Assembly: GCA_016841605.1 (NCBI GenBank)
Contig: JAENYV010000008.1
Location: forward strand, 162,138 to 226,137
Direction of reading: 5' to 3'
Origin: Dethiobacter alkaliphilus
GTDB lineage: Bacteria > Bacillota > Dethiobacteria > DTU022 > UBA8154
Length of the DNA: 64,000 nucleotides
In this document: piece after piece, positions 1 to 64,000 of the stretch
How positions within the stretch are numbered: position 1 is the first letter of the stretch
Layout: every line of letters starts with the position of its first letter
Notes under the pieces: generated by a model
Database searches by the model: none
The model's input: the letters and a program-made list of their open reading frames with translations, nothing else
What the model was told of the DNA's origin: nothing
Position numbers and translations under genes: made by a program

Positions 1-3
1 TTT

Positions 4-267
4 ATGACTTATTCCAATAAAAATACGACATGGCAATTGCAAACGGCAAAAAGCAAATTTAGTGAGGTAGTAAGCTATGCTCTTAAAGGCTATCCACAGC
101 TGATTACAAAAAACGGCAAACCTGCAGTTTACGTAATTTCATTTGAAGAATACGAGAAAATAACCAGGAAAGTAGCATTGAAAGATGTTTTGCTGAATTC
201 CCCCCACAGAGATACCGAAATTTTTGTAAATAGACAAAAAGAGACTGGAAGGGGTTCTGTAATTTGA
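4..267 (+). CDS. Phd/YefM-type antitoxin
   Basis: An 87-residue protein whose N-terminal half has the Phd/YefM look: a start followed by LQTAKSKFSEVV (residues 12-23), then a conserved K-G-P-V strand region (KNGKPAVYVISFEEYEKI). Antitoxins of this family bind their own promoter through the N-terminal fold and neutralise the partner toxin with the C-terminal tail. The ATG lies three bases from the window edge, so an upstream start cannot be excluded. Its TGA overlaps the TTG start of the PIN toxin by four bases (TTGA), a classical translationally coupled type II toxin-antitoxin arrangement. Family call by motif and context. Confidence 0.85.
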   Translation: MTYSNKNTTWQLQTAKSKFSEVVSYALKGYPQLITKNGKPAVYVISFEEYEKITRKVALKDVLLNSPHRDTEIFVNRQKETGRGSVI

Positions 268-683
268 GCTTCCTGGTAGATACTTGTTTTATATCTGAAT
301 TAAGAAAACCATCACCGCAACAATCTGTATTAAATTGGTTAAATGCAATTATTGAGAGCGAATTATATATCAGTTCTTTAAGTATTGGTGAACTGCAATA
401 TGGTATTGCATTATTACCGGATGGAAATAAAAAAAAAGACCTTACCACCTGGCTGGATCTGGTTGTTAAGGGATTCGACAGTAGAGTCTTGCCTGTTCAC
501 AATGATGTTTGCGTGGTTTGGGGAAAGATGAGAGCAAACGCGCAAAAAAAAGGGTTAAACCTTTCTGTAATAGACGGATTATTAGCTGCAACATGCGCTG
601 TATATAAACTCACCTTTGTAACAAGAAATACGAAAGATGTTGATTTTACCGGGATAGGTATTGTTAGCCCGTGGGATGACTAA
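264..683 (+). CDS. vapC: VapC-type PIN-domain ribonuclease toxin
   Basis: A 139-residue PIN domain protein. The acidic metal-binding residues of the family are all visible: D6 (LVDTCF), E43 (IGELQYG), D104 (VIDGLLAA) and the TRNTKDV end at 120-126 with N122/D125. VapC toxins are Mg-dependent endoribonucleases that cleave tRNA or rRNA when released from the antitoxin. The TTG start is set by overlap with the antitoxin stop. The quartet appears intact, so I predict an active toxin. The pair sits directly upstream of the flagellar cluster and has no visible functional link with it. Confidence 0.9.
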   Translation: MSFLVDTCFISELRKPSPQQSVLNWLNAIIESELYISSLSIGELQYGIALLPDGNKKKDLTTWLDLVVKGFDSRVLPVHNDVCVVWGKMRANAQKKGLNLSVIDGLLAATCAVYKLTFVTRNTKDVDFTGIGIVSPWDD

Positions 684-724
684 TTTTTAAAATCATTGTT
701 TAAAAAAGAAATATGTTGCCGGGA

Positions 725-751
725 TAAAAAAGTTTCCTTTTTAGCCGATAG
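725..751 (+). promoter_or_regulatory. Sigma-28 (SigD/FliA) promoter
   Basis: TAAA at 725-728, a spacer of exactly 15 bases, then GCCGATAG at 744-751. The known sigma-28 consensus is TAAA-N15-GCCGATAA, so only the last base differs. Transcription would start near 758-760 and the first gene with a good SD starts at 852. It sits inside an apparent upstream extension of that reading frame, which argues the extension is not translated. A sigD homologue is encoded at 27663. Predicted target: the late unit 852-4651. Confidence 0.75.
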
Positions 752-851
752 ATGGTTAAAGGGAATTTTTTTTGCAGGAATAGGGTTTTGCACCCTGGCT
801 TTTTATAGCGATCCTGACAAAGAACTAGCATCCGGCGGAGGGAGTAAAGAG

Positions 852-1442
852 ATGAAGATAATTCTGAACGGTCGGGAATTTCAGCTCAAAGAGAAAGGTG
901 AAAACAGCAAGATAACGGTCTCACTGGAGGAGACATTAAAAAAAGATAATATGGTGGTAAGGTCGGTCGGTGTCAATGACGTGGAGATGGTTAACATGCC
1001 TCTGTCCGAAGTGCTGGGGGGTGCCTCGCCGGGACAGGTAATCCGTATTGAGGCTATTCCGGCCGGTGAGCTGACCGCGGAAGCCCTGCGGGATGCCGCG
1101 GATTATATCCCCCGCCTGCACAGCGGGCTGGGCAGGATGCGGGAGCGCTTGTTGGAAGGGGACACCGGGCAGGTTGGTGTAATGGTGGATCAGGCTTTGG
1201 AAGGATTGGATTGGTTGGGGCTGGCCTTCCAGGCGTATTTGGAACAGAATTCGCATCCTTCGGAGCAGGAGATCTTTTTCGAGGAATACAGCGCTCTGGC
1301 GCTTATCCTCAGAAACATGGAAAAAGCGTTGAAAGAACATAATTTTGAGCGGGTCTGCTCTCTCTTTGAAGAGGAAGTCGCGTCTTTTCTGGATAAGTTG
1401 CTTTCTCTTGCGGAGAAGCTGTTAGAAGAAAAGCAGCGTTAA
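852..1442 (+). CDS. Uncharacterised late-flagellar-operon protein
   Basis: A 196-residue soluble protein that I do not recognise. The start ATG at 852 is chosen because GGAGGGAG lies 8-10 bases upstream and a sigma-28 promoter lies inside the longer open frame (which would begin at TTG 696). Residues 1-75 look beta-rich and compact (MKIILNGREFQL..., then a GQVIRIEAIPAGEL turn). Residues 80-196 look like a helical bundle rich in Glu, Leu and Lys, ending in LLSLAEKLLEEKQR. There is no signal peptide or membrane segment. Position ahead of flaG-fliD-fliS suggests a role in late filament assembly, perhaps as a chaperone or regulator, but this is inference from context only. Confidence 0.7.
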   Translation: MKIILNGREFQLKEKGENSKITVSLEETLKKDNMVVRSVGVNDVEMVNMPLSEVLGGASPGQVIRIEAIPAGELTAEALRDAADYIPRLHSGLGRMRERLLEGDTGQVGVMVDQALEGLDWLGLAFQAYLEQNSHPSEQEIFFEEYSALALILRNMEKALKEHNFERVCSLFEEEVASFLDKLLSLAEKLLEEKQR

Positions 1443-1462
1443 CTTATTTTTAATTTTATCCT

Positions 1463-1489
1463 TTAATAAGTCTTTCCTGATGCCGATAT
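1463..1489 (+). promoter_or_regulatory. Sigma-28-like promoter ahead of flaG
   Basis: TTAA at 1463-1466, 15 bases, then GCCGATAT at 1482-1489. The -10 matches the SigD form seen in Bacillus (CCGATAT), while the -35 differs at one base from TAAA. It lies just downstream of the 852-1442 gene and about 255 bases upstream of flaG, with a repeat element between. The same TTAA-N15-GCCGATAT arrangement recurs at 28944-28970 upstream of flgF, which strengthens the call. Confidence 0.45.
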
Positions 1490-1514
1490 AGTACTACAGC
1501 GAAAGATTGTTTAT

Positions 1515-1645
1515 TTTGCTACACCGCTAAGCGACGGGGACAGTTCCATCGTCTTTCTACTTTCTGGTATGGGGACACACCTCTTGCAGAGGAATGTCCC
1601 CAAGTCTTGCGCTACGCTCCGGTGACGCTCGAACCGTCCCCATGG
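1515..1645 (+). repeat. Composite hairpin repeat, copy A
   Basis: Part of the 300-base gap between 1442 and flaG. It holds a motif TTTGCTACACCGCTAAGC (1515-1532), GGGGACAGTTC (1537-1547), an imperfect inverted repeat at 1571-1601 (GGGGACA...CCTCT-TGC-AGAGG...TGTCCCC) and a right end GAACCGTCCCCATGG (1631-1645). The inverted repeat recurs in gaps near 15882, 20572 and 57652; the right end recurs at 20632 and 57709. No coding potential is apparent. It resembles a REP-like or MITE-like dispersed element; no transposase is present in the window. Confidence 0.7.
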
Positions 1646-1743
1646 CACCGTTAATTACTATTTTCCCGCTGTAGAGATAGTAATGAGAAGGAATTTTTTT
1701 TAGGAGAAAAGCAGCCTAAAATGGGTAAAGGCTGGTGAAAAAA

Positions 1744-2130
1744 ATGAAGGTTGATGGAATTGATCCTACCCACCTTAATAAGATTCAGGAGTATTCCCAG
1801 AAAGCAGTAACCCGGGAGAGTGAAAAACAAAATCCGAAACAAAAACAGCAGGATCGGGTCTTAAACAAGGATCAGCAACTTTCTTTTTGGGATAGGACAA
1901 GTCTGGAGGAACTGGAAGAGTCCATCAAAAAGCTTAACACCACTGCAGAAGCGTTTAATGTGGAGTTGCGTTTCCGTATGGACGAGAAGACAAAAGATCA
2001 CCACATTGTGATCAGTGTTATTGAACGGGAAACAGAGCAAGTTATCCGCGAAATTCCCCCGGAGCAGGTTGTAAACATGGTGGCGCAAATTCAAGATCTT
2101 ATCGGTATTTTTGTTGATACACGCCGCTAA
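1744..2130 (+). CDS. flaG: Flagellar protein FlaG
   Basis: A 128-residue FlaG-family protein. The C-terminal half has the family signature: LRFRMDEKTKDHHIVISVIE, then VIREIPPEQVVNM and a final IGIFVDTRR. FlaG is a small soluble protein thought to influence filament length, usually encoded next to fliD. The N-terminal 60 residues are polar and low complexity (KQNPKQKQQDR). ATG 1744 is preferred because GGTGA lies five bases upstream; a GTG at 1735 is the alternative. It precedes fliD by 34 bases. Confidence 0.85.
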   Translation: MKVDGIDPTHLNKIQEYSQKAVTRESEKQNPKQKQQDRVLNKDQQLSFWDRTSLEELEESIKKLNTTAEAFNVELRFRMDEKTKDHHIVISVIERETEQVIREIPPEQVVNMVAQIQDLIGIFVDTRR

Positions 2131-2164
2131 TGAACCTGAATAAAAAAAGGATTGGGGTGGGAAT

Positions 2165-3661
2165 ATGGGGATTTCTTTGAGCGGTCTTGTATCAGGTCTG
2201 GATGTCAATAGCATTATTAGCCAGCTCGTCGAGCTGGAACGGCAGCCTATTGTACAAAACGAAGAGCGTGTCGCAGAACTAGAGCGAGTGCAAAATGCCT
2301 GGCGCGATATTAATACGCGCCTGCGTAATCTGCGTACAACTGTTCAGGAACTTTCTGAGGAGAGTAATTTTCTATCCAAACAGGGAGCTTCGACGGACCC
2401 GACGATTGTCCAGGCGACGGCCGAATCTTCTGCGGAAAACGCCACCTATGAATTGACTGTCAGTCAGCTGGCTACACAACACACGGTGGCCATGCAAAAT
2501 GATATTCAGACTGTACTGGGCAAGAGCACAACCGAGGCCATGGGATTGGCAGGGATATTTACCCTGAACGGGGTGGAAATCGAAGTTCAAAGCGAGGATT
2601 CACTGTCAGACTTACAAAATACGATTAATAGTTCAGAGGCCAATGTTGAAGCGACCATTATCGCAGGTCATCTGATTTTAAAGAGCAATATCAGCGGTGC
2701 CGAAGGGGGCCTGGAGATGTCCCATGTATCCGGAGACGATGTTCTGGATACTCTTGCAGTTTACGACAGCGGGACAAGCAGCTTTTACAATGAAACACTC
2801 GAAGCCCGCGACGCCCAGTTTACCCTGAACGGGATCAGTATTACCCGTTCCGGCAATGAAATTGATGATCTCGTAGACGGTGTGACCTTTACACTATACG
2901 GGGAGAGCGAGGAGAGCGCCTATATTCAGATTTCCACTGATACGGAGAAAGCAGTGGAGGCTGTAACCGCCTTTGTTGATCAGTATAACTCCACGCACGA
3001 ATTTATCAGGGAAAAGCTGCAGAAACCGGAATCTGTTGCCAGTACCATCAGTACAAAAGATGAGGATACGGAAGAGGATGAAATTGATGACAGCGGTATC
3101 GGTTTGCTCCAGGGGGATACGACTCTGATGCAAATCGAGCAGACTTTGCGCAGTCTGGTCTATGAGCCGGTCTCAGGTTATCGTTATGAGACAGAGGACG
3201 GCTGGGAGCAGAAAGAATACTACTCTTTTGCCACCCTGGGTGTTACGACTATTGACGAAGAAGGCTATTTGCAATTTAATTCCGAACAACTCGTTAGTGC
3301 TTTGGAGGATGATCCCGAGGCTGTTTATGAGTTGTTTAAATTTGAAATAGAAGATGAGAGCGGTGCCGGCACGGACCAATATGACGGGCTGGGGGTAAGG
3401 CTGGATAACTATCTGAAAAGACTGCTTATCAGCGAGCAAGATAGTCAGGGAAGAACGATTTATCCGATTAGCGTACAGAAGGAAGAGAATGCTCTGAGCC
3501 GTATTGAAGAGCTGGAGCAGCGTATTGAGATTCAGGAGGAAAGGCTTCTACGTTACGAAGAGCGACTGGTCGGGCAGTTCACTAACCTGGAGATATATAT
3601 TTCCAGCATGCAGGCTCAGAGCGAAGATCTTGCTAATTTAATCAGCCAGCTTGATACATAG
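2165..3661 (+). CDS. fliD: Flagellar filament cap protein FliD (HAP2)
   Basis: A 498-residue FliD. The start is typical of the family: MGISLSGLVSGLDVNSIISQL, with N- and C-terminal heptad regions (residues 30-70, and 440-498 with ALSRIEELEQRIEIQEERLL) that form the D0-type coiled coil of the cap. The middle is a variable, acidic, surface-exposed region. FliD is exported through the flagellar channel and caps the filament tip, guiding flagellin folding. A GGGGTGGG SD precedes the ATG. It lies in the late unit flaG-fliD-fliS. Confidence 0.97.
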   Translation: MGISLSGLVSGLDVNSIISQLVELERQPIVQNEERVAELERVQNAWRDINTRLRNLRTTVQELSEESNFLSKQGASTDPTIVQATAESSAENATYELTVSQLATQHTVAMQNDIQTVLGKSTTEAMGLAGIFTLNGVEIEVQSEDSLSDLQNTINSSEANVEATIIAGHLILKSNISGAEGGLEMSHVSGDDVLDTLAVYDSGTSSFYNETLEARDAQFTLNGISITRSGNEIDDLVDGVTFTLYGESEESAYIQISTDTEKAVEAVTAFVDQYNSTHEFIREKLQKPESVASTISTKDEDTEEDEIDDSGIGLLQGDTTLMQIEQTLRSLVYEPVSGYRYETEDGWEQKEYYSFATLGVTTIDEEGYLQFNSEQLVSALEDDPEAVYELFKFEIEDESGAGTDQYDGLGVRLDNYLKRLLISEQDSQGRTIYPISVQKEENALSRIEELEQRIEIQEERLLRYEERLVGQFTNLEIYISSMQAQSEDLANLISQLDT

Positions 3662-3732
3662 TTGCAAGGATGGCAGCATTTCGAATAGATAAAAAGCGAA
3701 TTCTTAAGCTGTAGAGAAAGGGAGTGATTCCG

Positions 3733-4263
3733 GTGGGGGCTAACCCATATGCCCAGTACCAGAAAACTCAAATTGAAACTGCAGACAAAGGCAAACTTCT
3801 GCTTATGCTTTACGATGGTGCTTTGCGTTTTCTGGGACATGCCAGAAAGGCCCTCCTGGAGAGAGATCTTGAGGGATCCAATAATTACCTGGTCAAGGTT
3901 CAGGATATTGTGGCGGAGTTAATGTCTTCCCTGGATCTGGAGGCAGGGGAAATTGCTGTTTCCCTCTTTCGCCTTTACGAGTATATGCACTATCTTCTAG
4001 TTCAGGCCAATGTAAAGAAGGATGCAGGGCCTCTCGATCAGGTTGAGGGTATGTTGGTTGAATTAAGGGATACCTGGAAAGAGGCCTTGGGTTTGGTATC
4101 GGCAAATTTGCCTTCCCCGCAGGAAAACACTCTGGATGAGGTTCCAGCTGCAAAGAAGCAGAAAAGTGAGATACAAGGGGGAAGTTTGGCCGGTTATAGC
4201 CAGGGGCTGAGAGAAGAAAAAGCGCTGAAAAAAGGCTACAAGAAGGTGAATTTCAGTGGTTGA
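3733..4263 (+). CDS. fliS: Flagellin export chaperone FliS, with C-terminal extension
   Basis: A FliS-family protein: NPYAQYQKTQIETADKGKLL followed by the helical bundle (LMLYDGALRFLGHARKAL, LMSSLDLEAG, LYEYMHYLLVQAN). FliS binds the C terminus of flagellin in the cytosol and keeps it unfolded for export. GTG 3733 is preferred over GTG 3724 because GGGAG then sits 8 bases away. At 176 residues it is roughly 45 longer than the usual 120-135; the extra C-terminal tail is polar and lysine-rich (VPAAKKQKSEIQGG...KKGYKKVNFSG). The stop overlaps the start of the next gene by 8 bases. Confidence 0.93.
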   Translation: MGANPYAQYQKTQIETADKGKLLLMLYDGALRFLGHARKALLERDLEGSNNYLVKVQDIVAELMSSLDLEAGEIAVSLFRLYEYMHYLLVQANVKKDAGPLDQVEGMLVELRDTWKEALGLVSANLPSPQENTLDEVPAAKKQKSEIQGGSLAGYSQGLREEKALKKGYKKVNFSG

Positions 4264-4651
4264 TGAAATGCTGCTGCAGCTTGACCAACTATATGCCCGG
4301 GAAACGGCATTCTTTAGTCAACCCCTCCCGCTGAGGGAACAAGGAGATGTTGCAGAAAATTACCTTCGGGAGATGGGTAAAATTTTGCGGGAACTGGGTG
4401 CTCTGCAGCAGGAGTATTTTTTTAAACTTAGTAAAAAAACGGCAGATAAAGAGAAAGATAGAGAATTTTATGGAGAATTATCTTTATTAAAGGAGCTATA
4501 CCGCAAACGGCAAAAAAATCTTGCTCTCATAAGGGAAAAGCTTCAAGAGACAGGAAAAGAACTGGATCGTGTTAAGGTAGAGAAAAAGGTGTTTTATCAT
4601 TACCACCCCAGGAAAAAGATAAAGGCCCGTTTTATCGATAGTAAGAGTTAA
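4256..4651 (+). CDS. Small coiled-coil protein in the fliT position
   Basis: A 131-residue, highly charged, mostly helical protein (LREMGKILRELGALQQEYFF, LLKELYRKRQKNLALIREKL) with a basic C-terminal tail. The GTG start overlaps fliS by 8 bases and has an AGAAGGTG SD 7 bases upstream, so the two are translationally coupled. In Firmicutes this slot normally holds fliT, the small chaperone of FliD. Size, helicity and position fit a FliT-like function, but I see no decisive motif. It is the last gene before a strong terminator. Confidence 0.6.
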   Translation: MVDEMLLQLDQLYARETAFFSQPLPLREQGDVAENYLREMGKILRELGALQQEYFFKLSKKTADKEKDREFYGELSLLKELYRKRQKNLALIREKLQETGKELDRVKVEKKVFYHYHPRKKIKARFIDSKS

Positions 4652-4652
4652 G

Positions 4653-4683
4653 AAAAAAAGCCGGAATTTATCCGGCTTTTTTT
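4653..4683 (+). terminator. Rho-independent terminator of the flaG-fliD-fliS unit
   Basis: A perfect stem AAAAAAGCCGGA / TCCGGCTTTTTT around an ATTTA-type loop followed by a T tract. The A/T symmetry means it could act in both directions. It ends the late flagellar unit and isolates flgB. Confidence 0.9.
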
Positions 4684-4778
4684 CTTGTTATTTCAGGTTT
4701 CGACATTTTTATAAAAATTCTTTCAAAACCTATGCAGGAATTAATATCCTTTTGGCGAATAACTTGGAAATATTGAAA

Positions 4779-4808
4779 GTTGCATTTTTAAGAGTTGCAT
4801 TTTTGAGG
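4779..4808 (+). repeat. Two tandem 15-base repeats upstream of flgB
   Basis: GTTGCATTTTTAAGA (4779-4793) is followed directly by GTTGCATTTTTGAGG (4794-4808), 18 bases before the flgB start. The gap 4684-4825 must contain the promoter of the long flgB operon, but I could not identify a convincing -35/-10 pair. The repeats could be a regulator site or simple slippage. Confidence 0.5.
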
Positions 4809-4825
4809 TTAAAAGAGGTGAAAAG

Positions 4826-5218
4826 GTGTTCTGGAAAGACCCGATTATAAGAGAACTTAATCAGAGCCTGGATACGGCGGCATTGCGGCAAAAAGTTGTC
4901 TCCAATAATATTGCCAATTTGAATACGCCGGATTTCAAACGCTCTTACGTGCCTTTTGATGAAGAACTGCACCAGGCCAGGGGTAGAATGTCCATGACAA
5001 GGACACATTCCGCGCATTTAAACGGCAGAATTTCCGACAATGATCCCCGTGTCGTTACAGAGGACGCGACGACCCGCCGAACAGACGGGAATAATGTGGA
5101 TCTGGACCAGGAGATGCTGGATCTGGTGACCAACCAGTTGCGCTATAATACTATTATTCAGCAGATCAGCGGAAAATATGCCAACTGGCGTTATATTATC
5201 ACTGACGGGAGAGGCTGA
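4826..5218 (+). CDS. flgB: Flagellar proximal rod protein FlgB
   Basis: A 130-residue rod protein. It has the flagellar rod/hook signature near the N terminus (LRQKVVSNNIANLNTPDFKR, residues 22-41) and the matching C-terminal helix (LDQEMLDLVTNQLRYNTIIQ). FlgB forms the proximal rod just outside the MS ring. The GTG start follows an AGAGGTG SD. It is the first gene of the main basal body operon, as in other Gram-positive fla/che clusters, and flgC starts 3 bases after its stop. Confidence 0.96.
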   Translation: MFWKDPIIRELNQSLDTAALRQKVVSNNIANLNTPDFKRSYVPFDEELHQARGRMSMTRTHSAHLNGRISDNDPRVVTEDATTRRTDGNNVDLDQEMLDLVTNQLRYNTIIQQISGKYANWRYIITDGRG

Positions 5219-5221
5219 TAG

Positions 5222-5647
5222 ATGGAAATATTCCGTTCGTTTCAGATTAGCGGGTCGGCCTTAATGGCCGAAAAAGTCCGGGTGGATACCGTGGCCGCCA
5301 ATCTGGCCAATATGCAGACAACCAGGACGGCAGAGGGAGGACCTTACAGACGCAAGACGGTTATTTTTGCCGAAAAGCTTTCCCGAGTGAGAGATGTGCC
5401 TCCGGCTTACCGGGGACAAGGGGTCAATGTGGCTTTTGTCGTGGAGGATCCTAATCCTCCCAGGCTGGAGTTTGATCCGGAGCATTCCGATGCCAATGCA
5501 GAGGGATTTGTAGCTTACCCCAATATTGAGATGGCCAAGGAGATGACGGATCTGGTGACGGCCTCACGCTCCTATGAAGCCAGCAGCACTGCGGTAAATA
5601 CGGCCAAAAGCCTGTATTTAAAAGCCCTGGAAATCGGCCGCGGCTAA
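5222..5647 (+). CDS. flgC: Flagellar proximal rod protein FlgC
   Basis: A 141-residue rod protein: N-terminal ALMAEKVRVDTVAANLANMQ with the conserved T-R-T-x-E-G-GPYRRK segment, and C-terminal EMAKEMTDLVTASRSYEAS, which is the FlgC version of the rod coiled coil. It follows flgB by 3 bases and precedes fliE. FlgC is exported by the type III apparatus and polymerises into the rod. Confidence 0.97.
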   Translation: MEIFRSFQISGSALMAEKVRVDTVAANLANMQTTRTAEGGPYRRKTVIFAEKLSRVRDVPPAYRGQGVNVAFVVEDPNPPRLEFDPEHSDANAEGFVAYPNIEMAKEMTDLVTASRSYEASSTAVNTAKSLYLKALEIGRG

Positions 5648-5674
5648 AGAATTGAATGAAAAGAGGTTTAAACT

Positions 5675-5968
5675 GTGCAAATTAACCCATTTGTTGTTCC
5701 TTTACCGGCAGATTCAGATAAAAAGAATGAGAAGCAAAAGGATTCTTCTCCGGGTTTTGGAGAGCTGGTGCAGGATGCCCTTGACAAGGTAAACCGGCAG
5801 CAATTGCAATCTCAAGAAGCGACCCGCAGGTTTCTTTCCGGAGATCTGGAAGATATCCATCAGTTGATGATTGCAGGTGAAGAGGCGAAAATATCCCTGC
5901 AGTTAACTATGCAAGTGACAACTAAAATTATTGAAGCATACCGTGAGCTATCCCGCATCCAGGTCTAG
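5675..5968 (+). CDS. fliE: Flagellar hook-basal body protein FliE
   Basis: A 97-residue FliE. Family features are FGELVQDALDKVNRQQLQSQEATRRFLSGD split over residues 28-56 and the C-terminal LQLTMQVTTKIIEAYRELSR. FliE joins the MS ring to the proximal rod and is the first substrate of the export gate. The GTG start has AAGAGG 8 bases upstream. The following 180-base gap to fliF is AT-rich with possible weak hairpins near 6060-6120; no clear promoter or terminator was identified. Confidence 0.95.
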   Translation: MQINPFVVPLPADSDKKNEKQKDSSPGFGELVQDALDKVNRQQLQSQEATRRFLSGDLEDIHQLMIAGEEAKISLQLTMQVTTKIIEAYRELSRIQV

Positions 5969-6149
5969 CTTGATGTTATTTTGCAAAACAACAATTTTTT
6001 TTTGATTAAGGCTTTAGTTTTTTTACTACCGTCTTTTTTGTTGAGTGGCGGATTAAGAATGGAGCTCTTCAGCATTTCTGCAATGAGGGAGCATTGAAGG
6101 AATAGAGAGCTTTTTCTTTTTTATTTACGGCTTTTTGGAGAGGTGCTTT

Positions 6150-7727
6150 GTGGACAAAAAGAAAAATATCGCGGAACAAGTCCTGGAACGCTGGCGTGCG
6201 CTGAGCCGTTCCCGCCGCATTGCCGTTATTGTCATTTTTGTCGCGCTAGTTGTCTTCTTTTTACTGCTAATGTTTAATTCCGGTTCGCAGCCCCAATATG
6301 TTACCCTCTACAGTAATCTCGAGCCGGCCCAGGCTTCTCCGCTGATTCAGTACCTGAAAGAGCAAAGTATTCCTTATAGGCTAGAGGATTTCGGGGCAAC
6401 GCTTAAAGTGCCTGCCGAAAAGGCTGACGAACTTCGCATTGAAATGGCCGGCCAGGGCATGCCTTTTACCCAGGGCCTGGGGTTTGAAATTTTCGATGAG
6501 GAAAGTCTGGGAACTACGGATTTTGAACGGCAGGTTAAGATGCAGAGGGCGCTGCAGGAGGAACTTCGGCGAACTATTACTTCCCTGGAGGCAGTTACGC
6601 AGGCCAGGGTTCACCTTACTATTCCGGAACCGCAGCTATTCCTGCGGGAGCGTAGCGAACCTTCTGCAGCCCTTTATCTGAAACTAAATCCCTTTGTTCC
6701 CCTAAAGGAAGAGCAGATTAAAGGAATTGTTTTTCTTGTTGCCTCCAGTGTGGAAAATTTAAAACCTGAAAACATTGTTATTATCGATTCCCTGGGTAAT
6801 ATGCTTTATGACGCGGTTACGGGAGGAGACTCTTTTTCGACCATGGCCGATTCTTCATTAAAACAGCTTGAGATTAAGCGCAGTTTTGAAGTTGAACTGG
6901 AACGCAGAGTGCAGGGGATGCTGGAGAAGGTTTTCGGCGCCGGTAAAGCACTGGCTCTGGTTACGGCTGATCTGGATTTTGATGCTCATGAAACGACCAC
7001 CATTACCTATGATGATCAGGGTGTGCCGAGAAGCACCCAGGTTATTGAGGAAAATTTTGAAGGTGAAGGGCCGGTCATGGGTGAAGTGGGCGAGGCAAAT
7101 TATCCCGGCTATGTAGGTATTACTCCCGGCGGAGAGAGCAGCTATGAACGCCGGGAAGAGACCAATAACTATGAGATTTCGGAGACGACGGAGAAAGTCA
7201 TCGCTGCACCGGGAAAAATTAATAGTATTCATACTTCCGTCGTGGTTGATACCGGTAAAGACGAAATGAGTGAAGAGGAGATAGAGCAGGTCAGGGGAAA
7301 TGTGCAGGATCTGGTTTCCGCGGCCATAGGCCTGGATGAAGAACGGGGCGACCAAATTAGTGTTCAGGGCATGAGCTTTGATACGTCTTTTGTTGATGAA
7401 ATGGAAGCGGAATTTACCAAGATTGAAGAAGAGCGCAGGAAGGAAGAAACTTTCCGCCAAGCTGTCCTGGGAGGGTCCGTTCTGGTCGCTTTCATTATGC
7501 TTTTGTTGGCCCTCAGGCGGCGTCGTATTCTCCGGGAGCAGAGGTCTTTTGTCACCCCCGAGGGAATGACTTTGGAAAGCTTATTGGGCACGGAGATGCT
7601 GGATGAAGAGTTTGAAGAGGAAGATCTCGAACGTGCGGAAACATCCCGGGAACTGGCCAAGAGGCTGGTTGACGAGAACCCTGAAATTGCTGTTGCCGTT
7701 CTGCGGACCTGGTTGATCGAGGAGTAG
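6150..7727 (+). CDS. fliF: Flagellar MS-ring protein FliF
   Basis: A 525-residue MS-ring protein. GTG 6150 is chosen because GGAGAGG lies six bases upstream; a TTG at 6135 has no SD. There are two membrane segments, about residues 24-44 (IAVIVIFVALVVFF) and 438-458 (VLVAFIMLLLALRRRR). Between them are the ring-building domains with the signature TFERQVKMQRALQEEL-type region (here DFERQVKMQRALQEEL) and TQARVHLTIPEP. The C terminus (AKRLVDENPEIAVAVLRTWL) is the FliG-binding helix. FliF anchors rotor and export gate in the membrane. Confidence 0.98.
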   Translation: MDKKKNIAEQVLERWRALSRSRRIAVIVIFVALVVFFLLLMFNSGSQPQYVTLYSNLEPAQASPLIQYLKEQSIPYRLEDFGATLKVPAEKADELRIEMAGQGMPFTQGLGFEIFDEESLGTTDFERQVKMQRALQEELRRTITSLEAVTQARVHLTIPEPQLFLRERSEPSAALYLKLNPFVPLKEEQIKGIVFLVASSVENLKPENIVIIDSLGNMLYDAVTGGDSFSTMADSSLKQLEIKRSFEVELERRVQGMLEKVFGAGKALALVTADLDFDAHETTTITYDDQGVPRSTQVIEENFEGEGPVMGEVGEANYPGYVGITPGGESSYERREETNNYEISETTEKVIAAPGKINSIHTSVVVDTGKDEMSEEEIEQVRGNVQDLVSAAIGLDEERGDQISVQGMSFDTSFVDEMEAEFTKIEEERRKEETFRQAVLGGSVLVAFIMLLLALRRRRILREQRSFVTPEGMTLESLLGTEMLDEEFEEEDLERAETSRELAKRLVDENPEIAVAVLRTWLIEE

Positions 7728-7821
7728 CCTTTGTTTTATAGAGATTAGCTTTCGCTTCGGCTGCGTTACATTATGGATAAAGTTTTTTTTTGGGAGATGT
7801 TGGGATAAGGAGGCTTGTTTT

Positions 7822-8832
7822 ATGCCGCGGGAAGAGAAGCTTACCGGGAAGAAAAAAGTTGCTATTTTCCTCCTGGCCCTGGGACCTGAAACCGCATCAC
7901 GGCTTTTAAAGATGTTTCCGGAGCAAGAAATTGAGAATATTACGATGGAAATCGCCAACCTGAATAAAGTAAAAAAAGACGTCAGGGACGAGGTTTTAGA
8001 TGAATTTTTGCTTCTGGCGGAAGTTCAGCAGGTTATGCTGGAAGGAGGAGTTGAACTGGCCAGGGAACTGCTGGAAAAAACACTGGGGCACAGTAAAGCT
8101 GTAGAGATACTCAAGCGTCTCGAGGAGCAGGTCAAGGTTAAACCCTTTAACTTCGTACGCCATACTGAACCCAAGCAGTTGGTCAATATGATTAGCGGGG
8201 AGCACCCCCAGACCATCGCTCTTATTCTTTCTTACCTGGACAACCAGCAGGCCGCGATGATTCTTTCCGATCTTCCCATGGATGTTCAGGCGGATATCGC
8301 CAGACGTGTTGCCCTGATGGACAGGACCTCCCCGGAAATATTAAAAGAAGTAGAAAGAGTGCTGCGGGAAAAAGTTTCCAGCATTTTTCAGCAGGATTTT
8401 ACCCAGGCCGGTGGTATCGATACGGTTGTGGGAATTCTTAACAGTGCAGACAGGGGAACTGAGAAATTAATTCTTGAGGAACTGGAGAAAGAGGATGCCG
8501 AGCTTGCTGATGAGATTCGCAAACGTATGTTTATCTTTGAAGATGTTATAACCCTGGACGATGCTTCTATTCAACGTGTTGTCCGCGAAGTAGACAGCAA
8601 AGACCTGGCCAAGGCCCTTAAAGGTGCCAGCGAAGAAGTTAAAGAGCGTATCTTCCGCAATATATCCAAACGGGCTGCTGAGATGCTGCGGGATGATCTC
8701 GATTTTATGGGGCCTGTCCGGCTTCGTGAGGTAGAAGATGCTCAGCAGCGGATTGTGGGTATTATCCGCCGGCTTGATGAAGCCGGAGAAATTATTATCT
8801 CCAGGGGTGGTGAAGATGCCATCATCGTCTAG
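7822..8832 (+). CDS. fliG: Flagellar motor switch protein FliG
   Basis: A 336-residue FliG with N, middle and C domains. Motifs include LTGKKKVAIFLLALGPETA (FliF binding), the EHPQTIALILSYL motif of the middle domain, and the C-terminal torque helix with alternating charges (DELxxxIRKRMFIFEDVITLDDASIQRVVREVDSKDLAKAL, quoted in part). FliG couples the MotA/MotB stator to the rotor. ATG follows AAGGAGG. Its 3' end overlaps fliH by 17 bases. Confidence 0.98.
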   Translation: MPREEKLTGKKKVAIFLLALGPETASRLLKMFPEQEIENITMEIANLNKVKKDVRDEVLDEFLLLAEVQQVMLEGGVELARELLEKTLGHSKAVEILKRLEEQVKVKPFNFVRHTEPKQLVNMISGEHPQTIALILSYLDNQQAAMILSDLPMDVQADIARRVALMDRTSPEILKEVERVLREKVSSIFQQDFTQAGGIDTVVGILNSADRGTEKLILEELEKEDAELADEIRKRMFIFEDVITLDDASIQRVVREVDSKDLAKALKGASEEVKERIFRNISKRAAEMLRDDLDFMGPVRLREVEDAQQRIVGIIRRLDEAGEIIISRGGEDAIIV

Positions 8833-9571
8833 GATTTTGAGAGGTCTGGATATCAAGGGATGGAGGACATACCATCCCCGGCGGGAAGAGAGCGAGATGC
8901 TTTTTGAGGAAAAGGAAGAGCTTTCTTCCCGGGAGGAGCGCCCTGAACCGGAGCCCCCCGGTCCCACCAGGGAGGAAATTGAACGGGAGAGGAAGGCGAT
9001 TCTGCAGCAGGCTCGCCGGGAAGCTGAAGAACAGCGCCGTCAACTTTTAGCCAAGGCACAGGAAGAAGCTGCAAAATTGCAGGAGCAGGCCAAAAAAGAG
9101 GGTTATTCCCGGGGCTATGCGGAAGGGGAAAAGGCAGTTAAAAAACTTAAAAAAGAAGCGCAGAAGGTTCTGGAGCAAGCCCGGCAGCAGCACGAAGAGA
9201 TTCTGGCCGGCGCAGAGCCTGAAATGATGCAGATAGCTGTTAGCCTGGCGGAGAAGCTTCTTAATTATCAATTGGAAGTTGATGACGATTTAATTTTAAG
9301 TATCGCCTCCCGCTGCCTGGAGGCTCTTCCCGGCGGGCAGGAAATTCTTCTACGGGTAAATCCCCGGGATGAAATCATCTGCCGGGAAAAAGCTGATATA
9401 CTCCGTATGAAGTTAAAAAGGGAAACTATTTTGGAGATTATGGCTGATGCGGAGATTTTACCGGGATGCTGCAAGGTGGAGACCGAGGAGTCCGAAGTTA
9501 CCTTTTTATTGGGCAGAGAACTGGAGATCCTGGGAAGAAAGCTTCTTGAGCTGGCTGCTTTTTCCGGGTAA
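8816..9571 (+). CDS. fliH: Flagellar assembly protein FliH
   Basis: A 251-residue FliH, the regulator and peripheral stalk of the export ATPase FliI. The start at ATG 8816 gives the family-like N terminus MPSSSRILRG and has GGGGTGG upstream within fliG; the overlap is 17 bases. Residues 30-130 are a long charged coiled coil rich in Glu, Arg and Gln (QQARREAEEQRRQLLAKAQ). The C-terminal globular part resembles the ATP synthase delta/b family (SLAEKLLNYQLEVDDDLI, EILLRVNPRDE). Confidence 0.92.
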   Translation: MPSSSRILRGLDIKGWRTYHPRREESEMLFEEKEELSSREERPEPEPPGPTREEIERERKAILQQARREAEEQRRQLLAKAQEEAAKLQEQAKKEGYSRGYAEGEKAVKKLKKEAQKVLEQARQQHEEILAGAEPEMMQIAVSLAEKLLNYQLEVDDDLILSIASRCLEALPGGQEILLRVNPRDEIICREKADILRMKLKRETILEIMADAEILPGCCKVETEESEVTFLLGRELEILGRKLLELAAFSG

Positions 9572-9584
9572 GCGAGGCAAAGAA

Positions 9585-10916
9585 ATGAATATTAAATCAG
9601 TTAATTTTGACAAATATTATCAGGAAATCCGGACCCATTCTGTTCTGGAGATTAAAGGCCGCGTAACTCAGATTATCGGATTGGTCATGGAGGTGAGCGG
9701 TCTGCGCCCTTTTGTGGGGGAGATCTGTTTGATAGAGGTGAAGGACGAAAAGGAGCCCCTTCCGGCTGAGGTTGTGGGATTTCGTCAGGGACGTGCCTTG
9801 TTGATGCCCCTGGGCAATTTGAACGGGATCGGACCGGGATGCCGGGTGGAAGGGACAGGCTCCCCCTTTACCGTCAAAGTTGGCCCCGGAATTTTGGGAA
9901 AAGTTCTTGACGGGCTTGGAAGACCCATTATGGGCGGAGAAAAGTTGGAAGGATTTCTTGAAGAACGTCCTGTGGAAAGTTCTCCCCCAAACCCTCTGGA
10001 AAGAGAACCTATTGCCCATGTCCTGGCTACAGGTGTCAGGGCGATCGATACCCTTTTAACCTGCGGGCAGGGACAACGGGTCGGGATCTTTGCCGGAAGC
10101 GGGGTGGGGAAAAGTTCCCTGCTGGGGATGATTGCCCGCTACAGCGAAGCAGATGTGAACGTAATCGGGCTGGTTGGAGAGCGGGGACGTGAGGTGCTGG
10201 ATTTTATCAGGAATGACCTGGGTCCTGAAGGCTTAAAACGGTCTGTGCTGATTGTTTCCACTTCCGACCGTCCGGCTTTGGAACGAGTAAAGGCGGCTCT
10301 CGCTGCGACTGCTGTGGCGGAATACTTTCGTGATCAGGGGCAAAAGGTTATCTTAATGATGGATTCGGTCACGCGTTTTGCTATGGCCTTGAGGGAAATC
10401 GGACTGGCTATAGGGGAGCCTCCCGCAACAAAAGGATACACCCCTTCCGTTTTTGCCAGCCTGCCCCGATTGTTGGAACGTTCGGGAACATCCCGCTGCG
10501 GTTCCATTACCGGCTTCTATACCGTGCTCGTTGACGGCGACGATTTGAATGAACCTATTTCAGATGCCGTCAGGGGAATTTTGGATGGTCACATTGTTTT
10601 GAGCAGAAACCTCGCCTCGCAGAACCACTATCCTGCTATTGATGTCCTGGAAAGTGTCAGCCGTCTTATGCCTTCGATTGTGGATAAAGAGCATTATCGC
10701 CTGGCCGGTCTGGTAAGGGACCTTCTTTCCACCTACAAGGAATCTGAAGACCTGATTAATATAGGTGCTTATGTCCGTGGTTCCAATGCCCGCATAGATA
10801 GGGCTATTGCTTACCGGGAACCTTTAAACCGTTTTTTGCGTCAGGGCCTGACTGAGTCTGTTTCATGGCAGAATAGCGGGAATGCACTGGAAGGTCTTTT
10901 TGCTACCTCCTCTTAA
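9585..10916 (+). CDS. fliI: Flagellum-specific export ATPase FliI
   Basis: A 443-residue F1-beta-like ATPase. Walker A GSGVGKSS is in GIFAGSGVGKSSLLG (about residue 165-180), the GERGREV motif follows, and Walker B is VILMMDSVTRFAMALREI. FliI hexamerises below the export gate and helps release substrates from chaperones. ATG 9585 is preferred; a longer open frame runs back into fliH but lacks an SD and family similarity. It is flanked by fliH and fliJ, which form the ATPase complex with it. Confidence 0.98.
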   Translation: MNIKSVNFDKYYQEIRTHSVLEIKGRVTQIIGLVMEVSGLRPFVGEICLIEVKDEKEPLPAEVVGFRQGRALLMPLGNLNGIGPGCRVEGTGSPFTVKVGPGILGKVLDGLGRPIMGGEKLEGFLEERPVESSPPNPLEREPIAHVLATGVRAIDTLLTCGQGQRVGIFAGSGVGKSSLLGMIARYSEADVNVIGLVGERGREVLDFIRNDLGPEGLKRSVLIVSTSDRPALERVKAALAATAVAEYFRDQGQKVILMMDSVTRFAMALREIGLAIGEPPATKGYTPSVFASLPRLLERSGTSRCGSITGFYTVLVDGDDLNEPISDAVRGILDGHIVLSRNLASQNHYPAIDVLESVSRLMPSIVDKEHYRLAGLVRDLLSTYKESEDLINIGAYVRGSNARIDRAIAYREPLNRFLRQGLTESVSWQNSGNALEGLFATSS

Positions 10917-10962
10917 AAAAGTTCTTTTTTAAACGACAATAATATTAGGGAGTAAGAGATAA

Positions 10963-11406
10963 ATGGCTTTTGACTTCCGGCTGCAAAAAGTTCTGGAATA
11001 CCGGGAAAAGCAAAAGAAAATGGCTCAAGAGGAACTGGTTCTCTCCCAGATTGAATTTCAGAAAATTAAGGATGAACTGCTGCGGCTTCAGCACGAGGAA
11101 CAAAAACTTCTCCAGTTCCAACAAAATAATCAAGACCAGGCTTTAGATTCTCTCACCCTTTTTTCCATTGATAATTACCGTTTATTTTTGCAGGAGAGTT
11201 ATCGAAACAGCCTCCACGCGTTGGAAGAGCAGGAAAAAAAGGTGGAGGAGAAACGTCAAATATTAGTGGAATGTTGGAAGAACTGTCGGATTCTTGATAA
11301 ATTAAAAGGAAATGCCCTTCAAGAATTCCTTCAGGACGAAAAAATCCGTGAACAACATTTAAATGACGAAATCTCCCTGTACGGTTATCTCCGTAAAGAG
11401 AGATAG
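10963..11406 (+). CDS. fliJ: Flagellar export protein FliJ
   Basis: A 147-residue coiled-coil protein with the FliJ N terminus FDFRLQKVLEYREKQKKMAQ and long heptads throughout (LEEQEKKVEEKRQILVE). FliJ is the gamma-like stalk of the FliI hexamer and links it to FlhA. Position between fliI and fliK is standard. A GGGAGTAAGAG SD precedes the ATG. Confidence 0.92.
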   Translation: MAFDFRLQKVLEYREKQKKMAQEELVLSQIEFQKIKDELLRLQHEEQKLLQFQQNNQDQALDSLTLFSIDNYRLFLQESYRNSLHALEEQEKKVEEKRQILVECWKNCRILDKLKGNALQEFLQDEKIREQHLNDEISLYGYLRKER

Positions 11407-11439
11407 TGCTTTTTTCCGGAAAGGAGGTGATCAGAACAG

Positions 11440-13443
11440 ATGAAAACAGATGCAGTATCCTCTGCAGTGCCGGCGGTCAAGGGGGCCGGACAGGCTGAAA
11501 AGCCGCTCCAGGATAAGGGGGGAGAAGCTTTCGGCTCACTGCTTCAGGAGATTTTTTCGACGCGGATGTCGCAGCTTCAGTCCGGGAACACCCAAGATAA
11601 AGTATCCGTTCAACTTGAGCAGGGGATGGAAGAGCCGGTTGAAACGTTCCCGCAAGAGTCGACTTTTATTTCCTCAGAAGAAACTTCCTCAGAAGAAACA
11701 GGGGCACAGCCCATAGCATCGTCGCCTAGTGAAGGCAATGCTTCACCTCAAATTCCTGCAGAGGAAACAGAAGAGCAGGCTGTCTTGTTTCCTGTGGAAG
11801 GTAATCCTGCCCTTCTTATTACTTCAGAGGAAACAGTGGAGCAAGCCGTTTTGTTACCTGATGAAGGCAACCTTTCACCTCAAATTCCTTCGGAGACAGT
11901 GGAAAATCTGCCTGCTCCACAGGACCAAAATAAGGAATTAACGGATTCTTCCGGCGGCTACAAAAAAGAACTTATGGAACGTCTCCTCAAAGAAATAGGG
12001 GAAGAAGGAGAGAACATTCTAGTTTTGTTGCCGTGGCTTCTCTATGCCCTTTCCGCCGACGAGGCAACAACAGAAAAGGGTTCTTCGGAAGGAACCGGTT
12101 TACCTGAGTTAAGCGGGGAGTTTTCTTCGGGTGAAGAAGTAGAAGGGGAGAAAATAGTTAAAAAAGATTCTGTCCAAGAAATGCAGCTGGAGAAGTTGTT
12201 CCAGCTTTTAGGAGAAATCCTTTCCGGTCTGGGAGAGGAAAAAGAAATCCTTCCAGCAGACTTTGATTTTTCAAAAATGATGGCGGATAATATCATCTTA
12301 AAACCGGATGAGCTTCTCTTGATGGAGAAAAAGCTTGTTTCCGGAGAGATCCCTTTGCTGGATGAAAAGGGTTTTTTAACTCCTCAGGCCGGTTCAGTCA
12401 TCTCCTCTTATTTGAATGAAGAAGAGATGATGGAGAAACTAAAATTATTTTTCCCGGAACTGGACGGTAAGATGGAAGCAGAGCTTGTTCAGCAGCCCGT
12501 CGGAAATGAAGAAAAAAATCCGGGGGAAAATTTTATCTTTGCTTTGCAAAATTTTCTTGAGGATTTTCTTGGCGTGGAAAAGCAATTGCCTTCCGGGGAG
12601 ACCTCTTTGCCGGGGGAAAAGTTTCTTTTGAATCCGGAAGCAAACGTGGAGATTGTTTTTTCTCTTCAGGAAGGACGGGTACTGGAAAAACCCACAACTG
12701 GAGAATCGGTGAAACCAGGGGAATACAGTGACAGTGAACAGCTTTTTTATGCTCAGCCTCAAACGGAAGCACCTCAGGAAAAACAACCGGCTACATTTTT
12801 GGAAAGGCTGGAAAGTTTTCTGAGATCTTTCCTGCTGGGGGAGAGTGGACCCTCCGGAGAAAAGACATCCGCAGCAGGTTTAGGTCAAGGCAGTACTGGG
12901 GATTCTTCCCGGGAAGCCGAGATTGTCGGGAAACCGGGCAGTGGGGGAGAATTCGTTTTTCCCTCCGGAATCCAGCCGGAAGAAGCAGCATCCATACATC
13001 AGACGACTTACCGGGACAACCTTGTGCAGCCCCGGGAGATTGTTAACCAGATTATCGATAAAATAACCTTATTGACCCGGTCCGGCGAGCAGGAACTGCG
13101 CATGAAACTACAACCTGAATTTCTTGGGGAGATCATGATCAGAATGCGCCGCGTCAAGGGGGTCCTTACGGCAGAAATCACGACGCAAAATATCGCTGTC
13201 AAAGAATTGCTGGAAGGACAGATGGATACTCTGCGCCAGCGTTTTCAACAGATGGATATGAACGTAGAAGAGTTCCGTATCCTGTTAAACAATGAGAGAG
13301 ATGGAGGAAACGGTGAAGGGGCTCGTGAACATTACAGGGAAAGCGAATGGGACAGGTTCGCCGCGGGAAGCGCTTATGGAAAAAACGAGACTCTAACGTT
13401 TGAAGATTACGAAGAAAAACGAGGAGTAAATTATCTTGCCTGA
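11440..13443 (+). CDS. fliK: Flagellar hook-length control protein FliK, very long form
   Basis: A 667-residue FliK, longer than the roughly 400-500 usual in Firmicutes. The C-terminal domain (about 530-620) is diagnostic: ELRMKLQPEFLGEIMIRMR and GQMDTLRQRFQQMDMNVEEF. The N-terminal 500 residues form an acidic, Ser/Glu/Pro-rich ruler-like segment with degenerate internal repeats (SEGNASPQIPAEETEEQAV, then SEETVEQAVLLPDEGNLSPQ). The ruler part measures hook length during export and the C domain flips the FlhB specificity switch, so length is expected to track hook length. ATG follows AAAGGAGGTG. Confidence 0.93.
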   Translation: MKTDAVSSAVPAVKGAGQAEKPLQDKGGEAFGSLLQEIFSTRMSQLQSGNTQDKVSVQLEQGMEEPVETFPQESTFISSEETSSEETGAQPIASSPSEGNASPQIPAEETEEQAVLFPVEGNPALLITSEETVEQAVLLPDEGNLSPQIPSETVENLPAPQDQNKELTDSSGGYKKELMERLLKEIGEEGENILVLLPWLLYALSADEATTEKGSSEGTGLPELSGEFSSGEEVEGEKIVKKDSVQEMQLEKLFQLLGEILSGLGEEKEILPADFDFSKMMADNIILKPDELLLMEKKLVSGEIPLLDEKGFLTPQAGSVISSYLNEEEMMEKLKLFFPELDGKMEAELVQQPVGNEEKNPGENFIFALQNFLEDFLGVEKQLPSGETSLPGEKFLLNPEANVEIVFSLQEGRVLEKPTTGESVKPGEYSDSEQLFYAQPQTEAPQEKQPATFLERLESFLRSFLLGESGPSGEKTSAAGLGQGSTGDSSREAEIVGKPGSGGEFVFPSGIQPEEAASIHQTTYRDNLVQPREIVNQIIDKITLLTRSGEQELRMKLQPEFLGEIMIRMRRVKGVLTAEITTQNIAVKELLEGQMDTLRQRFQQMDMNVEEFRILLNNERDGGNGEGAREHYRESEWDRFAAGSAYGKNETLTFEDYEEKRGVNYLA

Positions 13444-13458
13444 AAAGGGGTGTTATTT

Positions 13459-13869
13459 TTGGCGGAAGTCGGTGCAATCGGAAGTACCGGCAGTTCATCA
13501 TCGGGGAGCAGTCAGCAGAAAAGCAGTAACACGGAGCTGGGAACCGATACGTTTTTACAGTTGCTTATTACCCAGATGCGCTACCAGGATCCCTTTAGCG
13601 GTGGACAGGACTCGAATGAATATATGAACCAGATTGCCCAGTTTACCATGCTGGAACGGCTTATTCAACTGCAGCAGACTATGGAATCCTTCACGGAGCA
13701 GCAGGGTTATACCCAGGCTTTAAACCTGCTGAACAAAAATGTGGAGGTTAATGACAACGGGAATATTTCTCAGGGAGAGGTTACCGCTGTTCGTTTTGTG
13801 GACGGTGAGCCTAGAATTACTATCAACGAGGTAGAGTATACCCTTGATATGATTACACTGATTGAATAA
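13459..13869 (+). CDS. flgD: Hook assembly scaffold protein FlgD
   Basis: A 136-residue short FlgD: LGTDTFLQLLITQMRYQDPF (the export-type signature), then NEYMNQIAQFTMLERLIQLQ, ending with a small beta domain. FlgD caps the growing hook. TTG 13459 (MAEVGAIGSTG) is preferred because GGGG sits 8 bases upstream; GTG 13450 is nearly on top of the SD. The N terminus is Ser-rich and disordered. It lacks the long C-terminal domain of enterobacterial FlgD, as is normal in Firmicutes. Confidence 0.93.
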   Translation: MAEVGAIGSTGSSSSGSSQQKSSNTELGTDTFLQLLITQMRYQDPFSGGQDSNEYMNQIAQFTMLERLIQLQQTMESFTEQQGYTQALNLLNKNVEVNDNGNISQGEVTAVRFVDGEPRITINEVEYTLDMITLIE

Positions 13870-13938
13870 TAAAGAATAGACGCATGAAGTAACGGGGAAT
13901 GGTGAAACGAAGCAAGTTTACGGGAGGGGGTGTAATTG

Positions 13939-14328
13939 GTGACTGTGAAAGGGGCTCATATCCCTTTTTTATCTGCGAAATCGGCAGTATCTCCAGGCGT
14001 TAAAAAGCCGTCATGCTGCCCGGCCGGTGAAGAAAAATTTAGCCGGATGCTGGAGGAAACCATTACCGATAACAAGTTGAACTTCTCCGCTCATGCCCAA
14101 CAGCGGCTCAAGTCCAGGAGTATTACTCTTGGTGCCGAGGAAATGGGTAAGCTGGAACAGGCGGTGGATAAAGCTGCTGCCAGAGGCTGCCGTTCATCGC
14201 TGCTTCTTTACAGGGATATGGCCTTTGTTGCCGGGGTGCCCACCCGTACTATCATTACCGCGCTGGATGGGGAGAGCATGAAGGAGCATGTTTTTACCAA
14301 TATCGACAGCGCTGTTGTTATCGAATAG
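13939..14328 (+). CDS. Flagellar operon protein (TIGR02530-type)
   Basis: A roughly 129-residue protein found between flgD and flgE in many Firmicutes. Family features are LNFSAHAQQRLKSRSITL, an AVDKAAARGCRSSLLLYRDM segment and TRTIITALDGESMKEHVFTNIDSAVVIE (quoted in pieces). Its exact function is not established to my knowledge; conserved location suggests hook assembly. GTG 13939 is taken as start with GGGAGGGGG 7-16 bases upstream; TTG 13936 is equally possible. Confidence 0.8.
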   Translation: MTVKGAHIPFLSAKSAVSPGVKKPSCCPAGEEKFSRMLEETITDNKLNFSAHAQQRLKSRSITLGAEEMGKLEQAVDKAAARGCRSSLLLYRDMAFVAGVPTRTIITALDGESMKEHVFTNIDSAVVIE

Positions 14329-14427
14329 ATGGGCCGGACCTCCAGGAGGAAGCCCGGGCTGTGGAGTGATGGAAGCAGCTCAAAATACGCAAGAAACTAT
14401 TTTTCAAGAGACAGGGAGGTCATTTGA

Positions 14428-15750
14428 ATGTTGCGTTCTTTATCTACTGCAATTTCCGGTTTGCGTAATCACCAGACCAAGCTGGATGTCGTGGGCAATA
14501 ATATTTCCAATGTAAATACGGTGGGTTACAAGTATGAAACAGTGCACTTTCAGGATATTTTCAGCCAGACTCTGAAGGATGCGAATGCTCCCGAGAATGG
14601 CCGGGGGGGGACCAACCCCCTGCAGGTCGGGGTTGGTATGGCTCTTTCCTCCACCAGTACCAGTCATACCCAGGGAGCGATTACTTCTACTTCGCGAGAG
14701 ACGGATGTGGCTATTGAAGGGAACGGCTTTTTTGTAGTTAGTGACGGCATACAGAATTACTATACCAGGGACGGCTCCTTTATCAGAGGGAATACCGGTG
14801 AACTGGCTACGGCCAACGGGTTTAAATTGATGGGCTGGGCGGCAGAAAAAATATTTGTTGACGAAAACGGTGTGCCGGTTGATGATCCGCAAGACGCGGT
14901 TGATGAAGTCTACGAAATAGATACAACAAAGCCGCTAAGTTCGATTCTTATTCCCCTCGGCGAGGAAACGCTGGCCAAAGCTACGGAGAATATTGTTTTT
15001 GCCGGCAACCTGAATTCGGAGTCTGTTGCTGAAGGAGAAGACGGTTTTGATCCGTATGATTATATGACTTATTTCTACGATTCCCTGGGAAACCGGCATG
15101 ATATGACGGTGGAATTTAAAAAAACTGCAGAAAACGAGTGGGGGTATGCCCTTTCTTTTACTGATGCTGACGGAAATATTGTAGAGATAGAAGGAGATGA
15201 TTCTCTTTTATTTACTGAGGGAGGTACCCTCATTTCCGACCTTGCTAATCCCAGCGATTATTCTTTTACAATTGACGCGGAGACACTGGGGACCGGAAGC
15301 AGGGACATTGCTGTCACCCTTGACTTCAGTGCCCTGAATCAGTACAGTTCTTCAACCACAGCTTTTGTCAGGGATCAGGACGGTTTCGCCGCGGGCGAGC
15401 TGTCTTCTTTTACTATTGAGGCGTCAGGCGTGGTTACCGGTACTTATTCCAACGGGATGATCCGGGAACTGGGTCAGATAGCGCTGGCCTCTTTTGCCAA
15501 CCCGGAGGGTATGGTTAAAAGAGGTTCTAATTTATTTGATTTCACAGGCAACTCCGGGGATCCGAGGATCGGGCTTCCGGGAGAGCAGGGCAGGGGAATG
15601 CTCAAATCTTGTGCCCTGGAGATGTCCAATGTGGATCTGGCTTTCGAGTTCTCGGAAATGATCACGACCAGCAGGGGTTATCAGGCCAATGCCCGGGTGA
15701 TCAGCACTTCCGATGAGGTTCTGGTGGAGCTGATTAACGTGAAACGTTAA
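14428..15750 (+). CDS. flgE: Flagellar hook protein FlgE
   Basis: A 440-residue hook protein. The N-terminal rod/hook signature is LRNHQTKLDVVGNNISNVNT (residues 12-31), followed by VAIEGNGFFVVSDG and YYTRDGSF, and the C-terminal coil SNVDLAFEFSEMITTSRGYQ. The central region (about 150-330) is the variable surface domain. FlgE polymerises about 120 copies into the hook after export. ATG follows AGGGAGG. A strong terminator follows, so this closes the first basal-body transcript. Confidence 0.97.
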   Translation: MLRSLSTAISGLRNHQTKLDVVGNNISNVNTVGYKYETVHFQDIFSQTLKDANAPENGRGGTNPLQVGVGMALSSTSTSHTQGAITSTSRETDVAIEGNGFFVVSDGIQNYYTRDGSFIRGNTGELATANGFKLMGWAAEKIFVDENGVPVDDPQDAVDEVYEIDTTKPLSSILIPLGEETLAKATENIVFAGNLNSESVAEGEDGFDPYDYMTYFYDSLGNRHDMTVEFKKTAENEWGYALSFTDADGNIVEIEGDDSLLFTEGGTLISDLANPSDYSFTIDAETLGTGSRDIAVTLDFSALNQYSSSTTAFVRDQDGFAAGELSSFTIEASGVVTGTYSNGMIRELGQIALASFANPEGMVKRGSNLFDFTGNSGDPRIGLPGEQGRGMLKSCALEMSNVDLAFEFSEMITTSRGYQANARVISTSDEVLVELINVKR

Positions 15751-15762
15751 AGGTTACAGCAG

Positions 15763-15800
15763 AGGGGAGAATGGAATTTATTCCTTCTCCCCTTTTTTTT
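15763..15800 (+). terminator. Rho-independent terminator after flgE
   Basis: AGGGGAGAA (15763-15771) plus GGAA pairs with TTCC plus TTCTCCCCT (15785-15793), one bulged T and a 4-base loop, followed by eight T residues. It separates the flgB-flgE unit from motA. Confidence 0.9.
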
Positions 15801-15881
15801 CTTTCCTATTTACATAAAAAATAGCAGGAATTTCCGTTAGTAATGTCGAAAAAACGTGAATTAAAGTCGCGTTTAAGGAAA

Positions 15882-15972
15882 TGACATTCCTCCGGAAGAG
15901 GTGTGTCCCCATACTAAAAAAAAGAGGATAATATTGAGCCATTTTCGTGGCTTAGCGGTGTAAAAAGCAAAT
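15882..15972 (-). repeat. Composite hairpin repeat, copy B
   Basis: In the gap between the flgE terminator and motA. It holds GACATTCCTCC-GGAAGAGG-TGTGTCCCCATAC (left arm of the hairpin partly decayed) and, about 38 bases further, GCTTAGCGGTGTAAAAAGCAAA (15950-15971). Read on the minus strand it matches copy A (1515-1601) in order and spacing: CACCGCTAAGC, about 38 bases, then the GTGTCCCC hairpin. No promoter for motA was recognised in this gap. Confidence 0.65.
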
Positions 15973-16024
15973 TATTGCCGTAGTGTTATTATCAATTTTT
16001 CTGGCAGGGGTGAAGTCAGACAAT

Positions 16025-16843
16025 ATGAAAAAAATGGATATTTTAACAATTGGCGGGATAATTTTCGGTATGGGTCTGGTGCTCTGGGGGATCCTGATGG
16101 GGAGTTCTCTTAGTGCCTTCATTAGTTGGTCCGGACTAATGATTACCCTGGGAGGGTCCTTCGGGGCCTTGCTGGTCAATTTCCAATTGGGGCAGATCCG
16201 TCAGGTGCTGAAGATTACCATGCAGGTACTTTTGGAAAAAAAAATGGAGATCAGCTCTCTGGGGCAGCTTTTTGTCAACCTGGCCCAGAAATCCCGACGG
16301 GAAGGTCTGCTGGCCCTGGAGGATAACCTGGAAGAGATTGAAGATCCCTTCCTGCGCAATGGTCTGCAAATGGTCATCGACGGGTTTGAGCCGGAATCAA
16401 TCCGCGATATTATGGAGACGGAGATTTATACACTTTCCCAGCGCCACCAGATGGGTCAAAATGTCTTCCGTACCTGGGGCTCCCTCGCGCCGGGTTTTGG
16501 CATGATCGGAACCCTGATCGGCCTTGTTCAGATGCTTACTGCACTGGATAATCCGGATTCCATCGGTTCCGGAATGGCTGTAGCTCTTTTAACAACTTTT
16601 TACGGATCATTGCTGGCCAACCTGGTTTTTCTCCCCATTGCCGGGAAACTGGAGATTATGAGCGAGCAAGAGGTTGCTTACAAAGAAGCTATTGTGGATG
16701 CCCTGCTGGCTCTGCAGGCGGGTGTTAATCCACGGATTCTGCAGGAAAAAATCAAAGCTTACCTTTCTCCCGGTGAACGTGATATGGTGAATGAAAAAAA
16801 ATCTTCCTCTTCTGAGGCGGAAGGTGAAAAGGCTATGGCCTGA
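16025..16843 (+). CDS. motA: Flagellar stator protein MotA
   Basis: A 272-residue MotA/TolQ/ExbB family stator subunit with four membrane segments: near residues 4-22 and 30-47, then a large cytoplasmic loop with the charged helix (RREGLLALEDNLEEIEDPFL) that touches FliG, then two more around 145-165 and 175-200 (GSLAPGFGMIGTLIGLVQML). ATG 16025 is taken as start (CAGGGGTGA about 12 bases upstream); upstream GTG codons run back toward the repeat. It forms the proton or sodium channel with MotB encoded next. Confidence 0.95.
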   Translation: MKKMDILTIGGIIFGMGLVLWGILMGSSLSAFISWSGLMITLGGSFGALLVNFQLGQIRQVLKITMQVLLEKKMEISSLGQLFVNLAQKSRREGLLALEDNLEEIEDPFLRNGLQMVIDGFEPESIRDIMETEIYTLSQRHQMGQNVFRTWGSLAPGFGMIGTLIGLVQMLTALDNPDSIGSGMAVALLTTFYGSLLANLVFLPIAGKLEIMSEQEVAYKEAIVDALLALQAGVNPRILQEKIKAYLSPGERDMVNEKKSSSSEAEGEKAMA

Positions 16844-16910
16844 GGTTTTCCTAATCGGTGATCATAGCATTGGAAGTTGGCGAGTGAGGGGAAAAGGAGA
16901 GGTACGCTGA

Positions 16911-17684
16911 ATGAAAGAAAGAAACAAAAAAAAAGACTCGGCAGAGACCGGATCACCTGCTTGGATGACGACTTACGGAGATATGGTTACTCTCCTGCTG
17001 ACTTTTTTTATTCTCTTGTTTACTTTTTCCTCCATTGATGTCAAGCGTTTTCAAGAAGTTATGTCGGCTGTTCAGCATTCTTTTATGGGCAGGACCGGTA
17101 TTTTGATGGGCAGCGTGGGTATTGAGGGTGAAGACGGAGAGAGCCTGGATAGCAGCAGCTCGCAGATGTCCGCGGAGGAACTGGCCATGGCTCTGGGAGA
17201 GAAGGAGATGACCATCCTGGAGATGATGGCACAATTGGAAGAGACCTACGAAGAGGTCAAGTCATTTCTTCAAAAATCGGGGTTGGAAGATGATGTGCAA
17301 CTTCGTCTGGAAGAGCGGGGAATTGTTTTGGAACTGCCGGAACGTATTCTCTTTGATACAGGCCAGGCAGTCATCAAACGTGATTTTTACCCTATTCTCG
17401 ACTTGCTGGCAGACTTGATCTCGGGGGTGCCCAATCAGATTATTGTTGAAGGGCATACCGACAATATTCCTATACGGACCTTTCTTTATCCCAGCAATTG
17501 GGAGCTTTCTGTGGCCCGGGCTGTGAGTGTGGCTCGCTACCTGGTGGAGGTCCATAATTTGTCCCCCCGCAGGTTTGTTGCCACAGGGTACGGCGAGTTT
17601 CATCCCCTTGATACTAATGATACACCTGAGGGGAGAGCCCGCAACCGCAGGGTTTCCATTGTTTTGTCCATTGTGCAAATTTAA
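16911..17684 (+). CDS. motB: Flagellar stator protein MotB
   Basis: A 257-residue MotB. The single membrane segment after PAWMTTYGDMVTLLLTFFIL has the essential ion-carrying Asp in YGDMVTLLL. The C-terminal OmpA-like peptidoglycan-binding domain is clear (VEGHTDNIPI, NWELSVARAVSVARYL, ATGYGEFHPLDTNDTPEGRA, RNRRVSI). It anchors MotA to the wall. ATG follows AAAGGAGAGG. I cannot tell proton from sodium coupling from sequence alone. Confidence 0.97.
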   Translation: MKERNKKKDSAETGSPAWMTTYGDMVTLLLTFFILLFTFSSIDVKRFQEVMSAVQHSFMGRTGILMGSVGIEGEDGESLDSSSSQMSAEELAMALGEKEMTILEMMAQLEETYEEVKSFLQKSGLEDDVQLRLEERGIVLELPERILFDTGQAVIKRDFYPILDLLADLISGVPNQIIVEGHTDNIPIRTFLYPSNWELSVARAVSVARYLVEVHNLSPRRFVATGYGEFHPLDTNDTPEGRARNRRVSIVLSIVQI

Positions 17685-17705
17685 GGGGTTCAGGGGGGAT
17701 TACTG

Positions 17706-18224
17706 TTGGCAAAAGAGACGGACAAAAAAAGTCAGGAAATTCAGGAGCAGGGAAAACCACGTTTTCGGTCAAATTTAAAAGTGGTCTTGATCCTGGTCAT
17801 CTTGTTGGTGCTTGTTTTTTTGTTAAGTAGTGTGGTATTTGTCGCCTTTCGTATTGGTCTTGTCGACAGGGTTTTAAACAGTACGGTTTCGGATGCTGCC
17901 TCCCAGACAACAGTTGAAGAGCCTGCCTATACGTATGAGGTTCCGGAGATTGTCGTTAATCTTTCCAATAGTGACAGCCGCCGTTTTTTAAGTGTTAAAT
18001 TTTATGTTGGTTACGATGAAAGCAAACTGGCAGAAGAGCTTGAGAGGCGGATGCCTGAGATCAGGGATGTAGTACTGGAAATCTTATGGGATGTAAGTTT
18101 AGAAGATATTTACTCTCCGGAAGGGAAGGAACACCTGCGGGAGGAAATTAAAAAGGCGATCAACGATCTTATTAACAGCGGTGAGATTAAAGGAGTTTAT
18201 TTCTGGCATATTATGGTTCAGTAA
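17706..18224 (+). CDS. fliL: Flagellar basal body-associated protein FliL
   Basis: A 172-residue FliL: short cytoplasmic N terminus, one membrane segment (about 25-48, VVLILVILLVLVFLL), then the stomatin-like extracytoplasmic domain with YEVPEIVVNLSNSDSRRFL and FYVGYDESKLAEEL. FliL surrounds the stator and supports torque. The TTG start has AGGGGGGA 6 bases upstream and lies about 20 bases after motB. Confidence 0.92.
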   Translation: MAKETDKKSQEIQEQGKPRFRSNLKVVLILVILLVLVFLLSSVVFVAFRIGLVDRVLNSTVSDAASQTTVEEPAYTYEVPEIVVNLSNSDSRRFLSVKFYVGYDESKLAEELERRMPEIRDVVLEILWDVSLEDIYSPEGKEHLREEIKKAINDLINSGEIKGVYFWHIMVQ

Positions 18225-18301
18225 AATATAGCGGTAAGAAAGGGGGTGCGGCCCTGTTCCAGGCATAAAAAAGGTTTATAGCCGGGAATTGGGGCTGTCT
18301 G

Positions 18302-18790
18302 TTGTCGGATAAGTTAAGCCAGAGTGAGATTGATGCCATGCTCAGGGGGCTGGGGCAATCGACTGAAGGCCAAAAGGGAGAGGATAGTAAGCAAAAACAT
18401 AATCTTCCGGTGGTAGAAAAGGTGGAGTTTGCTCCTTTTAAATCTGCAGGCAATGTTTCCGGGGCCCAAAAAAAGGAATTGTCTTATTTTAATCAAATTC
18501 CCATGATTATCTCAGGAGAGTTAGGGAAAGCCAACTTAACTGTGCGGGAACTTTTAAGGCTGGAGGAAGGCTCTGTTATTAAACTGGATAAACTCGCCGG
18601 CGAAAGCGCAACGATTCTGGTCAACGGACAGTACCTCGGCCTGGCAGAAGTTGTTGTCATCAATGAGAGATTTGGATTAAGAGTTACTGCCATCGGAACA
18701 GTTGATCCGCAAATAGATAAGAAGGAACCGGACGAACAAAAAGAAGCCGTTACGGAAGAAGCAGCGGACCAGGAGAGGCAGGATAAGTAG
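18302..18790 (+). CDS. fliN: FliN-family switch protein, first copy, with CheY-capture peptide
   Basis: A 162-residue protein with one SpoA/FliN domain (IPMIISGELGKANLTVRELL, SVIKLDKLAGESATILVNGQ, AEVVVINERFGLRVTAIG). The first 15 residues (KLSQSEIDAMLRGL) are the EID[AS] peptide that binds CheY-P in FliM and in Bacillus FliY. An acidic tail follows the domain. It occupies the slot between fliL and fliO that in Bacillus holds fliM-fliY-cheY. A second FliN lies at 31798. TTG start with a modest GGGG SD. Confidence 0.9.
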   Translation: MSDKLSQSEIDAMLRGLGQSTEGQKGEDSKQKHNLPVVEKVEFAPFKSAGNVSGAQKKELSYFNQIPMIISGELGKANLTVRELLRLEEGSVIKLDKLAGESATILVNGQYLGLAEVVVINERFGLRVTAIGTVDPQIDKKEPDEQKEAVTEEAADQERQDK

Positions 18791-18791
18791 T

Positions 18792-19250
18792 ATGGATTTA
18801 TACAACGCATACCTGCGTCTGTTCATCTATTTTCCCCTGGTTCTCTTTCTCATTTATTTTTTTCTGAGAATCCTACTGCGGCGTCTGGGACCTTCATTAA
18901 GTATTGAAAGTCGAATTTCTATTGTTGAAAGAGTGATGATTTCTCCCCGTGTTTTTCTTCTGGTAGTCAGAGTGGGAGATGAATATTTTCTTTTATCATC
19001 GAGTGCAACCGGAGTGACTCTTCTTAAAGAACTGGGAAGTAATTGGCAGGAATTTTTAGAACAAACTTGTCAAAATAATACTGCTTTTTCCCCAACCTTA
19101 AATGGGATATTTTTATTTTTAAGAAAAATTATTTCCGGTAAAAAGGAAAAAGGGCGGAAATTTGAGGAGAAATTTATCGATTTAACAAAAAAATTAGATC
19201 TTGAGGGGGAAATGGAGAGATCCAAAAAGTATTTCCCGGGAAAAGATTGA
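18792..19250 (+). CDS. fliO: Flagellar biosynthesis protein FliO
   Basis: A 152-residue protein with one N-terminal membrane segment (LFIYFPLVLFLIYFFLRIL) and the FliO core: IVERVMISPRVFLLVVRVGDEYFLLSSS. FliO assists assembly of the FliP ring of the export gate. It starts 2 bases after the fliN stop and directly precedes fliP, the standard order. The C-terminal 40 residues are basic. Confidence 0.87.
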   Translation: MDLYNAYLRLFIYFPLVLFLIYFFLRILLRRLGPSLSIESRISIVERVMISPRVFLLVVRVGDEYFLLSSSATGVTLLKELGSNWQEFLEQTCQNNTAFSPTLNGIFLFLRKIISGKKEKGRKFEEKFIDLTKKLDLEGEMERSKKYFPGKD

Positions 19251-19317
19251 AAGTTTTGTGAAAAAAATAGTCAAACATATGCCCGAGTATATTGCGGGAA
19301 AGGGTAGCCGGTAAATA

Positions 19318-20088
19318 ATGAAGAAAAAAATGTGGTTCCCGGTTTTATTATTTTGTCTATGTCTGGTTTTTTTCTGCGGCAGTACGGATAAAGTTCTTGC
19401 CCAGCCTGTATTTCCCATACCAAATTTAAATATGCAGGTCGGTACAGCGGAAGGGCCGGAGCAGTTGGTTGGTACTTTGCAACTTTTGCTTCTTTTGGCC
19501 ATGTTAAGCCTCGCTCCCGCCTTCATTATTTTGATGACCTCTTTTACGCGAATTATTATTGTTTTGGGTTTTCTTCGCAATGCTCTGGCAACGCAGCAAA
19601 TTCCTCCCAATCAGGTCATAGCCGGAATGGCGCTCTTTTTAACTTTTTTTGTTATGGCCCCGGTTGTCTCTCAGATTAACAGCGATGCCGTTTCTCCTTA
19701 TCTGGAAGAAGAAATCACCTTTGAAGAAGCTCTGGATTTGGGTGCAAGACCACTGTGTGAATTTATGTTAAATAATACTCGCGAAAAGGATCTGGCCCTT
19801 TTCCTGGAGATGGCCGAGGTTGCTGTTCCCGAAGACCGTCAGGATGTCCCCTTCCATATTCTTGTTCCGGCGTTCGTTCTTAGCGAATTAAAAACCGCCT
19901 TTCAAATGGGCTTTATTCTTTTTATTCCATTCCTGATTATCGATATGGTGGTAGCCAGTATTTTAATGTCCATGGGGATGTTTATGTTGCCTCCTGTTAT
20001 TGTCTCTCTTCCTTTTAAAATATTGCTTTTTATCCTGGTTGACGGTTGGTATCTGATAGTACAATCGTTGGTTGAGGGTTTTTCTTAA
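19318..20088 (+). CDS. fliP: Flagellar export gate protein FliP
   Basis: A 256-residue FliP with a cleavable-looking signal peptide (first 28 residues) and four membrane segments. Signature stretches are FIILMTSFTRIIIVLGFLRN, TQQIPPNQVIAGMALFLTFF and LVPAFVLSELKTAFQMGFIL. FliP forms the core pentamer of the export gate together with FliQ and FliR. Confidence 0.98.
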   Translation: MKKKMWFPVLLFCLCLVFFCGSTDKVLAQPVFPIPNLNMQVGTAEGPEQLVGTLQLLLLLAMLSLAPAFIILMTSFTRIIIVLGFLRNALATQQIPPNQVIAGMALFLTFFVMAPVVSQINSDAVSPYLEEEITFEEALDLGARPLCEFMLNNTREKDLALFLEMAEVAVPEDRQDVPFHILVPAFVLSELKTAFQMGFILFIPFLIIDMVVASILMSMGMFMLPPVIVSLPFKILLFILVDGWYLIVQSLVEGFS

Positions 20089-20103
20089 CCAGACTGGAGT
20101 GTG

Positions 20104-20373
20104 ATGCACTTGAGCCCGGAATTCGTTTTGAATATTGCCCGGGAGGGAATTACCACAATTTTGCTTGTTTCCGCGCCCATCCTGGGAATCGGCCTTGCTG
20201 TCGGGTTAATGGTAAGTATCTTTCAGGCTACAACCCAGATTCAGGAACCGACCCTGGCGTTTGTCCCCAAAATTGCTGCCGTCCTCTTTGCCCTGTTGAT
20301 TTTTGGAGGATGGATAATGCGTGTTGTAACGACATTTACTTTGACGCTTTGGGAAAATTTAGGACCGATGTGA
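20104..20373 (+). CDS. fliQ: Flagellar export gate protein FliQ
   Basis: An 89-residue protein with two membrane helices (TTILLVSAPILGIGLAVGL and IAAVLFALLIFGGWIMRVV) and the family motif FQATTQIQEPTLAFVPKI between them. ATG 20104 is used; GGAG lies 4 bases upstream, and TTG 20110 would give better spacing. It packs around the FliP5-FliR1 core. The next gene, fliR, is separated by a 350-base repeat-bearing gap, which is unusual because fliQ and fliR are normally adjacent. Confidence 0.95.
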   Translation: MHLSPEFVLNIAREGITTILLVSAPILGIGLAVGLMVSIFQATTQIQEPTLAFVPKIAAVLFALLIFGGWIMRVVTTFTLTLWENLGPM

Positions 20374-20571
20374 GTTGGAGGTCAGCAGCCGGTGAGCCAG
20401 AGGGCCGGAATGAAAAAGTAAGCCAAAGAAAGCGGGCAAAAATATATGAAGGCTCCGAATAGATTACCATGTTGTTTTCAGTAGACGATCAGAGGTCTGA
20501 GACTAGCACATGGTTACGGTTCGAGTGCGTTAGGGGTGCTTCACTCGAGCGCAGTGAAAACTTGCAAACTT

Positions 20572-20681
20572 GGGGACGTTCCTCTGCAAGAGGTGTGTCC
20601 CTGTACTTTATTTAAAAACGGAAAACCGATAGAACCGTCCCCGTGGTTTACCCCCGTGGTTTACCCCGTGGTTTACGTGGC
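20572..20681 (+). repeat. Composite hairpin repeat, copy C, with tandem 12-13-base repeats
   Basis: This lies in the 353-base non-coding gap 20374-20726 between fliQ and fliR. Core hairpin 20572-20601: GGGGACGTTCCTCT-GCA-AGAGGTGTGTCCC. Right end GAACCGTCCCCGTGG at 20632-20646, continuing into three tandem CCCCGTGGTTTA units to about 20681. The preceding bases ACTTGGGGAC match copy D exactly. The sequence 20404-20570 upstream is unremarkable apart from CGAGTG...CACTCG. Nothing in the gap looks coding. Confidence 0.7.
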
Positions 20682-20726
20682 CTGCCGGCCCGCCGGCACC
20701 TGACCCCTGTATTAAGGAGGCAGCGG

Positions 20727-21503
20727 ATGGAGCCGTTTTTTTTAGATTTTTGGTTTCCTTTATTACTTATCTTTGCTCGAATTGTGGCCTTTGTGGTAGT
20801 GCTCCCTTTTTTTGCCTGGAGGGGAATTCCTGTTATGCTGCGTATTTATTTTGCTTTTATCCTTTCTGTTCTTTTGGCGCTAAATTGGGAGGGCGAGCTT
20901 ACTCTGCCGGTAAGCGATCTGGAGATGATTCTTTTGCTAGGTCGGGAACTCCTTACAGGCCTTATTCTGGGTTTCCTCGTTTATCTTTTTCTCTCTGTCT
21001 TTCTCATGTCCGGACAGTTTATGGACCACAAAGCCGGTTTAATGATGGCAGGTGCTTTTGACCCCCTTTTCGGCGGACAGGTGACTCTTTGGGGCCAGTT
21101 TTTCTACTTTCTGGCTGTAGTTTTTTATCTAACTCTGAACGGGCATCATTTGCTGTTTTTTTCTCTCAGGGAGAGCCTGCTTCTGATTCCCCTGGACGGC
21201 CCTTTTATTTCAAGGCCAATGCTATGGGAATATATCAAGATCTTTCCCCGTCTGTTTTTACTGGCTTTTCAGATAGCAGCTCCGGTCATCATTATTATCT
21301 GGATTACGGATATAGCTTTGGGTTTTCTCTCCAAGACAGTCCCTCAGATTCACGTTTTTATTGTCGGTCTGCCTCTCAAGATAGCCTTTGTTCTGTTGAT
21401 ATTTCTATTTCTTCTTCCGCTGCTGGGAGGGGTCATGAGAGAAGTATTTGATCTGCTGGCGCGGGATTTCGTTCTGGTCATGAGAAGTTGGACTGTGGGA
21501 TAA
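20727..21503 (+). CDS. fliR: Flagellar export gate protein FliR
   Basis: A 258-residue hydrophobic protein with about six membrane segments. ATG 20727 follows AAGGAGG at 7 bases; the longer frame reads into the repeat and is rejected. Family features are [40 protein letters not shown] and [20 protein letters not shown]. FliR completes the FliPQR gate, and flhB follows by about 20 bases. Confidence 0.97.
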
Positions 21504-21525
21504 TCGTACTTGTGAGGTTGTGAAA

Positions 21526-22722
21526 ATGAGCGGAAGAAAATGTTGCCGGGAGTGGTTCCGGAAGGAAAAAAAAGCAGGTGCCGCAGGTAGGGAAGATGAC
21601 CCTGCAATGACAACTTCCGGCCGGCACCCGGATTTGCAGCTTTTTGCCGGAGAAGAAGATAAAACGGAAGAACCGACGCAGCACCGTTTACGGGAAGCCC
21701 GCAAACGCGGCCAGGTCATGAAAAGTATGGAGGCAAATTCCGCGATAAACTTGCTGGGCATGCTCTTCTTTTTTGTTATCTTTTGGCGTTATTTTTTGAA
21801 AAATTTTGAGACGCTTTTCTGTCATTACTTGCGAGAACTTCCAGGGGTAATTATCGACGATATTTCCGTGGAGCCTCTGCTGCGTTTTTCCCTGGAACAA
21901 TTTGTCGGCTTTGCGGCTCCTGTCCTGGCGGTTTCTCTTTTGCTGGGGCTTGCTTCCAACCTTTTGCAGGTCGGTTTTTTATTTTCAAGTGAAACCATTA
22001 AACCTCAGCTTAGCCGCATTAACCCGGCAGAGGGGTTTAAACGTATTTTTTCCCGTCGCTCTCTTTTTGAACTGGTTAAGTCTCTCTTAAAAGTAAGTAT
22101 TATCGGTGCAGTCTGTTATTTTTATCTGAAGGATCAGATAGAGCCGCTTTTACTTCTTCTGGGAGAAGATGCGTGGTTGATTACCTCAGCTTTCGTAGAA
22201 GTTCTGCGGGGCCTTGGCTGGCGTGTTGCGGCAGTTTTCTTTACTCTTGCCGCTTTGGATTTTATTTATCAGTTTATTGAATATAAACGAAATCTGAAAA
22301 TGAGCCGCAAGGAGATTAAGGATGAATATAAACAGCTTGAAGGTGACCCACAGGTACGCTCCCGCTTGAGAGAGAAACAACGGGAAGCGGCCAGAGCCCG
22401 CAGCCTGGCCGATGTTCCCGATTCAACGGTTGTTGTTACCAACCCTACGGAATTGGCCGTAGCCCTCCGCTACCGTCAGGGCGAGGACGAGGCCCCTGTG
22501 GTCGTGGCCAAAGGAGCGGGAATACTGGCCAGGAGGATACGGGAGATTGCCCAGGAACACGATATTCCCATTATTCAAAACCCCCCTGTAGCCCGGCTCC
22601 TTTATAAAGATGTCTCAACAGGGTCGACGATCCCCATGGAACTTTATCAGGCTGTTGCTGAAATCCTGGCTTTGGTTTTCCGGCTTCAGGAAAGAGAAAA
22701 GCGGAAAAGGACCAGGTTGTAG
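21526..22722 (+). CDS. flhB: Flagellar export switch protein FlhB (NPTE variant)
   Basis: A 398-residue FlhB. After a Lys/Arg-rich N terminus comes the signature [20 protein letters not shown], four membrane segments, the linker [19 protein letters not shown] and the cytoplasmic domain. The self-cleavage site, usually N-P-T-H, reads N306-P307-T308-E309. Cleavage between N and P changes substrate specificity from rod/hook to filament. ATG 21526 has GAGG 9 bases upstream; GTG 21520 is possible. The N-terminal extension before the signature is about 45 residues and unusually rich in Lys, Arg and Cys. Confidence 0.97.
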
Positions 22723-22825
22723 TATGCGATAAATGTAAAAAAATATTGTTGATAATTCAAATAGATGATAAAATAAAGGATAATTATGGAGAAATAGGGT
22801 TTTCTCCGGGAACGAGGGAAGAAAA

Positions 22826-24910
22826 ATGCCTGCCTCCACACTTTACCGGACAGCGATGAACAGCATTTTTAAGAATATGGATGTTCTTGTCGCTATTGCT
22901 TTTGTCTTTCTGGTGGGAATTATCATTATCCCCATACATCCTGCTTTTTTGGATATTTTACTGGTTATTAACATTGCCTTTGCCCTGATTATAATTCTGG
23001 TTACTCTTTTTGTGACGGAAATTCTTCAACTTTCCACTTTCCCCTCGGTGCTTCTATTGGCCACCCTGCTGCGCCTGACTCTCAATATTTCCTCAACACG
23101 TTTGATTTTAACCAAAGCGCAGGCCGGAGAAGTTATCGAGGCTTTTGGACAATTTGTTGTGGGCGGCGATTATGTCGTCGGATTGATTATCTTTATAATT
23201 ATCACTGTTGTACAGTTTGTCGTCATTACCAATGGTGCCGGCCGGATTGCCGAAGTGGCGGCCCGGTTTACCCTGGATGCCATGCCCGGGAAGCAAATGA
23301 GTATCGATGCCGACCTGAATGCCGGGTTGATTGACGAAACTCAGGCTCGCGAGAGAAGAAAGAAGTTGCAAAGGGAAGCAGATTTTTTTGGGGCTATGGA
23401 TGGTGCCAGTAAATTTGTTCGGGGGGATGCCATTGCGGGAATTGTTATCGTCTTGATTAACATTCTCGGTGGATTGACAATCGGTATGGTGCAAAGGTCA
23501 ATGGATTTTGCCTCCGCTGCACAGACCTATACTATTCTTACCGTTGGGGACGGGTTGGTGGCCCAGATACCGGCACTCCTGGTTTCTACCGCTGCCGGTT
23601 TACTAATTACCCGTTCCACAGCGGAAGAGGGTTTTGGGAGCGATTTTACCGCCCAATTTTTTCGTTTTCCAAAGGTTCTGGCTATTGCTGCAGTAATTCT
23701 TTTCATCCTGGGGCTTGTCCCGGGGATGCCTTTTTTGCCTTTTTTTGTGCTTGCTTCTGCCTGTGGTTTTGGGGCATTTACCATTTTTAAAGAAGAAAAG
23801 GTCACCCGGCGGCGGGAAGAGGAGGTGTCGGCACCGGAAGAAGAAGAGGTTCCCCCACCGGAGGATGATATACGCGGTTTGGTTAAATCGGATATGGTGG
23901 AGATTGAAATAGGTTATAATCTTGTTTCCCTGACTGAAAAAGGGGAAGATGGTGATCTGTTGCGCCGTATTACGACAGCACGCCGGCGTCTGGCCTCGGA
24001 GTTAGGGATGATAATCCGTCCTATCCGTATCCGGGACAACCTGCAGATGCCTCCCAATATGTATGTTATAAAATTAAAAGGAAGTGAACTCTCTCGGGGA
24101 GATCTGCGTCCCGGTTATCTCCTGGCCCTTAATCCGGAGGGGGTTCCCCCCGAGGAGTTGGGAGGGATTCCCACGAAAGAACCTACTTTCAATTTGCCTG
24201 CGGTGTGGATCTCTCCGGCGCAAAGGGAAGAAGCAGAAATAAAAGGGTGTACCGTCGTGGATGTGGCTACTGTTTTAATTACGCACTTATCCGAGGTTAT
24301 ACGCTCCCATGCCTCTGAACTGTTGGGACGTCAGGAGGTCAAAGAAATGGTTGATCTGGTCAAGGAGAGCAGGCCTGCTGTAGTGGACGAGTTGATACCG
24401 GAATTAATGAGTATAGGCGAAATTCAGAAGATATTACAAAATCTCCTGCGAGAGAATGTTCCTCTCCAGGATCTTGTCACTATCCTGGAAACCCTGGCCG
24501 ACTATGCGACCGCGACAAAAGATGCCGATGCTTTGACGGAATATGTGCGAAGATCCCTGGCACGTTCCATTACTTCACGTTACGTGGAAGAGAACAAACT
24601 TTTTGTCATTACTATTGATCCAAATCTGGAGAAACGCATCGGGGAATCCCTGCAGCAGACGCTTTACGGCACTTACCCTGTTCTGCAACCGGATGTTTCC
24701 CAGCGTATTATGCATGGTGTTTCCACCCTGGTGGAGAAATTGCGCCGCCGTGGCCTTTCTCCGGTTATCCTGGCATCGCCGCGAATCCGCATGCCTTTTC
24801 GACGTATGGTGGAGCGTTTTATGCCGGACCTGCCGGTTCTTTCTCTACACGAAATACTGCCTCAAATTGAGGTGGAATCAGTGGGAGTGTTGAAAGAAAA
24901 TGAAAATTAA
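22826..24910 (+). CDS. flhA: Flagellar export gate protein FlhA
   Basis: A 694-residue FlhA. The N-terminal half has about eight membrane helices with the conserved LRLTLNISSTRLIL and the FHIPEP-family loop (AEVAARFTLDAMPGKQMSID, DLNAGLIDETQARERR). The C-terminal cytoplasmic domain forms the nonameric docking ring (MPPNMYVIKLKGSEL, EIQKILQNLLRENVPLQDLV). It couples proton flow to export. Its 3' end overlaps flhF by 11 bases, indicating coupling. Confidence 0.99.
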   Translation: MPASTLYRTAMNSIFKNMDVLVAIAFVFLVGIIIIPIHPAFLDILLVINIAFALIIILVTLFVTEILQLSTFPSVLLLATLLRLTLNISSTRLILTKAQAGEVIEAFGQFVVGGDYVVGLIIFIIITVVQFVVITNGAGRIAEVAARFTLDAMPGKQMSIDADLNAGLIDETQARERRKKLQREADFFGAMDGASKFVRGDAIAGIVIVLINILGGLTIGMVQRSMDFASAAQTYTILTVGDGLVAQIPALLVSTAAGLLITRSTAEEGFGSDFTAQFFRFPKVLAIAAVILFILGLVPGMPFLPFFVLASACGFGAFTIFKEEKVTRRREEEVSAPEEEEVPPPEDDIRGLVKSDMVEIEIGYNLVSLTEKGEDGDLLRRITTARRRLASELGMIIRPIRIRDNLQMPPNMYVIKLKGSELSRGDLRPGYLLALNPEGVPPEELGGIPTKEPTFNLPAVWISPAQREEAEIKGCTVVDVATVLITHLSEVIRSHASELLGRQEVKEMVDLVKESRPAVVDELIPELMSIGEIQKILQNLLRENVPLQDLVTILETLADYATATKDADALTEYVRRSLARSITSRYVEENKLFVITIDPNLEKRIGESLQQTLYGTYPVLQPDVSQRIMHGVSTLVEKLRRRGLSPVILASPRIRMPFRRMVERFMPDLPVLSLHEILPQIEVESVGVLKENEN

Positions 24911-25988
24911 AAGGTATTATGTTCACGATATGAAAGAAGGTATGCTTCGTATTAAGGAAGAACTTGGGCCTGAAGCCGTTATTCTGCAAAGCCGGAAAGT
25001 ACGGGGAGGTCCGGGCTTTTTCGGTTACCTGATGCCGAAAAGACTGGAGATTACAGTTGCTGTGGACGGAGCTCGCAGCGGCAATGTAAAGACAATGGAA
25101 CCGGCTTTGCGCTCAGACTTTGAGGTAAAGGTCCAGGAGATGCTGGGAGAATTGCGCAGTAATATTACCCAATTAATAGCAAGGCAACCGTCGCTTGTAA
25201 ATGAGAAGAAAACCAGGCCCGAGTTGGAGCACTGGCGGCTGCACCTGGAGAAACAGGACGTTTATCCCCAGCTTATTGAGGAGTTAATAGAAGAGCTTGC
25301 AGAAAAACTTCAGGAAGAAGTTCAGCTTTCCCATGAAATTACCAGTCTTCTTTTACATAAAAAAATCCGTAAAAGACTGAAGACGGCCCCGGAGAAGGGA
25401 GCACCCATTCAGGTTTTTATCGGACCGACAGGTGTAGGAAAAACTACGACCCTGGCCAAACTTGCAGCACGTTATGCCCTTTACCAGGGTGAGAAGGTCG
25501 GGATTATTACCATAGACCACTACCGCATTGGGGCTGTGGAGCAGATGCGCACTTATTCGGATATAACAGGACTTCCTCTGGAGGTCGTCATGACACCGAA
25601 AGAACTGCACCGAGCCATTGAAAGGTTTAACGGTTGCCAGAGGATCCTAGTTGATACTGCCGGCAGAAGTACTCTTAACATGGCTCATATACAGGAGCTT
25701 GCCGGTTACATACAGAAGCTGCCGCCGTGTGAGATTTTTCTGGTGATCAGCGCAACGACCAAAGGGCAGGATTTACAGTTAATTAATGAAAATTTCCGCC
25801 CAATGGCCTTTAATCGTCTTATTTTTACCAAGCTTGACGAAACCAATTCCTACGGGGTGCTTCTTAATGGTTGTTTTTTAACGAAATTGCCGGTAATTTA
25901 CCTGACCAATGGACAAAGTGTTCCCGATGATATATGTCTGGCGGATGTGGAGAAGATGAGCTCATTAATCCTGGGGGAGGAAGAATGA
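24900..25988 (+). CDS. flhF: Flagellar SRP-family GTPase FlhF
   Basis: A 362-residue GTPase with an N-terminal region (MKIKRYYVHDMKEGMLRI, VILQSRKVRGG), a helical N domain and the NG GTPase core: G1 GPTGVGKTTTLAKLAARYA near residue 175, ITIDHYRIGAVEQMRTYS, G3 LVDTAGRS and G4 FTKLDETNSYG. FlhF specifies number and position of flagella together with FlhG. It overlaps flhA upstream and flhG downstream. Confidence 0.97.
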   Translation: MKIKRYYVHDMKEGMLRIKEELGPEAVILQSRKVRGGPGFFGYLMPKRLEITVAVDGARSGNVKTMEPALRSDFEVKVQEMLGELRSNITQLIARQPSLVNEKKTRPELEHWRLHLEKQDVYPQLIEELIEELAEKLQEEVQLSHEITSLLLHKKIRKRLKTAPEKGAPIQVFIGPTGVGKTTTLAKLAARYALYQGEKVGIITIDHYRIGAVEQMRTYSDITGLPLEVVMTPKELHRAIERFNGCQRILVDTAGRSTLNMAHIQELAGYIQKLPPCEIFLVISATTKGQDLQLINENFRPMAFNRLIFTKLDETNSYGVLLNGCFLTKLPVIYLTNGQSVPDDICLADVEKMSSLILGEEE

Positions 25989-26878
25989 TGGTTGATCAAG
26001 CTGAACGTCTGCGGTCAATAATCCAGGAGCGTAGCTCGCGGCAAATTGTCGATAAGGGAAGATTTTCGCGAATTATTGCTGTTGCCAGCGGCAAAGGCGG
26101 GGTCGGTAAAACTAATCTTGTTGTCAATATGGGGATTATTATGGGGAAGTTGGGCCATAAGATTGTCATCCTGGATACTGATTTGGGGATGGCGAATACC
26201 GATATTCTTATGGATTTAAAACCGGTTTATACTCTTGTTGATGTTATTCAGGGAAACAAAGACTTGAAAGAAGTTCTTTTAAAAGGACCGCACAATGTGG
26301 AACTCCTACCCGGAGGATCATGTCTCCCGGAGCTTATCAACCTGGATAACCAGCAGCGGGAACAGCTTTTTTCCAGGCTTTCCTACCTGGATCAGGAGGA
26401 AAATATATTATTAATAGATTGTTCGGCAGGGATTTCCAGGGATGTGCTGTTCTTTGTGGCTTCTTCAGACGACCTGGTCCTGGTTACAACTCCTGAGCCG
26501 ACAGCAATTACCGATGCCTACGGGATTATTAAGGTTATCAACAAACACGGCTTAAAACCCAAAATTAGCGTGGTGATCAATATGGTTCATCATCTTAAAG
26601 AAGGAGAGGTCGTCTACCAGCGCATTAATAATGTTTGCCGGAAATTTCTAGATATTGGGGTTAAGTATCTGGGGAGTATTGAGTATGACCAACATGTCCA
26701 AAGAGCTGTTCTAAACTGTTATCCCTATGTTCTGCAATTTCCCCGCTCGCGTGCAACCTTGCTTACCCGGGAAATTACCCGCCGTCTTCTATCCGAAGAG
26801 GAAAAGCCTGCCAAGAAGAAGGAGGAGAAGTTCTTGCGGCGTTTTTTAACGATTTGGAATACCGGCAGTGAGGGATAA
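25985..26878 (+). CDS. flhG: MinD-like ATPase FlhG (YlxH)
   Basis: A 298-residue ParA/MinD-type ATPase. The deviant Walker A is GKGGVGKT at residues 36-43 (ASGKGGVGKTNLVVNMG), with ILDTDLGMANTDIL and LLIDCSAGISRDVL following. FlhG activates FlhF GTPase and limits flagellar number. ATG 25985 overlaps the flhF TGA (ATGATG) and has GGGGGAGGAAG upstream. The C terminus is basic. Confidence 0.95.
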   Translation: MMVDQAERLRSIIQERSSRQIVDKGRFSRIIAVASGKGGVGKTNLVVNMGIIMGKLGHKIVILDTDLGMANTDILMDLKPVYTLVDVIQGNKDLKEVLLKGPHNVELLPGGSCLPELINLDNQQREQLFSRLSYLDQEENILLIDCSAGISRDVLFFVASSDDLVLVTTPEPTAITDAYGIIKVINKHGLKPKISVVINMVHHLKEGEVVYQRINNVCRKFLDIGVKYLGSIEYDQHVQRAVLNCYPYVLQFPRSRATLLTREITRRLLSEEEKPAKKKEEKFLRRFLTIWNTGSEG

Positions 26879-26895
26879 AAGGTTGTTTAAGGGGG

Positions 26896-27651
26896 ATGGA
26901 AGTGCGAAGGATACTGCGGGAGAATATGCTGATTGAAGTATATGACCAAGAAAACGACATTTATTATAAAAGCATTATTCAAGAATTAAATCCTGATGCT
27001 ATTGCCATCGGAATACCTATGAAGGAGCAAAAGCAGCTTTCGCTCTACGAGGGGACAACCTGGACTCTTCGCTTGCTTATGGATAACGCTATTTATTTTT
27101 TCCAGAGCAGGATTATCGGCCGAAAATATAGCGGAAATGTACCCCTGTATCTTATCTCCTGGCCGGAAGGAGAACAGATCGAGCGTAAACAGCGCCGGGA
27201 ATATTTTCGTCTCCGTACGGTTTTTGATCTTGAGTATTGGGTTTTGCAGGAAGGGAGTTTTTCCTCTTCTATCGATAAGGAACCTGAAGTAAATCCGGCA
27301 GAAACAGATGAGGTTTTAGGGCAAATTGATTGGAAAATGCCCCTGGAGAAACTGATTAAATTCCTTGGAGAGCCGGAAAAGGGTCTTGTCACCGATCTCA
27401 GCGGGGGAGGGCTGCTCATGATTCTCTTTCGGGAAATACCTGTTGGGTCCCTTTTGGGCCTACGTCTTTTTTTAGGAAAAAAAGGGAAAGAAAGGGCAGT
27501 TCTGGTCAAAGGAAAGGTTGTCCGGGTTGCCGCGGCAGATAAAAAAGCAATTCGCTTTCGGCATGGTGTCCAGTTTGTCGATATCAGCTCCCGTGTGCGG
27601 GAAGAAATTATTCAATATGTCTTTACCCGGTCCAGGGAAAAAATGCGTTAG
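26896..27651 (+). CDS. PilZ-domain c-di-GMP receptor, YcgR/YpfA-like
   Basis: A 251-residue protein with an N-terminal YcgR-like beta domain and a C-terminal PilZ domain. The c-di-GMP motif R-x3-R is seen in KQRREYFRLRT and the second motif in TDLSGGGLLMI (D-x-S-x2-G). PilZ proteins of this type act as a flagellar brake when c-di-GMP is high. Location between flhG and sigD ties it to motility. About 40 residues (E/P-rich) are inserted between the two PilZ motifs. ATG 26896 is close to its SD; GTG 26902 would give better spacing. Confidence 0.87.
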   Translation: MEVRRILRENMLIEVYDQENDIYYKSIIQELNPDAIAIGIPMKEQKQLSLYEGTTWTLRLLMDNAIYFFQSRIIGRKYSGNVPLYLISWPEGEQIERKQRREYFRLRTVFDLEYWVLQEGSFSSSIDKEPEVNPAETDEVLGQIDWKMPLEKLIKFLGEPEKGLVTDLSGGGLLMILFREIPVGSLLGLRLFLGKKGKERAVLVKGKVVRVAAADKKAIRFRHGVQFVDISSRVREEIIQYVFTRSREKMR

Positions 27652-27662
27652 GAGGAGCTAGA

Positions 27663-28427
27663 TTGACAGATGAACTCTGGCAGAAATATCTCCAAACCAG
27701 AGATAAGGAGGTGAGGGATATTTTAATACAGGAACATCTGCCCCTGGTAAAACAGGTGGCAGGGCGTCTCTCCATGGGCTTGCCTCCGCAGGTGGATGAG
27801 GATGATCTGATCGCCAGCGGAGTTATCGGTTTGCTGGAGGCCCTGGAAAGATTTAACCCCTCTTTTGAAACAGGTTTTAAGACTTTCGCCACCTGGCGAA
27901 TTCGCGGTGCCATGCTGGATGAGCTGCGAAAACTCAGTTGGTCGCCCCGTTCCCTTTACAAGAGGCTCCGGGATCTTCAGGAGACGGAACAGAAATTAAG
28001 CCACCGGCTGGGCCGTGAGCCGTCTATCGGGGAACTGGCTGCCGAATTACAGTGGTCCGCTGAAGCGGTTGAACAGGTTTATTCTCAGTTAAACAGCTAT
28101 TCTCTTGTTTCCCTGGAATCTCTCCTTTTTCCTCCCTCCGGTTCCTCCGGGGAACAACGGGAAGATATTTTCCCTTCCAACGGACCATTTATCGGGCCGG
28201 AGGAAAAAGTAGAGAAGCAGGAGTGGAGAGAAGTCCTGGTCAGGGCTATTGAGGAACTGCCGCAGAGAGAAAAGCTGGTTCTGGCCCTTTATTATAAAGA
28301 GGAACTGACCCTCAAGGAAATCGGTCGGGTTTTAAAAGTTTCCACAGCCCGTGTTTCACAGATTCATGCCCGTACTTTGCGTTTGCTGCGGGAAAATTTA
28401 AGCAGACACGGATTTATGAATTTCTAA
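27663..28427 (+). CDS. sigD: RNA polymerase sigma-28 factor (SigD/FliA/WhiG family)
   Basis: A 254-residue sigma-70 family factor lacking region 1. Region 2 is clear (LIQEHLPLVKQVAGRLSMGL, DLIASGVIGLLEALERFNPS, FATWRIRGAMLDELRKLSW), region 3 follows (RLGREPSIGELAAEL), and region 4 has LPQREKLVLALYYKEELTLK plus the helix-turn-helix VLKVSTARVSQIHARTLRLL. It should read the TAAA-N15-GCCGATAA promoters seen at 725 and elsewhere. TTG start with GGAGGAG upstream. Its anti-sigma factor FlgM is not in the window. Confidence 0.96.
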   Translation: MTDELWQKYLQTRDKEVRDILIQEHLPLVKQVAGRLSMGLPPQVDEDDLIASGVIGLLEALERFNPSFETGFKTFATWRIRGAMLDELRKLSWSPRSLYKRLRDLQETEQKLSHRLGREPSIGELAAELQWSAEAVEQVYSQLNSYSLVSLESLLFPPSGSSGEQREDIFPSNGPFIGPEEKVEKQEWREVLVRAIEELPQREKLVLALYYKEELTLKEIGRVLKVSTARVSQIHARTLRLLRENLSRHGFMNF

Positions 28428-28455
28428 GATTGCTAAGGATAAAGGTGAAGCAGTG

Positions 28456-28920
28456 ATGGGAAACGGTATGGTTTGGATTGGTATTGTCTTTGGGTGTCTG
28501 GCGGGGCTTTTGCTTGCCGGTTGGTTTTCCCGGGGGCATCATCCTCCCCTTGAAACATTTTTCCTGCGCCTTTTGCGATGGGAAAATCGGTCCATGCGAA
28601 CTGATACCCGCATCATGCTTCATGAACTACACCGGAAGGTGGAAGATATTTCGGAAAAGATACAGCGGATGGACGGTGAACTGCAGGATTTACTGGCAGC
28701 TGCGGAGGAGAAAACGGCTGTTTCCGGTAAAAATTATCTTGTCGGTCCGGAAGAAGAGGAGGGTTTCCATGTTCCTGTGCGCTCCGCGGAGGTTTCCAAT
28801 CTTATTAAGGAGGGATTTTCTCCGGAGGAGATTGCCCAGCGCTTAAATGTCGGACGCGGGGAAGTAGAACTTATCCTCGCCCTGGGAAAAAAACCTTTTT
28901 GGGTTGTCGAAAATAAGTAA
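28456..28920 (+). CDS. SwrB/YlxL-like membrane-anchored protein (DUF6115-like C terminus)
   Basis: A 154-residue protein directly downstream of sigD, the position of swrB (ylxL) in Bacillus. It has one N-terminal membrane segment (VWIGIVFGCLAGLLLAGWF), a coiled coil (LHRKVEDISEKIQRMDGEL) and a C-terminal helix-turn-helix-like module (LIKEGFSPEEIAQRLNVGRG then EVELILALGKK). Bacillus SwrB promotes export-gate activation. The family assignment rests on position and C-terminal pattern. ATG 28456 or GTG 28453 may be the start. Confidence 0.75.
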   Translation: MGNGMVWIGIVFGCLAGLLLAGWFSRGHHPPLETFFLRLLRWENRSMRTDTRIMLHELHRKVEDISEKIQRMDGELQDLLAAAEEKTAVSGKNYLVGPEEEEGFHVPVRSAEVSNLIKEGFSPEEIAQRLNVGRGEVELILALGKKPFWVVENK

Positions 28921-28943
28921 AAAAAGTAAAGAAAGAAAAGGTG

Positions 28944-28970
28944 TTAACTCCGGGTTCCATGTGCCGATAT
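28944..28970 (+). promoter_or_regulatory. Sigma-28-like promoter ahead of flgF-flgG
   Basis: TTAA at 28944-28947, 15 bases, then GCCGATAT at 28963-28970. The start of transcription would fall near 28977, about 30 bases before the flgF ATG. It is identical in form to the candidate at 1463-1489. It lies in the 88-base gap after the swrB-like gene, so flgF-flgG may have an extra late promoter. Confidence 0.5.
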
Positions 28971-29008
28971 TAAGAATGTAGTGTAATTTTGAGGAAAAAG
29001 GTGGATTT

Positions 29009-29770
29009 ATGCGAGGGCTTTATCATGCAGCAGGTTCAATGCTGGTAAACCAGGTTTGCCTGGAGAATATTAGTAATAATCTTTCTAATCTGAATACACC
29101 CGGTTTTAAAAGAAGCGAAGTTATCAGGAGGACTTTTCCGGAGGTATTGCTTTTCAGGACGGAAAAAACCGGGCGAGGACCGGCGATCCCTTATGGCCCC
29201 ATCGGTATTGCTGCAGAGAATATTGCTGTGGAAGAAACGGTTTTCATCCATCTCCCCGGTTCATTGCAACAGACCGACAGGTCACTGGATATCGCTCTTC
29301 AGGAACCCGGTTTTTTTGTTGTGGAAACTCCGCAGGGGCGTGCTTATACTCGGGATGGGCACCTGCAATTGAGCGCAGACGGCACACTGGTTAATTCCCA
29401 GGGATTTCCGGTCTTGGGACAAGGGGGGCCTGTTACCCTGGGTATGGAACGTCCGGAGATCGACAGATCGGGGAATATTTATCAAGATGGTGAGCTTGTA
29501 GACCGAATTCAGGTCGTGAGTTTCGCCGCGGATGATCCGTTGTGGAAAGACGGCTATAATCTTTTCCGGACCGGAGAAAACGTGGTTCCCCAGTCAGTTG
29601 ATGCGGAAACGGTTTTTCAGGGTTTTTTGGAAGATTCCAATGCAGATCTGTCCAGACAGATGACCGATATGGTCAAGGTTCGCCGGTGTTATGAAGCAGC
29701 CCAGAAAATTGCTCAGGCTTATGATAGGATGCTTTCCAGAGCAGCCAACGATCTGGGTTCATTGAGCTAG
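29009..29770 (+). CDS. flgF: Flagellar rod protein FlgF (FlhO-like)
   Basis: A 253-residue rod protein with the N-terminal signature LENISNNLSNLNTPGFKRSE, central FFVVETPQGRAYTRDGHLQL and C-terminal NADLSRQMTDMVKVRRCYEA. In Gram-positives the pair flgF/flgG (flhO/flhP in Bacillus) builds the rod. It differs from the next gene at the conserved NTPGFKR versus NTVAFKQ position, supporting FlgF versus FlgG assignment by order. An AAAAAGGTGG SD precedes the ATG. Confidence 0.88.
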   Translation: MRGLYHAAGSMLVNQVCLENISNNLSNLNTPGFKRSEVIRRTFPEVLLFRTEKTGRGPAIPYGPIGIAAENIAVEETVFIHLPGSLQQTDRSLDIALQEPGFFVVETPQGRAYTRDGHLQLSADGTLVNSQGFPVLGQGGPVTLGMERPEIDRSGNIYQDGELVDRIQVVSFAADDPLWKDGYNLFRTGENVVPQSVDAETVFQGFLEDSNADLSRQMTDMVKVRRCYEAAQKIAQAYDRMLSRAANDLGSLS

Positions 29771-29795
29771 ATACGTAAGACGGGAGACAGATAAA

Positions 29796-30647
29796 ATGCT
29801 GAAAGCGATTGGACAGTGCTATTCCGGGCTTCGGGCCCACCAGCAGATGCTGGATGTAACCGCCCATAATCTGGCAAATGTTAATACTGTTGCCTTTAAA
29901 CAGGAGCAAGTTTCTTTTCAGGAGCTTACCTACAGAGAGATCGCAGAGAGGCGCCTTCCCAGGGCGGGAGATCCTCCGTCGCCCCCACAGAGTGGGAGGG
30001 GAACTGCTGTTTCCAGTATTATACCTTCAATGGAACAGGGCAGCCTGGTGTCTACGGGAAAGTTTACGAATCTGGCTATTACCGGAGAAGGATTTTTCAG
30101 GGTCATCCGGCCGGATGGGAGTTATGCTTATACACGGAGTGGAAATTTTTCCCTGGATGCCGAGGGTAATCTCACTCTCCCCGGGGGGATCCGGCTCGAC
30201 CCTGTCTTGCAGTTAAAAACGCGGGAAAATGAGATTGATTTTGCTACCTTAACGGTTTCTCCGGAAGGGATAATATGCGCTCACACCTTTACTGCAGGCG
30301 AAAGGAATGAGTCAAATACTCTTCCTCTGGCCGGAGAAGAAGCTCAGTCGTCCGGGGTGATTAAGCTGGGCGAAATTACTCTTTACCGTTTTATTAATCC
30401 CGAGAGCCTTTTACATCTGGGGGAAAACCTCTTTTCTCCTTCAGAAGCATCCGGTCCTCCTGTCGCGGGTTCTCCCGGAGATAATGGTTTTGGCCGGTTG
30501 GAGGAGGGCTTTCTGGAAAATTCCAATGTGGATCCGGCCCGGCAAATAACCGCACTTATCAAGGGGCAAAGGGCCATGCAGTCTTCTTCCCGGGCAATGA
30601 TTACTGCAGATGAACTTTGGGCTCTCACTATGAACATTCAGTCATAG
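29796..30647 (+). CDS. flgG: Flagellar distal rod protein FlgG (FlhP-like)
   Basis: A 283-residue rod protein with LRAHQQMLDVTAHNLANVNT, LAITGEGFFRVIRPDGSYAY and the C-terminal coil SNVDPARQITALIKGQRAMQ. A stretch around residues 165-205 (GERNESNTLPLAGEEAQSSG) is longer than in minimal FlgG and may be a surface loop. It follows flgF by 25 bases; a terminator lies about 50 bases downstream. The F/G split between the two genes is by order and is the less certain part. Confidence 0.87.
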   Translation: MLKAIGQCYSGLRAHQQMLDVTAHNLANVNTVAFKQEQVSFQELTYREIAERRLPRAGDPPSPPQSGRGTAVSSIIPSMEQGSLVSTGKFTNLAITGEGFFRVIRPDGSYAYTRSGNFSLDAEGNLTLPGGIRLDPVLQLKTRENEIDFATLTVSPEGIICAHTFTAGERNESNTLPLAGEEAQSSGVIKLGEITLYRFINPESLLHLGENLFSPSEASGPPVAGSPGDNGFGRLEEGFLENSNVDPARQITALIKGQRAMQSSSRAMITADELWALTMNIQS

Positions 30648-30697
30648 AAGAAGTGAAGAGGAAAGGTTACATGATAATTATTTAATATTTAATTCAT

Positions 30698-30726
30698 ACC
30701 TGGTTGATTAGCCGGGTTTGTTTTTT
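30698..30726 (+). terminator. Probable terminator after flgG
   Basis: ACCTGG (30698-30703) pairs with CCGGGT (one G-U pair) around TTGATTAG, followed by TTGTTTTTT. Further downstream, near 30745-30780, an AT-rich stretch (TTTAGA, TAATAT/TATAAT) could be a promoter for fliM, though spacing is not ideal. Confidence 0.6.
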
Positions 30727-30809
30727 AATTTTCTTTCCAACTTTTTCTTTAGAATATTGTCTATTTATGCTAATATAATATTACTTTTTGGGAAAAGGAG
30801 GTGGAAGCA

Positions 30810-31808
30810 CTGGGCAAAGATATTCTGTCACAATCTGAAATAGACTCACTAATTAAAGCGCTAAGTAGTGGAAGAATAACCGAAACGGAAAAAGAAGACG
30901 AAAAAGTTGAAGAATATCGGAATTATGACTTTCGGCGTCCCAGCAAATTTTCCAAAGAACAAATCCGTACCCTGCAGTTTCTTCATGACAATTATGCCCG
31001 GAGTCTGACTAACTTCCTTGCTGCATATCTCCGGGTTCCTGTTCAAGTTCAGCTTGCCTCGGTGAGCCAGGTTACATACGAAGAGTTTGTCTTTTCACTT
31101 CCCGTTCCCACCCTGGTAACTGTTTTTAAGATGAGTGAGGAGATGGGGAGTTCTTTGCTGGAAACAAATCCCTCCTTTGTTTTCCCCATTATTGATATTG
31201 TTTTTGGCGGGAGCGGGCAGGTTCCTAAATATTTTCGGGAATTTACAGATATAGAAATTACTGTTATGAAACAGATAAACTCCCACCTGCTGGATAACCT
31301 ACGTTACACCTGGGAGGATGTGGCAGCCCTGGTTCCCCGGGTGGAAACAATGGATATAAACCCGCAGTTCAACCAGATGTTCGCCTCTACGGAAACGGTG
31401 ATCCTTCTTACTTTTACTACTCAGATTAAAGAAAATGAAGGTTTGATTAATCTTTGCTTTCCTTATATTACCCTGGAGAAAATTATCCCGAGGCTTACTT
31501 CACAGTACTGGTTCAAACAGGCGACGCGAAAATCCTCCCGGTTAAATGAAAAAATCGTCCTGGAGCAGGTCGGAGAGATTGAGGTTGAGCTTAGCGCTGT
31601 TCTCGGCCGTACTCTTGTTACGCTGGATGATTTTCTGCAGTTCCGGGAAGGGGATATTATTCAGCTTTCACAGTCCGAAGGGGATGATCTGGATGTTCTG
31701 GTCGAAAATCAACCCTTATTTAAAGGGCAGCCGGGTGCGGTTGGTCAGCATTTAGCTGTCCAAATTACAGAGTGGATGGATAAGGAGGAAGCAGGAAGTG
31801 GCGGATAA
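30810..31808 (+). CDS. fliM: Flagellar motor switch protein FliM
   Basis: A FliM with the CheY-binding peptide DILSQSEIDSLIKAL at the N terminus, the FliM middle domain (YDFRRPSKFSKEQIRTLQFL, NFLAAYLRVPVQV, DIVFGGSGQVPKYFREFTDI) and a C-terminal SpoA/FliN domain. Start choice is unusual. The perfect SD AAGGAGGTG (30795-30803) contains GTG 30801, so that GTG cannot be served by it; the first plausible start at correct spacing is CTG 30810 (332 residues). GTG 30801 would give 335 residues with only GGGA upstream. FliN2 overlaps its 3' end by 11 bases. Confidence 0.95.
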   Translation: MGKDILSQSEIDSLIKALSSGRITETEKEDEKVEEYRNYDFRRPSKFSKEQIRTLQFLHDNYARSLTNFLAAYLRVPVQVQLASVSQVTYEEFVFSLPVPTLVTVFKMSEEMGSSLLETNPSFVFPIIDIVFGGSGQVPKYFREFTDIEITVMKQINSHLLDNLRYTWEDVAALVPRVETMDINPQFNQMFASTETVILLTFTTQIKENEGLINLCFPYITLEKIIPRLTSQYWFKQATRKSSRLNEKIVLEQVGEIEVELSAVLGRTLVTLDDFLQFREGDIIQLSQSEGDDLDVLVENQPLFKGQPGAVGQHLAVQITEWMDKEEAGSGG

Positions 31809-32190
31809 TTTTTTAACTCAGGATGAGATCGACGCTCTTCTGGGAATGAAGGAAGAAGCACAGCAAAGTTCTTCCGGTAAACAGAGCCTGTCTGAAACGG
31901 GGAAAAAAACCGATTTTCCCGGGGATTCTTCCGCTAATTTAGAGTTAATCATGGATTTCTCTTTGACACTTTCCGTTCAACTGGGAAAGAGTAAAAAAAA
32001 CTTGCAGGAGACCAGGAAGATCGGCCCGGGGGCTGTCCTTGAACTGGACAGGTTTATTAATGAGCCTGTGGATGTTTTAATTAATAATAAGCTTATCGCA
32101 CAGGGCGAAGTTGTTGTTGTCGACGAAAATTTCGGCATCAAAATCACACATATTATCAACCCCATTGAACGTGTGCGCAAGCTGATATAA
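31798..32190 (+). CDS. fliN: FliN-family switch protein, second copy
   Basis: A 130-residue FliN. It also begins with a CheY-capture peptide (FLTQDEIDALLGM), then a Ser-rich linker and one SpoA domain (LIMDFSLTLSVQLGKSKKNL, VLELDRFINEPVDVLINNKL, GEVVVVDENFGIKITHII). The GTG start overlaps fliM by 11 bases and uses AAGGAGG inside fliM, so stoichiometric co-translation with FliM is likely. Compared with the copy at 18302 it is shorter and lacks the acidic tail. Confidence 0.93.
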   Translation: MADNFLTQDEIDALLGMKEEAQQSSSGKQSLSETGKKTDFPGDSSANLELIMDFSLTLSVQLGKSKKNLQETRKIGPGAVLELDRFINEPVDVLINNKLIAQGEVVVVDENFGIKITHIINPIERVRKLI

Positions 32191-32325
32191 TATGACATAA
32201 TATTTTATTTTTCTCTTTGTTTTTACATATATTGACCAGGCAGGATTTTTCTTTTTAATGCCGAATTTTTCCTGGTATGTTAACTTTTTTTCCAATAATC
32301 TATCCGGGGGGGAAAGCTAAAAATA

Positions 32326-34749
32326 ATGGAGTTAAAGCCTGTGGAAAAAGATGTCCTTCTTGAACTCAGTAATGTCTCCATGGGCTCTGCAGCAACGGCC
32401 CTTTCCAACATGCTGAACAGGGTTGTCCGTCTTTCGCCTCCGGAAATTACGGAAACGACGACGGCAGTCTGGCAGGAGCGGCACAACAGAAGCGGAATTT
32501 TGATCCGTATTGCTTTCAAGAATGGTCTGGAAGGAGTTAATTATCTTTTTTTAGCGGAGCGGGAGGCAGCTTCCCTGGCCGGTTTGTTGCTGGGAGAAGA
32601 CGTTAGTCCGTCTCAAGCAGTGGATTTTCCTGAACTGGGCGCTATTAATGAGAGCATGGGGATCATCATGGGCTCTTATACGAATTCCCTGGCAAGTTTT
32701 CTTGGTCTGACTCTGGAACTTGACCCGCCGGAGGTAGAACAGATTAACCCGGTAGACAAGGATTTTGTAAACCTGGGATTTACGGGAACGGATCCCTGGG
32801 TGGAACTTAACTTTTCTCTGGAAATTGAACCGGATCAGACGATAAGCTTGATACAACTTTTCCCCTTTCCTTTTCTGAAGACAATTTTAACTTTACTTAT
32901 GCAAGGATTGGGAATCGATTTGCCCGAGCAGGAATCTCCTGCTCAAGAAGCTTCGCAGGCCGAGTTGGAAGAACTTTTAAGTCAAACAGAAGATTCCGAA
33001 GATACCTTAACCTCTCAAAATGTTTTTGTACCCGGGCTGGATGAATATCTGAACGATATGGAAAAAGATACTATTGCTGAAGTTAGCAATATATCTTTGG
33101 GTTCATCTGCGACAGCTCTTTCCCAGTTAGTTGACCAGCGGGTGCAGATTACTACACCGCAGGTTTCTTTGACAACGATGGAAAAGCTTCGGGAAGAGTA
33201 TCCATATCCCAGTGTTATTGCCAAGGTTAATTATCGGGAGGGACTGGAGGGAGAGAGTATACTTATTCTCCAGGAGGAAGATGCAGCACTGATCGCCGGT
33301 TTAATGATGGGGCTTCCTCCTGAGGATGTTCCTAAAAAAGTCGGAGAGATGGAAATGAGTGCGGTCAGCGAGGCCATGAACCAGATGATGGGTTCTGCCG
33401 CGACAGCCATGTCCGACTTTTTAGCCCGTAAGGTTGATATTTCTCCTCCGAATTTAAATCATGCTAATCTTCAAGAAGAAATGGTGCAGGTCAACCAAAT
33501 TGAGCAGGAAGAACCGGTGCTGCAGATATCGTTTCAGCTCGATATCGGCGATCTTTTGCAAAGCCGTTTAATTCAGGTGATCCCCTTTCCCTTTGCCAAG
33601 AAAATTACCTCTTTTCTGTTAAAGGATATGATGATCGGAGAAGAGGAGACGGAAAACAAGGATCTACCTGTTTCTCTTGATTCTCCGCCTTCTTCCGGGG
33701 GGGAATTATCCGGGGAGATCCTGAGTGAAATACAAAAGGATGCCCTGGCGGAAGTAGGCAATATTTCCCTCGGGTCTTCCGCCACGGCTCTTTCCGAATT
33801 GATTAACAAAAAGGTTAATATTACAGCTCCCCGGGTAACTTTGACGACTATGAAAGAGGTCAGCGCCAATTATCCGGTTCCCTGTCTTGTTGTTATGGTC
33901 AATTATATTAAGGGGTTAGACGGAAATAATGTACTTATTATTAAAAAAGAGGATGCGCTGGTTATTGTCGGCTTGATGATGGGGATGGAACCTCCGGAAA
34001 GGCCTCAGGAACTTGATGAGTTGGAGATTTCCGCGGTCAGTGAGGCCATGAACCAGATGATGGGTTCTGCCGCGACAGCCATGTCTGATCTTTTAGAACG
34101 GTTAATTGATATATCTCCTCCTGAGATTGTTTATAAGGATTTAAACGGGGAGAACTTAAATATTGACATTTACGATGAGGATGCTCTGCTGGTACAGGTT
34201 GCTTTCCGTATGGAGGTCGAGGGCCTCCTGGACAGTGATCTTTTGCAATTGATTCCGCTCAATTTTGCCGGGAAAATTACATCCCATCTTCTTTCAGCTT
34301 TTACCGGTGAAGATGGATACGTTTTTCCCGAACCTGTCCAAAGCGCTGAAGAAAGTGCCCTTGACGAACCAACTGTTGAGATATCGGGCTCACCGCCCGG
34401 ACTTCCCCGTAATGAGGGAGAAGAGCTCCTTTTTTCCGGTATAGAAGAAGAGGAGGCGTTTGTATCTTCTCCCCGAGAGACCATAAAGCAATTAACAGAT
34501 GACGAATATGCCAAACTAAATCTGATTCGAGATATTCCTCTGGAGATCCAGGCAGTACTGGGCAAGACGAGAGTTCCTCTGAAAAGGATTTTTTCTCTGT
34601 TGCCGGGAGAAATAGTCAGCCTTAATCGTTTTTTAGGGGAACCGGTGGATCTTTTTGCCAATCAGCGTCTGGTGGCTACGGGGGAGGTGGTTTTGGTAAA
34701 CGGACAGTTCGGTGTAAAAATTACGGAAATAATCCGTCCCAAGTACTAA
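32326..34749 (+). CDS. fliY: FliY-like protein: three CheC modules plus C-terminal FliN domain
   Basis: An 807-residue fusion. Each CheC module carries two candidate CheY-P phosphatase sites of the form [DS]-x3-E-x2-N-x22-P. Module 1: D9/E13/N16/P39 intact; the second site is degenerate (G105, E109, G112). Module 2: D248/E252/N255/P278 and S345/E349/N352/P375. Module 3: D472/E476/N479/P502 and S569/E573/N576/P599. Residues about 725-807 form a SpoA/FliN domain (IPLEIQAVLGKTRVPLKRIF, GEVVLVNGQFGVKITEII). Bacillus FliY has one CheC module and an N-terminal CheY-binding peptide; this protein has three modules and starts directly with module 1 (MELKPVEKDVLLEL), so the peptide is absent. It likely sits in the C-ring and drains CheY-P. 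Confidence 0.92.
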   Translation: MELKPVEKDVLLELSNVSMGSAATALSNMLNRVVRLSPPEITETTTAVWQERHNRSGILIRIAFKNGLEGVNYLFLAEREAASLAGLLLGEDVSPSQAVDFPELGAINESMGIIMGSYTNSLASFLGLTLELDPPEVEQINPVDKDFVNLGFTGTDPWVELNFSLEIEPDQTISLIQLFPFPFLKTILTLLMQGLGIDLPEQESPAQEASQAELEELLSQTEDSEDTLTSQNVFVPGLDEYLNDMEKDTIAEVSNISLGSSATALSQLVDQRVQITTPQVSLTTMEKLREEYPYPSVIAKVNYREGLEGESILILQEEDAALIAGLMMGLPPEDVPKKVGEMEMSAVSEAMNQMMGSAATAMSDFLARKVDISPPNLNHANLQEEMVQVNQIEQEEPVLQISFQLDIGDLLQSRLIQVIPFPFAKKITSFLLKDMMIGEEETENKDLPVSLDSPPSSGGELSGEILSEIQKDALAEVGNISLGSSATALSELINKKVNITAPRVTLTTMKEVSANYPVPCLVVMVNYIKGLDGNNVLIIKKEDALVIVGLMMGMEPPERPQELDELEISAVSEAMNQMMGSAATAMSDLLERLIDISPPEIVYKDLNGENLNIDIYDEDALLVQVAFRMEVEGLLDSDLLQLIPLNFAGKITSHLLSAFTGEDGYVFPEPVQSAEESALDEPTVEISGSPPGLPRNEGEELLFSGIEEEEAFVSSPRETIKQLTDDEYAKLNLIRDIPLEIQAVLGKTRVPLKRIFSLLPGEIVSLNRFLGEPVDLFANQRLVATGEVVLVNGQFGVKITEIIRPKY

Positions 34750-34853
34750 ACATTAATGTCACTACGCAATAAATTGCATTAAGTCGAATGTTTTATAAAT
34801 TTTGACCCTGGACATTGGTTTTTAGACTGAACATATTAAAGGGGTGATAAGAG

Positions 34854-35336
34854 GTGACCAACAAGATTGAAACAGTATCGGAAGTCCAGATGGTGGCCTT
34901 CAAGCTGGAAAAGGAAGAATTTGCCGTAAATATTCATCAGGTCAGGGAAGTTCTGAAAATGAGCCGGGTTACCCCCCTTCCTCAATCTGCTAATTATATT
35001 GAAGGGGTTATCAACCTGCGCGGTGAAGTGATTCCTGTTGTGGATTTGCGGAAGCGTTTTGAGTTGCCTGTGGGAGAAAGGGGAGAACAGACCCGGATTA
35101 TTATTGTGGAAATACAGAATAGCAATGTAGGATTGATCGTCGATTCCGTCACAGAGGTTCTGCGTTTTTCTTCTTCGGCAATACAACCTCCTCCGGCCAG
35201 AGTTGCCGGTACCCGTACAGATCTTATTAAGGGAGTCGGCAAGGTGGCAGACCGGTTGCTTATTATCCTTAACCTGGAAAAAATTCTTACAACGGAAGAG
35301 GTTATTTCTCTGGAGGAAGTTACCATAGATAGCTGA
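34854..35336 (+). CDS. cheW: Chemotaxis coupling protein CheW
   Basis: A 160-residue CheW: QMVAFKLEKEEFAVNIHQVR, then PQSANYIEGVINLRGEVIPV and VDLRKRFELP, with VGLIVDSVTEVLRF. CheW bridges receptors and CheA. The GTG start follows AAAGGGGTGATAAG. A 104-base gap to fliY contains no clear terminator, so co-transcription with the switch genes is likely. Confidence 0.97.
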   Translation: MTNKIETVSEVQMVAFKLEKEEFAVNIHQVREVLKMSRVTPLPQSANYIEGVINLRGEVIPVVDLRKRFELPVGERGEQTRIIIVEIQNSNVGLIVDSVTEVLRFSSSAIQPPPARVAGTRTDLIKGVGKVADRLLIILNLEKILTTEEVISLEEVTIDS

Positions 35337-35388
35337 TCCGATATCTTGTTCGCCAAAACGTTTTTTGTTTAAGAAGGGGGGAGAGGCG

Positions 35389-37611
35389 ATGGAAGAGTAC
35401 AGAGATCTCTTTTTAGCGGAAGCGGGAGAGCATCTGCAAAATATGACGGATCGTATGCTGGAATTGGAGAAGGACCCAACTGCCACAGAGCACCTGACGG
35501 AGATGTTTAGAGCCGCTCATAGTTTAAAAGGCATGTCCGGAACCATGGGTTATGAGTTAATTATGGAACTTACTCATGAAATGGAGAGTCTTCTGGACAA
35601 GCTGAGATCGGGAGAAATAGCCGTAGAAACGGGGTTGATAAACCTGCTTTTTGAAGCGGTTGATCTGGTCCAGTTAATGATCGGCAACCTGGATAATCGG
35701 GAAAGCTTTTTTACGGAGGTTAAGGCTCTGGAGAAAAAACTCCGGGAGTGGCCTGCTCAGGATGAAGGAGACGAACGGAAACTTCCGCGGGAAGAAGGCC
35801 GGCCGATAAGCAAAGAATCGTCTGCTGCGGAAGATAATCCGCAGGAACAGGGAACCGGGGCGGATATGGTCAAAGATAAACTTATTAATTCGGAACTGAA
35901 TGAATTTGAGAAAGAAATGCTCAAGGATGCTGTTTTTCGGGGCGAAAAGGCTTATCTTATTAATGTCCGGCTGCGGGACGGTTCCCTATTAAAATCCGTT
36001 CGCTCTTATATGGTCCATAAAGCCCTTGAGAAACAGGGAGAGATAATTAAAACCCAGCCGTCCTTACAAGCCATGGAAGAAGAAAAATTTGATCGGGATT
36101 TTTCCTTTTTACTACTTGGAAAGCCGGATTTGGAAATTACTGCCTTGAAAAAAAAGATCGAGAGTATTGCTGAAATTGAAAAGGTAACTGTATCATCTTT
36201 TATCATCGACGATCAGCAAGAAGCGACAACAACTGCCCCGGCAAAAGAAACGCAGGATTCCGCCGGCGGAAGCCTTAAGAAGCAAGAAAAAGCAGCAATA
36301 CAAGCCTCTGAAAATACTGTCAATACTGAAACAGAGGAGAAAACAAAAAAATCCTTTAACGGAGAAGATAACGGGGATTTAGCTCAGGTTCGCAAAAAGG
36401 CAAGGATTTCTACTTTAAACCGTTCCGCTGAGAAGACTGTGCGGGTAGAGACAGCCAAGCTTGATGCTCTGGTTAACCTTGTGGGAGAATTGATAATTAA
36501 CCGCACCAGAGTGCTGGAACTGGGTAAAGAACTGAAAAATGAACAGCTGGAAGGTTCCCTGGAGCAGCTGGAAAGGATTACAACGGAACTCCAGAGTGCA
36601 GTTATGACCCTACGTATGGTTCCCATTAAGCAAGTGTTCGACCGTTTTCCCCGCATGGTGCGCGATCTTAGCCAGGACAAGGATAAAGAAGTCGAGTTGA
36701 TCATCTCCGGAGAAGAGACGGAATTAGATCGCACGATTGTCAACCAGGTCGGAGATCCCCTGGTTCATCTGCTAAGAAACGCAGTAGACCATGGGATTGA
36801 AGACGAAGAAGAAAGACGAAGAAAAGGAAAAGACCCGGTCGGAAAAATTAGATTAGAGGCGCATCACGAGGGCAGCCATGTTGTCGTAAGTGTGGAAGAT
36901 GACGGAATGGGCATCGACCCTGAAAGGGTAAAAGAAAAAGCATTGCAAAAAAAGATCATTACCAGGGAAGAAGCAGAAATAATGGGGGCCGATGAAGCTG
37001 TCCGCCTGGTTTTCCGCAGCGGTTTCAGCACGGCAGCGAAAGTGACGGATGTTTCCGGTCGTGGTGTGGGGATGGATGTTGTTAAAACTGCTATAGAAGC
37101 TTTAAATGGGACGGTAGAAGTAAAAAGTGAGCAGGGAAAGGGATCCAAGTTTGTTCTCAGATTGCCTCTGACCCTGGCGATTATCAGAACCCTGATGGTG
37201 AAAGCCGGCAAAGAAGTTTATGCCATTCCTATTGAGGCTATTCGGGAAAATCTTTTTGTTGAACCGCAAGAGATACGGACTATACAACAGGGTAAGGTTA
37301 TCACGCTCAGGGAAGAGGTCCTGCCGCTAAACTGTTTAAAGGAAGGCCTTGGAATGGGTTTCTTTGAGGAACAGGATGTATATCCCGTTGTGGTTGTTCA
37401 GGCGGGGGATAGGAAAGTCGGCTTCATGGTCGATGAACTGATGGGCCAGCAGGAAGTTGTTATTAAATCCCTGAGTACTTTTATTAATGATATTAAAGGG
37501 ATTGCCGGAGCAACAGTTTTGGGAGACGGGAGGGTGACTCTTATCCTGGATGTAGCCGGCTTGCTTGAAGATGGGAGGGTTAATGTTGGGAAAGAGAATC
37601 TTAATCACTGA
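35389..37611 (+). CDS. cheA: Chemotaxis histidine kinase CheA
   Basis: A 740-residue CheA with P1 to P5. P1 has the phosphorylated H44 in RAAHSLKGMSGTMG. P2 (about 185-275) holds the CheY/CheB-docking fold. P3 begins at VRVETAKLDALVNLVGELI, P4 shows N, G1 and G2 boxes (LLRNAVDHGIEDEEER, VEDDGMGIDPERV, VSGRGVGMDVVKTAIE), and P5 is CheW-like (VMVKAGKEVYAIPIEA-type region). ATG 35389 follows AAGGGGGGAGAGG. It overlaps cheY by 29 bases. Confidence 0.98.
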   Translation: MEEYRDLFLAEAGEHLQNMTDRMLELEKDPTATEHLTEMFRAAHSLKGMSGTMGYELIMELTHEMESLLDKLRSGEIAVETGLINLLFEAVDLVQLMIGNLDNRESFFTEVKALEKKLREWPAQDEGDERKLPREEGRPISKESSAAEDNPQEQGTGADMVKDKLINSELNEFEKEMLKDAVFRGEKAYLINVRLRDGSLLKSVRSYMVHKALEKQGEIIKTQPSLQAMEEEKFDRDFSFLLLGKPDLEITALKKKIESIAEIEKVTVSSFIIDDQQEATTTAPAKETQDSAGGSLKKQEKAAIQASENTVNTETEEKTKKSFNGEDNGDLAQVRKKARISTLNRSAEKTVRVETAKLDALVNLVGELIINRTRVLELGKELKNEQLEGSLEQLERITTELQSAVMTLRMVPIKQVFDRFPRMVRDLSQDKDKEVELIISGEETELDRTIVNQVGDPLVHLLRNAVDHGIEDEEERRRKGKDPVGKIRLEAHHEGSHVVVSVEDDGMGIDPERVKEKALQKKIITREEAEIMGADEAVRLVFRSGFSTAAKVTDVSGRGVGMDVVKTAIEALNGTVEVKSEQGKGSKFVLRLPLTLAIIRTLMVKAGKEVYAIPIEAIRENLFVEPQEIRTIQQGKVITLREEVLPLNCLKEGLGMGFFEEQDVYPVVVVQAGDRKVGFMVDELMGQQEVVIKSLSTFINDIKGIAGATVLGDGRVTLILDVAGLLEDGRVNVGKENLNH

Positions 37612-37948
37612 TGATACCGCTTTTATGCGGATGACCTTACGTAATGTTTTGGCAAAGAATGGGTATGAGATAGTTGGTGAAGCTGAGGATGGGCTGCAGG
37701 CTGTAGAAAAGTATATGGAGATCAAGCCCGACCTCGTGACAATGGACATTACCATGCCCAATATGGATGGTATTACGGCCATAAAAAAAATTATAGAAAA
37801 AGACCCGGGTGCCAAAATTGTTGTGGTCAGCGCAATGGGACAGAAAGCCCTGGTTATTGAAGCGCTAAATTCAGGAGCAAAGGATTTTATCGTCAAGCCT
37901 TTCCAACCTGATCGCATTGTGGAAGCTCTGCAGAAAGTGGTCGGTTAA
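37583..37948 (+). CDS. cheY: Chemotaxis response regulator CheY
   Basis: A 121-residue single receiver domain: acidic pocket D10-D11, phospho-acceptor D55 (VTMDITMPNMDG), S83 and K105 (FIVKPFQ). In Gram-positives CheY-P binding to the switch favours counterclockwise running. ATG 37583 follows GGGAGGG closely; TTG 37586 is an alternative. It lies inside the cheA 3' end. Confidence 0.96.
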   Translation: MLGKRILITDDTAFMRMTLRNVLAKNGYEIVGEAEDGLQAVEKYMEIKPDLVTMDITMPNMDGITAIKKIIEKDPGAKIVVVSAMGQKALVIEALNSGAKDFIVKPFQPDRIVEALQKVVG

Positions 37949-37986
37949 TACAGAGCAGTCCCTAAAAACGAGGTGACACTTTTTGG

Positions 37987-38589
37987 ATGATCAAAAAAAT
38001 TGATGATAATATGCTTGATGTACTTAAAGAGCTGGCCAATATAGGTCTGGGGAACGCCGTTACTTCTCTTTCTCAAATGTTGGGAGAAGAAAAGATCAAT
38101 ATGGACGTTCCCATTGCTACACTGATTCCTCTCCAGGATGTTCCGGATTTTCTGGGGGGAGGAGAGGTTGCGGTGGCCGGAGTATATATCGAAGCCACAG
38201 GCGATGTTAATTTAACCGTTCTTTTTGTCCTTTCCCTGGACAGTGCGTCAAACCTGATTACAAGCCTTATTCCGGGAACGGAAGGAGAAATGGACGAGAT
38301 GGGTGTTTCCGTGCTTATTGAGGTGGGAAATATCCTGACGGCATCTTATTTGAATGCCGTTTCGATGATGACGGATCTTCAACTTTTACCATCTCCTCCC
38401 CAGATTGCTGTCGATATGTCCGGTGCGATTATATCTACCGTAATGGCGGAAGCTCATCTTATTGATGATGAAGTGGTTCTCCTGCAGACGACGCTCAACA
38501 CGATGGAAAGCCAGATAGGCGGAAATATTCTTATTCTTCCGGATTATGGGGCCTTAGAGAAAATTTTTGCCCTTCTGGGACTCGGGTGA
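37987..38589 (+). CDS. cheC: CheY-P phosphatase CheC
   Basis: A 200-residue CheC with both phosphatase sites: D11/E15/N18 (LDVLKELANIGLGNAVTSLS) and S108/E112/N115 (SVLIEVGNILTASYLNAVS). It dephosphorylates CheY-P and pairs with CheD, encoded 5 bases downstream. With FliY it brings the predicted number of CheC-type sites in this cluster to seven intact. Confidence 0.96.
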   Translation: MIKKIDDNMLDVLKELANIGLGNAVTSLSQMLGEEKINMDVPIATLIPLQDVPDFLGGGEVAVAGVYIEATGDVNLTVLFVLSLDSASNLITSLIPGTEGEMDEMGVSVLIEVGNILTASYLNAVSMMTDLQLLPSPPQIAVDMSGAIISTVMAEAHLIDDEVVLLQTTLNTMESQIGGNILILPDYGALEKIFALLGLG

Positions 38590-38593
38590 TCCC

Positions 38594-39103
38594 ATGGCAA
38601 ACAATATCATTGTAGAAAACAATATTATTAAGGTAAAAATTGCTGATCTGGCTGTACAAAAAGAACAGGGAATTATTATCACTGTAGGGCTGGGTTCGTG
38701 TGTGGGAATAGCACTGTATGATTTTGCAACCAAAGTCGGAGGTCTTGCTCACATTCTTCTTTCAGACAGCACCCAGTTTAAAAATAAGGGGGAATCTTTT
38801 AATAAGGCGAAATTTGCGGATACAGCCATTCCTTTTCTGGCCGGAGAGATGGAAAAATTGGGTGGAAGAAGAACGCGCTTTCAGGCAAAAATAGCCGGGG
38901 GAAGCCAGCTTTTTGCTTTTCAAAATAAAAATACAAGTGTTGGAGAGAAAAATGTTGAAGCTGTCATCAGGACACTTAAAGAGATGGGGATACCTATTTT
39001 AGGACAGGATGTGAGAGGAAATTACGGTCGGACAATGAGGCTGTTTATTGATTCCGGCAAAGTACTGATTTCTACGGTTGGAAAAGGAGAAAAAGATCTG
39101 TAA
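38594..39103 (+). CDS. cheD: Chemoreceptor glutamine deamidase CheD
   Basis: A 169-residue CheD with the catalytic Cys36 in VGLGSCVGIALYDF, His in GGLAHILLSDS, and the AKIAGGSQLFAF strand. CheD deamidates receptor Gln residues and binds CheC to raise its activity. ATG 38594 follows GGGTGATC; the longer frame into cheC is not used. Confidence 0.95.
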   Translation: MANNIIVENNIIKVKIADLAVQKEQGIIITVGLGSCVGIALYDFATKVGGLAHILLSDSTQFKNKGESFNKAKFADTAIPFLAGEMEKLGGRRTRFQAKIAGGSQLFAFQNKNTSVGEKNVEAVIRTLKEMGIPILGQDVRGNYGRTMRLFIDSGKVLISTVGKGEKDL

Positions 39104-39174
39104 TTTTTTTATGAGTCTGCCATTGATCTTTCTTCAAAATGTAAAAGAAATTGTTGTTTTGAGTGGGGATGATA

Positions 39175-40269
39175 ATGAGAGGGAAAAAAATAAAAATACT
39201 CGTTGTAGATGATTCTGCATTTATGCGCAAATTTATCGGTGACATTATCAGCAGGGATAATGAGTTGGAACTGGTTGGTACTGCCCGCGACGGAGAAGAT
39301 GCCCTGAAGAAAAAAGATCTTCTGAAGCCGGATGTTTTAACCCTGGATCTGGAAATGCCCAGGTTGGATGGTCTGGCCACACTTCGGCGGTTAATGGAGA
39401 CGGAACTTCTTCCCGTTATTATGGTGAGCAGCCATACCCGAAAAGGGAGCGAAATAACCCTGGAAGCCCTCTCTGCAGGTGCTGTAGATTTTGTGACCAA
39501 ACCTTCTCTTTTTAAAGGGGAGAGCGCAGAAGAATTAAAAATTATGCTTCCGCAAAAGATAAAAGCTGCCGCAGGAGCGCGCCTTTATCCACGGGCAGGA
39601 ATGCCCGTAAAGTCAGAGGAAGATAAAACGAAAAAAGTTTTTTCCGAAAAACTGAGTAAACCTTTCCGTCATTCTGCGCTAGATAGGTCGCTGTGCAATG
39701 TTGTGGCGATCGGCGCCTCCACAGGCGGGCCTCGTGCCCTGGAAGATGTGATCCGAGGGTTTCCCGCCGACTTGCCTGCCGCGGTACTGATTACGCAGCA
39801 TATGCCTCCGGGTTTTACGGAATCCTTTGCCAAAAGACTGGACAGGGTGTCCGGCTTGAAAGTTCGGGAGGCCCGCGGTAAAGAGAAAATTTTGCCGGGA
39901 GAGGCTTATGTAGCTCCGGGAGGCTATCACCTTATCGTGGAAGCGGGTCAAACAGTACTGAGCAGTACTCCTCCGGTCCAACACGTTCGCCCATCGGCAG
40001 ATGTAATGATGGAATCAGTTGCGCAGTTTTTCGGCCCTGGGGCCATCGGTGTAATCCTTACCGGAATGGGAAGGGACGGAGCTGACGGGATGGCGCACAT
40101 AAAAAAAAATGGGGGGAGAACCATTGCTCAGGACCCCTCTACTGCTGTTATCGCCAGTATGCCCCAGGCAGTGATAAAAAACGGCCTGGCGGATGAAATT
40201 GTTCCCCTGGACCGGATTGCTGCCGGCGTTTCGCGCTTGCTTAATAACAAAAATGGAAAGGAGGGGTAA
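39175..40269 (+). CDS. cheB: Chemotaxis protein-glutamate methylesterase CheB
   Basis: A 364-residue CheB: an N-terminal receiver domain with D12-D13 and phospho-acceptor D58 (LTLDLEMPRLDGLATL), a polar linker, and a C-terminal methylesterase with the triad motifs IGASTGGPRALE (Ser), LITQHMPPGFTESFA (His) and LTGMGRDGADGMAHI (Asp). It removes receptor methyl groups. ATG 39175 is placed 6 bases after GTGGGG. It is immediately followed by cheR. Confidence 0.98.
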   Translation: MRGKKIKILVVDDSAFMRKFIGDIISRDNELELVGTARDGEDALKKKDLLKPDVLTLDLEMPRLDGLATLRRLMETELLPVIMVSSHTRKGSEITLEALSAGAVDFVTKPSLFKGESAEELKIMLPQKIKAAAGARLYPRAGMPVKSEEDKTKKVFSEKLSKPFRHSALDRSLCNVVAIGASTGGPRALEDVIRGFPADLPAAVLITQHMPPGFTESFAKRLDRVSGLKVREARGKEKILPGEAYVAPGGYHLIVEAGQTVLSSTPPVQHVRPSADVMMESVAQFFGPGAIGVILTGMGRDGADGMAHIKKNGGRTIAQDPSTAVIASMPQAVIKNGLADEIVPLDRIAAGVSRLLNNKNGKEG

Positions 40270-40271
40270 CC

Positions 40272-41072
40272 TTGTCTCCGGAAACCTGGGATTATATGCG
40301 CTTTAAAGCAGCATTTTTCAAGAAAACAGGTTTAGATCTGGAGCGCTATAAGGACAAGCAGATGGAACGGCGTATTTTGCAGTTGATGCAAAGGGAGAAT
40401 AAGCCTGATTTTCGGCTTTTCTTTGAATATCTTGCCGGTTCTCCACCAGCCATGGAGCGTTTTATGAACTACCTGACCATCAATACTTCAGAGTTTTTCC
40501 GCGATGAAAAGGTTTACAAGCATCTTCAAGAAAAAACTTTTGTTGAGTTGCTGCAAAGAGAACAGGGGCTTCTTAAGATTTGGAGTGCCGGTTGTTCGAT
40601 AGGAGCGGAACCTTATACCATAGCTATAGCTCTAAACATTTTGAAGTCCCTGGGACGAATCAAGATCATTGCCAGCGACATAGATGATAAAGCACTGGAG
40701 ACGGCGAAAAAAGGGCAATATTCGCGCAAACAGCTTGGAAAAACCCGTGAAGAAATTATCAGAAAATATTTTTCAACAGATGGAGATAATTATTGTATAA
40801 TCCCGGAAATCAAGCAAGTTGTTACTTTTAAACGCCACAACCTGCTGACTGATTCCTCTTTTCCGGATTGTCACATGATCTTCTGCCGAAATGTTTTTAT
40901 CTACTTTAAGCCGGAAACCCAGGAATTTCTCCTGGAGCGTTTTTCAGGAGCTTTAAAAACCGGTGGATATCTGGTTATCGGTTCCGCTGAATATATCAGT
41001 AACCCGGCGAATTTCGGTTTGACCAAGTGCTTTAACACTATTTACCAGAAAATGAATAATCGAAATATTTAA
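40272..41072 (+). CDS. cheR: Chemotaxis protein methyltransferase CheR
   Basis: A 266-residue SAM-dependent methyltransferase. It has the N-terminal helical domain (MERFMNYLTINTSEFFRDEK) and the catalytic domain with SAM motif KIWSAGCSIGAEPYTIAIAL and IIASDIDDKALETAKKGQYS, ending in MIFCRNVFIYFKPETQ. It methylates receptor Glu residues. TTG follows AAAGGAGGGG 2 bases after cheB. It is the last chemotaxis gene before a terminator. Confidence 0.98.
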   Translation: MSPETWDYMRFKAAFFKKTGLDLERYKDKQMERRILQLMQRENKPDFRLFFEYLAGSPPAMERFMNYLTINTSEFFRDEKVYKHLQEKTFVELLQREQGLLKIWSAGCSIGAEPYTIAIALNILKSLGRIKIIASDIDDKALETAKKGQYSRKQLGKTREEIIRKYFSTDGDNYCIIPEIKQVVTFKRHNLLTDSSFPDCHMIFCRNVFIYFKPETQEFLLERFSGALKTGGYLVIGSAEYISNPANFGLTKCFNTIYQKMNNRNI

Positions 41073-41156
41073 GATCCGGGAGGCGGCAGTCGTAATAAAA
41101 TTTTGAATTTTAAATGTACCTGCCGAATTTTAATACATGTATTTCAGGGATCAGGT

Positions 41157-41184
41157 GTAGTCCTTCAGTGACTGCTTTTTTTTC
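41157..41184 (+). terminator. Probable terminator after cheR
   Basis: GTAGTC (41157-41162) pairs with GACTGC (41170-41175, one G-U pair) around CTTCAGT, followed by nine T residues. The 222-base gap 41073-41294 holds this terminator and then the promoter region of the spore protein gene. Confidence 0.6.
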
Positions 41185-41225
41185 GTTTTTTTCTTTCTTC
41201 TGCCGGATAAAGCTAAAAATGACAT

Positions 41226-41254
41226 CTATATTTTTAGCACAAGCGCACAAAATA
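41226..41254 (+). promoter_or_regulatory. Candidate forespore sigma-G-type promoter
   Basis: CTATA (41226-41230), 17 bases, then CAAAATA (41248-41254). The forespore sigma-G consensus is about GNATR-N17/18-CATAMTA, so four of five and six of seven positions agree. The product downstream is an alpha/beta SASP, a class normally transcribed by sigma-G. Confidence 0.35.
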
Positions 41255-41294
41255 TTAAAGCCTCCGCGAAAATTGTAAAAGGAGTGAGGTTTTC

Positions 41295-41477
41295 ATGCCT
41301 CGAAGACGTCCCGGAGTCATGTCCGAAGCTTTAAAATATGAGCTGGCTGAAGAACTGGGTGTCGGTGAGACGGTCCGCAGAGAAGGATTCGGCGAGGTTA
41401 CCTCCCGCAACTGCGGGAATCTGGTTAAAAAAGCCATTGAAAGGGCGGAACGAACAGTCTCCTCTCCGCAAAAATAG
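41295..41477 (+). CDS. Small acid-soluble spore protein, alpha/beta type
   Basis: A 60-residue SASP. Motifs are MSEALKYELAEELGVGETV and GEVTSRNCGNLVKKAIERAE, matching the two conserved helices of the alpha/beta family. These proteins saturate forespore DNA and protect it from UV and heat. The gene sits two places upstream of ispE, as sspF does in Bacillus. It is direct evidence of an endospore former. GGAGTGAGG precedes the ATG and a perfect hairpin follows the stop. Confidence 0.95.
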   Translation: MPRRRPGVMSEALKYELAEELGVGETVRREGFGEVTSRNCGNLVKKAIERAERTVSSPQK

Positions 41478-41485
41478 CGGTTGGC

Positions 41486-41515
41486 AGGGTATACCTTCGG
41501 GTATACCCTAATTTC
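41486..41515 (+). terminator. Hairpin terminator after the SASP gene
   Basis: A perfect 10-base stem AGGGTATACC / GGTATACCCT closed by a TTCG tetraloop, followed by AATTTCT. The T tract is short, but stem and position 9 bases after the stop fit a terminator. Confidence 0.75.
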
Positions 41516-41713
41516 TACCTTAAGTAAGTAGAGACCTAATTTTTTTTCATGTTTTGCCCCTGGACTTGAGACTTTAGACTGATTTTCAAAAAGGATTTTA
41601 CAAAATGATGCAGAATACTTCAAATAAGTCTTACTCCAGCCTGGAAACGTATTAAACTTTTTTTGTTTACCGGGCCGGTGATCTACGGTATGGGTTCGGA
41701 GGGAATATTAAAT

Positions 41714-42748
41714 ATGGAAGAGCTAAAGACTGTCAAAGATGTTGGTAATTTCAAGGTAAAAGAAGGACGAGTATTTTATAGCGCAACTCATGAAGAAATT
41801 ATTAACGGAGCAACGTCCGATCTTTATTTTGTCCGTACCCGGGAACTTTTGTCTCATGCCGGTAGAGAAAGTACCCATGTGGTAGCGGAAATTTTTTCGA
41901 CCCGGTCCGGTGTACTTTGCGGAACAGAAGAGGCTCTCCGTATGCTGGGTGGAAAAAAAGTATCTCTCTGGGCTGTCCCCGAGGGGGAAGAAATACAGTC
42001 GAAAGATGTTATTATGCGCATCGATGGTCCTTATGACGAGTTTGCTATGTATGAAACGTCACTTCTGGGAATACTGGCCAGTTCAAGCGGATGGGCTACG
42101 GCAGCGAGAGAGTGTAAAAAAGCCGCGGGAGGTAAACCTGTTTATTGTTTTGGGGCACGCCATCTCCATCCGGCTGTAGCACCCGTTATGGAGAGAGCGG
42201 CAATTATTGGGGGAGTCGATAATTGCAGTTGCATTTTGGGGGCAAAACTTTTGGGAAAGGAGCCGATTGGGACAGTTCCTCATGCCGCGGTTCTTATTAT
42301 TGGGGATACGGTCGAGACGGCTCTTCTTTATGATAAGGTCATGCCCGCAGATTCTCCCCGTATCATCCTTGTCGATACCTTTAAAGATGAAGCCGAAGAA
42401 ACACTCCGGGTGGCGGAAGCTTTGGGGCAGCGACTGGACGGAGTGAGGCTGGATACCCCTGGAGAGAGAGGCGGTGTTACTCAGGGTCTGGTTCAGGAAA
42501 TAAGAGCCCGCCTGGATCAAAAAGGCTTTCAAAACGTGAAGCTTTTTGTCTCTGGAGGTATAAACCCGGAACGTATTGCCGGCCTTTCTGAAGCCGGTGC
42601 GGATGCCTTCGGTGTCGGAAGTTTTATTTCTTCGGCCCATCCAATCGATATGACCATGGATGTAAAAGAAATAGAGGGGCGTCCTTTGGCGAAGAGAGGC
42701 CGCATACCCGGAATTACTACAAATCCGCGATTGGTGCGTTATCGTTAA
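41714..42748 (+). CDS. Nicotinate phosphoribosyltransferase family protein
   Basis: A 344-residue NAPRTase-family protein: THEEIINGATSDLYFVRTRE near the N terminus, GARHLHPAVAPVMERAAIIGG-type central region, GTVPHAAVLIIGDT, ILVDTFKDEAEETLRVAE and FVSGGINPERIAGLSEAGAD, GVGSFISSAHPIDMTMDVKE for phosphate binding. It should join nicotinate and PRPP to give nicotinate mononucleotide for NAD salvage. PRPP synthase is encoded at 45991. ATG 41714 is preferred (GGAGGG 10 bases upstream) over TTG 41663. Its place between the SASP gene and ispE is not the Bacillus order. Confidence 0.9.
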   Translation: MEELKTVKDVGNFKVKEGRVFYSATHEEIINGATSDLYFVRTRELLSHAGRESTHVVAEIFSTRSGVLCGTEEALRMLGGKKVSLWAVPEGEEIQSKDVIMRIDGPYDEFAMYETSLLGILASSSGWATAARECKKAAGGKPVYCFGARHLHPAVAPVMERAAIIGGVDNCSCILGAKLLGKEPIGTVPHAAVLIIGDTVETALLYDKVMPADSPRIILVDTFKDEAEETLRVAEALGQRLDGVRLDTPGERGGVTQGLVQEIRARLDQKGFQNVKLFVSGGINPERIAGLSEAGADAFGVGSFISSAHPIDMTMDVKEIEGRPLAKRGRIPGITTNPRLVRYR

Positions 42749-42750
42749 CA

Positions 42751-43635
42751 ATGGGTATAAAAATATTGTCTCATGCCAAAATAAATCTTACTCTGGAGAT
42801 TCTTTACCGGCGTTCCGATAGTTTTCACCAGTTGGAAACCGTAATGCAGGAACTCAAGCTTGCCGATACTCTTTATCTGGAGGAGGTGCCCGGGGGGAAA
42901 ATTGCTTTGACTTGCGACCATCCCCTCGTGCCTGCGGATGGAAGTAACCTGGCCTGCCGGGCTGCGGCTTGCTTTCAGTCCAGGTATGCCCCAGGTAAAG
43001 GGGTTAAAATTTTTTTGAAAAAAAAGATTCCCGTAGCTGCCGGTTTAGGTGGGGGAAGCAGCAATGCAGCAGCTGTTTTAAAAGGTCTGCAAATTCTGTG
43101 GGATATACCCTTAAAGGAAGAGGCTCTAGAGGAAATGGCCGCACACCTTGGTTCAGATGTTTCGTTTTTCCTGTACGGAGGGACGGCTCTGGCTACAGGG
43201 CGCGGTGAACTGGTAAGGCCGCTGCCTCCATTTCCCAGCGTAAAGGTTCTGCTGGTTTCTCCGGCTAATCTTATGCTTTCTACCGCCAGGGTTTACGGTG
43301 CCCATGTTCCGGACAAACTATCAAAAGAGAGAACAAAAGAATTTGTCCGGATTTTAGAAAATGAAAAAGAAGTAAATTTGCTTCAGTTACTGGATCTGCT
43401 GACTAATGATCTGGAAAAAGCAGCCTTTTCTTTGGAAAAAGATATTTTTCTTTTAAAAAAGCAACTGCAGAGTTATGGCTTTACCGTGTTGCTCTCAGGA
43501 AGCGGCCCCACTGTTTTTGCCCTTTCGCCCGAGGAGGAGAGACTCGAACGAGCATGTAAAGAGTTGTCCGGCCGGGGGTATAATGCAATTTTGACGGAGA
43601 CAAAGGGGGGGCAGAAAAAAGATTTATTTTCTTAG
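42751..43635 (+). CDS. ispE: 4-diphosphocytidyl-2-C-methyl-D-erythritol kinase
   Basis: A 294-residue GHMP kinase. Start motif ILSHAKINLTLEILYRRSD, the ATP loop KIPVAAGLGGGSSNAAAVL and C-terminal VLLSGSGPTVFALS are all present. It phosphorylates CDP-ME in the non-mevalonate isoprenoid pathway. It starts 2 bases after the phosphoribosyltransferase stop, so the two are coupled. Confidence 0.97.
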   Translation: MGIKILSHAKINLTLEILYRRSDSFHQLETVMQELKLADTLYLEEVPGGKIALTCDHPLVPADGSNLACRAAACFQSRYAPGKGVKIFLKKKIPVAAGLGGGSSNAAAVLKGLQILWDIPLKEEALEEMAAHLGSDVSFFLYGGTALATGRGELVRPLPPFPSVKVLLVSPANLMLSTARVYGAHVPDKLSKERTKEFVRILENEKEVNLLQLLDLLTNDLEKAAFSLEKDIFLLKKQLQSYGFTVLLSGSGPTVFALSPEEERLERACKELSGRGYNAILTETKGGQKKDLFS

Positions 43636-43643
43636 CAGGACAG

Positions 43644-43686
43644 CGCTTGGGATGCTTGGAGCGCTCGGTCAAAGCCCGGACCGGTG
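43644..43686 (+). repeat. Partial relative of repeat D downstream of ispE
   Basis: GCGCTCGGTCAAAGCCCGG (43661-43679) and the following ACCGGTG match GCGCTCGGGCAAAGCACCGG plus ACCGGTG at 57480-57506 with two differences. The segment also contains AAAGC...GCTTT around CCGGACCGG, so it can form a hairpin and might act as a weak terminator between ispE and the next gene. Confidence 0.55.
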
Positions 43687-43749
43687 CTTTACAAAATTGA
43701 AAATGCTGAATATAGTAGATTATGGCAGATAAAAGGGCGGAGGATGCTA

Positions 43750-44493
43750 ATGATTGATTGTGTGATTCTGGCCGGCGGGGGAAGCAGTGCCCTGACCCGT
43801 CAGGAAGGAGTTTCCAACAAAGCTTTATTAAAAATTGGTGGAAAGGAAATGGTTCGTTTTGTCCTGGATGTCTATGGGCAGTTGGACGAGATCGGCAGGG
43901 TGGTTCTGGTTGGTCCGGAAGGGGAAATGTCCTTTTTAAAAAAGGATTATTCTCTTGAAATTCTGCCTGAAAGTAATTCTCTCATGGGGAACCTGCTTCT
44001 GGCCAACCGGTTTCTAAAAACGGAAAATCACTTGCTGATCAGTTCTGCAGATACTCCAATGTTATCTACCCGTGCGGTTTTGGATTTTATTCGGCAGTGT
44101 CGTCCTTTTGATTATGATTTTTATTATCCCATTGTCGAACAAGGGGAGAGTGAAAAGGTCTTTCCGGGGGAAAAACGGACATTCATTGCCTTAAAGGAGG
44201 GCACTTTTACAGGGGGTAATCTTTTTTTGGTTAATTCCGCTGCTATTGAACCTTCGGCTCCCGTTGTGGAGAAATTTCTGGAATACCGAAAAAAACCTTT
44301 AAAAATGGCTTCTCTTTTAGGGACGGGGTTTATCTTCAGCATGTTGATGAAAAGCCTCTCTCTTTCCCAACTGGAAAAGCGTTTTTCCAGCCTGTTGAAG
44401 ATCAGAGCAAAGGCTGTCATCAGTTCCTTTCCCGGAATCGGTTTTGATGTGGATAAGCCCTCTGATCTGGAACTAATCCGCCGGAAATTGTAA
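43750..44493 (+). CDS. MobA-like nucleotidyltransferase (NTP_transf_3 type)
   Basis: A 247-residue protein with the nucleotidyltransferase N terminus DCVILAGGGSSALTRQEGVS then NKALLKIGGKEM, and a metal-binding LLISSADTPMLST. ATG 43750 has GGCGGAGG 6 bases upstream. The substrate is unknown; the fold is shared by molybdenum cofactor guanylyltransferases and sugar-nucleotide pyrophosphorylases. It lies directly before glmU. In Bacillus this interval holds purR, yabJ and spoVG, none of which is seen here. Confidence 0.8.
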   Translation: MIDCVILAGGGSSALTRQEGVSNKALLKIGGKEMVRFVLDVYGQLDEIGRVVLVGPEGEMSFLKKDYSLEILPESNSLMGNLLLANRFLKTENHLLISSADTPMLSTRAVLDFIRQCRPFDYDFYYPIVEQGESEKVFPGEKRTFIALKEGTFTGGNLFLVNSAAIEPSAPVVEKFLEYRKKPLKMASLLGTGFIFSMLMKSLSLSQLEKRFSSLLKIRAKAVISSFPGIGFDVDKPSDLELIRRKL

Positions 44494-44523
44494 AGCTCAG
44501 AAATAAAGGGGGAAGAGAATAAA

Positions 44524-45900
44524 ATGGAAAAACCCTGGGCTGTAATTTTAGCTGCGGGGGCGGGAACCCGTATGAACTCATCCTTACCCAAGGTCCTGCA
44601 CCGCTTATGCGGTAAACCGCTTCTCTGGTATGTTTTAGCATCTACACAGGATTTATCGGATAGGCAGGTTTTTGTTACCGGTTTTGGGTCCGAACAGGTG
44701 AGAGGATATTTTGGGGAGCAGTATTTATATGTTCAGCAGGAACGGCAACTGGGAACCGGACATGCACTGCAGAAAGCACTGCCTTATCTTCCGGATCAGG
44801 GAGAAGTCCTGGTTCTTTGCGGGGATACCCCCCTCCTGGAAGAAAGAACCCTGCATGAGCTTCTTGACGTTCACCGTAAAAACGAGGCTGCCGCGACAGT
44901 TCTTACCGCATTCCTGGCAGATCCTACAGGGTATGGTCGCGTTATCCGGGGCCCTGAAGGCCGGGTAGAAGAGATCGTGGAAGAACTCCATGCTAACGCA
45001 GGACAGAGGATTGTGCAGGAAATTAACACGGGCAGTTATTGTTTTGATCTTCGTGCACTGAAAAAATTACTTCCTGATTTGCGCATCAATTCTCAGAAAG
45101 GGGAATACTACCTGACGGATTTGATCCCTTTGTTGCTGAAATCCGGCTTGAGGGTGGAAGCATGTCCGGTGGGAGAGCCACGCTTTGCTCTGGGAATAAA
45201 TAACCATGTTCAGCTGTCGGAAGCTGCGGCTATTATGCGGCAGAGGATTAACGAGAAACTGATGCAAGGCGGCGTGGCAATGATGGATCCGTCCTCTGTC
45301 TATATTGATGCAGGGGTGGAAGTGGAACGGGATACGTTTATTTATCCACAGACGATTCTCGAAGGGGAGACGAAAGTCGGACAGGGTTGTCGTTTGGGGC
45401 CGGGTACTCATCTGATCGATACCTGCGTAGAGGCCGGAGTTGTCTGCCGACAGTCCGTGGTGATGGAAAGCCGGCTTTGCGAAGGGGCGCAGGTTGGTCC
45501 CTTTGCCAATATTCGACCGGGGAGTGTGATCGGCCCCGCGGTAAAAATCGGGGATTTTGTGGAGGTAAAAAACAGTACTATCGGCGAGGGAAGCAAGGTT
45601 CCCCATCTCAGTTATGTGGGAGATACCCGGATAGGAACCGGTGTAAACATGGGTGCCGGGAGTATTGTAGTTAATTATGACGGGAGAAAGAAGCATCAGA
45701 CTATTATTGAAGAAGGGGCTTTTATCGGCTGCAACAGTAACCTGGTAGCCCCGTTGACCGTCGGAAAGGGCGCCTTTATCGGGGCCGGTTCCACTATCAG
45801 CAAGAATGTACCGGCCTATGCCATGGCCATTGCCCGCAGCAAACAGGAGAACAGGGACGGTCTTGCGGGGAGATTCCTCGGAAAAAAAGAAAAAAAATAG
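44524..45900 (+). CDS. glmU: Bifunctional UDP-GlcNAc pyrophosphorylase / GlcN-1-P acetyltransferase
   Basis: A 458-residue GlmU. The N-terminal uridyltransferase has LAAGAGTRMNSSLPKVLHRL and LCGDTPLLEERTLHELL. The C-terminal half is a left-handed beta helix with hexapeptide repeats and the acetyltransferase motifs RPGSVIGPAVKIGDFVEVKN, SYVGDTRIGTGVNMGAGSIV. It makes UDP-N-acetylglucosamine for wall synthesis. It precedes prs as in most Firmicutes. Confidence 0.98.
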   Translation: MEKPWAVILAAGAGTRMNSSLPKVLHRLCGKPLLWYVLASTQDLSDRQVFVTGFGSEQVRGYFGEQYLYVQQERQLGTGHALQKALPYLPDQGEVLVLCGDTPLLEERTLHELLDVHRKNEAAATVLTAFLADPTGYGRVIRGPEGRVEEIVEELHANAGQRIVQEINTGSYCFDLRALKKLLPDLRINSQKGEYYLTDLIPLLLKSGLRVEACPVGEPRFALGINNHVQLSEAAAIMRQRINEKLMQGGVAMMDPSSVYIDAGVEVERDTFIYPQTILEGETKVGQGCRLGPGTHLIDTCVEAGVVCRQSVVMESRLCEGAQVGPFANIRPGSVIGPAVKIGDFVEVKNSTIGEGSKVPHLSYVGDTRIGTGVNMGAGSIVVNYDGRKKHQTIIEEGAFIGCNSNLVAPLTVGKGAFIGAGSTISKNVPAYAMAIARSKQENRDGLAGRFLGKKEKK

Positions 45901-45990
45901 CAGGAAAAATTACATCCTGTAGAGAACCCTAACCTGCTGGTGATCTTCTCCAACAAAGACGTGAGAGACCATTATGGGAGGGTTAAAAAA

Positions 45991-46935
45991 TTGGCATCAG
46001 AAAAAGAAATAAAAATCTTCACAGGGACTTCAAACATTGCTCTGGCTAAGAATGTGGCGGAATTTATCGGAATCCCCCTGGGCCTTTCCGAAATTACCCG
46101 GTTCAGCGATGGAGAGAGTTCTGTTTATATCGGTGAGAGCGTCAGGGGAAATGATGTTTTCGTTATCCAGTCCCTCTGTAATCCCGTTAATAATCATCTA
46201 GTTGAACTGCTTATTTTTATTGATGCTCTCAAGAGAGCTTCTGCCGGGAGAATTAATGCCGTCATTCCCTATTATGGTTATGCCCGTCAGGACCGCAAGA
46301 TGAAAGCCCGTGACCCCATTACCGCCAAACTGATCGCTGATCTTATTTCCCGGGCCGGAGCGGAGAGAGTCATGTGCATGGATCTCCATGCCGGTCAGAT
46401 CCAGGGGTTTTTTGATATTCCTGTCGACCATCTTCTGGCAATTCCTATCCTGGCCCGTTATTTGAAACAAAAAGAAATTCGAAATGGTGTAGTCGTTTCT
46501 CCGGACTTGGGGGGAGTTACCAGGGCTCGCGATCTGGCAGGCCGACTGGGTATGCCCCTGGCTATCATCGACAAAAGACGGCCGGAGCCCAATGTGGCTG
46601 AGATTATGAATATTATTGGTGATGTGCGGGATAGGGAAGCAATCATGATCGACGATTTAATTGACACCGCGGGAACTATTACCCAGGGTGCGGAGGAACT
46701 GATGAAAAGGGGAGCTATCTCTGTCTATGCGTGCTGTACACATCCTGTCTTATCCGGACCGGCCAGAGAGCGGGTGCAGAAATCGGATATTCGGGAATTA
46801 GTGGTTACCGATACTATTCCTCTGCAGAATTCTCTTAAGATGGATAAAATTACGGTTCTTTCCGTTGCCTGCCTGATCGGTGACGCTATCAAGAGAGTGC
46901 ACAAGGATCTATCTTTGAGCGTGCTTTTTGAATAA
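45991..46935 (+). CDS. prs: Ribose-phosphate pyrophosphokinase (PRPP synthase)
   Basis: A 314-residue Prs, the normal family length. TTG 45991 has GGGAGGG 8 bases upstream and gives [19 protein letters not shown]; the longer GTG 45940 start is less likely. Motifs: [39 protein letters not shown], the ribose-5-phosphate loop [19 protein letters not shown]. It makes PRPP from ATP and ribose-5-phosphate, feeding purines, pyrimidines and the NAD salvage enzyme upstream. Confidence 0.98.
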
Positions 46936-47029
46936 TGATTGAATAATGAGCAAATATATGCTAATATAGTCAACCTTAGGAGGTGTTTTCACCGGCAAGA
47001 GAGCCGGCTATCTTATGGAGCGAGTAAAG

Positions 47030-47647
47030 ATGGAAGCATTACCCAGAGTTAAAGAGTCAAAATCAAATATTAAAGTACTGCGGAAAGAGGGATATGTTCC
47101 TGCTGTGGTCTACGGCCGCGGGACGGATCCTGTGTTGCTGTCACTTGACGGATCATTTTTGAGGAAGGTTCTTAATACCTCGGCAGGAGCAAATGTTCTG
47201 CTTGATCTGCAGATTAAAGGAGAAAGCGGATCATCCAGGGAGACGGTGATGATCAAAGAACTGCACAGGCATCCGGTGCAAAAAGATTTGTTTCTTCATG
47301 CCGACTTGATTCGTATTTCTTTTGATGAGAAACTTGAGGTATCAGTACCTCTGAACTTTACCGGAGAACCGGAAGGGGTTCGTAGCGGCGGAGTTTTCCA
47401 GGTGCAGCTCAGAGAAATTAGAGTTAAATGTCTACCTGGCGATATTCCACAGTCTCTTGAGGTTTCTGTGGAAGAAATGAAAGTCGGCGATGTCCTGACA
47501 GTTGCCGGTTTAGCATTGCCCGCAGGTGTAGAATTACTTGAAGAGACGGACGAGATTATAGCCTCTGTGACAACTCCTCAGGCGGTAGAAGAACCGGTGG
47601 ATGGAGAAGAAGCTAAAGCGCCGGAACAGGAAGAAACAGAAGGGTAA
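47030..47647 (+). CDS. rplY: 50S ribosomal protein L25 / general stress protein Ctc
   Basis: A 205-residue L25 of the long CTC type: an N-terminal 5S rRNA-binding domain (SNIKVLRKEGYVPAVVYGRG) and the C-terminal TL5 beta domain (VPLNFTGEPEGVRSGGVFQV), with an acidic tail. ATG 47030 has GGAG 9 bases upstream; ATG 47015 is also in frame but lacks an SD. A strong AGGAGGTG at 46978-46985 is separated from both ATGs by a CCGGC/GCCGG hairpin. The order prs-ctc-pth is conserved. Confidence 0.93.
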   Translation: MEALPRVKESKSNIKVLRKEGYVPAVVYGRGTDPVLLSLDGSFLRKVLNTSAGANVLLDLQIKGESGSSRETVMIKELHRHPVQKDLFLHADLIRISFDEKLEVSVPLNFTGEPEGVRSGGVFQVQLREIRVKCLPGDIPQSLEVSVEEMKVGDVLTVAGLALPAGVELLEETDEIIASVTTPQAVEEPVDGEEAKAPEQEETEG

Positions 47648-47724
47648 TGATAGCGCTGCGCCTTCCGGGTTTTCCCTTTTCTTTCTTCATCCGCAGAAAA
47701 AAAGCAAACGATGGAGGGGTACCC

Positions 47725-48324
47725 TTGTTTCTGGTGGTCGGGCTGGGTAATCCCGGTCCCGAGTATGCGCGTACCCGGCATAATGCTGGCTTTCTGGTTA
47801 TTGATGAACTGGCCTCCCGTTGCAGAACCAGGTTGAGGGAGATTAAGTTTGAATCTTATTTTGCCCGAACTGTTCTGGCAAGAACGAATCTGATCCTGGC
47901 TAAACCCCTGACATATATGAATCGTAGCGGGGTGGCAGTGGCCGGACTCATGCGTCATTTCTCCATTGTTCCGGAACAGTTACTCATCATTTACGATGAC
48001 ATGGATCTTTCACCGGGCAGAATACGCCTGCGTCCTGCAGGGGGAAGCGGGGGGCACAAAGGGGTTAGTTCGATTATTGCCCATCTGGGAAGCGAGCAGT
48101 TTCCCCGGTTGCGCCTCGGTATCGGACGGGAAGAAAAACAAAAAAGAGCAGAAACAAGGGAGCAGCAGGTTATCTCCCATGTTCTATCTTCTTTTCAACC
48201 GGAAGAAGAAATCGTAATGCAGGAGGCGGTGCAGGCTGCTGCCGATGCTGTAGAAGTCTTTCTTCAGAAGGGAATAGAGGTCGCCATGAACAGGTTTAAC
48301 GCATTTTTTTCCGAAACTGAATAA
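47725..48324 (+). CDS. pth: Peptidyl-tRNA hydrolase
   Basis: A 199-residue Pth. TTG 47725 with GGAGGGG 5 bases upstream gives the family start MFLVVGLGNPGPEYARTRHN, with catalytic H19 and N9. Other motifs are AKPLTYMNRSGVAVAGLMRH, IYDDMDLSPGRIRLRPAGGS and HKGVSSIIAHLGSEQFPRLR. It releases peptides from prematurely dropped tRNAs. The frame is open back to the rplY stop, but that extension is not needed. Confidence 0.97.
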   Translation: MFLVVGLGNPGPEYARTRHNAGFLVIDELASRCRTRLREIKFESYFARTVLARTNLILAKPLTYMNRSGVAVAGLMRHFSIVPEQLLIIYDDMDLSPGRIRLRPAGGSGGHKGVSSIIAHLGSEQFPRLRLGIGREEKQKRAETREQQVISHVLSSFQPEEEIVMQEAVQAAADAVEVFLQKGIEVAMNRFNAFFSETE

Positions 48325-48335
48325 ACTTGTTGCAT

Positions 48336-48365
48336 TTGAGAAATTAACTATTATGGAGATATAAT
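48336..48365 (+). promoter_or_regulatory. Sigma-A-type promoter between pth and fin
   Basis: TTGAGA (48336-48341), 18 bases, TATAAT (48360-48365). Transcription would start near 48372 and run at once into the hairpin terminator at 48382-48409, giving an RNA of only about 35-40 bases unless read through. Confidence 0.5.
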
Positions 48366-48381
48366 ATAGGTATGATAGAGG

Positions 48382-48409
48382 AGAAGGCTTTGGCAGGCCT
48401 TCTTTTTTT
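48382..48409 (+). terminator. Rho-independent terminator between pth and fin
   Basis: AGAAGGC (48382-48388) pairs with GCCTTCT (48397-48403) around TTTGGCAG, followed by a T tract. It ends the ispE-pth unit and any RNA from the promoter at 48336. Confidence 0.8.
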
Positions 48410-48494
48410 GCTTTTTAAAGCAATCTTCGCTGTGGTGTTAGTATAATTTTCTTTTGTCACTGCTAGAATATAAGTAGTAAAAGAGGTGCAAAAA

Positions 48495-48716
48495 ATGAAA
48501 GTTACTTATGTCTGTGATATCTGCGGTCTACCCCAGGAAACGATTGAGATCGAAGAAGTCGACATGGAAAAACTGGGGTTAAATACGTTGACGTCCAGAG
48601 AGAAGGAAGATATAATTAAATATAATGAAAGTCAGGGTTTGATCCTTTATACTCTTTGTTCCAATTGTTTTTCCGAGAAAGTTTTTCCGGAAGGAGAAGG
48701 GACTTATATTTTTTAA
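48495..48716 (+). CDS. fin: Anti-sigma-F factor Fin family protein
   Basis: A 73-residue zinc-ribbon-like protein with two Cys pairs: C7-x2-C10 (VCDICG) and the C-terminal CSNC. Between them LGLNTLTSREKEDIIKYNES matches the Fin (YabK) pattern. Fin inhibits sigma-F late in forespore development to allow the handover to sigma-G. Its place between pth and mfd is the same as in Bacillus. ATG 48495 has AGAGGTG 6 bases upstream. Confidence 0.87.
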   Translation: MKVTYVCDICGLPQETIEIEEVDMEKLGLNTLTSREKEDIIKYNESQGLILYTLCSNCFSEKVFPEGEGTYIF

Positions 48717-48868
48717 TTGTGAAAAAAGACACATGATCCTTTATATAATTCAGTGGGGGAGGGTATAATGGGCCCCTATTGAATATTGAGCGAAGTGAGT
48801 TCGCTCTCGATCCACCAGTAGTTTTCATCGCTGGAGGATTTATTTTTAACGGGGAGGTTTTTTGAATA

Positions 48869-51800
48869 TTGCCTCATTATTTATTGAAAAAATGGCATGA
48901 AGATCCTTCTTTTCTTGCTTTGCGAGAATCTCCTTCCGAACCCAGTGTTCGTCTCATAACAGGTATGGAAGGATCTCAGCGCAGTTTTTTTATAGCTGCC
49001 CTCTATGCTTCTTCGTCCTCTCCCTCATTGGTGCTCACCGCGGATATGGCCCGTGCCGAAAAAATTTATGAGGAGGTTAAGGGGTTTTTATCTCCGGATG
49101 AGATTTTTCTCTTTCCGGCAAAGGATTTTTTTTATGCCGGTGAAGTCCTTACCCGCAGTAAGGAGATACCCCAGCAGCGGATTAAAGTCCTGGAAAGACT
49201 GGCTCAAGGAAAAAAAATTCTCGTCGTTGCTCCTGTTGGCGGCATACTTAGCAAACTGATTCCGGCACAGTTATGGAAAGAAAACTATCTAAGACTTCAA
49301 CCCGGAAGCAGGATTGAATGGAAAGTCCTTTTGCAAAAGCTGATTGATCTGGGCTATGAGAGGTCCGATCTGGTGGAGACCGAAGGTTCCTTTGGCGTCA
49401 GAGGTGACATTGTCGACATTTTTCCCTTTCATACCTCCTGGCCTGTGCGTATCTCCTTTTATGATGATGAAGTGGAATCCCTGCGCTCCTTTGATCCTGA
49501 GAGCCAGCGCTCCCTTGAACCCCTTTCAGGACTGGTTGTTTTTCCCGCCCGTGAAGTAATCTTAACTTCCGAAGCGAGCGCCAGGGGGAGAAAATATTTG
49601 CTCAAGGAACTGGAGAAAGTAGCTTCACAACTGAAGGGAAAAGGGCAGGAAGAAGCCGGAGACAGATTAAGAACCAGAGTGGAAAACCATTTAATTAAAT
49701 TAGAAAATACAGGGATATTTGAGGGAATCGAACAATATATTACGTATTTTTATCCCGAACCTGCCGGTCTTCTGGATTATTTCCCCAAAGAAGGGACGCT
49801 TTACTGGGACGAGCCGGAGAATACGCTAATTGCGGCGGATTCGCTGCTGAAGGAATTACAGGAATACCAGACGGGGCTTCTGCTTCAGGGTGATATTTTA
49901 CCCGGACAGGTGGGAGTTTGCTGGGATTTTAAAGAAATTTTTGAAGGGACTTCCCTGAATATCCTGGCTCTAAGCACTTTTTCCCGTCGGCTCCCTCTGG
50001 TCAGGGTAACGGGTACTGTCAATATCCCCGCTCGTCCAATGCCTTCTTTTATGGGGCGTATGGATCTGCTCCAGGAGGAGATTAAGGGCTGGTGGGCGGA
50101 AGGTTATGAAATTTTTATTATGTGCGAAGGTGAAGAGCGGACCAAAGAGCTCGAGAGGCTGCTCAGGGAACATGGTTTTAACGTTTATTCCCCCGGAAAC
50201 CAGGGAGAGATGCTACTGGAACGGGCGAAAACGGAGATGGAGGCAGCACTGGAACTAAATTTGGAGAACACGGAGAAAAATCGTTTATCCATCCTTTTCC
50301 CCCGTGAAAAGGCCAGGCTGCAGCGAAAAGTTGAAAAGCGCCTGGTGGTTGTTAACGGGAATCTGGAAAACGGGTTTCTTTTTCCTTCGCTTAGCCTGGT
50401 CATACTGGTTGACAAGGAGATCCTTCCCGGGCGCAGAAAGCAGAAAACCTGGACAAGAAGCAGAGGAAAGGGAGCTCTCAGGGATTTCCAGGAACTTAAG
50501 GCCGGAGACCTGGTAGTACATGAGCAGCACGGTATCGGTCGCTATATGGGTATGCGGACTCTGGATGTGGATGGTGTTTCCCGAGATTATCTTTATATAA
50601 AATACGCGGGGGAAGATCGACTTTATCTTCCCGTGGAACAGATGGATACCCTCCAGCGGTATACCGGGGGGGAAGGGAGACCTCCCCGGGTTTATGCCCT
50701 GGGAGGGCAGGAATGGGCACGGGTAAAAAACAGGGTTAGAGCTTCGGTGCAGGAACTGGCCAAGGAACTTCTTTCTCTCTATGCCGCCAGGGAAGCAACC
50801 AGAGGTTTTGCCTTTTCCCCTGATCACCCGTGGCAAAAAGATTTTGAAAACCGCTTTCCCTACGAGGAGACATCGGATCAACTTAAGGCTATTGAAGAAG
50901 TAAAGCAGGATATGCAAAAATCTACTCCCATGGACCGGCTTCTCTGTGGAGATGTAGGCTATGGGAAGACTGAGGTAGCCATCCGGGCAGCGTTCAAAGC
51001 GGTTATGGACGGAAAGCAGGTGGCTTTTCTCGTTCCGACTACAATTCTGGCCCAACAGCATTATGAAAATTTCCTGGAACGTTTTAAAGGTTTCCCTGTC
51101 AAAGTTGATCTTTTGAGCCGTTTCCGTGGAGCCAAAGAACAGAGAGAGGTTATCAAAGCTTTAAAAGCGGGGGTTGTAGATATCGTTATCGGGACGCACC
51201 GTCTTATTTCGAAAGATATCGGTTTTAAGGATTTGGGATTACTAATTATTGACGAAGAACATCGTTTTGGCGTTCGTCACAAGGAAAAATTAAAAATGCT
51301 CCGACAAGATGTGGATGTTCTCAGTATGACTGCCACTCCCATCCCCCGGACTATGCATATGGCACTCTCCGGAGCCAGGGATCTCAGTGTCATCGATACT
51401 CCTCCGGAGAACCGTTATCCTGTGCAGACATATGTTATGGAATATTCCCATAACATGATTAAAGAAGCTCTCCAGCGCGAGCTCAACCGGGGCGGTCAGA
51501 TATATTTTATTTACAACCGTATTCAAACTATTGAAAAATGGGCCGAGAGGCTTCAGGAGCTTGTTCCGGGAGCTCGCATTGCAGTCGGACACGGACAGAT
51601 GTCCGAGCATAAATTGGAACAGATTATGCACGAGTTTATGCAGGGAAAGTATGATATCCTGATTTGTACGACCATTGTGGAAGCCGGGCTGGATATACCC
51701 AACGTGAATACCATGGTGGTCTATGATGCCGACTTTTTCGGGCTCGCCCAACTGTACCAGCTTCGAGGCCGGGTAGGACGTTCCAACCGTCTGGCTTACT

Positions 51801-52498
51801 GCTACCTTACTTACCGAAGAGATAAGGTTATGACCGAAGATGCCGTGAAAAGGTTGCAGGCTATTAAGGAGTTTACCCAGCTCGGGTCCGGCTTTAAAAT
51901 TGCTTTGCGGGATATGGAGATCAGGGGTGCCGGTAATATCCTCGGCCCGGAGCAGCATGGGTTCATGGTGGCTATTGGCTATGAGCTTTACTGTTCCCTT
52001 CTGGAACAGGCTATCGAAACTATGAAAGGGAGCGGAGAACCTGCTAAGGTCAAAGAGGCCGCGCCTCGTATCGATCTTCAAGTAAATGCCTTTCTTCCTT
52101 CCGCTTATGTGCCTAACCAACAGCAAAAAATTGAGCTTTATCGTCGTATTGCCACACTGGAGAATAAAGAAGAATTAAAAGATATGATCAGTGAACTTAA
52201 GGACCGTTACGGCCGCCTGCAGCCACCCGTGGAAAATCTGATCCTCGTTATGCGCCTTAAACAGCTTGCCCGGGAAAAAAGCATCGATAGCATTGAACAA
52301 CAAAAAGAACAAACCCTGGTCCGCTTCCGCATGGATAAAAGTATCGAAGGAAGCCGGCTTTGGGAACTGGTTAACCGCTACCGTCGCCATATCTCTCTCC
52401 ATGCCGGAAAGCAAGTTTCCCTGCGCCTGAAATCTCTTCCCCGAGACGAAAAACAATATCTACAATTTATCATTAAGATTTTGGAAGAGGTAAGTTAA
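48869..52498 (+). CDS. mfd: Transcription-repair coupling factor Mfd
   Basis: A 1209-residue Mfd. The UvrB-like N-terminal module (about 1-480) is followed by the CarD-like RNA polymerase interaction domain (LKAGDLVVHEQHGIGRYMGM), helicase motifs (LCGDVGYGKTEVAIRAAF, IIDEEHRFGVRHKEKL, SMTATPIPRTMHMA, GRVGRSN) and a C-terminal TRCF domain. It dislodges stalled RNA polymerase and recruits UvrA. TTG 48869 with GGGGAGG 11 bases upstream is the likely start. GGGTATAAT near 48761-48769 may be its -10; the same gap holds a GAGCGAA/TTCGCTC hairpin. Confidence 0.97.
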   Translation: MPHYLLKKWHEDPSFLALRESPSEPSVRLITGMEGSQRSFFIAALYASSSSPSLVLTADMARAEKIYEEVKGFLSPDEIFLFPAKDFFYAGEVLTRSKEIPQQRIKVLERLAQGKKILVVAPVGGILSKLIPAQLWKENYLRLQPGSRIEWKVLLQKLIDLGYERSDLVETEGSFGVRGDIVDIFPFHTSWPVRISFYDDEVESLRSFDPESQRSLEPLSGLVVFPAREVILTSEASARGRKYLLKELEKVASQLKGKGQEEAGDRLRTRVENHLIKLENTGIFEGIEQYITYFYPEPAGLLDYFPKEGTLYWDEPENTLIAADSLLKELQEYQTGLLLQGDILPGQVGVCWDFKEIFEGTSLNILALSTFSRRLPLVRVTGTVNIPARPMPSFMGRMDLLQEEIKGWWAEGYEIFIMCEGEERTKELERLLREHGFNVYSPGNQGEMLLERAKTEMEAALELNLENTEKNRLSILFPREKARLQRKVEKRLVVVNGNLENGFLFPSLSLVILVDKEILPGRRKQKTWTRSRGKGALRDFQELKAGDLVVHEQHGIGRYMGMRTLDVDGVSRDYLYIKYAGEDRLYLPVEQMDTLQRYTGGEGRPPRVYALGGQEWARVKNRVRASVQELAKELLSLYAAREATRGFAFSPDHPWQKDFENRFPYEETSDQLKAIEEVKQDMQKSTPMDRLLCGDVGYGKTEVAIRAAFKAVMDGKQVAFLVPTTILAQQHYENFLERFKGFPVKVDLLSRFRGAKEQREVIKALKAGVVDIVIGTHRLISKDIGFKDLGLLIIDEEHRFGVRHKEKLKMLRQDVDVLSMTATPIPRTMHMALSGARDLSVIDTPPENRYPVQTYVMEYSHNMIKEALQRELNRGGQIYFIYNRIQTIEKWAERLQELVPGARIAVGHGQMSEHKLEQIMHEFMQGKYDILICTTIVEAGLDIPNVNTMVVYDADFFGLAQLYQLRGRVGRSNRLAYCYLTYRRDKVMTEDAVKRLQAIKEFTQLGSGFKIALRDMEIRGAGNILGPEQHGFMVAIGYELYCSLLEQAIETMKGSGEPAKVKEAAPRIDLQVNAFLPSAYVPNQQQKIELYRRIATLENKEELKDMISELKDRYGRLQPPVENLILVMRLKQLAREKSIDSIEQQKEQTLVRFRMDKSIEGSRLWELVNRYRRHISLHAGKQVSLRLKSLPRDEKQYLQFIIKILEEVS

Positions 52499-52524
52499 AA
52501 TGATTCCCGTTTTTTCTCCGGGTT

Positions 52525-52557
52525 AATGACGGCTTTAAGCAGCGTCATTTTTTTTTT
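52525..52557 (+). terminator. Rho-independent terminator after mfd
   Basis: AATGACG-GCTT and AAGC-(AG)-CGTCATT form a stem with a small bulge, followed by about ten T residues. It closes the housekeeping block. Confidence 0.85.
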
Positions 52558-52572
52558 GCCTCTTTGCAGGGC

Positions 52573-52599
52573 TTTATCAGCGCTGGAATTAGCCGATAA
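52573..52599 (+). promoter_or_regulatory. Possible sigma-28-like promoter ahead of the cohesin gene
   Basis: A perfect -10 GCCGATAA at 52592-52599; 15 bases upstream is TTTA rather than TAAA. The transcription start would be near 52606, 90 bases before the ATG at 52696. A weaker version of the same layout lies ahead of the paralogous gene on the other strand (61422-61448). The poor -35 keeps confidence low. Confidence 0.35.
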
Positions 52600-52695
52600 A
52601 TATTTAGAAGAAAAAGTGTTGCCGAACGAATAAAACAAGGAAAGAAAATGATTTTCCGGCAAGACTAAGCAATGACTATCATAAGGAGGAGAATC

Positions 52696-53835
52696 ATGGC
52701 TGAAACGATACCCCGCAGGGCATGGCAGTTCTTTTTTTTCATCCTGGCATTTTTCCTTATTGGGGGAGTTTTAATCCCTCAAGCGGTTCAGGCCCAGGCT
52801 ACTGTAAGCGTTGATTCCATAAGCAATGCCAAAGTCAATAGTACGGTAGAGATAGCCGTGCACATTGCAGACCCCTCCGGAATGGCCGGGTTCCAGTTTG
52901 ACCTTGAATATGATCAACAGGTTGTTTTGGCTATTGATGTCCAGGCAGGGAGTTTGCTGCCGGCAGGAACGTTGATGAAAAACATGAATAATGCCGACAG
53001 CGGCAGTATCAGGGTAGTTTGGCTAAAAGGCCGGGATTCTTCAGAGGTGAACGAAGACGGTGAACTATGTCTCATCTTTTTTCAAGTCCTTTCATCTGCT
53101 AGCACAGAGCTGGAGTTAAAAAATGTAGAATTGGTAAACGAGGAAGGTTCTTTTATCAGCTTTAACAGCCCACAAAACGGGAGAATCGGCTTTGATGACG
53201 AGGAGACAACCACATCAGGTAATTTGACCATTAGCACCTCATCCTCTCTTCCTTATGCTTACAAAGGCAGCTATTTTAATTACTCCTTTTCCGCCGGCGG
53301 TGGAACAGGCTCATATATCTGGGAAAAAATATACGGAAGCCTGCCGCCAGGTTTAACCCTGCGCAGCAGCGGAGTTATTTACGGAACACCCACAAGCATA
53401 GGCAGGTATGATTTTGACCTCAGGGTGACTAATAATGACGATTGGGCCGAGCAATCTTTTACCCTCTGGGTTCTCGATGATAATTCTCAGGTTCCCTATC
53501 TTTATGATGATTACGGGAGTTATTATGCATCTTCCGAGCAGGTAACATTTGAAAACCTGAAGATAAGCCAGGGAAGCATGGAGATAAATCTCGGTCCCGA
53601 GAAGATGCCTCACACGATGGTTGTTGACGGCAGCATCAATTGGATAAATTTGAATATCACATTAAATTCAACGGGGGATGCTCTTTATATTAATGATACC
53701 CGGCATAATTCTTCCACGATAAAATCAATTCCCTTAAGTAAAGGAACAAATGAGGTTTCATTTTACATAAAATCTTCCGGGAAGTCTTCCAGTACTTATT
53801 TTCTTACCATTTACAGAATGCCGGGACGGAGGTGA
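52696..53835 (+). CDS. Secreted cohesin-domain protein with Ig-like and cadherin-like domains
   Basis: A 379-residue secreted protein. Signal peptide about 1-38 (FFFILAFFLIGGVLIPQAVQA). Residues about 40-165 form a cohesin-type domain (VNSTVEIAVHIADPSGMAGF, FDLEYDQQVVLAIDVQAGSL, SGSIRVVWLKG). About 180-265 is a putative Ig domain (GSLPPGLTLRSSGVIYGTPT). The C-terminal 95 residues are a cadherin-like beta sandwich ending FLTIYRMPG. It lacks dockerin and sortase signals. ATG 52696 has AAGGAGGAG upstream. It is paralogous to the protein at 59987-61342 on the other strand. Confidence 0.85.
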   Translation: MAETIPRRAWQFFFFILAFFLIGGVLIPQAVQAQATVSVDSISNAKVNSTVEIAVHIADPSGMAGFQFDLEYDQQVVLAIDVQAGSLLPAGTLMKNMNNADSGSIRVVWLKGRDSSEVNEDGELCLIFFQVLSSASTELELKNVELVNEEGSFISFNSPQNGRIGFDDEETTTSGNLTISTSSSLPYAYKGSYFNYSFSAGGGTGSYIWEKIYGSLPPGLTLRSSGVIYGTPTSIGRYDFDLRVTNNDDWAEQSFTLWVLDDNSQVPYLYDDYGSYYASSEQVTFENLKISQGSMEINLGPEKMPHTMVVDGSINWINLNITLNSTGDALYINDTRHNSSTIKSIPLSKGTNEVSFYIKSSGKSSSTYFLTIYRMPGRR

Positions 53836-53839
53836 TGAA

Positions 53840-54742
53840 ATGTGTGGAAATAGATTAAAAGGGATAAGTATCAGCAGGGGGCGAACCGGTATCTTGTTAT
53901 TAACCGTTGTGTTTTTCTTATTAAACACAGTATTTCAGCAGACGGCAAGTTGTGTTGCCAAAATGCCTGCGGAGATCGGGATCGTTGATCTTGAAACAAC
54001 TGATCGCAGCGAGGCGGCGGTTGAGATAATCCTTTCCAATAATTCGTCGGTATTGGCGGCAGGGTTACTGGAATTAACTTATAACCCCGAGTTTTTTAGC
54101 GTAAAAAATGTTTCTCAGGGAACATTGTTAAATGACGTTCTTTTCGAGTCAAATTTAAATGAAGCGGGGATAATTAAAATAGCCTGGATCGACCCCAAGG
54201 ATGCCGGTAAAGAAGGTGTCAATGGCCTTTTATCCGGAATTATTTTTTTAAGGAAAAATGACCGGCCCCTGATTTTAAATTTTCAAACGATAGAGCTGAT
54301 CAGAACTGATGGGACTCTTATCCCGATCAGGGTAAAAGGGGATGTAACAGATAAACCGTCTCATCCGACAGGGGAAATCCGACTGCAGCTGGAGACGGCG
54401 AAAGCCTGGGTGAAAGGCAGCGCGGTCTCTCTTTACGCCGCACCTTTTCTTAAGGATAAAAGGACGATGGTTCCTGTTCGTTTCATCAGCGAACAGCTAG
54501 GGGCGAAGGTTTCCTGGTTCAAGGAGGAAAGTCTGGTCAGGATAGAGGATGGCCCCAGAACCATCGTGCTCACCATTAATTCTTCGTCCGCCCTGGTGAA
54601 TGAGGTTGAAAAAGAGCTGGATTCTGCTGCCGTAATGTTAAATGGGACTGTTTTTGTGCCTTTGCGTTTTGTCAGTACCATTTTGGGAGCCGATGTTACG
54701 TGGAACGAAGCAGATCGGAGCATTACTATTTCGTGCTTTTAG
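53840..54742 (+). CDS. Secreted protein: cohesin-like domain plus copper-amine-oxidase-N domain
   Basis: A 300-residue exported protein. Signal peptide about 14-40 (ILLLTVVFFLLNTVFQQTAS). Residues 45-165 look cohesin-like (AVEIILSNNSSVLAAGLLEL, TYNPEFFSVKNVSQGTLLND, AGIIKIAWIDP). The C-terminal 110 residues are a copper-amine-oxidase N-terminal-type domain (MVPVRFISEQLGAKVSWFKE, VFVPLRFVSTILGADVTWNE), a module widespread in Clostridia surface proteins and probably not an enzyme. It begins 5 bases after the preceding stop with GAGGTGATG as SD, so it is translationally linked. Confidence 0.8.
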   Translation: MCGNRLKGISISRGRTGILLLTVVFFLLNTVFQQTASCVAKMPAEIGIVDLETTDRSEAAVEIILSNNSSVLAAGLLELTYNPEFFSVKNVSQGTLLNDVLFESNLNEAGIIKIAWIDPKDAGKEGVNGLLSGIIFLRKNDRPLILNFQTIELIRTDGTLIPIRVKGDVTDKPSHPTGEIRLQLETAKAWVKGSAVSLYAAPFLKDKRTMVPVRFISEQLGAKVSWFKEESLVRIEDGPRTIVLTINSSSALVNEVEKELDSAAVMLNGTVFVPLRFVSTILGADVTWNEADRSITISCF

Positions 54743-54813
54743 AACCCCTCTCACAGCTTTCTGAACTTATGCTGTTGTGCTAAGAAATTTTAAAAGGAGG
54801 AGAAGGAGCATTT

Positions 54814-55800
54814 ATGAAGAAGCGAATTTTAAAAATAGCGGCCATTTTTTTCCTGATGTTGCTTTTCACGGCAGGCCCGGTGTTTTCTCCTGTTTTAGGC
54901 GGTGGAAAAGCGGAAGAGGGCATCAGGGTTAAGATTAACGATGTATTTCTTTCTTTACCGCAGTCGCCGGTCCGCATCGAGGGGACAACCCTGCTTCCTT
55001 TCCGCCCTATCTATGAATTTCTTGGTGCTACTATTTTCTGGGATAAAAATACAAATACAGTTATAGCTTCCAGGGGAGCCATTAAAGTCGAATTGCAGTT
55101 GGAAAATGGGATGGCCATAGTAAATAATGAAAAGGTAATTTTAAATGTCGCTCCCAGTCTTATTAACGGTGCAACAATGGTTCCGGCCTGGTTTTTCACC
55201 GAAAGCCTGGGTGCAGAGGTTGACTGGGATGCCCAGCAGCAAGTCCTCAATATATCTCTGGCTTCGGTCAGCGGGATTAATCTGGAAACAAGGGAACTAA
55301 CTCTGGAACAAGGTGAAAGTCAGTTAATTGCCGCGATAGTCTATCCTGATAATGCCATCAATAAGAATATCGAGTGGGACTCGACATTTCCTTCGGTTGC
55401 CGGTGTAAATAAAGCGAGCGAAACGGAGGCGGTTGTCTCTGCCGTTAACCCCGGAACGGCTATTATTATCGCCGCCACAGAAGACGGCGACTTTGTGGAG
55501 ACTTGTAAGGTAACTGTTAAACAGGCACAAGTGCCCGTAACAGGAATCTACCTCAATACCTCTTCCTTAACTCTGTTAGCAGGTGGCCGGCCGGCGCTTT
55601 TAACTGCCTCTGTGTACCCGGAAACGGCCACGAATAAGAACATTACCTGGAAATCCAGTAAACCCGCAGCAGCTTCCGTTCATAAAAATACGGTGAGCAG
55701 CAGTATGGTTGTTCCCTTAAAGGAAGGAGAAACGACTATTTACGCTATTACAGAGGATGGGGAATATGCAGCCGTCTGTGCCGTAAAAGTACTACCGTAA
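54814..55800 (+). CDS. Secreted protein: copper-amine-oxidase-N domain plus two BIG2 Ig-like domains
   Basis: A 328-residue exported protein. Signal peptide 1-30 (KIAAIFFLMLLFTAGPVFSP). Residues 35-150 are the copper-amine-oxidase N-type domain (GTTLLPFRPIYEFLGATIFW, MVPAWFFTESLGAEVDWDAQ). Two bacterial Ig-like (BIG2) repeats follow, about 155-240 and 245-328 (LTLEQGESQLIAAIVYPDNA; LTLLAGGRPALLTASVYPET), each ending in a CKVTV or CAVKV strand. Such proteins bind wall or matrix polymers. ATG follows AAAAGGAGGAG. Confidence 0.85.
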   Translation: MKKRILKIAAIFFLMLLFTAGPVFSPVLGGGKAEEGIRVKINDVFLSLPQSPVRIEGTTLLPFRPIYEFLGATIFWDKNTNTVIASRGAIKVELQLENGMAIVNNEKVILNVAPSLINGATMVPAWFFTESLGAEVDWDAQQQVLNISLASVSGINLETRELTLEQGESQLIAAIVYPDNAINKNIEWDSTFPSVAGVNKASETEAVVSAVNPGTAIIIAATEDGDFVETCKVTVKQAQVPVTGIYLNTSSLTLLAGGRPALLTASVYPETATNKNITWKSSKPAAASVHKNTVSSSMVVPLKEGETTIYAITEDGEYAAVCAVKVLP

Positions 55801-55894
55801 TACATATTTTTTGTTTTTGTTGTTGATTAATTTCTTCATATGCAAGATAGGTCCCCTAATAAAACGTATTTATGGAGGTATCAAGGAGATGAGG

Positions 55895-57289
55895 ATGAAA
55901 GGTAGGCAACTTTTGTGGAGAAAAAAAATAATAACTTTTTTTCTTGTTCTTTGCGTGTCGGGTGTGCTGGTAACCGGTATATGCATTGAGCCCGAAAAAG
56001 TCGAAGCAAGTGGCCTTGTGCTTTCTATTGAGCCTTATCGGGGTCTGAGCAAAGAAGTAACGGTACCGGTAAGCGTGGAAAATCCCTCCGGTTTAGTTGC
56101 CCTGACATTTAAGATTACTCCGGAAAATTCGCAGGGAGGTCCGCTTAGAATTGCCGTTCAGAGTATTACCAGGGGGGCTGACCTGCCGGTTGATGCTGAG
56201 GTTACTTCGTATATTCATCCGGATAAAACTTATGCAACTGTTGGTATTTATTTGCTGTCAAGTAACTTTACCCAGAATATGAATCTGGTGAATATTACAT
56301 TTTCGCACGATGAAGCTGAAGGAGCCGGACCTTTTGCTTTAGAGTTATCTGATGTTACCGCTTACAATAAAGACGGCGACCCGATTGCTTCCTCAACGGT
56401 TTCAGGCTATCTTGATGTGAAGATTATGTATGGTGATTTGAACAGGTCGGAAACCGTCACGGTAGCTGATGCACTGTTGGCCATGAATGCTGTTGTCGGA
56501 AACCTCAGTTTAACCCAGGCCCTTAAAGATGCTGCCAATGTGAGCCGCTCAGCCTCTGTGACTACTGGAGGTAACGTAACAATTTATGATGCCTTACTGA
56601 TTGCACAGCGTGCGGCGGATATAATTTCTTATTTTCCCGTTAACTCACCCGTTGAGGCGTCTCCGCCGCCCCCGGCCCCTAATGTCGTAAATCCGCAGAG
56701 CCTGACAATTTCTTCTCCTGCTGCCGGAAGCAATACCCGGACTTTCACTGTAGGATTTCCGGAAAACGTTTCCGGTATTGTGAGGTTGACAGTGAAGGAG
56801 GGAGGCGCTGAAGGCACTGTGAAAGGGCAGTGTGATGACCTAATCAGCAATAATAACGAGATCAATTTAACCTGGAATATGGCAAATTTAAACGGGGATA
56901 CATTGATTATTAATCATTTAACCCAGGACCAGAGTGAGAAGAGTGATTCTTTAATTTATACAACGAATATTCCGCCTTCTGCCGGAGTTTATCCTGTTAT
57001 CGGCACGTCATCAACGATCAATATTGATGACGTCGATCCAACGATTACGCTTATACTGCAGAGCGGTACTTTTGATACAGACGAGTTGGCTACTGAGAAT
57101 CATGCCAACTGGTTTTTTGATAACGGGAGTACGGCCCTGGGTCTGGGTAGTATAACCAGGGTAAGTGATACCAGGGTAACTGTTGCTCTGACCGGGACAG
57201 CGTCCGCAGGGACACTTACCATCAGACCGAATGCCTCTGCCCTGACAGGAAGCAAAAATAGTAATGATTTGGAGATAGCCGTATATTAA
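55895..57289 (+). CDS. Secreted protein with cohesin-like domain and type I dockerin-like module
   Basis: A 464-residue exported protein. Signal peptide about 8-38 (IITFFLVLCVSGVLVTG). Residues 40-175 are cohesin-like (EVTVPVSVENPSGLVALTFK). A dockerin-like segment follows: D181-L-N183-R-S185...D192 (GDLNRSETVTVADALLAMNA) matches a calcium-loop repeat. A second, degenerate loop at about 214-245 (NVTIYDALLIAQRAADII) has an insertion. After a proline linker (SPPPPAPN) the C-terminal 200 residues look like beta-rich bacterial Ig or fibronectin-like domains. ATG 55895 has AAGGAG 6 bases upstream. A 15-base perfect terminator follows. Confidence 0.75.
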   Translation: MKGRQLLWRKKIITFFLVLCVSGVLVTGICIEPEKVEASGLVLSIEPYRGLSKEVTVPVSVENPSGLVALTFKITPENSQGGPLRIAVQSITRGADLPVDAEVTSYIHPDKTYATVGIYLLSSNFTQNMNLVNITFSHDEAEGAGPFALELSDVTAYNKDGDPIASSTVSGYLDVKIMYGDLNRSETVTVADALLAMNAVVGNLSLTQALKDAANVSRSASVTTGGNVTIYDALLIAQRAADIISYFPVNSPVEASPPPPAPNVVNPQSLTISSPAAGSNTRTFTVGFPENVSGIVRLTVKEGGAEGTVKGQCDDLISNNNEINLTWNMANLNGDTLIINHLTQDQSEKSDSLIYTTNIPPSAGVYPVIGTSSTINIDDVDPTITLILQSGTFDTDELATENHANWFFDNGSTALGLGSITRVSDTRVTVALTGTASAGTLTIRPNASALTGSKNSNDLEIAVY

Positions 57290-57336
57290 CTAGTATTTAC
57301 TATTTTCCAGGCATTTCTTTCCTTGCTGAGTGTCAG

Positions 57337-57369
57337 ACGGCCCCCCGGGAGTAACTCCCGGGGGGCCGT
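57337..57369 (+). terminator. Strong hairpin terminator after the dockerin-like gene
   Basis: A perfect 15-base stem ACGGCCCCCCGGGAG / CTCCCGGGGGGCCGT with a TAA loop. The T tract is short (TTTAAAG). It lies in the 440-base non-coding gap 57290-57729, the rest of which is repeat D. Confidence 0.8.
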
Positions 57370-57435
57370 TTAAAGTTGTGTGCCCGGCATGGGCAGCAAT
57401 TTGTTAGCACTACAGCGAAAAATAGTAATGAGGGT

Positions 57436-57725
57436 ACCATTGGGACGGTTGAGCATTTGGGTTTCTCGGGACGCTCGGGGCGCTCGGGCAAAGCACCGGA
57501 CCGGTGACCCCAGTTTCCTGCCTGCAAGTCCTGCGGCTCTTCTTAGCCCTTCTCTTACCTGCCCGGCAAGCTGCCGGTCTACGCTTCGCCGGGACTTTGC
57601 ACGGCCGGAAAAAGTCGCACCTTGCCCGGCTCTTCACCCGAGCGCCAACTTGGGGACATTCCTCCGGAAGAGGTGTGTCCCCATACATTAAAAAATGGGA
57701 TGACGGTTGAACCGTCCCCCCATGG
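57436..57725 (+). repeat. Composite hairpin repeat, copy D (about 290 bases, inverted termini)
   Basis: Left end CCATTGGGACGGTT (57437-57450) and right end AACCGTCCCCCCATGG (57710-57725) are inverted repeats of each other with small differences. The core hairpin at 57652-57682 is GGGGACATTCCTCC-GGAAGAGGTGTGTCCCC, the same as copies A to C. The internal stretch 57480-57506 matches the segment at 43661-43686. The inside is GC-rich with short open frames that do not resemble proteins. It lies between two convergent gene sets. Confidence 0.75.
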
Positions 57726-57729
57726 CTTA

Positions 57730-59943
57730 TTAGAAGTAATTTTCTAGAGGATAAGGGGTGGAAGCTGCAGGGTATTGGGTTTGTTCCCAGGTATGGGTGG
57801 CAGCCATTTGAGCATCGGTGCGGTTGTAGAAGTTATAGCGGATAAGGCCCGGTACGTCCGGATCGTCCCAGGTGGCATCCAGATGGTACCAGATTCCGTC
57901 CAGGTTGACCATATTCCAGGCATGATTTTCCCCGTTGGCCCGGCCGGAGATGATACGCACGTCGATCCCTGCTTTTTTCAGCATTTTATAGAGCAGCAAA
58001 GCATAGCCCTGGCAGACGCTTTCTCCTTGAACCAGGGCCGCGTAGGCCGAATGTTCCCGGTGGTTCAGATCGTAGGCCACATTGGCAACTATGTAGTCGT
58101 GCACAGCCTTTGTTTTACGGTGATCGTTCATCTCCGGGGTCAGAATTTCCTGCAGGATAAGTGCTACCTGTCTGTCTACGATATTTTCTTCCTCCTGTGT
58201 TGAAAGATAATGGAAACTTAAATTCAAAAGCAGATCTCCACCGGGTTCACCGGACCAGCGGATGCTGCGACTATGCTGGGAATAACGCAGGTAGTCGTCT
58301 CCGGCCAAAATATCTTCCAGCATCTCCTCCAATTCATCGGGCATCGTCAGTGCTTCACCACTATAACATACCTCCAGGGAAGAGACCCTCTGCTGCAGGG
58401 CCTCGGTAAGGATCTCCCGAAGCTCGGAACGGGCAGGGGTTATTTTTTCCTGATAATCTTGCCGGAGACTGCCCACCCCGGAGGTATCTATATTGTTCTG
58501 CAGGGGATGATTTTGCTCCAATTCCACCGTATAAAGATCCCCTGTTTCTATATTTTCGAGAATAACCTGGGAAATATAGAAACAGCGCGCAGAATCGTCG
58601 GCATACCCGGGCCAAATCTGTATGGCCAGTCCGAGCTGCACAGGGCCGGGATGGCGGTAGGTTAACGTATAAAAGGTTTTTTCATTGTCATTGACCCTAT
58701 TATTGTCGGGGATTGAATACCAGGTAAAAGTGCCTGAGGTCCGATAGCCCAATTCACACAGACGGTCAAGGGGTTTGCCTCCTTCGTGTGCTGCGGTAAA
58801 ACTTTTAATCCGCCAACCGGTGTTATAATTAAGCAAGGTAAAATAGTGACCGGGTGGGGTGCGCAAAAGTTGTCCCCCGGAACCTGCTTTTGCGGTGACC
58901 AACCCGTTGCCGCGGTAAAGGGGCAGCTTTTGGGGACGGGTGATAACCTCAACCCCGCTTGCTGTAAGGTCGTCAATGTCGCTGCGGGTCTGTGTTTCTT
59001 CCGCCAGTTCCAGGAAATTATTTTGCAGTTCCACCCACTTGATGCTGCGCAGCCGCACGAGAGGAGTGATCAGGCGTACTCTGTTATTGTTCAGGTCCAG
59101 GTGCTGAAGCTGACGTAAACTTCCCAGGGGGGTCAGGTCCTCGACCTGGTTATCGGTCAGGAAAAGCCATTCAAGCCGCGTTAAACTTTTAAGCGCTTCC
59201 AGATTGCTGATCCGGTTGTTGCGCAAATCTAGAAACTGTAGCTGTTTGAGCTTTTTCAGGAAGGAGAGATCGCTGATACGCCCGTCGGTCAGCACAAGAT
59301 GCTGCAGTTTGCTAAGTTGGGCCAGGGAGGCCCCATAGCTATCGTGGAGAATATTGCTTAAAGAAAGGTTTTCCAAAACGCGCAGTGAAGCCAGGGGGGT
59401 TAGTTTGCCGGTTTTGTTGCCTTCAAGGTGCAGAGCACGCAGCCCTGTCAGGTTTTTCAAGACCTCAATCTGAGAAATGTTGTTATGGCTGAGATCCAGT
59501 TCCTCCAGATTTGTCAAATTTTGCAGGGGACTGATGTCGACAATATGGTTAGCGGACAGGTCTAAGGAACGCAGCTGTGTTAGTCCGGCCAGTTCCGCGA
59601 GATATTCTATCTTATTTTGGGACAGGTGCAAATTTTGCAGGTTGACAGCATATTCTATTCCCGATAAATCGGTAATATTTTGCCGGGAAGCCTCCAGTGT
59701 CTCCAGTTGAGTTAGGTCTTCGGCAGTCAGTAATCCGGTGGGACGGTTCAGGGCCTGGCGCACCGCTGCTTCAAGCTGGAGATCGGGAAAATGAATAACT
59801 TCCTGGGCGAGGACAGAAGTGGGGGGAGAAGAGATTAAAAAACCGGCAACAAAAAGAAAAACTGATAATACCAAAGTAATAATATTTTTTTTCTTATGGA
59901 TTTGAAGGTTTTTGTCTAGCAGGCGAAGCCCGACATTTTGCAT
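57730..59943 (-). CDS. Secreted leucine-rich-repeat transglutaminase-like protein
   Basis: A 737-residue protein. Signal anchor or peptide about 22-47. Residues 50-340 carry roughly a dozen 20-23-residue leucine-rich repeats of internalin type (LQNLHLSQNKIEYLAELAGL, LEELDLSHNNISQIEVLKNL). A middle beta-rich region follows (about 345-480). The C terminus is a transglutaminase-like domain with complete triad: C644 (GESVCQGYALLLYKML), H674 (NHAWNMV) and D689 (WYHLDATWDDP). It may act as a protease, cross-linking enzyme or binding module at the surface. ATG 59943 is preferred (AAAGGAG upstream, spacing rather long). Confidence 0.85.
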   Translation of the reverse strand: MQNVGLRLLDKNLQIHKKKNIITLVLSVFLFVAGFLISSPPTSVLAQEVIHFPDLQLEAAVRQALNRPTGLLTAEDLTQLETLEASRQNITDLSGIEYAVNLQNLHLSQNKIEYLAELAGLTQLRSLDLSANHIVDISPLQNLTNLEELDLSHNNISQIEVLKNLTGLRALHLEGNKTGKLTPLASLRVLENLSLSNILHDSYGASLAQLSKLQHLVLTDGRISDLSFLKKLKQLQFLDLRNNRISNLEALKSLTRLEWLFLTDNQVEDLTPLGSLRQLQHLDLNNNRVRLITPLVRLRSIKWVELQNNFLELAEETQTRSDIDDLTASGVEVITRPQKLPLYRGNGLVTAKAGSGGQLLRTPPGHYFTLLNYNTGWRIKSFTAAHEGGKPLDRLCELGYRTSGTFTWYSIPDNNRVNDNEKTFYTLTYRHPGPVQLGLAIQIWPGYADDSARCFYISQVILENIETGDLYTVELEQNHPLQNNIDTSGVGSLRQDYQEKITPARSELREILTEALQQRVSSLEVCYSGEALTMPDELEEMLEDILAGDDYLRYSQHSRSIRWSGEPGGDLLLNLSFHYLSTQEEENIVDRQVALILQEILTPEMNDHRKTKAVHDYIVANVAYDLNHREHSAYAALVQGESVCQGYALLLYKMLKKAGIDVRIISGRANGENHAWNMVNLDGIWYHLDATWDDPDVPGLIRYNFYNRTDAQMAATHTWEQTQYPAASTPYPLENYF

Positions 59944-59986
59944 AAGTAATTTTGTTCTCCTTTCGCAGTTTCCCTGCAAAGACAGT

Positions 59987-61342
59987 CTACGGAAGACGGT
60001 AAATGGTTAAGATGTAATTGCGATAATTGCTGTCCGCGGATGAGATTCCGATTGTTACCAGGTTAGCACCGGTACTGAGGGGTACTGTGCGCACGACTTC
60101 GCTGTAATGAGCGGTTTCATTAATTCGCAGGCGGTCTGCTGTATTATCAAGGATGACTGTAAGGTTAATCCAATTTGTATCATTAGTTACAACCATGGTG
60201 TAAGGCATGTCGGCCGGGGAGAGATTTAGTGTCATAGTGCTGCGCGTTATATTAAGGTTTCTGAAAAGGTTCTCTTCAGAAGAAATATAGCCGGTATCTG
60301 TAATTATTAAATAGCATTGCTGTTCCTGGCGTGCATTGTTATCATCAGTAACCCGAAGGGTAAAAGCATAGGAGCCCGTGGAAGTCGGGGTGCCGGAGAG
60401 TACGCCGGTACTGCTGCTTAAATATAGTCCCGGCGGCAGGCTTCCGCTTATCTTCGACCATCTATAAGGTGTTTGGCCGCCACTGGCCGACAAAGTGAAA
60501 GAATATGAAAACCCTTTTCGCCCCCTGGTTAATGTTGTACTGCTGGTAATATTCAGAGCGTGCTCGCCGATTTCATACACCGTTAAGCTAAAAGACCTGC
60601 TTCTCGAGGCGCCGTCTCCGTCGGTGACACGTATGGTTGCACTGTAGTTTCCTGTGGATGTAGGGATGCCGGAGATTATACCGGAGCTGCTTAAAGTCAG
60701 TCCCCGTGGCAAGGTTCCGCCGGTTTCTGACCAGGTATAGGATAAGCTGCCTCCACTGGCTGAAAGAGAAGTTGAATACCAGGAGCCGAGGGTGGCTTCC
60801 GGCAAATATGAGTTGGTAATAATCCGCAAAGAAGTATCCCCGGCACTTGATGTGCTGATGGTGCCGTCTATTATATCCGGATCCGATCCGCTGCTATACT
60901 TTTCAAATAGGTCCAAATCGCTTACGGAAAGGGTGGTACTCCCCTCATCCTGTACTGTAAAGAAAATGCGGAAAAGCACTCCACCGGAAGAAAGAGGTTC
61001 ACTGTTTTCATTGATCCAGGAGACAGTAATTTGACCGTCTTCCGCCTCGCTTAAATCCTTATAAAGCGTATTATTATTGTCCGTAATCAACAGTTCTCCT
61101 TTGGATACATCGGCAGCACGGACAATATTTTCATCATATCCGAGTTCAAAAGTGCATCCAAAGACCTGGTGAGGATTTTCTATGTTAACATCAACGGCAA
61201 TGGTAGAACCACTTGTTACCCAGTAGGCGGAACCGACGCGAAAGAGTGTCTCCGCAGCTTCAGCAGGTACGGTATTCCAGACTGCAGCAAAGAAAAAGAT
61301 AAAAAAAACGGTCGGTATGATCCTTAGAAAAAAATTTTTCAT
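59987..61342 (-). CDS. Secreted cohesin-domain protein with two Ig-like and one cadherin-like domain
   Basis: A 451-residue exported protein, paralogous to the one at 52696. Signal peptide 1-29 (FFLRIIPTVFFIFFFAAVWN). A cohesin-type domain spans about 33-160 (TIAVDVNIENPHQVFGCTFE, LGYDENIVRAADVSKGELLI). Two putative Ig domains follow (GTLPRGLTLSSSGIISGIPT; GSLPPGLYLSSSTGVLSGTP), then a cadherin-like sandwich ending ILTIYRLP. ATG 61342 has GGAG 8 bases upstream; an upstream in-frame ATG at 61399 has a stronger SD, so the start is open. The LRR-transglutaminase gene follows after 43 bases. Confidence 0.83.
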   Translation of the reverse strand: MKNFFLRIIPTVFFIFFFAAVWNTVPAEAAETLFRVGSAYWVTSGSTIAVDVNIENPHQVFGCTFELGYDENIVRAADVSKGELLITDNNNTLYKDLSEAEDGQITVSWINENSEPLSSGGVLFRIFFTVQDEGSTTLSVSDLDLFEKYSSGSDPDIIDGTISTSSAGDTSLRIITNSYLPEATLGSWYSTSLSASGGSLSYTWSETGGTLPRGLTLSSSGIISGIPTSTGNYSATIRVTDGDGASRSRSFSLTVYEIGEHALNITSSTTLTRGRKGFSYSFTLSASGGQTPYRWSKISGSLPPGLYLSSSTGVLSGTPTSTGSYAFTLRVTDDNNARQEQQCYLIITDTGYISSEENLFRNLNITRSTMTLNLSPADMPYTMVVTNDTNWINLTVILDNTADRLRINETAHYSEVVRTVPLSTGANLVTIGISSADSNYRNYILTIYRLP

Positions 61343-61421
61343 ATTTATACTCCAACTCAGCGGATAATATTGTCCCGGCAATCTATTTCCGGGGTGCATT
61401 TTCAGACACCCCTCCAATACT

Positions 61422-61448
61422 CTATCGACAATTTTTCTCTTAATTAAA
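61422..61448 (-). promoter_or_regulatory. Weak sigma-28-like element ahead of the minus-strand cohesin gene
   Basis: On the minus strand GTCGATAG (61429 down to 61422) is preceded 15 bases upstream by TTTA (61448-61445), or 14 bases upstream by TTAA. Six of eight -10 bases match GCCGATAA. The layout equals the candidate at 52573-52599. The predicted start would fall on the SD of the ATG at 61399, which favours the ATG at 61342. Confidence 0.25.
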
Positions 61449-61559
61449 GTTTATGTATGTTTCACATACTGAATTCTGAAATTTTTTAAATACCTGAACA
61501 GTAGCAGTTTTTATTCTATGCATTTTCCATGCCGAGGTATGATCAAAATCGACTTTTTA

Positions 61560-61568
61560 TGTTATAAT
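61560..61568 (+). promoter_or_regulatory. Extended -10 promoter for the moxR-VWA pair
   Basis: TG-T-TATAAT, an extended -10 element with a perfect hexamer at 61563-61568. No good -35 is visible at 17 bases. The transcription start would be near 61575, about 40 bases before the TTG at 61617. This lies in the divergent region between the minus-strand surface genes and this pair. Confidence 0.5.
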
Positions 61569-61616
61569 GTTGTCGGGATTGTTACATAAAGAAAAAAAAT
61601 GTGGGAGGCATTTAAC

Positions 61617-62489
61617 TTGCAAGAAGCACGTGCTTTTTTTTCCGGAACTGAAGATTATATTGCTTCAGAGGAATTGCAGAACAGCGTCAACGTATCTATT
61701 GCGTTGGGAAGACCCCTGCTTATCAAGGGAGAGCCGGGGACGGGGAAAACAGTCCTGGCCCGCAGTATTTCCGAAGGGCTGGGGAAGGAACTTTATATCT
61801 GGAATATTAAGTCCACTACGAAGGCCAAAGACGGTCTCTACATTTACGATACCGTGCAGCGCCTTTACGACAGTCAGTTCGGAGACCATGATGTTTCCGA
61901 TATCAGGCATTACATTAAGCTGGGGAAAATGGGAGAAGCATTTCTCTCCGAGCAAAAGGTGGTTTTGCTCATTGACGAGATTGACAAGGCGGATATTGAG
62001 TTTCCGAATGACCTGCTTTGGGAACTGGATGTTATGAGTTTTGATATTCCGGAGACGGGAGAAACCATTAATGCCCGTCATCGTCCTATCGTAATTATTA
62101 CCAGCAACGCGGAGAAGGAACTGCCTGATGCTTTTCTTCGTCGTTGTGTCTTTCATTATATCTCTTTTCCCGATGCCGAGATGATGAAGGAGATCGTCCG
62201 GGTTCACCATCCCGACCTGGAGGAAAAACTTCTTGAAGAGGCTATGGCAGCTTTTTACTGGATCCGCAGTATAGGGGGCCTGCAGAAAAAACCCAGCACC
62301 AGCGAACTCTTGGATTGGGTCCAGGCTCTGACAGTTGGGGGTATCAGCCCCGCGAAAATTTCCAAAGAACTTCCCTTTTTGGGAGTTCTAATTAAAAAAG
62401 ACCATGACTTTAACGCCGTCCTCCAAAGACTGCATGGTAACCAGGGGATACAAAAAAAAGGACCGGGCGGTATCCTGCGCAACTGGTAG
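61617..62489 (+). CDS. MoxR-type AAA+ ATPase
   Basis: A 290-residue AAA+ protein. Walker A GEPGTGKT is at 38-45, Walker B is VVLLIDEIDKAD with D120-E121, sensor 1 ITSNAEKELPDAFLRRCVFH contains the candidate arginine finger. TTG 61617 has GGGAGG 8 bases upstream; ATG 61599 lacks an SD. MoxR ATPases act as chaperones with VWA-domain partners, and such a gene follows 18 bases downstream. The client is unknown. Confidence 0.92.
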   Translation: MQEARAFFSGTEDYIASEELQNSVNVSIALGRPLLIKGEPGTGKTVLARSISEGLGKELYIWNIKSTTKAKDGLYIYDTVQRLYDSQFGDHDVSDIRHYIKLGKMGEAFLSEQKVVLLIDEIDKADIEFPNDLLWELDVMSFDIPETGETINARHRPIVIITSNAEKELPDAFLRRCVFHYISFPDAEMMKEIVRVHHPDLEEKLLEEAMAAFYWIRSIGGLQKKPSTSELLDWVQALTVGGISPAKISKELPFLGVLIKKDHDFNAVLQRLHGNQGIQKKGPGGILRNW

Positions 62490-62507
62490 GCTGGAGAGAG
62501 GAACGTT

Positions 62508-63704
62508 ATGTTTATCAACTTTTTTTATATGCTCAGAAATTATGGAGTTCCGGTTTCCATCACAGAGTGGATGACCCTTATGGAAGCGCTGGGAAGGGGG
62601 ATGGCCGCGTCCAGCCTGATGGGTTTCTATCATGTGGCCCGGGCAGTGCTGGTAAAAAGCGAAACCCATTTTGACCGCTATGATATGGCTTTCGCCAATT
62701 ATTTTACCGGCATTGAAACACCCATTGAGCTGACGGAGAAAGTCCTCAAATGGCTGGAGAAAGCACTCCCTCCCCTGCACATTTCTCCCGAGGAGCGCAA
62801 ACAGTTTCAGAATTGGGATCTGGACGAGTTGCGCCGCCAGTTGGAGGAGAGGCTAAGGGAGCAGAAAGGGGAACATCACGGTGGAGGAAATTGGATCGGA
62901 ACCGGTGGGACGTCCCGTTTTGGCCATTCGGGGTATAACCCCGCGGGGGTACGTCTTGGGGGCCAATCGGTCAACAAATCTGCCGTCAAAGTAGCCGCAG
63001 AGCGTAACTTCCGAGGATTTCGCACTGATGAGACGATCGGAGTAAGACAATTTGAGGTTGCCCTGCGCAAGTTGAGACAACTCAGCACGAAGGTAGAAGG
63101 CCCGAAAGAAGAGCTTGATATTGACGAGACAATTAAAGAGACCGGAGAAAAAGGCGGCTTGCTCCAACTTGTCTGGTCAAGAGGGCGTAAAAATATGGTT
63201 AAAGTTGCTTTAATCATGGATTCAGGCGGCTCGATGATGCCTTATCTGCAAACCTGTAGCCAGCTTTTTACGGCTATGAACAGGTCCAGTCACTTTAAAG
63301 ACCTTCGTTTCTTCTTTTTTCATAACTGTGTCTATCAGCATATTTACCTGGACCCCTCCTGTCATACCAAAAATGCTGTTAGAACGGAGGACTTTCTGCA
63401 CCTGCTCGGACCGGAATATAAGGTCATTTTTTTGGGGGATGCCAGTATGGCACCCAGTGAACTGCTTATGGCGGATGGAGCAATAGATTGGTATTATTCC
63501 AACAATGAACCGGGTATTACCTGGTTAAAGCGTATCGCCGGACATTTTCCCCATTCCGTCTGGTTGAATCCAATTCCTGCTGTTTATTGGGACCGCACTT
63601 TCGGCTCTTACACTATTTCCATGATCAAGGAGCTTTTCCCCATGTTTGAACTGACTGTAGAAGGATTGGAAGGGGCTATTAAAAAACTGAAAGTCCGTAA
63701 GTAA
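62508..63704 (+). CDS. VWA-domain protein, CoxE-like
   Basis: A 398-residue cytosolic protein. The N-terminal helical part (1-120) has YMLRNYGVPVSITEWMTLME. A Gly-rich linker (EHHGGGNWIGTGGTSRFGHS) leads to a C-terminal von Willebrand A domain with D238-S-G-G-S242-M, a MIDAS-type loop in which the middle Ser of DxSxS is Gly. The pairing MoxR plus CoxE-like VWA is widespread, and in characterised cases helps insert metals or mature enzymes. A terminator follows. Confidence 0.9.
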   Translation: MFINFFYMLRNYGVPVSITEWMTLMEALGRGMAASSLMGFYHVARAVLVKSETHFDRYDMAFANYFTGIETPIELTEKVLKWLEKALPPLHISPEERKQFQNWDLDELRRQLEERLREQKGEHHGGGNWIGTGGTSRFGHSGYNPAGVRLGGQSVNKSAVKVAAERNFRGFRTDETIGVRQFEVALRKLRQLSTKVEGPKEELDIDETIKETGEKGGLLQLVWSRGRKNMVKVALIMDSGGSMMPYLQTCSQLFTAMNRSSHFKDLRFFFFHNCVYQHIYLDPSCHTKNAVRTEDFLHLLGPEYKVIFLGDASMAPSELLMADGAIDWYYSNNEPGITWLKRIAGHFPHSVWLNPIPAVYWDRTFGSYTISMIKELFPMFELTVEGLEGAIKKLKVRK

Positions 63705-63752
63705 AAAATAATAGAAGAATAGAGTTTAGAGTTTCGTATTGGTTAAAGATGG

Positions 63753-63790
63753 ACGGATATAATGCACGGTTGCTTATATCCGTTTTTTTT
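63753..63790 (+). terminator. Rho-independent terminator after the VWA gene
   Basis: ACGGATATAA (63753-63762) pairs with TTATATCCGT (63774-63783) around an 11-base loop, followed by a run of T residues. Confidence 0.85.
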
Positions 63791-63896
63791 ATGTAATGAT
63801 CCCCTTAAATTCTTCCGGTTATACGTAGAAAGATAATAAGGGCTGCAGTCTGGATAATATAAATCAATTATTAATTTGTAAAGGAGTAAGGGGATT

Positions 63897-64000
63897 ATGC
63901 TGCGAAAAATTTTTATTGTTCTGCTGGTGATGCTTTTTTGTTTTAGTCTGTGCAGTGTGGCATTGGGAGCGGGAAAGACGGAAAAAGGCAAAAGTTTTAT
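63897..64000 (+). CDS. Secreted protein, N-terminal fragment (runs off the window)
   Basis: An open frame starting at ATG 63897 with AAAGGAG 10-16 bases upstream. The first 34 residues are a typical signal peptide (LRKIFIVLLVMLFCFSLCSV) followed by a polar, Lys-rich start of a mature protein. The rest lies beyond the window, so no function can be given. Confidence 0.7.
   Translation, partial: MLRKIFIVLLVMLFCFSLCSVALGAGKTEKGKSF

Follow-up and report, generated by a model that had tools for sequence, protein, structure and literature searches.

A FliY flagellar-switch protein with three tandem CheC modules, and EIDALL-type peptides on separate FliN proteins, in Dethiobacter alkaliphilus

Introduction

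The FliY proteins of Bacillus subtilis and T. maritima (PRK08119; structure 4hyn) combine a C-terminal SPOA domain with one N-terminal CheC module containing two E/N sites, are encoded next to fliM and replace FliN (PMC6946799). An N-terminal CheY-binding motif has been named, in a paper on H. pylori, as a feature distinguishing the B. subtilis protein (PMC8809382), and EIDALL is described as the motif by which FliM and FliY "of all motile bacteria" bind CheY-P (PMC9126983). Genomes with both FliN and FliY are reported to be uncommon, and in those named as having both, Helicobacter, Campylobacter and Leptospira, FliY has been reported to be devoid of phosphatase active sites (PMC6946799). Other related proteins are the CheC/CheX phosphatases, which share the fold and the active-site motif and are not fused to SPOA, and the two-module switch proteins of the B. 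cereus type (PRK06782), in which tandem CheC modules precede SPOA and the N-terminal peptide is absent.

The protein described here is encoded in a stretch of 64,000 nucleotides of Dethiobacter alkaliphilus DNA, hereafter the window (contig JAENYV010000008.1). It resembles the B. subtilis and T. maritima proteins in its SPOA domain, CheC sites and fliM neighbour, but it has three CheC modules in place of exactly one, it begins directly in the first of them with no N-terminal EIDALL, and it coexists with FliN, since fliN1 is adjacent and a second gene, fliN2, is also present. Coexistence with FliN is shared with the Helicobacter, Campylobacter and Leptospira proteins, from which it differs in having five intact phosphatase sites. 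Like the two-module proteins, which are also found in other families of the class (Dethiobacteria), it has tandem CheC modules plus SPOA and no N-terminal peptide; unlike it, they contain two modules, derived from separate duplications. Differently from the CheC/CheX case, its modules are fused to SPOA, and the genome has a separate cheC as well.

Results

The window contains a long flagellar-chemotaxis cluster, in which some gene names were assigned from gene order (Table 1). The order is motA, motB, fliL, fliN2, fliO, fliP ... flhA, flhF, flhG, ycgR-like, fliA, flgF/G, and the cluster continues with fliM, fliN1, fliY, cheW, cheA, cheY, cheC, cheD, cheB and cheR. Four of the encoded proteins contain SPOA, namely FliM, FliN1, FliY and FliN2.

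Table 1. Coordinates of fliY, its parts and neighbouring genes in the window.
Feature	Position	Strand	Remarks
fliN2	18302..18790	+	162 aa, LSQSEIDAMLRG peptide, between fliL and fliO
fliM	30801..31808	+	N-terminal LSQSEIDSLI peptide
fliN1	31798..32190	+	130 aa, separate FliN, N-terminal FLTQDEIDALLG peptide
fliY	32326..34749	+	807 aa; CheC(A)-CheC(B)-CheC(C)-SPOA
CheC module A	32332..32901	+	aa 3-192; site 1 intact, site 2 degenerate
Degenerate site 2 of module A	32638..32661	+	G105, E109, G112
Peptide-like stretch ASQAELEELLSQ	32950..32985	+	aa 209-220, A-B linker; resembles EIDALL
CheC module B	33049..33621	+	aa 242-432; both sites intact
CheC module C	33721..34293	+	aa 466-656; both sites intact
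SPOA/FliN domain of FliY	34522..34734	+	aa 733-803; probable C-ring anchor; PF01052
cheW	34854..35336	+	
cheA	35365..37611	+	Hpt, P2, kinase, CheW-like domain
cheY	37565..37948	+	
cheC, separate	37987..38589	+	200 aa
cheD	38567..39103	+	
cheB and cheR	39163..41072	+	

The fliY gene is a single open frame of 807 codons. Its product matches the Pfam CheC family PF04509 in six stretches (E 4.7e-67) and FliMN_C, PF01052, in a single domain (E 1.7e-20); the NCBIfam FliY model PRK08119 gives 692 bits in three stretches against a cut-off of 218, and PRK06782, the model of the two-module switch protein, gives 549 bits, under its cut-off of 681. A full-length CheC-module HMM, built in this analysis, finds three complete modules, called A, B and C, and AlphaFold2 predicts three CheC folds, with pLDDT of about 87, 93 and 91 respectively, and disordered linkers; in this model, for which window and locus proteins were aligned, the relative placement of the domains is not resolved (pTM 0.38). 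Among solved structures Foldseek ranks T. maritima FliY first (4hyn; target TM 0.90), and the predicted CheC fold also matches CheC 1xkr. An earlier, sequence-only reading had proposed an 807-residue protein with three tandem CheC modules, six sites, five intact and one degenerate, and one FliN domain; Pfam, HMM and site scan confirm this description, and the domain search that it suggested returned three modules, not one.

Thus the PRK08119 score, the C-terminal SPOA domain and the CheC modules with D/S-E-N-P sites identify the gene product as a real FliY, in the broad sense, with a tripled CheC module. An assembly artefact or a recent tandem duplication was rejected, since the modules are 30-51% identical and three genomes share the order A-B-C; a wrong start codon hiding an N-terminal peptide was also ruled out, as the frame upstream of the ATG holds just 9 extra codons before a stop (816 aa). 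A SPOA-only isoform produced from an internal translation start has been reported for Shigella Spa33 (PMC4832279); for FliY, four relatives share no conserved internal start that has a good ribosome-binding site and would give such an isoform. In the whole genome the other PF04509 matches form one pair, corresponding to the separate cheC. A CheX-like domain is located elsewhere in the genome, on a 326-aa frame (G000:C9:16958-17209, L195).

The [DS]x3Ex2Nx22P sites of the window FliY begin at residues 9, 105, 248, 345, 472 and 569; five of the six read D/S-E-N-P, and the second site of module A reads G-E-G-P. Module A is 34% identical to B and 30% to C, and B and C are 51% identical to each other. 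Module C has D/S, E, N and P intact in every family relative, and module B keeps them in all three genomes of the window genus. The dN/dS values between the window and G002, a genome of the same genus, are 0.30 for A, 0.11 for B, 0.09 for C and 0.09 for SPOA, to be read as comparative, not absolute, values, synonymous sites being near saturation. They indicate that module A evolves about 2.5 times faster than B and C, under weaker constraint, and that purifying selection on B and C is on par with that on SPOA.

The sites in the relatives bear on whether all modules hydrolyze CheY-P. The catalytic N of module A site 2 is absent in 6/6 module-A relatives, while E and N of site 1 are kept in five of the six; in the sister genus D of this first site is replaced by E, and one member, G014, also lacks the E. 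In module B, N of site 1 is lost in G006, from another genus of the same family, and in G008. Not every module must therefore be catalytic, and the extra modules might be CheY-P binders or spacers, which would buffer CheY-P near the rotor or distance the catalytic module from the ring, leaving hydrolysis to C and perhaps B. All these substitutions, together with a dN/dS of A about 3 times that of B and C, argue for this explanation, which we consider possible but clearly not the leading one, because B retains both sites throughout the window genus, almost all catalytic residues are retained in both modules of FliYs that acquired two modules independently in other families, and B and C are constrained like SPOA. 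Thus, of the three phosphatase modules previously suggested, the CheC modules are all there, but no relative has both sites of A alive, and the set is probably better described as two plus one degenerating module; the likely role of A is that of a spacer, a binder of CheY-P or a phosphatase of weak activity.

A second departure from the Bacillus protein concerns the docking peptide. FliYs of the class open with a CheC module or with SPOA itself, with no N-terminal EIDALL, and in the intact loci the adjacent upstream FliN carries an EIDALL-type peptide, as window FliN1 does. FliN2 also carries such a peptide, has a charged C-terminal tail, and has relatives across the class; it lies between fliL and fliO, the usual place of fliM-fliY. 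At L138 and L165 the FliN peptide is present, though these loci were first scored as lacking it; a few exceptions, such as the FliNs of L221 and L225, are short and have no peptide. Separate FliNs bearing the peptide found on FliY in other Bacillota were observed at class loci L037-L063 and L137-L166.

In 72 FliY loci of other Bacillota (Bacillus, Clostridium, Thermincola, Syntrophomonas and others) FliY itself bears the peptide and has no FliN gene beside it; L077 and L107, with a degenerate or variant peptide on FliY and again no adjacent FliN, bring the non-class loci to 74. The exception is a B. cereus-like pair (L177, L178), with a two-module FliY, no peptide and no adjacent FliN. A FliN search of 199 Bacillota returned full-length, peptide-bearing short FliNs from class members only, among the matches listed; the alignments of the remaining short FliNs leave out the peptide region, which does not prove that they lack it. 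Taken together, these patterns suggest that the clade passed the usual CheY-docking tag of FliY to separate neighbouring FliN proteins. Unlike Bacillus FliY, to which the earlier reading compared it, the window protein has no N-terminal CheY-binding peptide; here the peptide sits on the separate FliNs.

The ASQAELEELLSQ stretch in the A-B linker was considered as a retained CheY-docking site and rejected, because it scores only 9.4 bits, against 26-32 for real EIDALL peptides, and is not conserved in G002, G006 or G001; scoring above shuffled linker and predicted with low confidence to be helical, it is left as a weak hint. B. subtilis FliY is also a partner of FlhG (PMC12826062), and the move of the docking peptide off FliY could matter for FlhG too; flhG is found in the same cluster as fliY, at 25934-26878.

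FliY frames of about 800 aa were surveyed in 100 relatives and in 98 genomes of the class, and were found only in the window genome (G000), G002 and G006, each with three modules. The three-module form, corresponding to 3/98 class genomes, is thus found only in the window genus and in one sister-genus species. Outside the class, none occurs among the matches listed from an even draw of 398 Bacillota (a single phylum in the release used). Among the best-scoring matches of this draw all FliY frames longer than 520 aa come from the class, and the other listed Bacillota proteins have one-module length, about 360-480 aa; this survey rests on the best ~150 of 260 matching genomes, and weak-scoring exceptions could be missed. 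The confinement to a small clade supposed earlier is consistent with these counts, as is the supposition that the form might be undescribed, since no account of a FliY containing several CheC modules was found among the open papers searched.

The same gene slot, across the class, is occupied by FliYs with 0, 1, 2 or 3 CheC modules. Two-module proteins are common there and occur in two Bacillales genomes, those of the B. cereus-like pair, where PRK06782 matches just under cut-off; the zero-module, SPOA-only form is found in G012, G020, G033, G060, G082 and G096. A SPOA-only protein was seen in the FliY slot at loci L218, L219, L220, L221, L222 and L224. The step up from a one-module Bacillus FliY, as it had been presented, is real in its end point of three modules, but it is graded, and the three-module FliY is rarer than, yet continuous with, the two-module ones.

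A tree of 72 CheC modules resolves three orthologous sets within the family. Set C (support 97/91) takes in the lone module of every one-module family member; set B (98/99) contains the window, G002, G006 and the first modules (m1) of G001 and G008; set A (100/99) includes four sister-genus species besides the window and G002. Since a tree of neighbouring genes unites the two genera (87/100), the distribution of the sets is most simply explained if A-B-C was present in their common ancestor, with later loss of A in G001, of B in three sister-genus species and of all modules in G020, the other genera of the family keeping C alone. A common origin of every multi-module FliY in a single ancestral duplication was rejected, as an AU test excluded N-terminal modules as one clade (p 4.5e-6); duplications hence happened more than once, and two-module forms arose repeatedly. 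A derivation of A from B is compatible with the same test (p 0.37), although A lies on long branches and its exact source is uncertain.

Module number could also be nearly neutral, tandem CheC copies being gained and lost by unequal recombination with little effect on chemotaxis. Such turnover would account for counts of 0, 1, 2 and 3 within one family, for the loss of B in several genera and for that of A in G001; we consider it unlikely, given that B and C have long diverged and are still catalytically intact under strong purifying selection, that FliYs with two modules occur widely across the class and that the zero-module forms coincide with missing cheY.

Concerning this last point, in class FliYs with at least one module and more than 2 kb of downstream sequence, cheA and/or cheY come after. 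Among genomes with a zero-module FliY, no che genes are found in 12 kb downstream in G012 and G096, nor in 2.4 kb downstream in G033; in G082 (L224, L231) cheW, cheA, cheD and cheR are at the locus, where no cheY or cheC was detected. The G012, G033, G082 and G096 genomes gave no CheC-family matches. CheC modules thus appear to track cheY, the zero-module FliYs with enough downstream sequence being without cheY there; this is a locus-level association based on few independent losses, with several genomes incomplete and kinship among genomes uncorrected. The retention of SPOA where the CheC modules have gone speaks for modules that work on behalf of CheY and are dispensable for ring building.

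Discussion

The sequence shows which domains and sites FliY contains, where the peptides lie, how the genes are ordered, how the modules are related and how they go with cheY; these data lead us to propose, with a probability of roughly 65%, that the window FliY is a variant of the rotor-bound CheY-P phosphatase, in which CheY-P docks on neighbouring subunits and mainly modules B and C act. The C-terminal SPOA domain would build FliY into the flagellar C-ring alongside FliM and the two separate FliNs, with the three CheC modules hanging off SPOA via flexible linkers. CheY-P would be captured by the EIDALL-type peptides of FliM, FliN1 and FliN2, not by FliY, and dephosphorylated in trans at CheC sites on adjacent FliY subunits. 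Most of the hydrolysis would fall to B and C, with their four intact sites; module A, with one intact and one dead site and its faster evolution, probably plays one of the lesser roles indicated above. Module number may be adjustable by evolution between 0 and 3, modules being lost with cheY and repeatedly expanded where chemotaxis is kept.

Against this proposal, the separate cheC could carry out much of the CheY-P hydrolysis; moreover, some relatives within the family get by with a single module, and the degenerate sites of A, and of B in G006 and G008, show that a module need not be catalytic. The position of cheC and cheD just downstream of fliY raises another explanation, in which the FliY modules took over the adaptation role of CheC-CheD, at the receptor or at the motor, instead of being a motor phosphatase. 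An intact separate cheC, retained beside cheD in genomes with this arrangement, makes this explanation very improbable; it is less so for G045 and its relatives (L061-L063), where cheD and a two-module FliY are present and cheC is undetected at the locus.

The three modules may sharpen adaptation, make up for the dilution of FliY by two FliNs, or simply persist. A more specific and doubtful proposal is that the clade has split the classical FliY, leaving docking to the two FliNs and hydrolysis to a FliY with tuned module number; with three FliN-type positions per FliM shared by FliN1, FliN2 and FliY, tripling would restore the site count of an all-FliY ring. One- and two-module relatives likewise have separate FliNs, so that compensation for dilution by FliN is not obligatory. 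If the split were true, docking and erasing of the switch signal would be separately adjustable.

The displaced docking peptide and the series from zero to three modules are more informative than the tripling itself. Indeed, the clade departs from all three published statements considered here, namely EIDALL on all FliYs, rare coexistence of FliN and FliY, and absence of active sites from the coexisting FliYs of the named groups. It offers a natural 0/1/2/3-module series at one position in the gene order, and it places the docking peptide and the phosphatase on separate subunits; the role of motor-located versus other phosphatase in chemotaxis thereby becomes directly testable.
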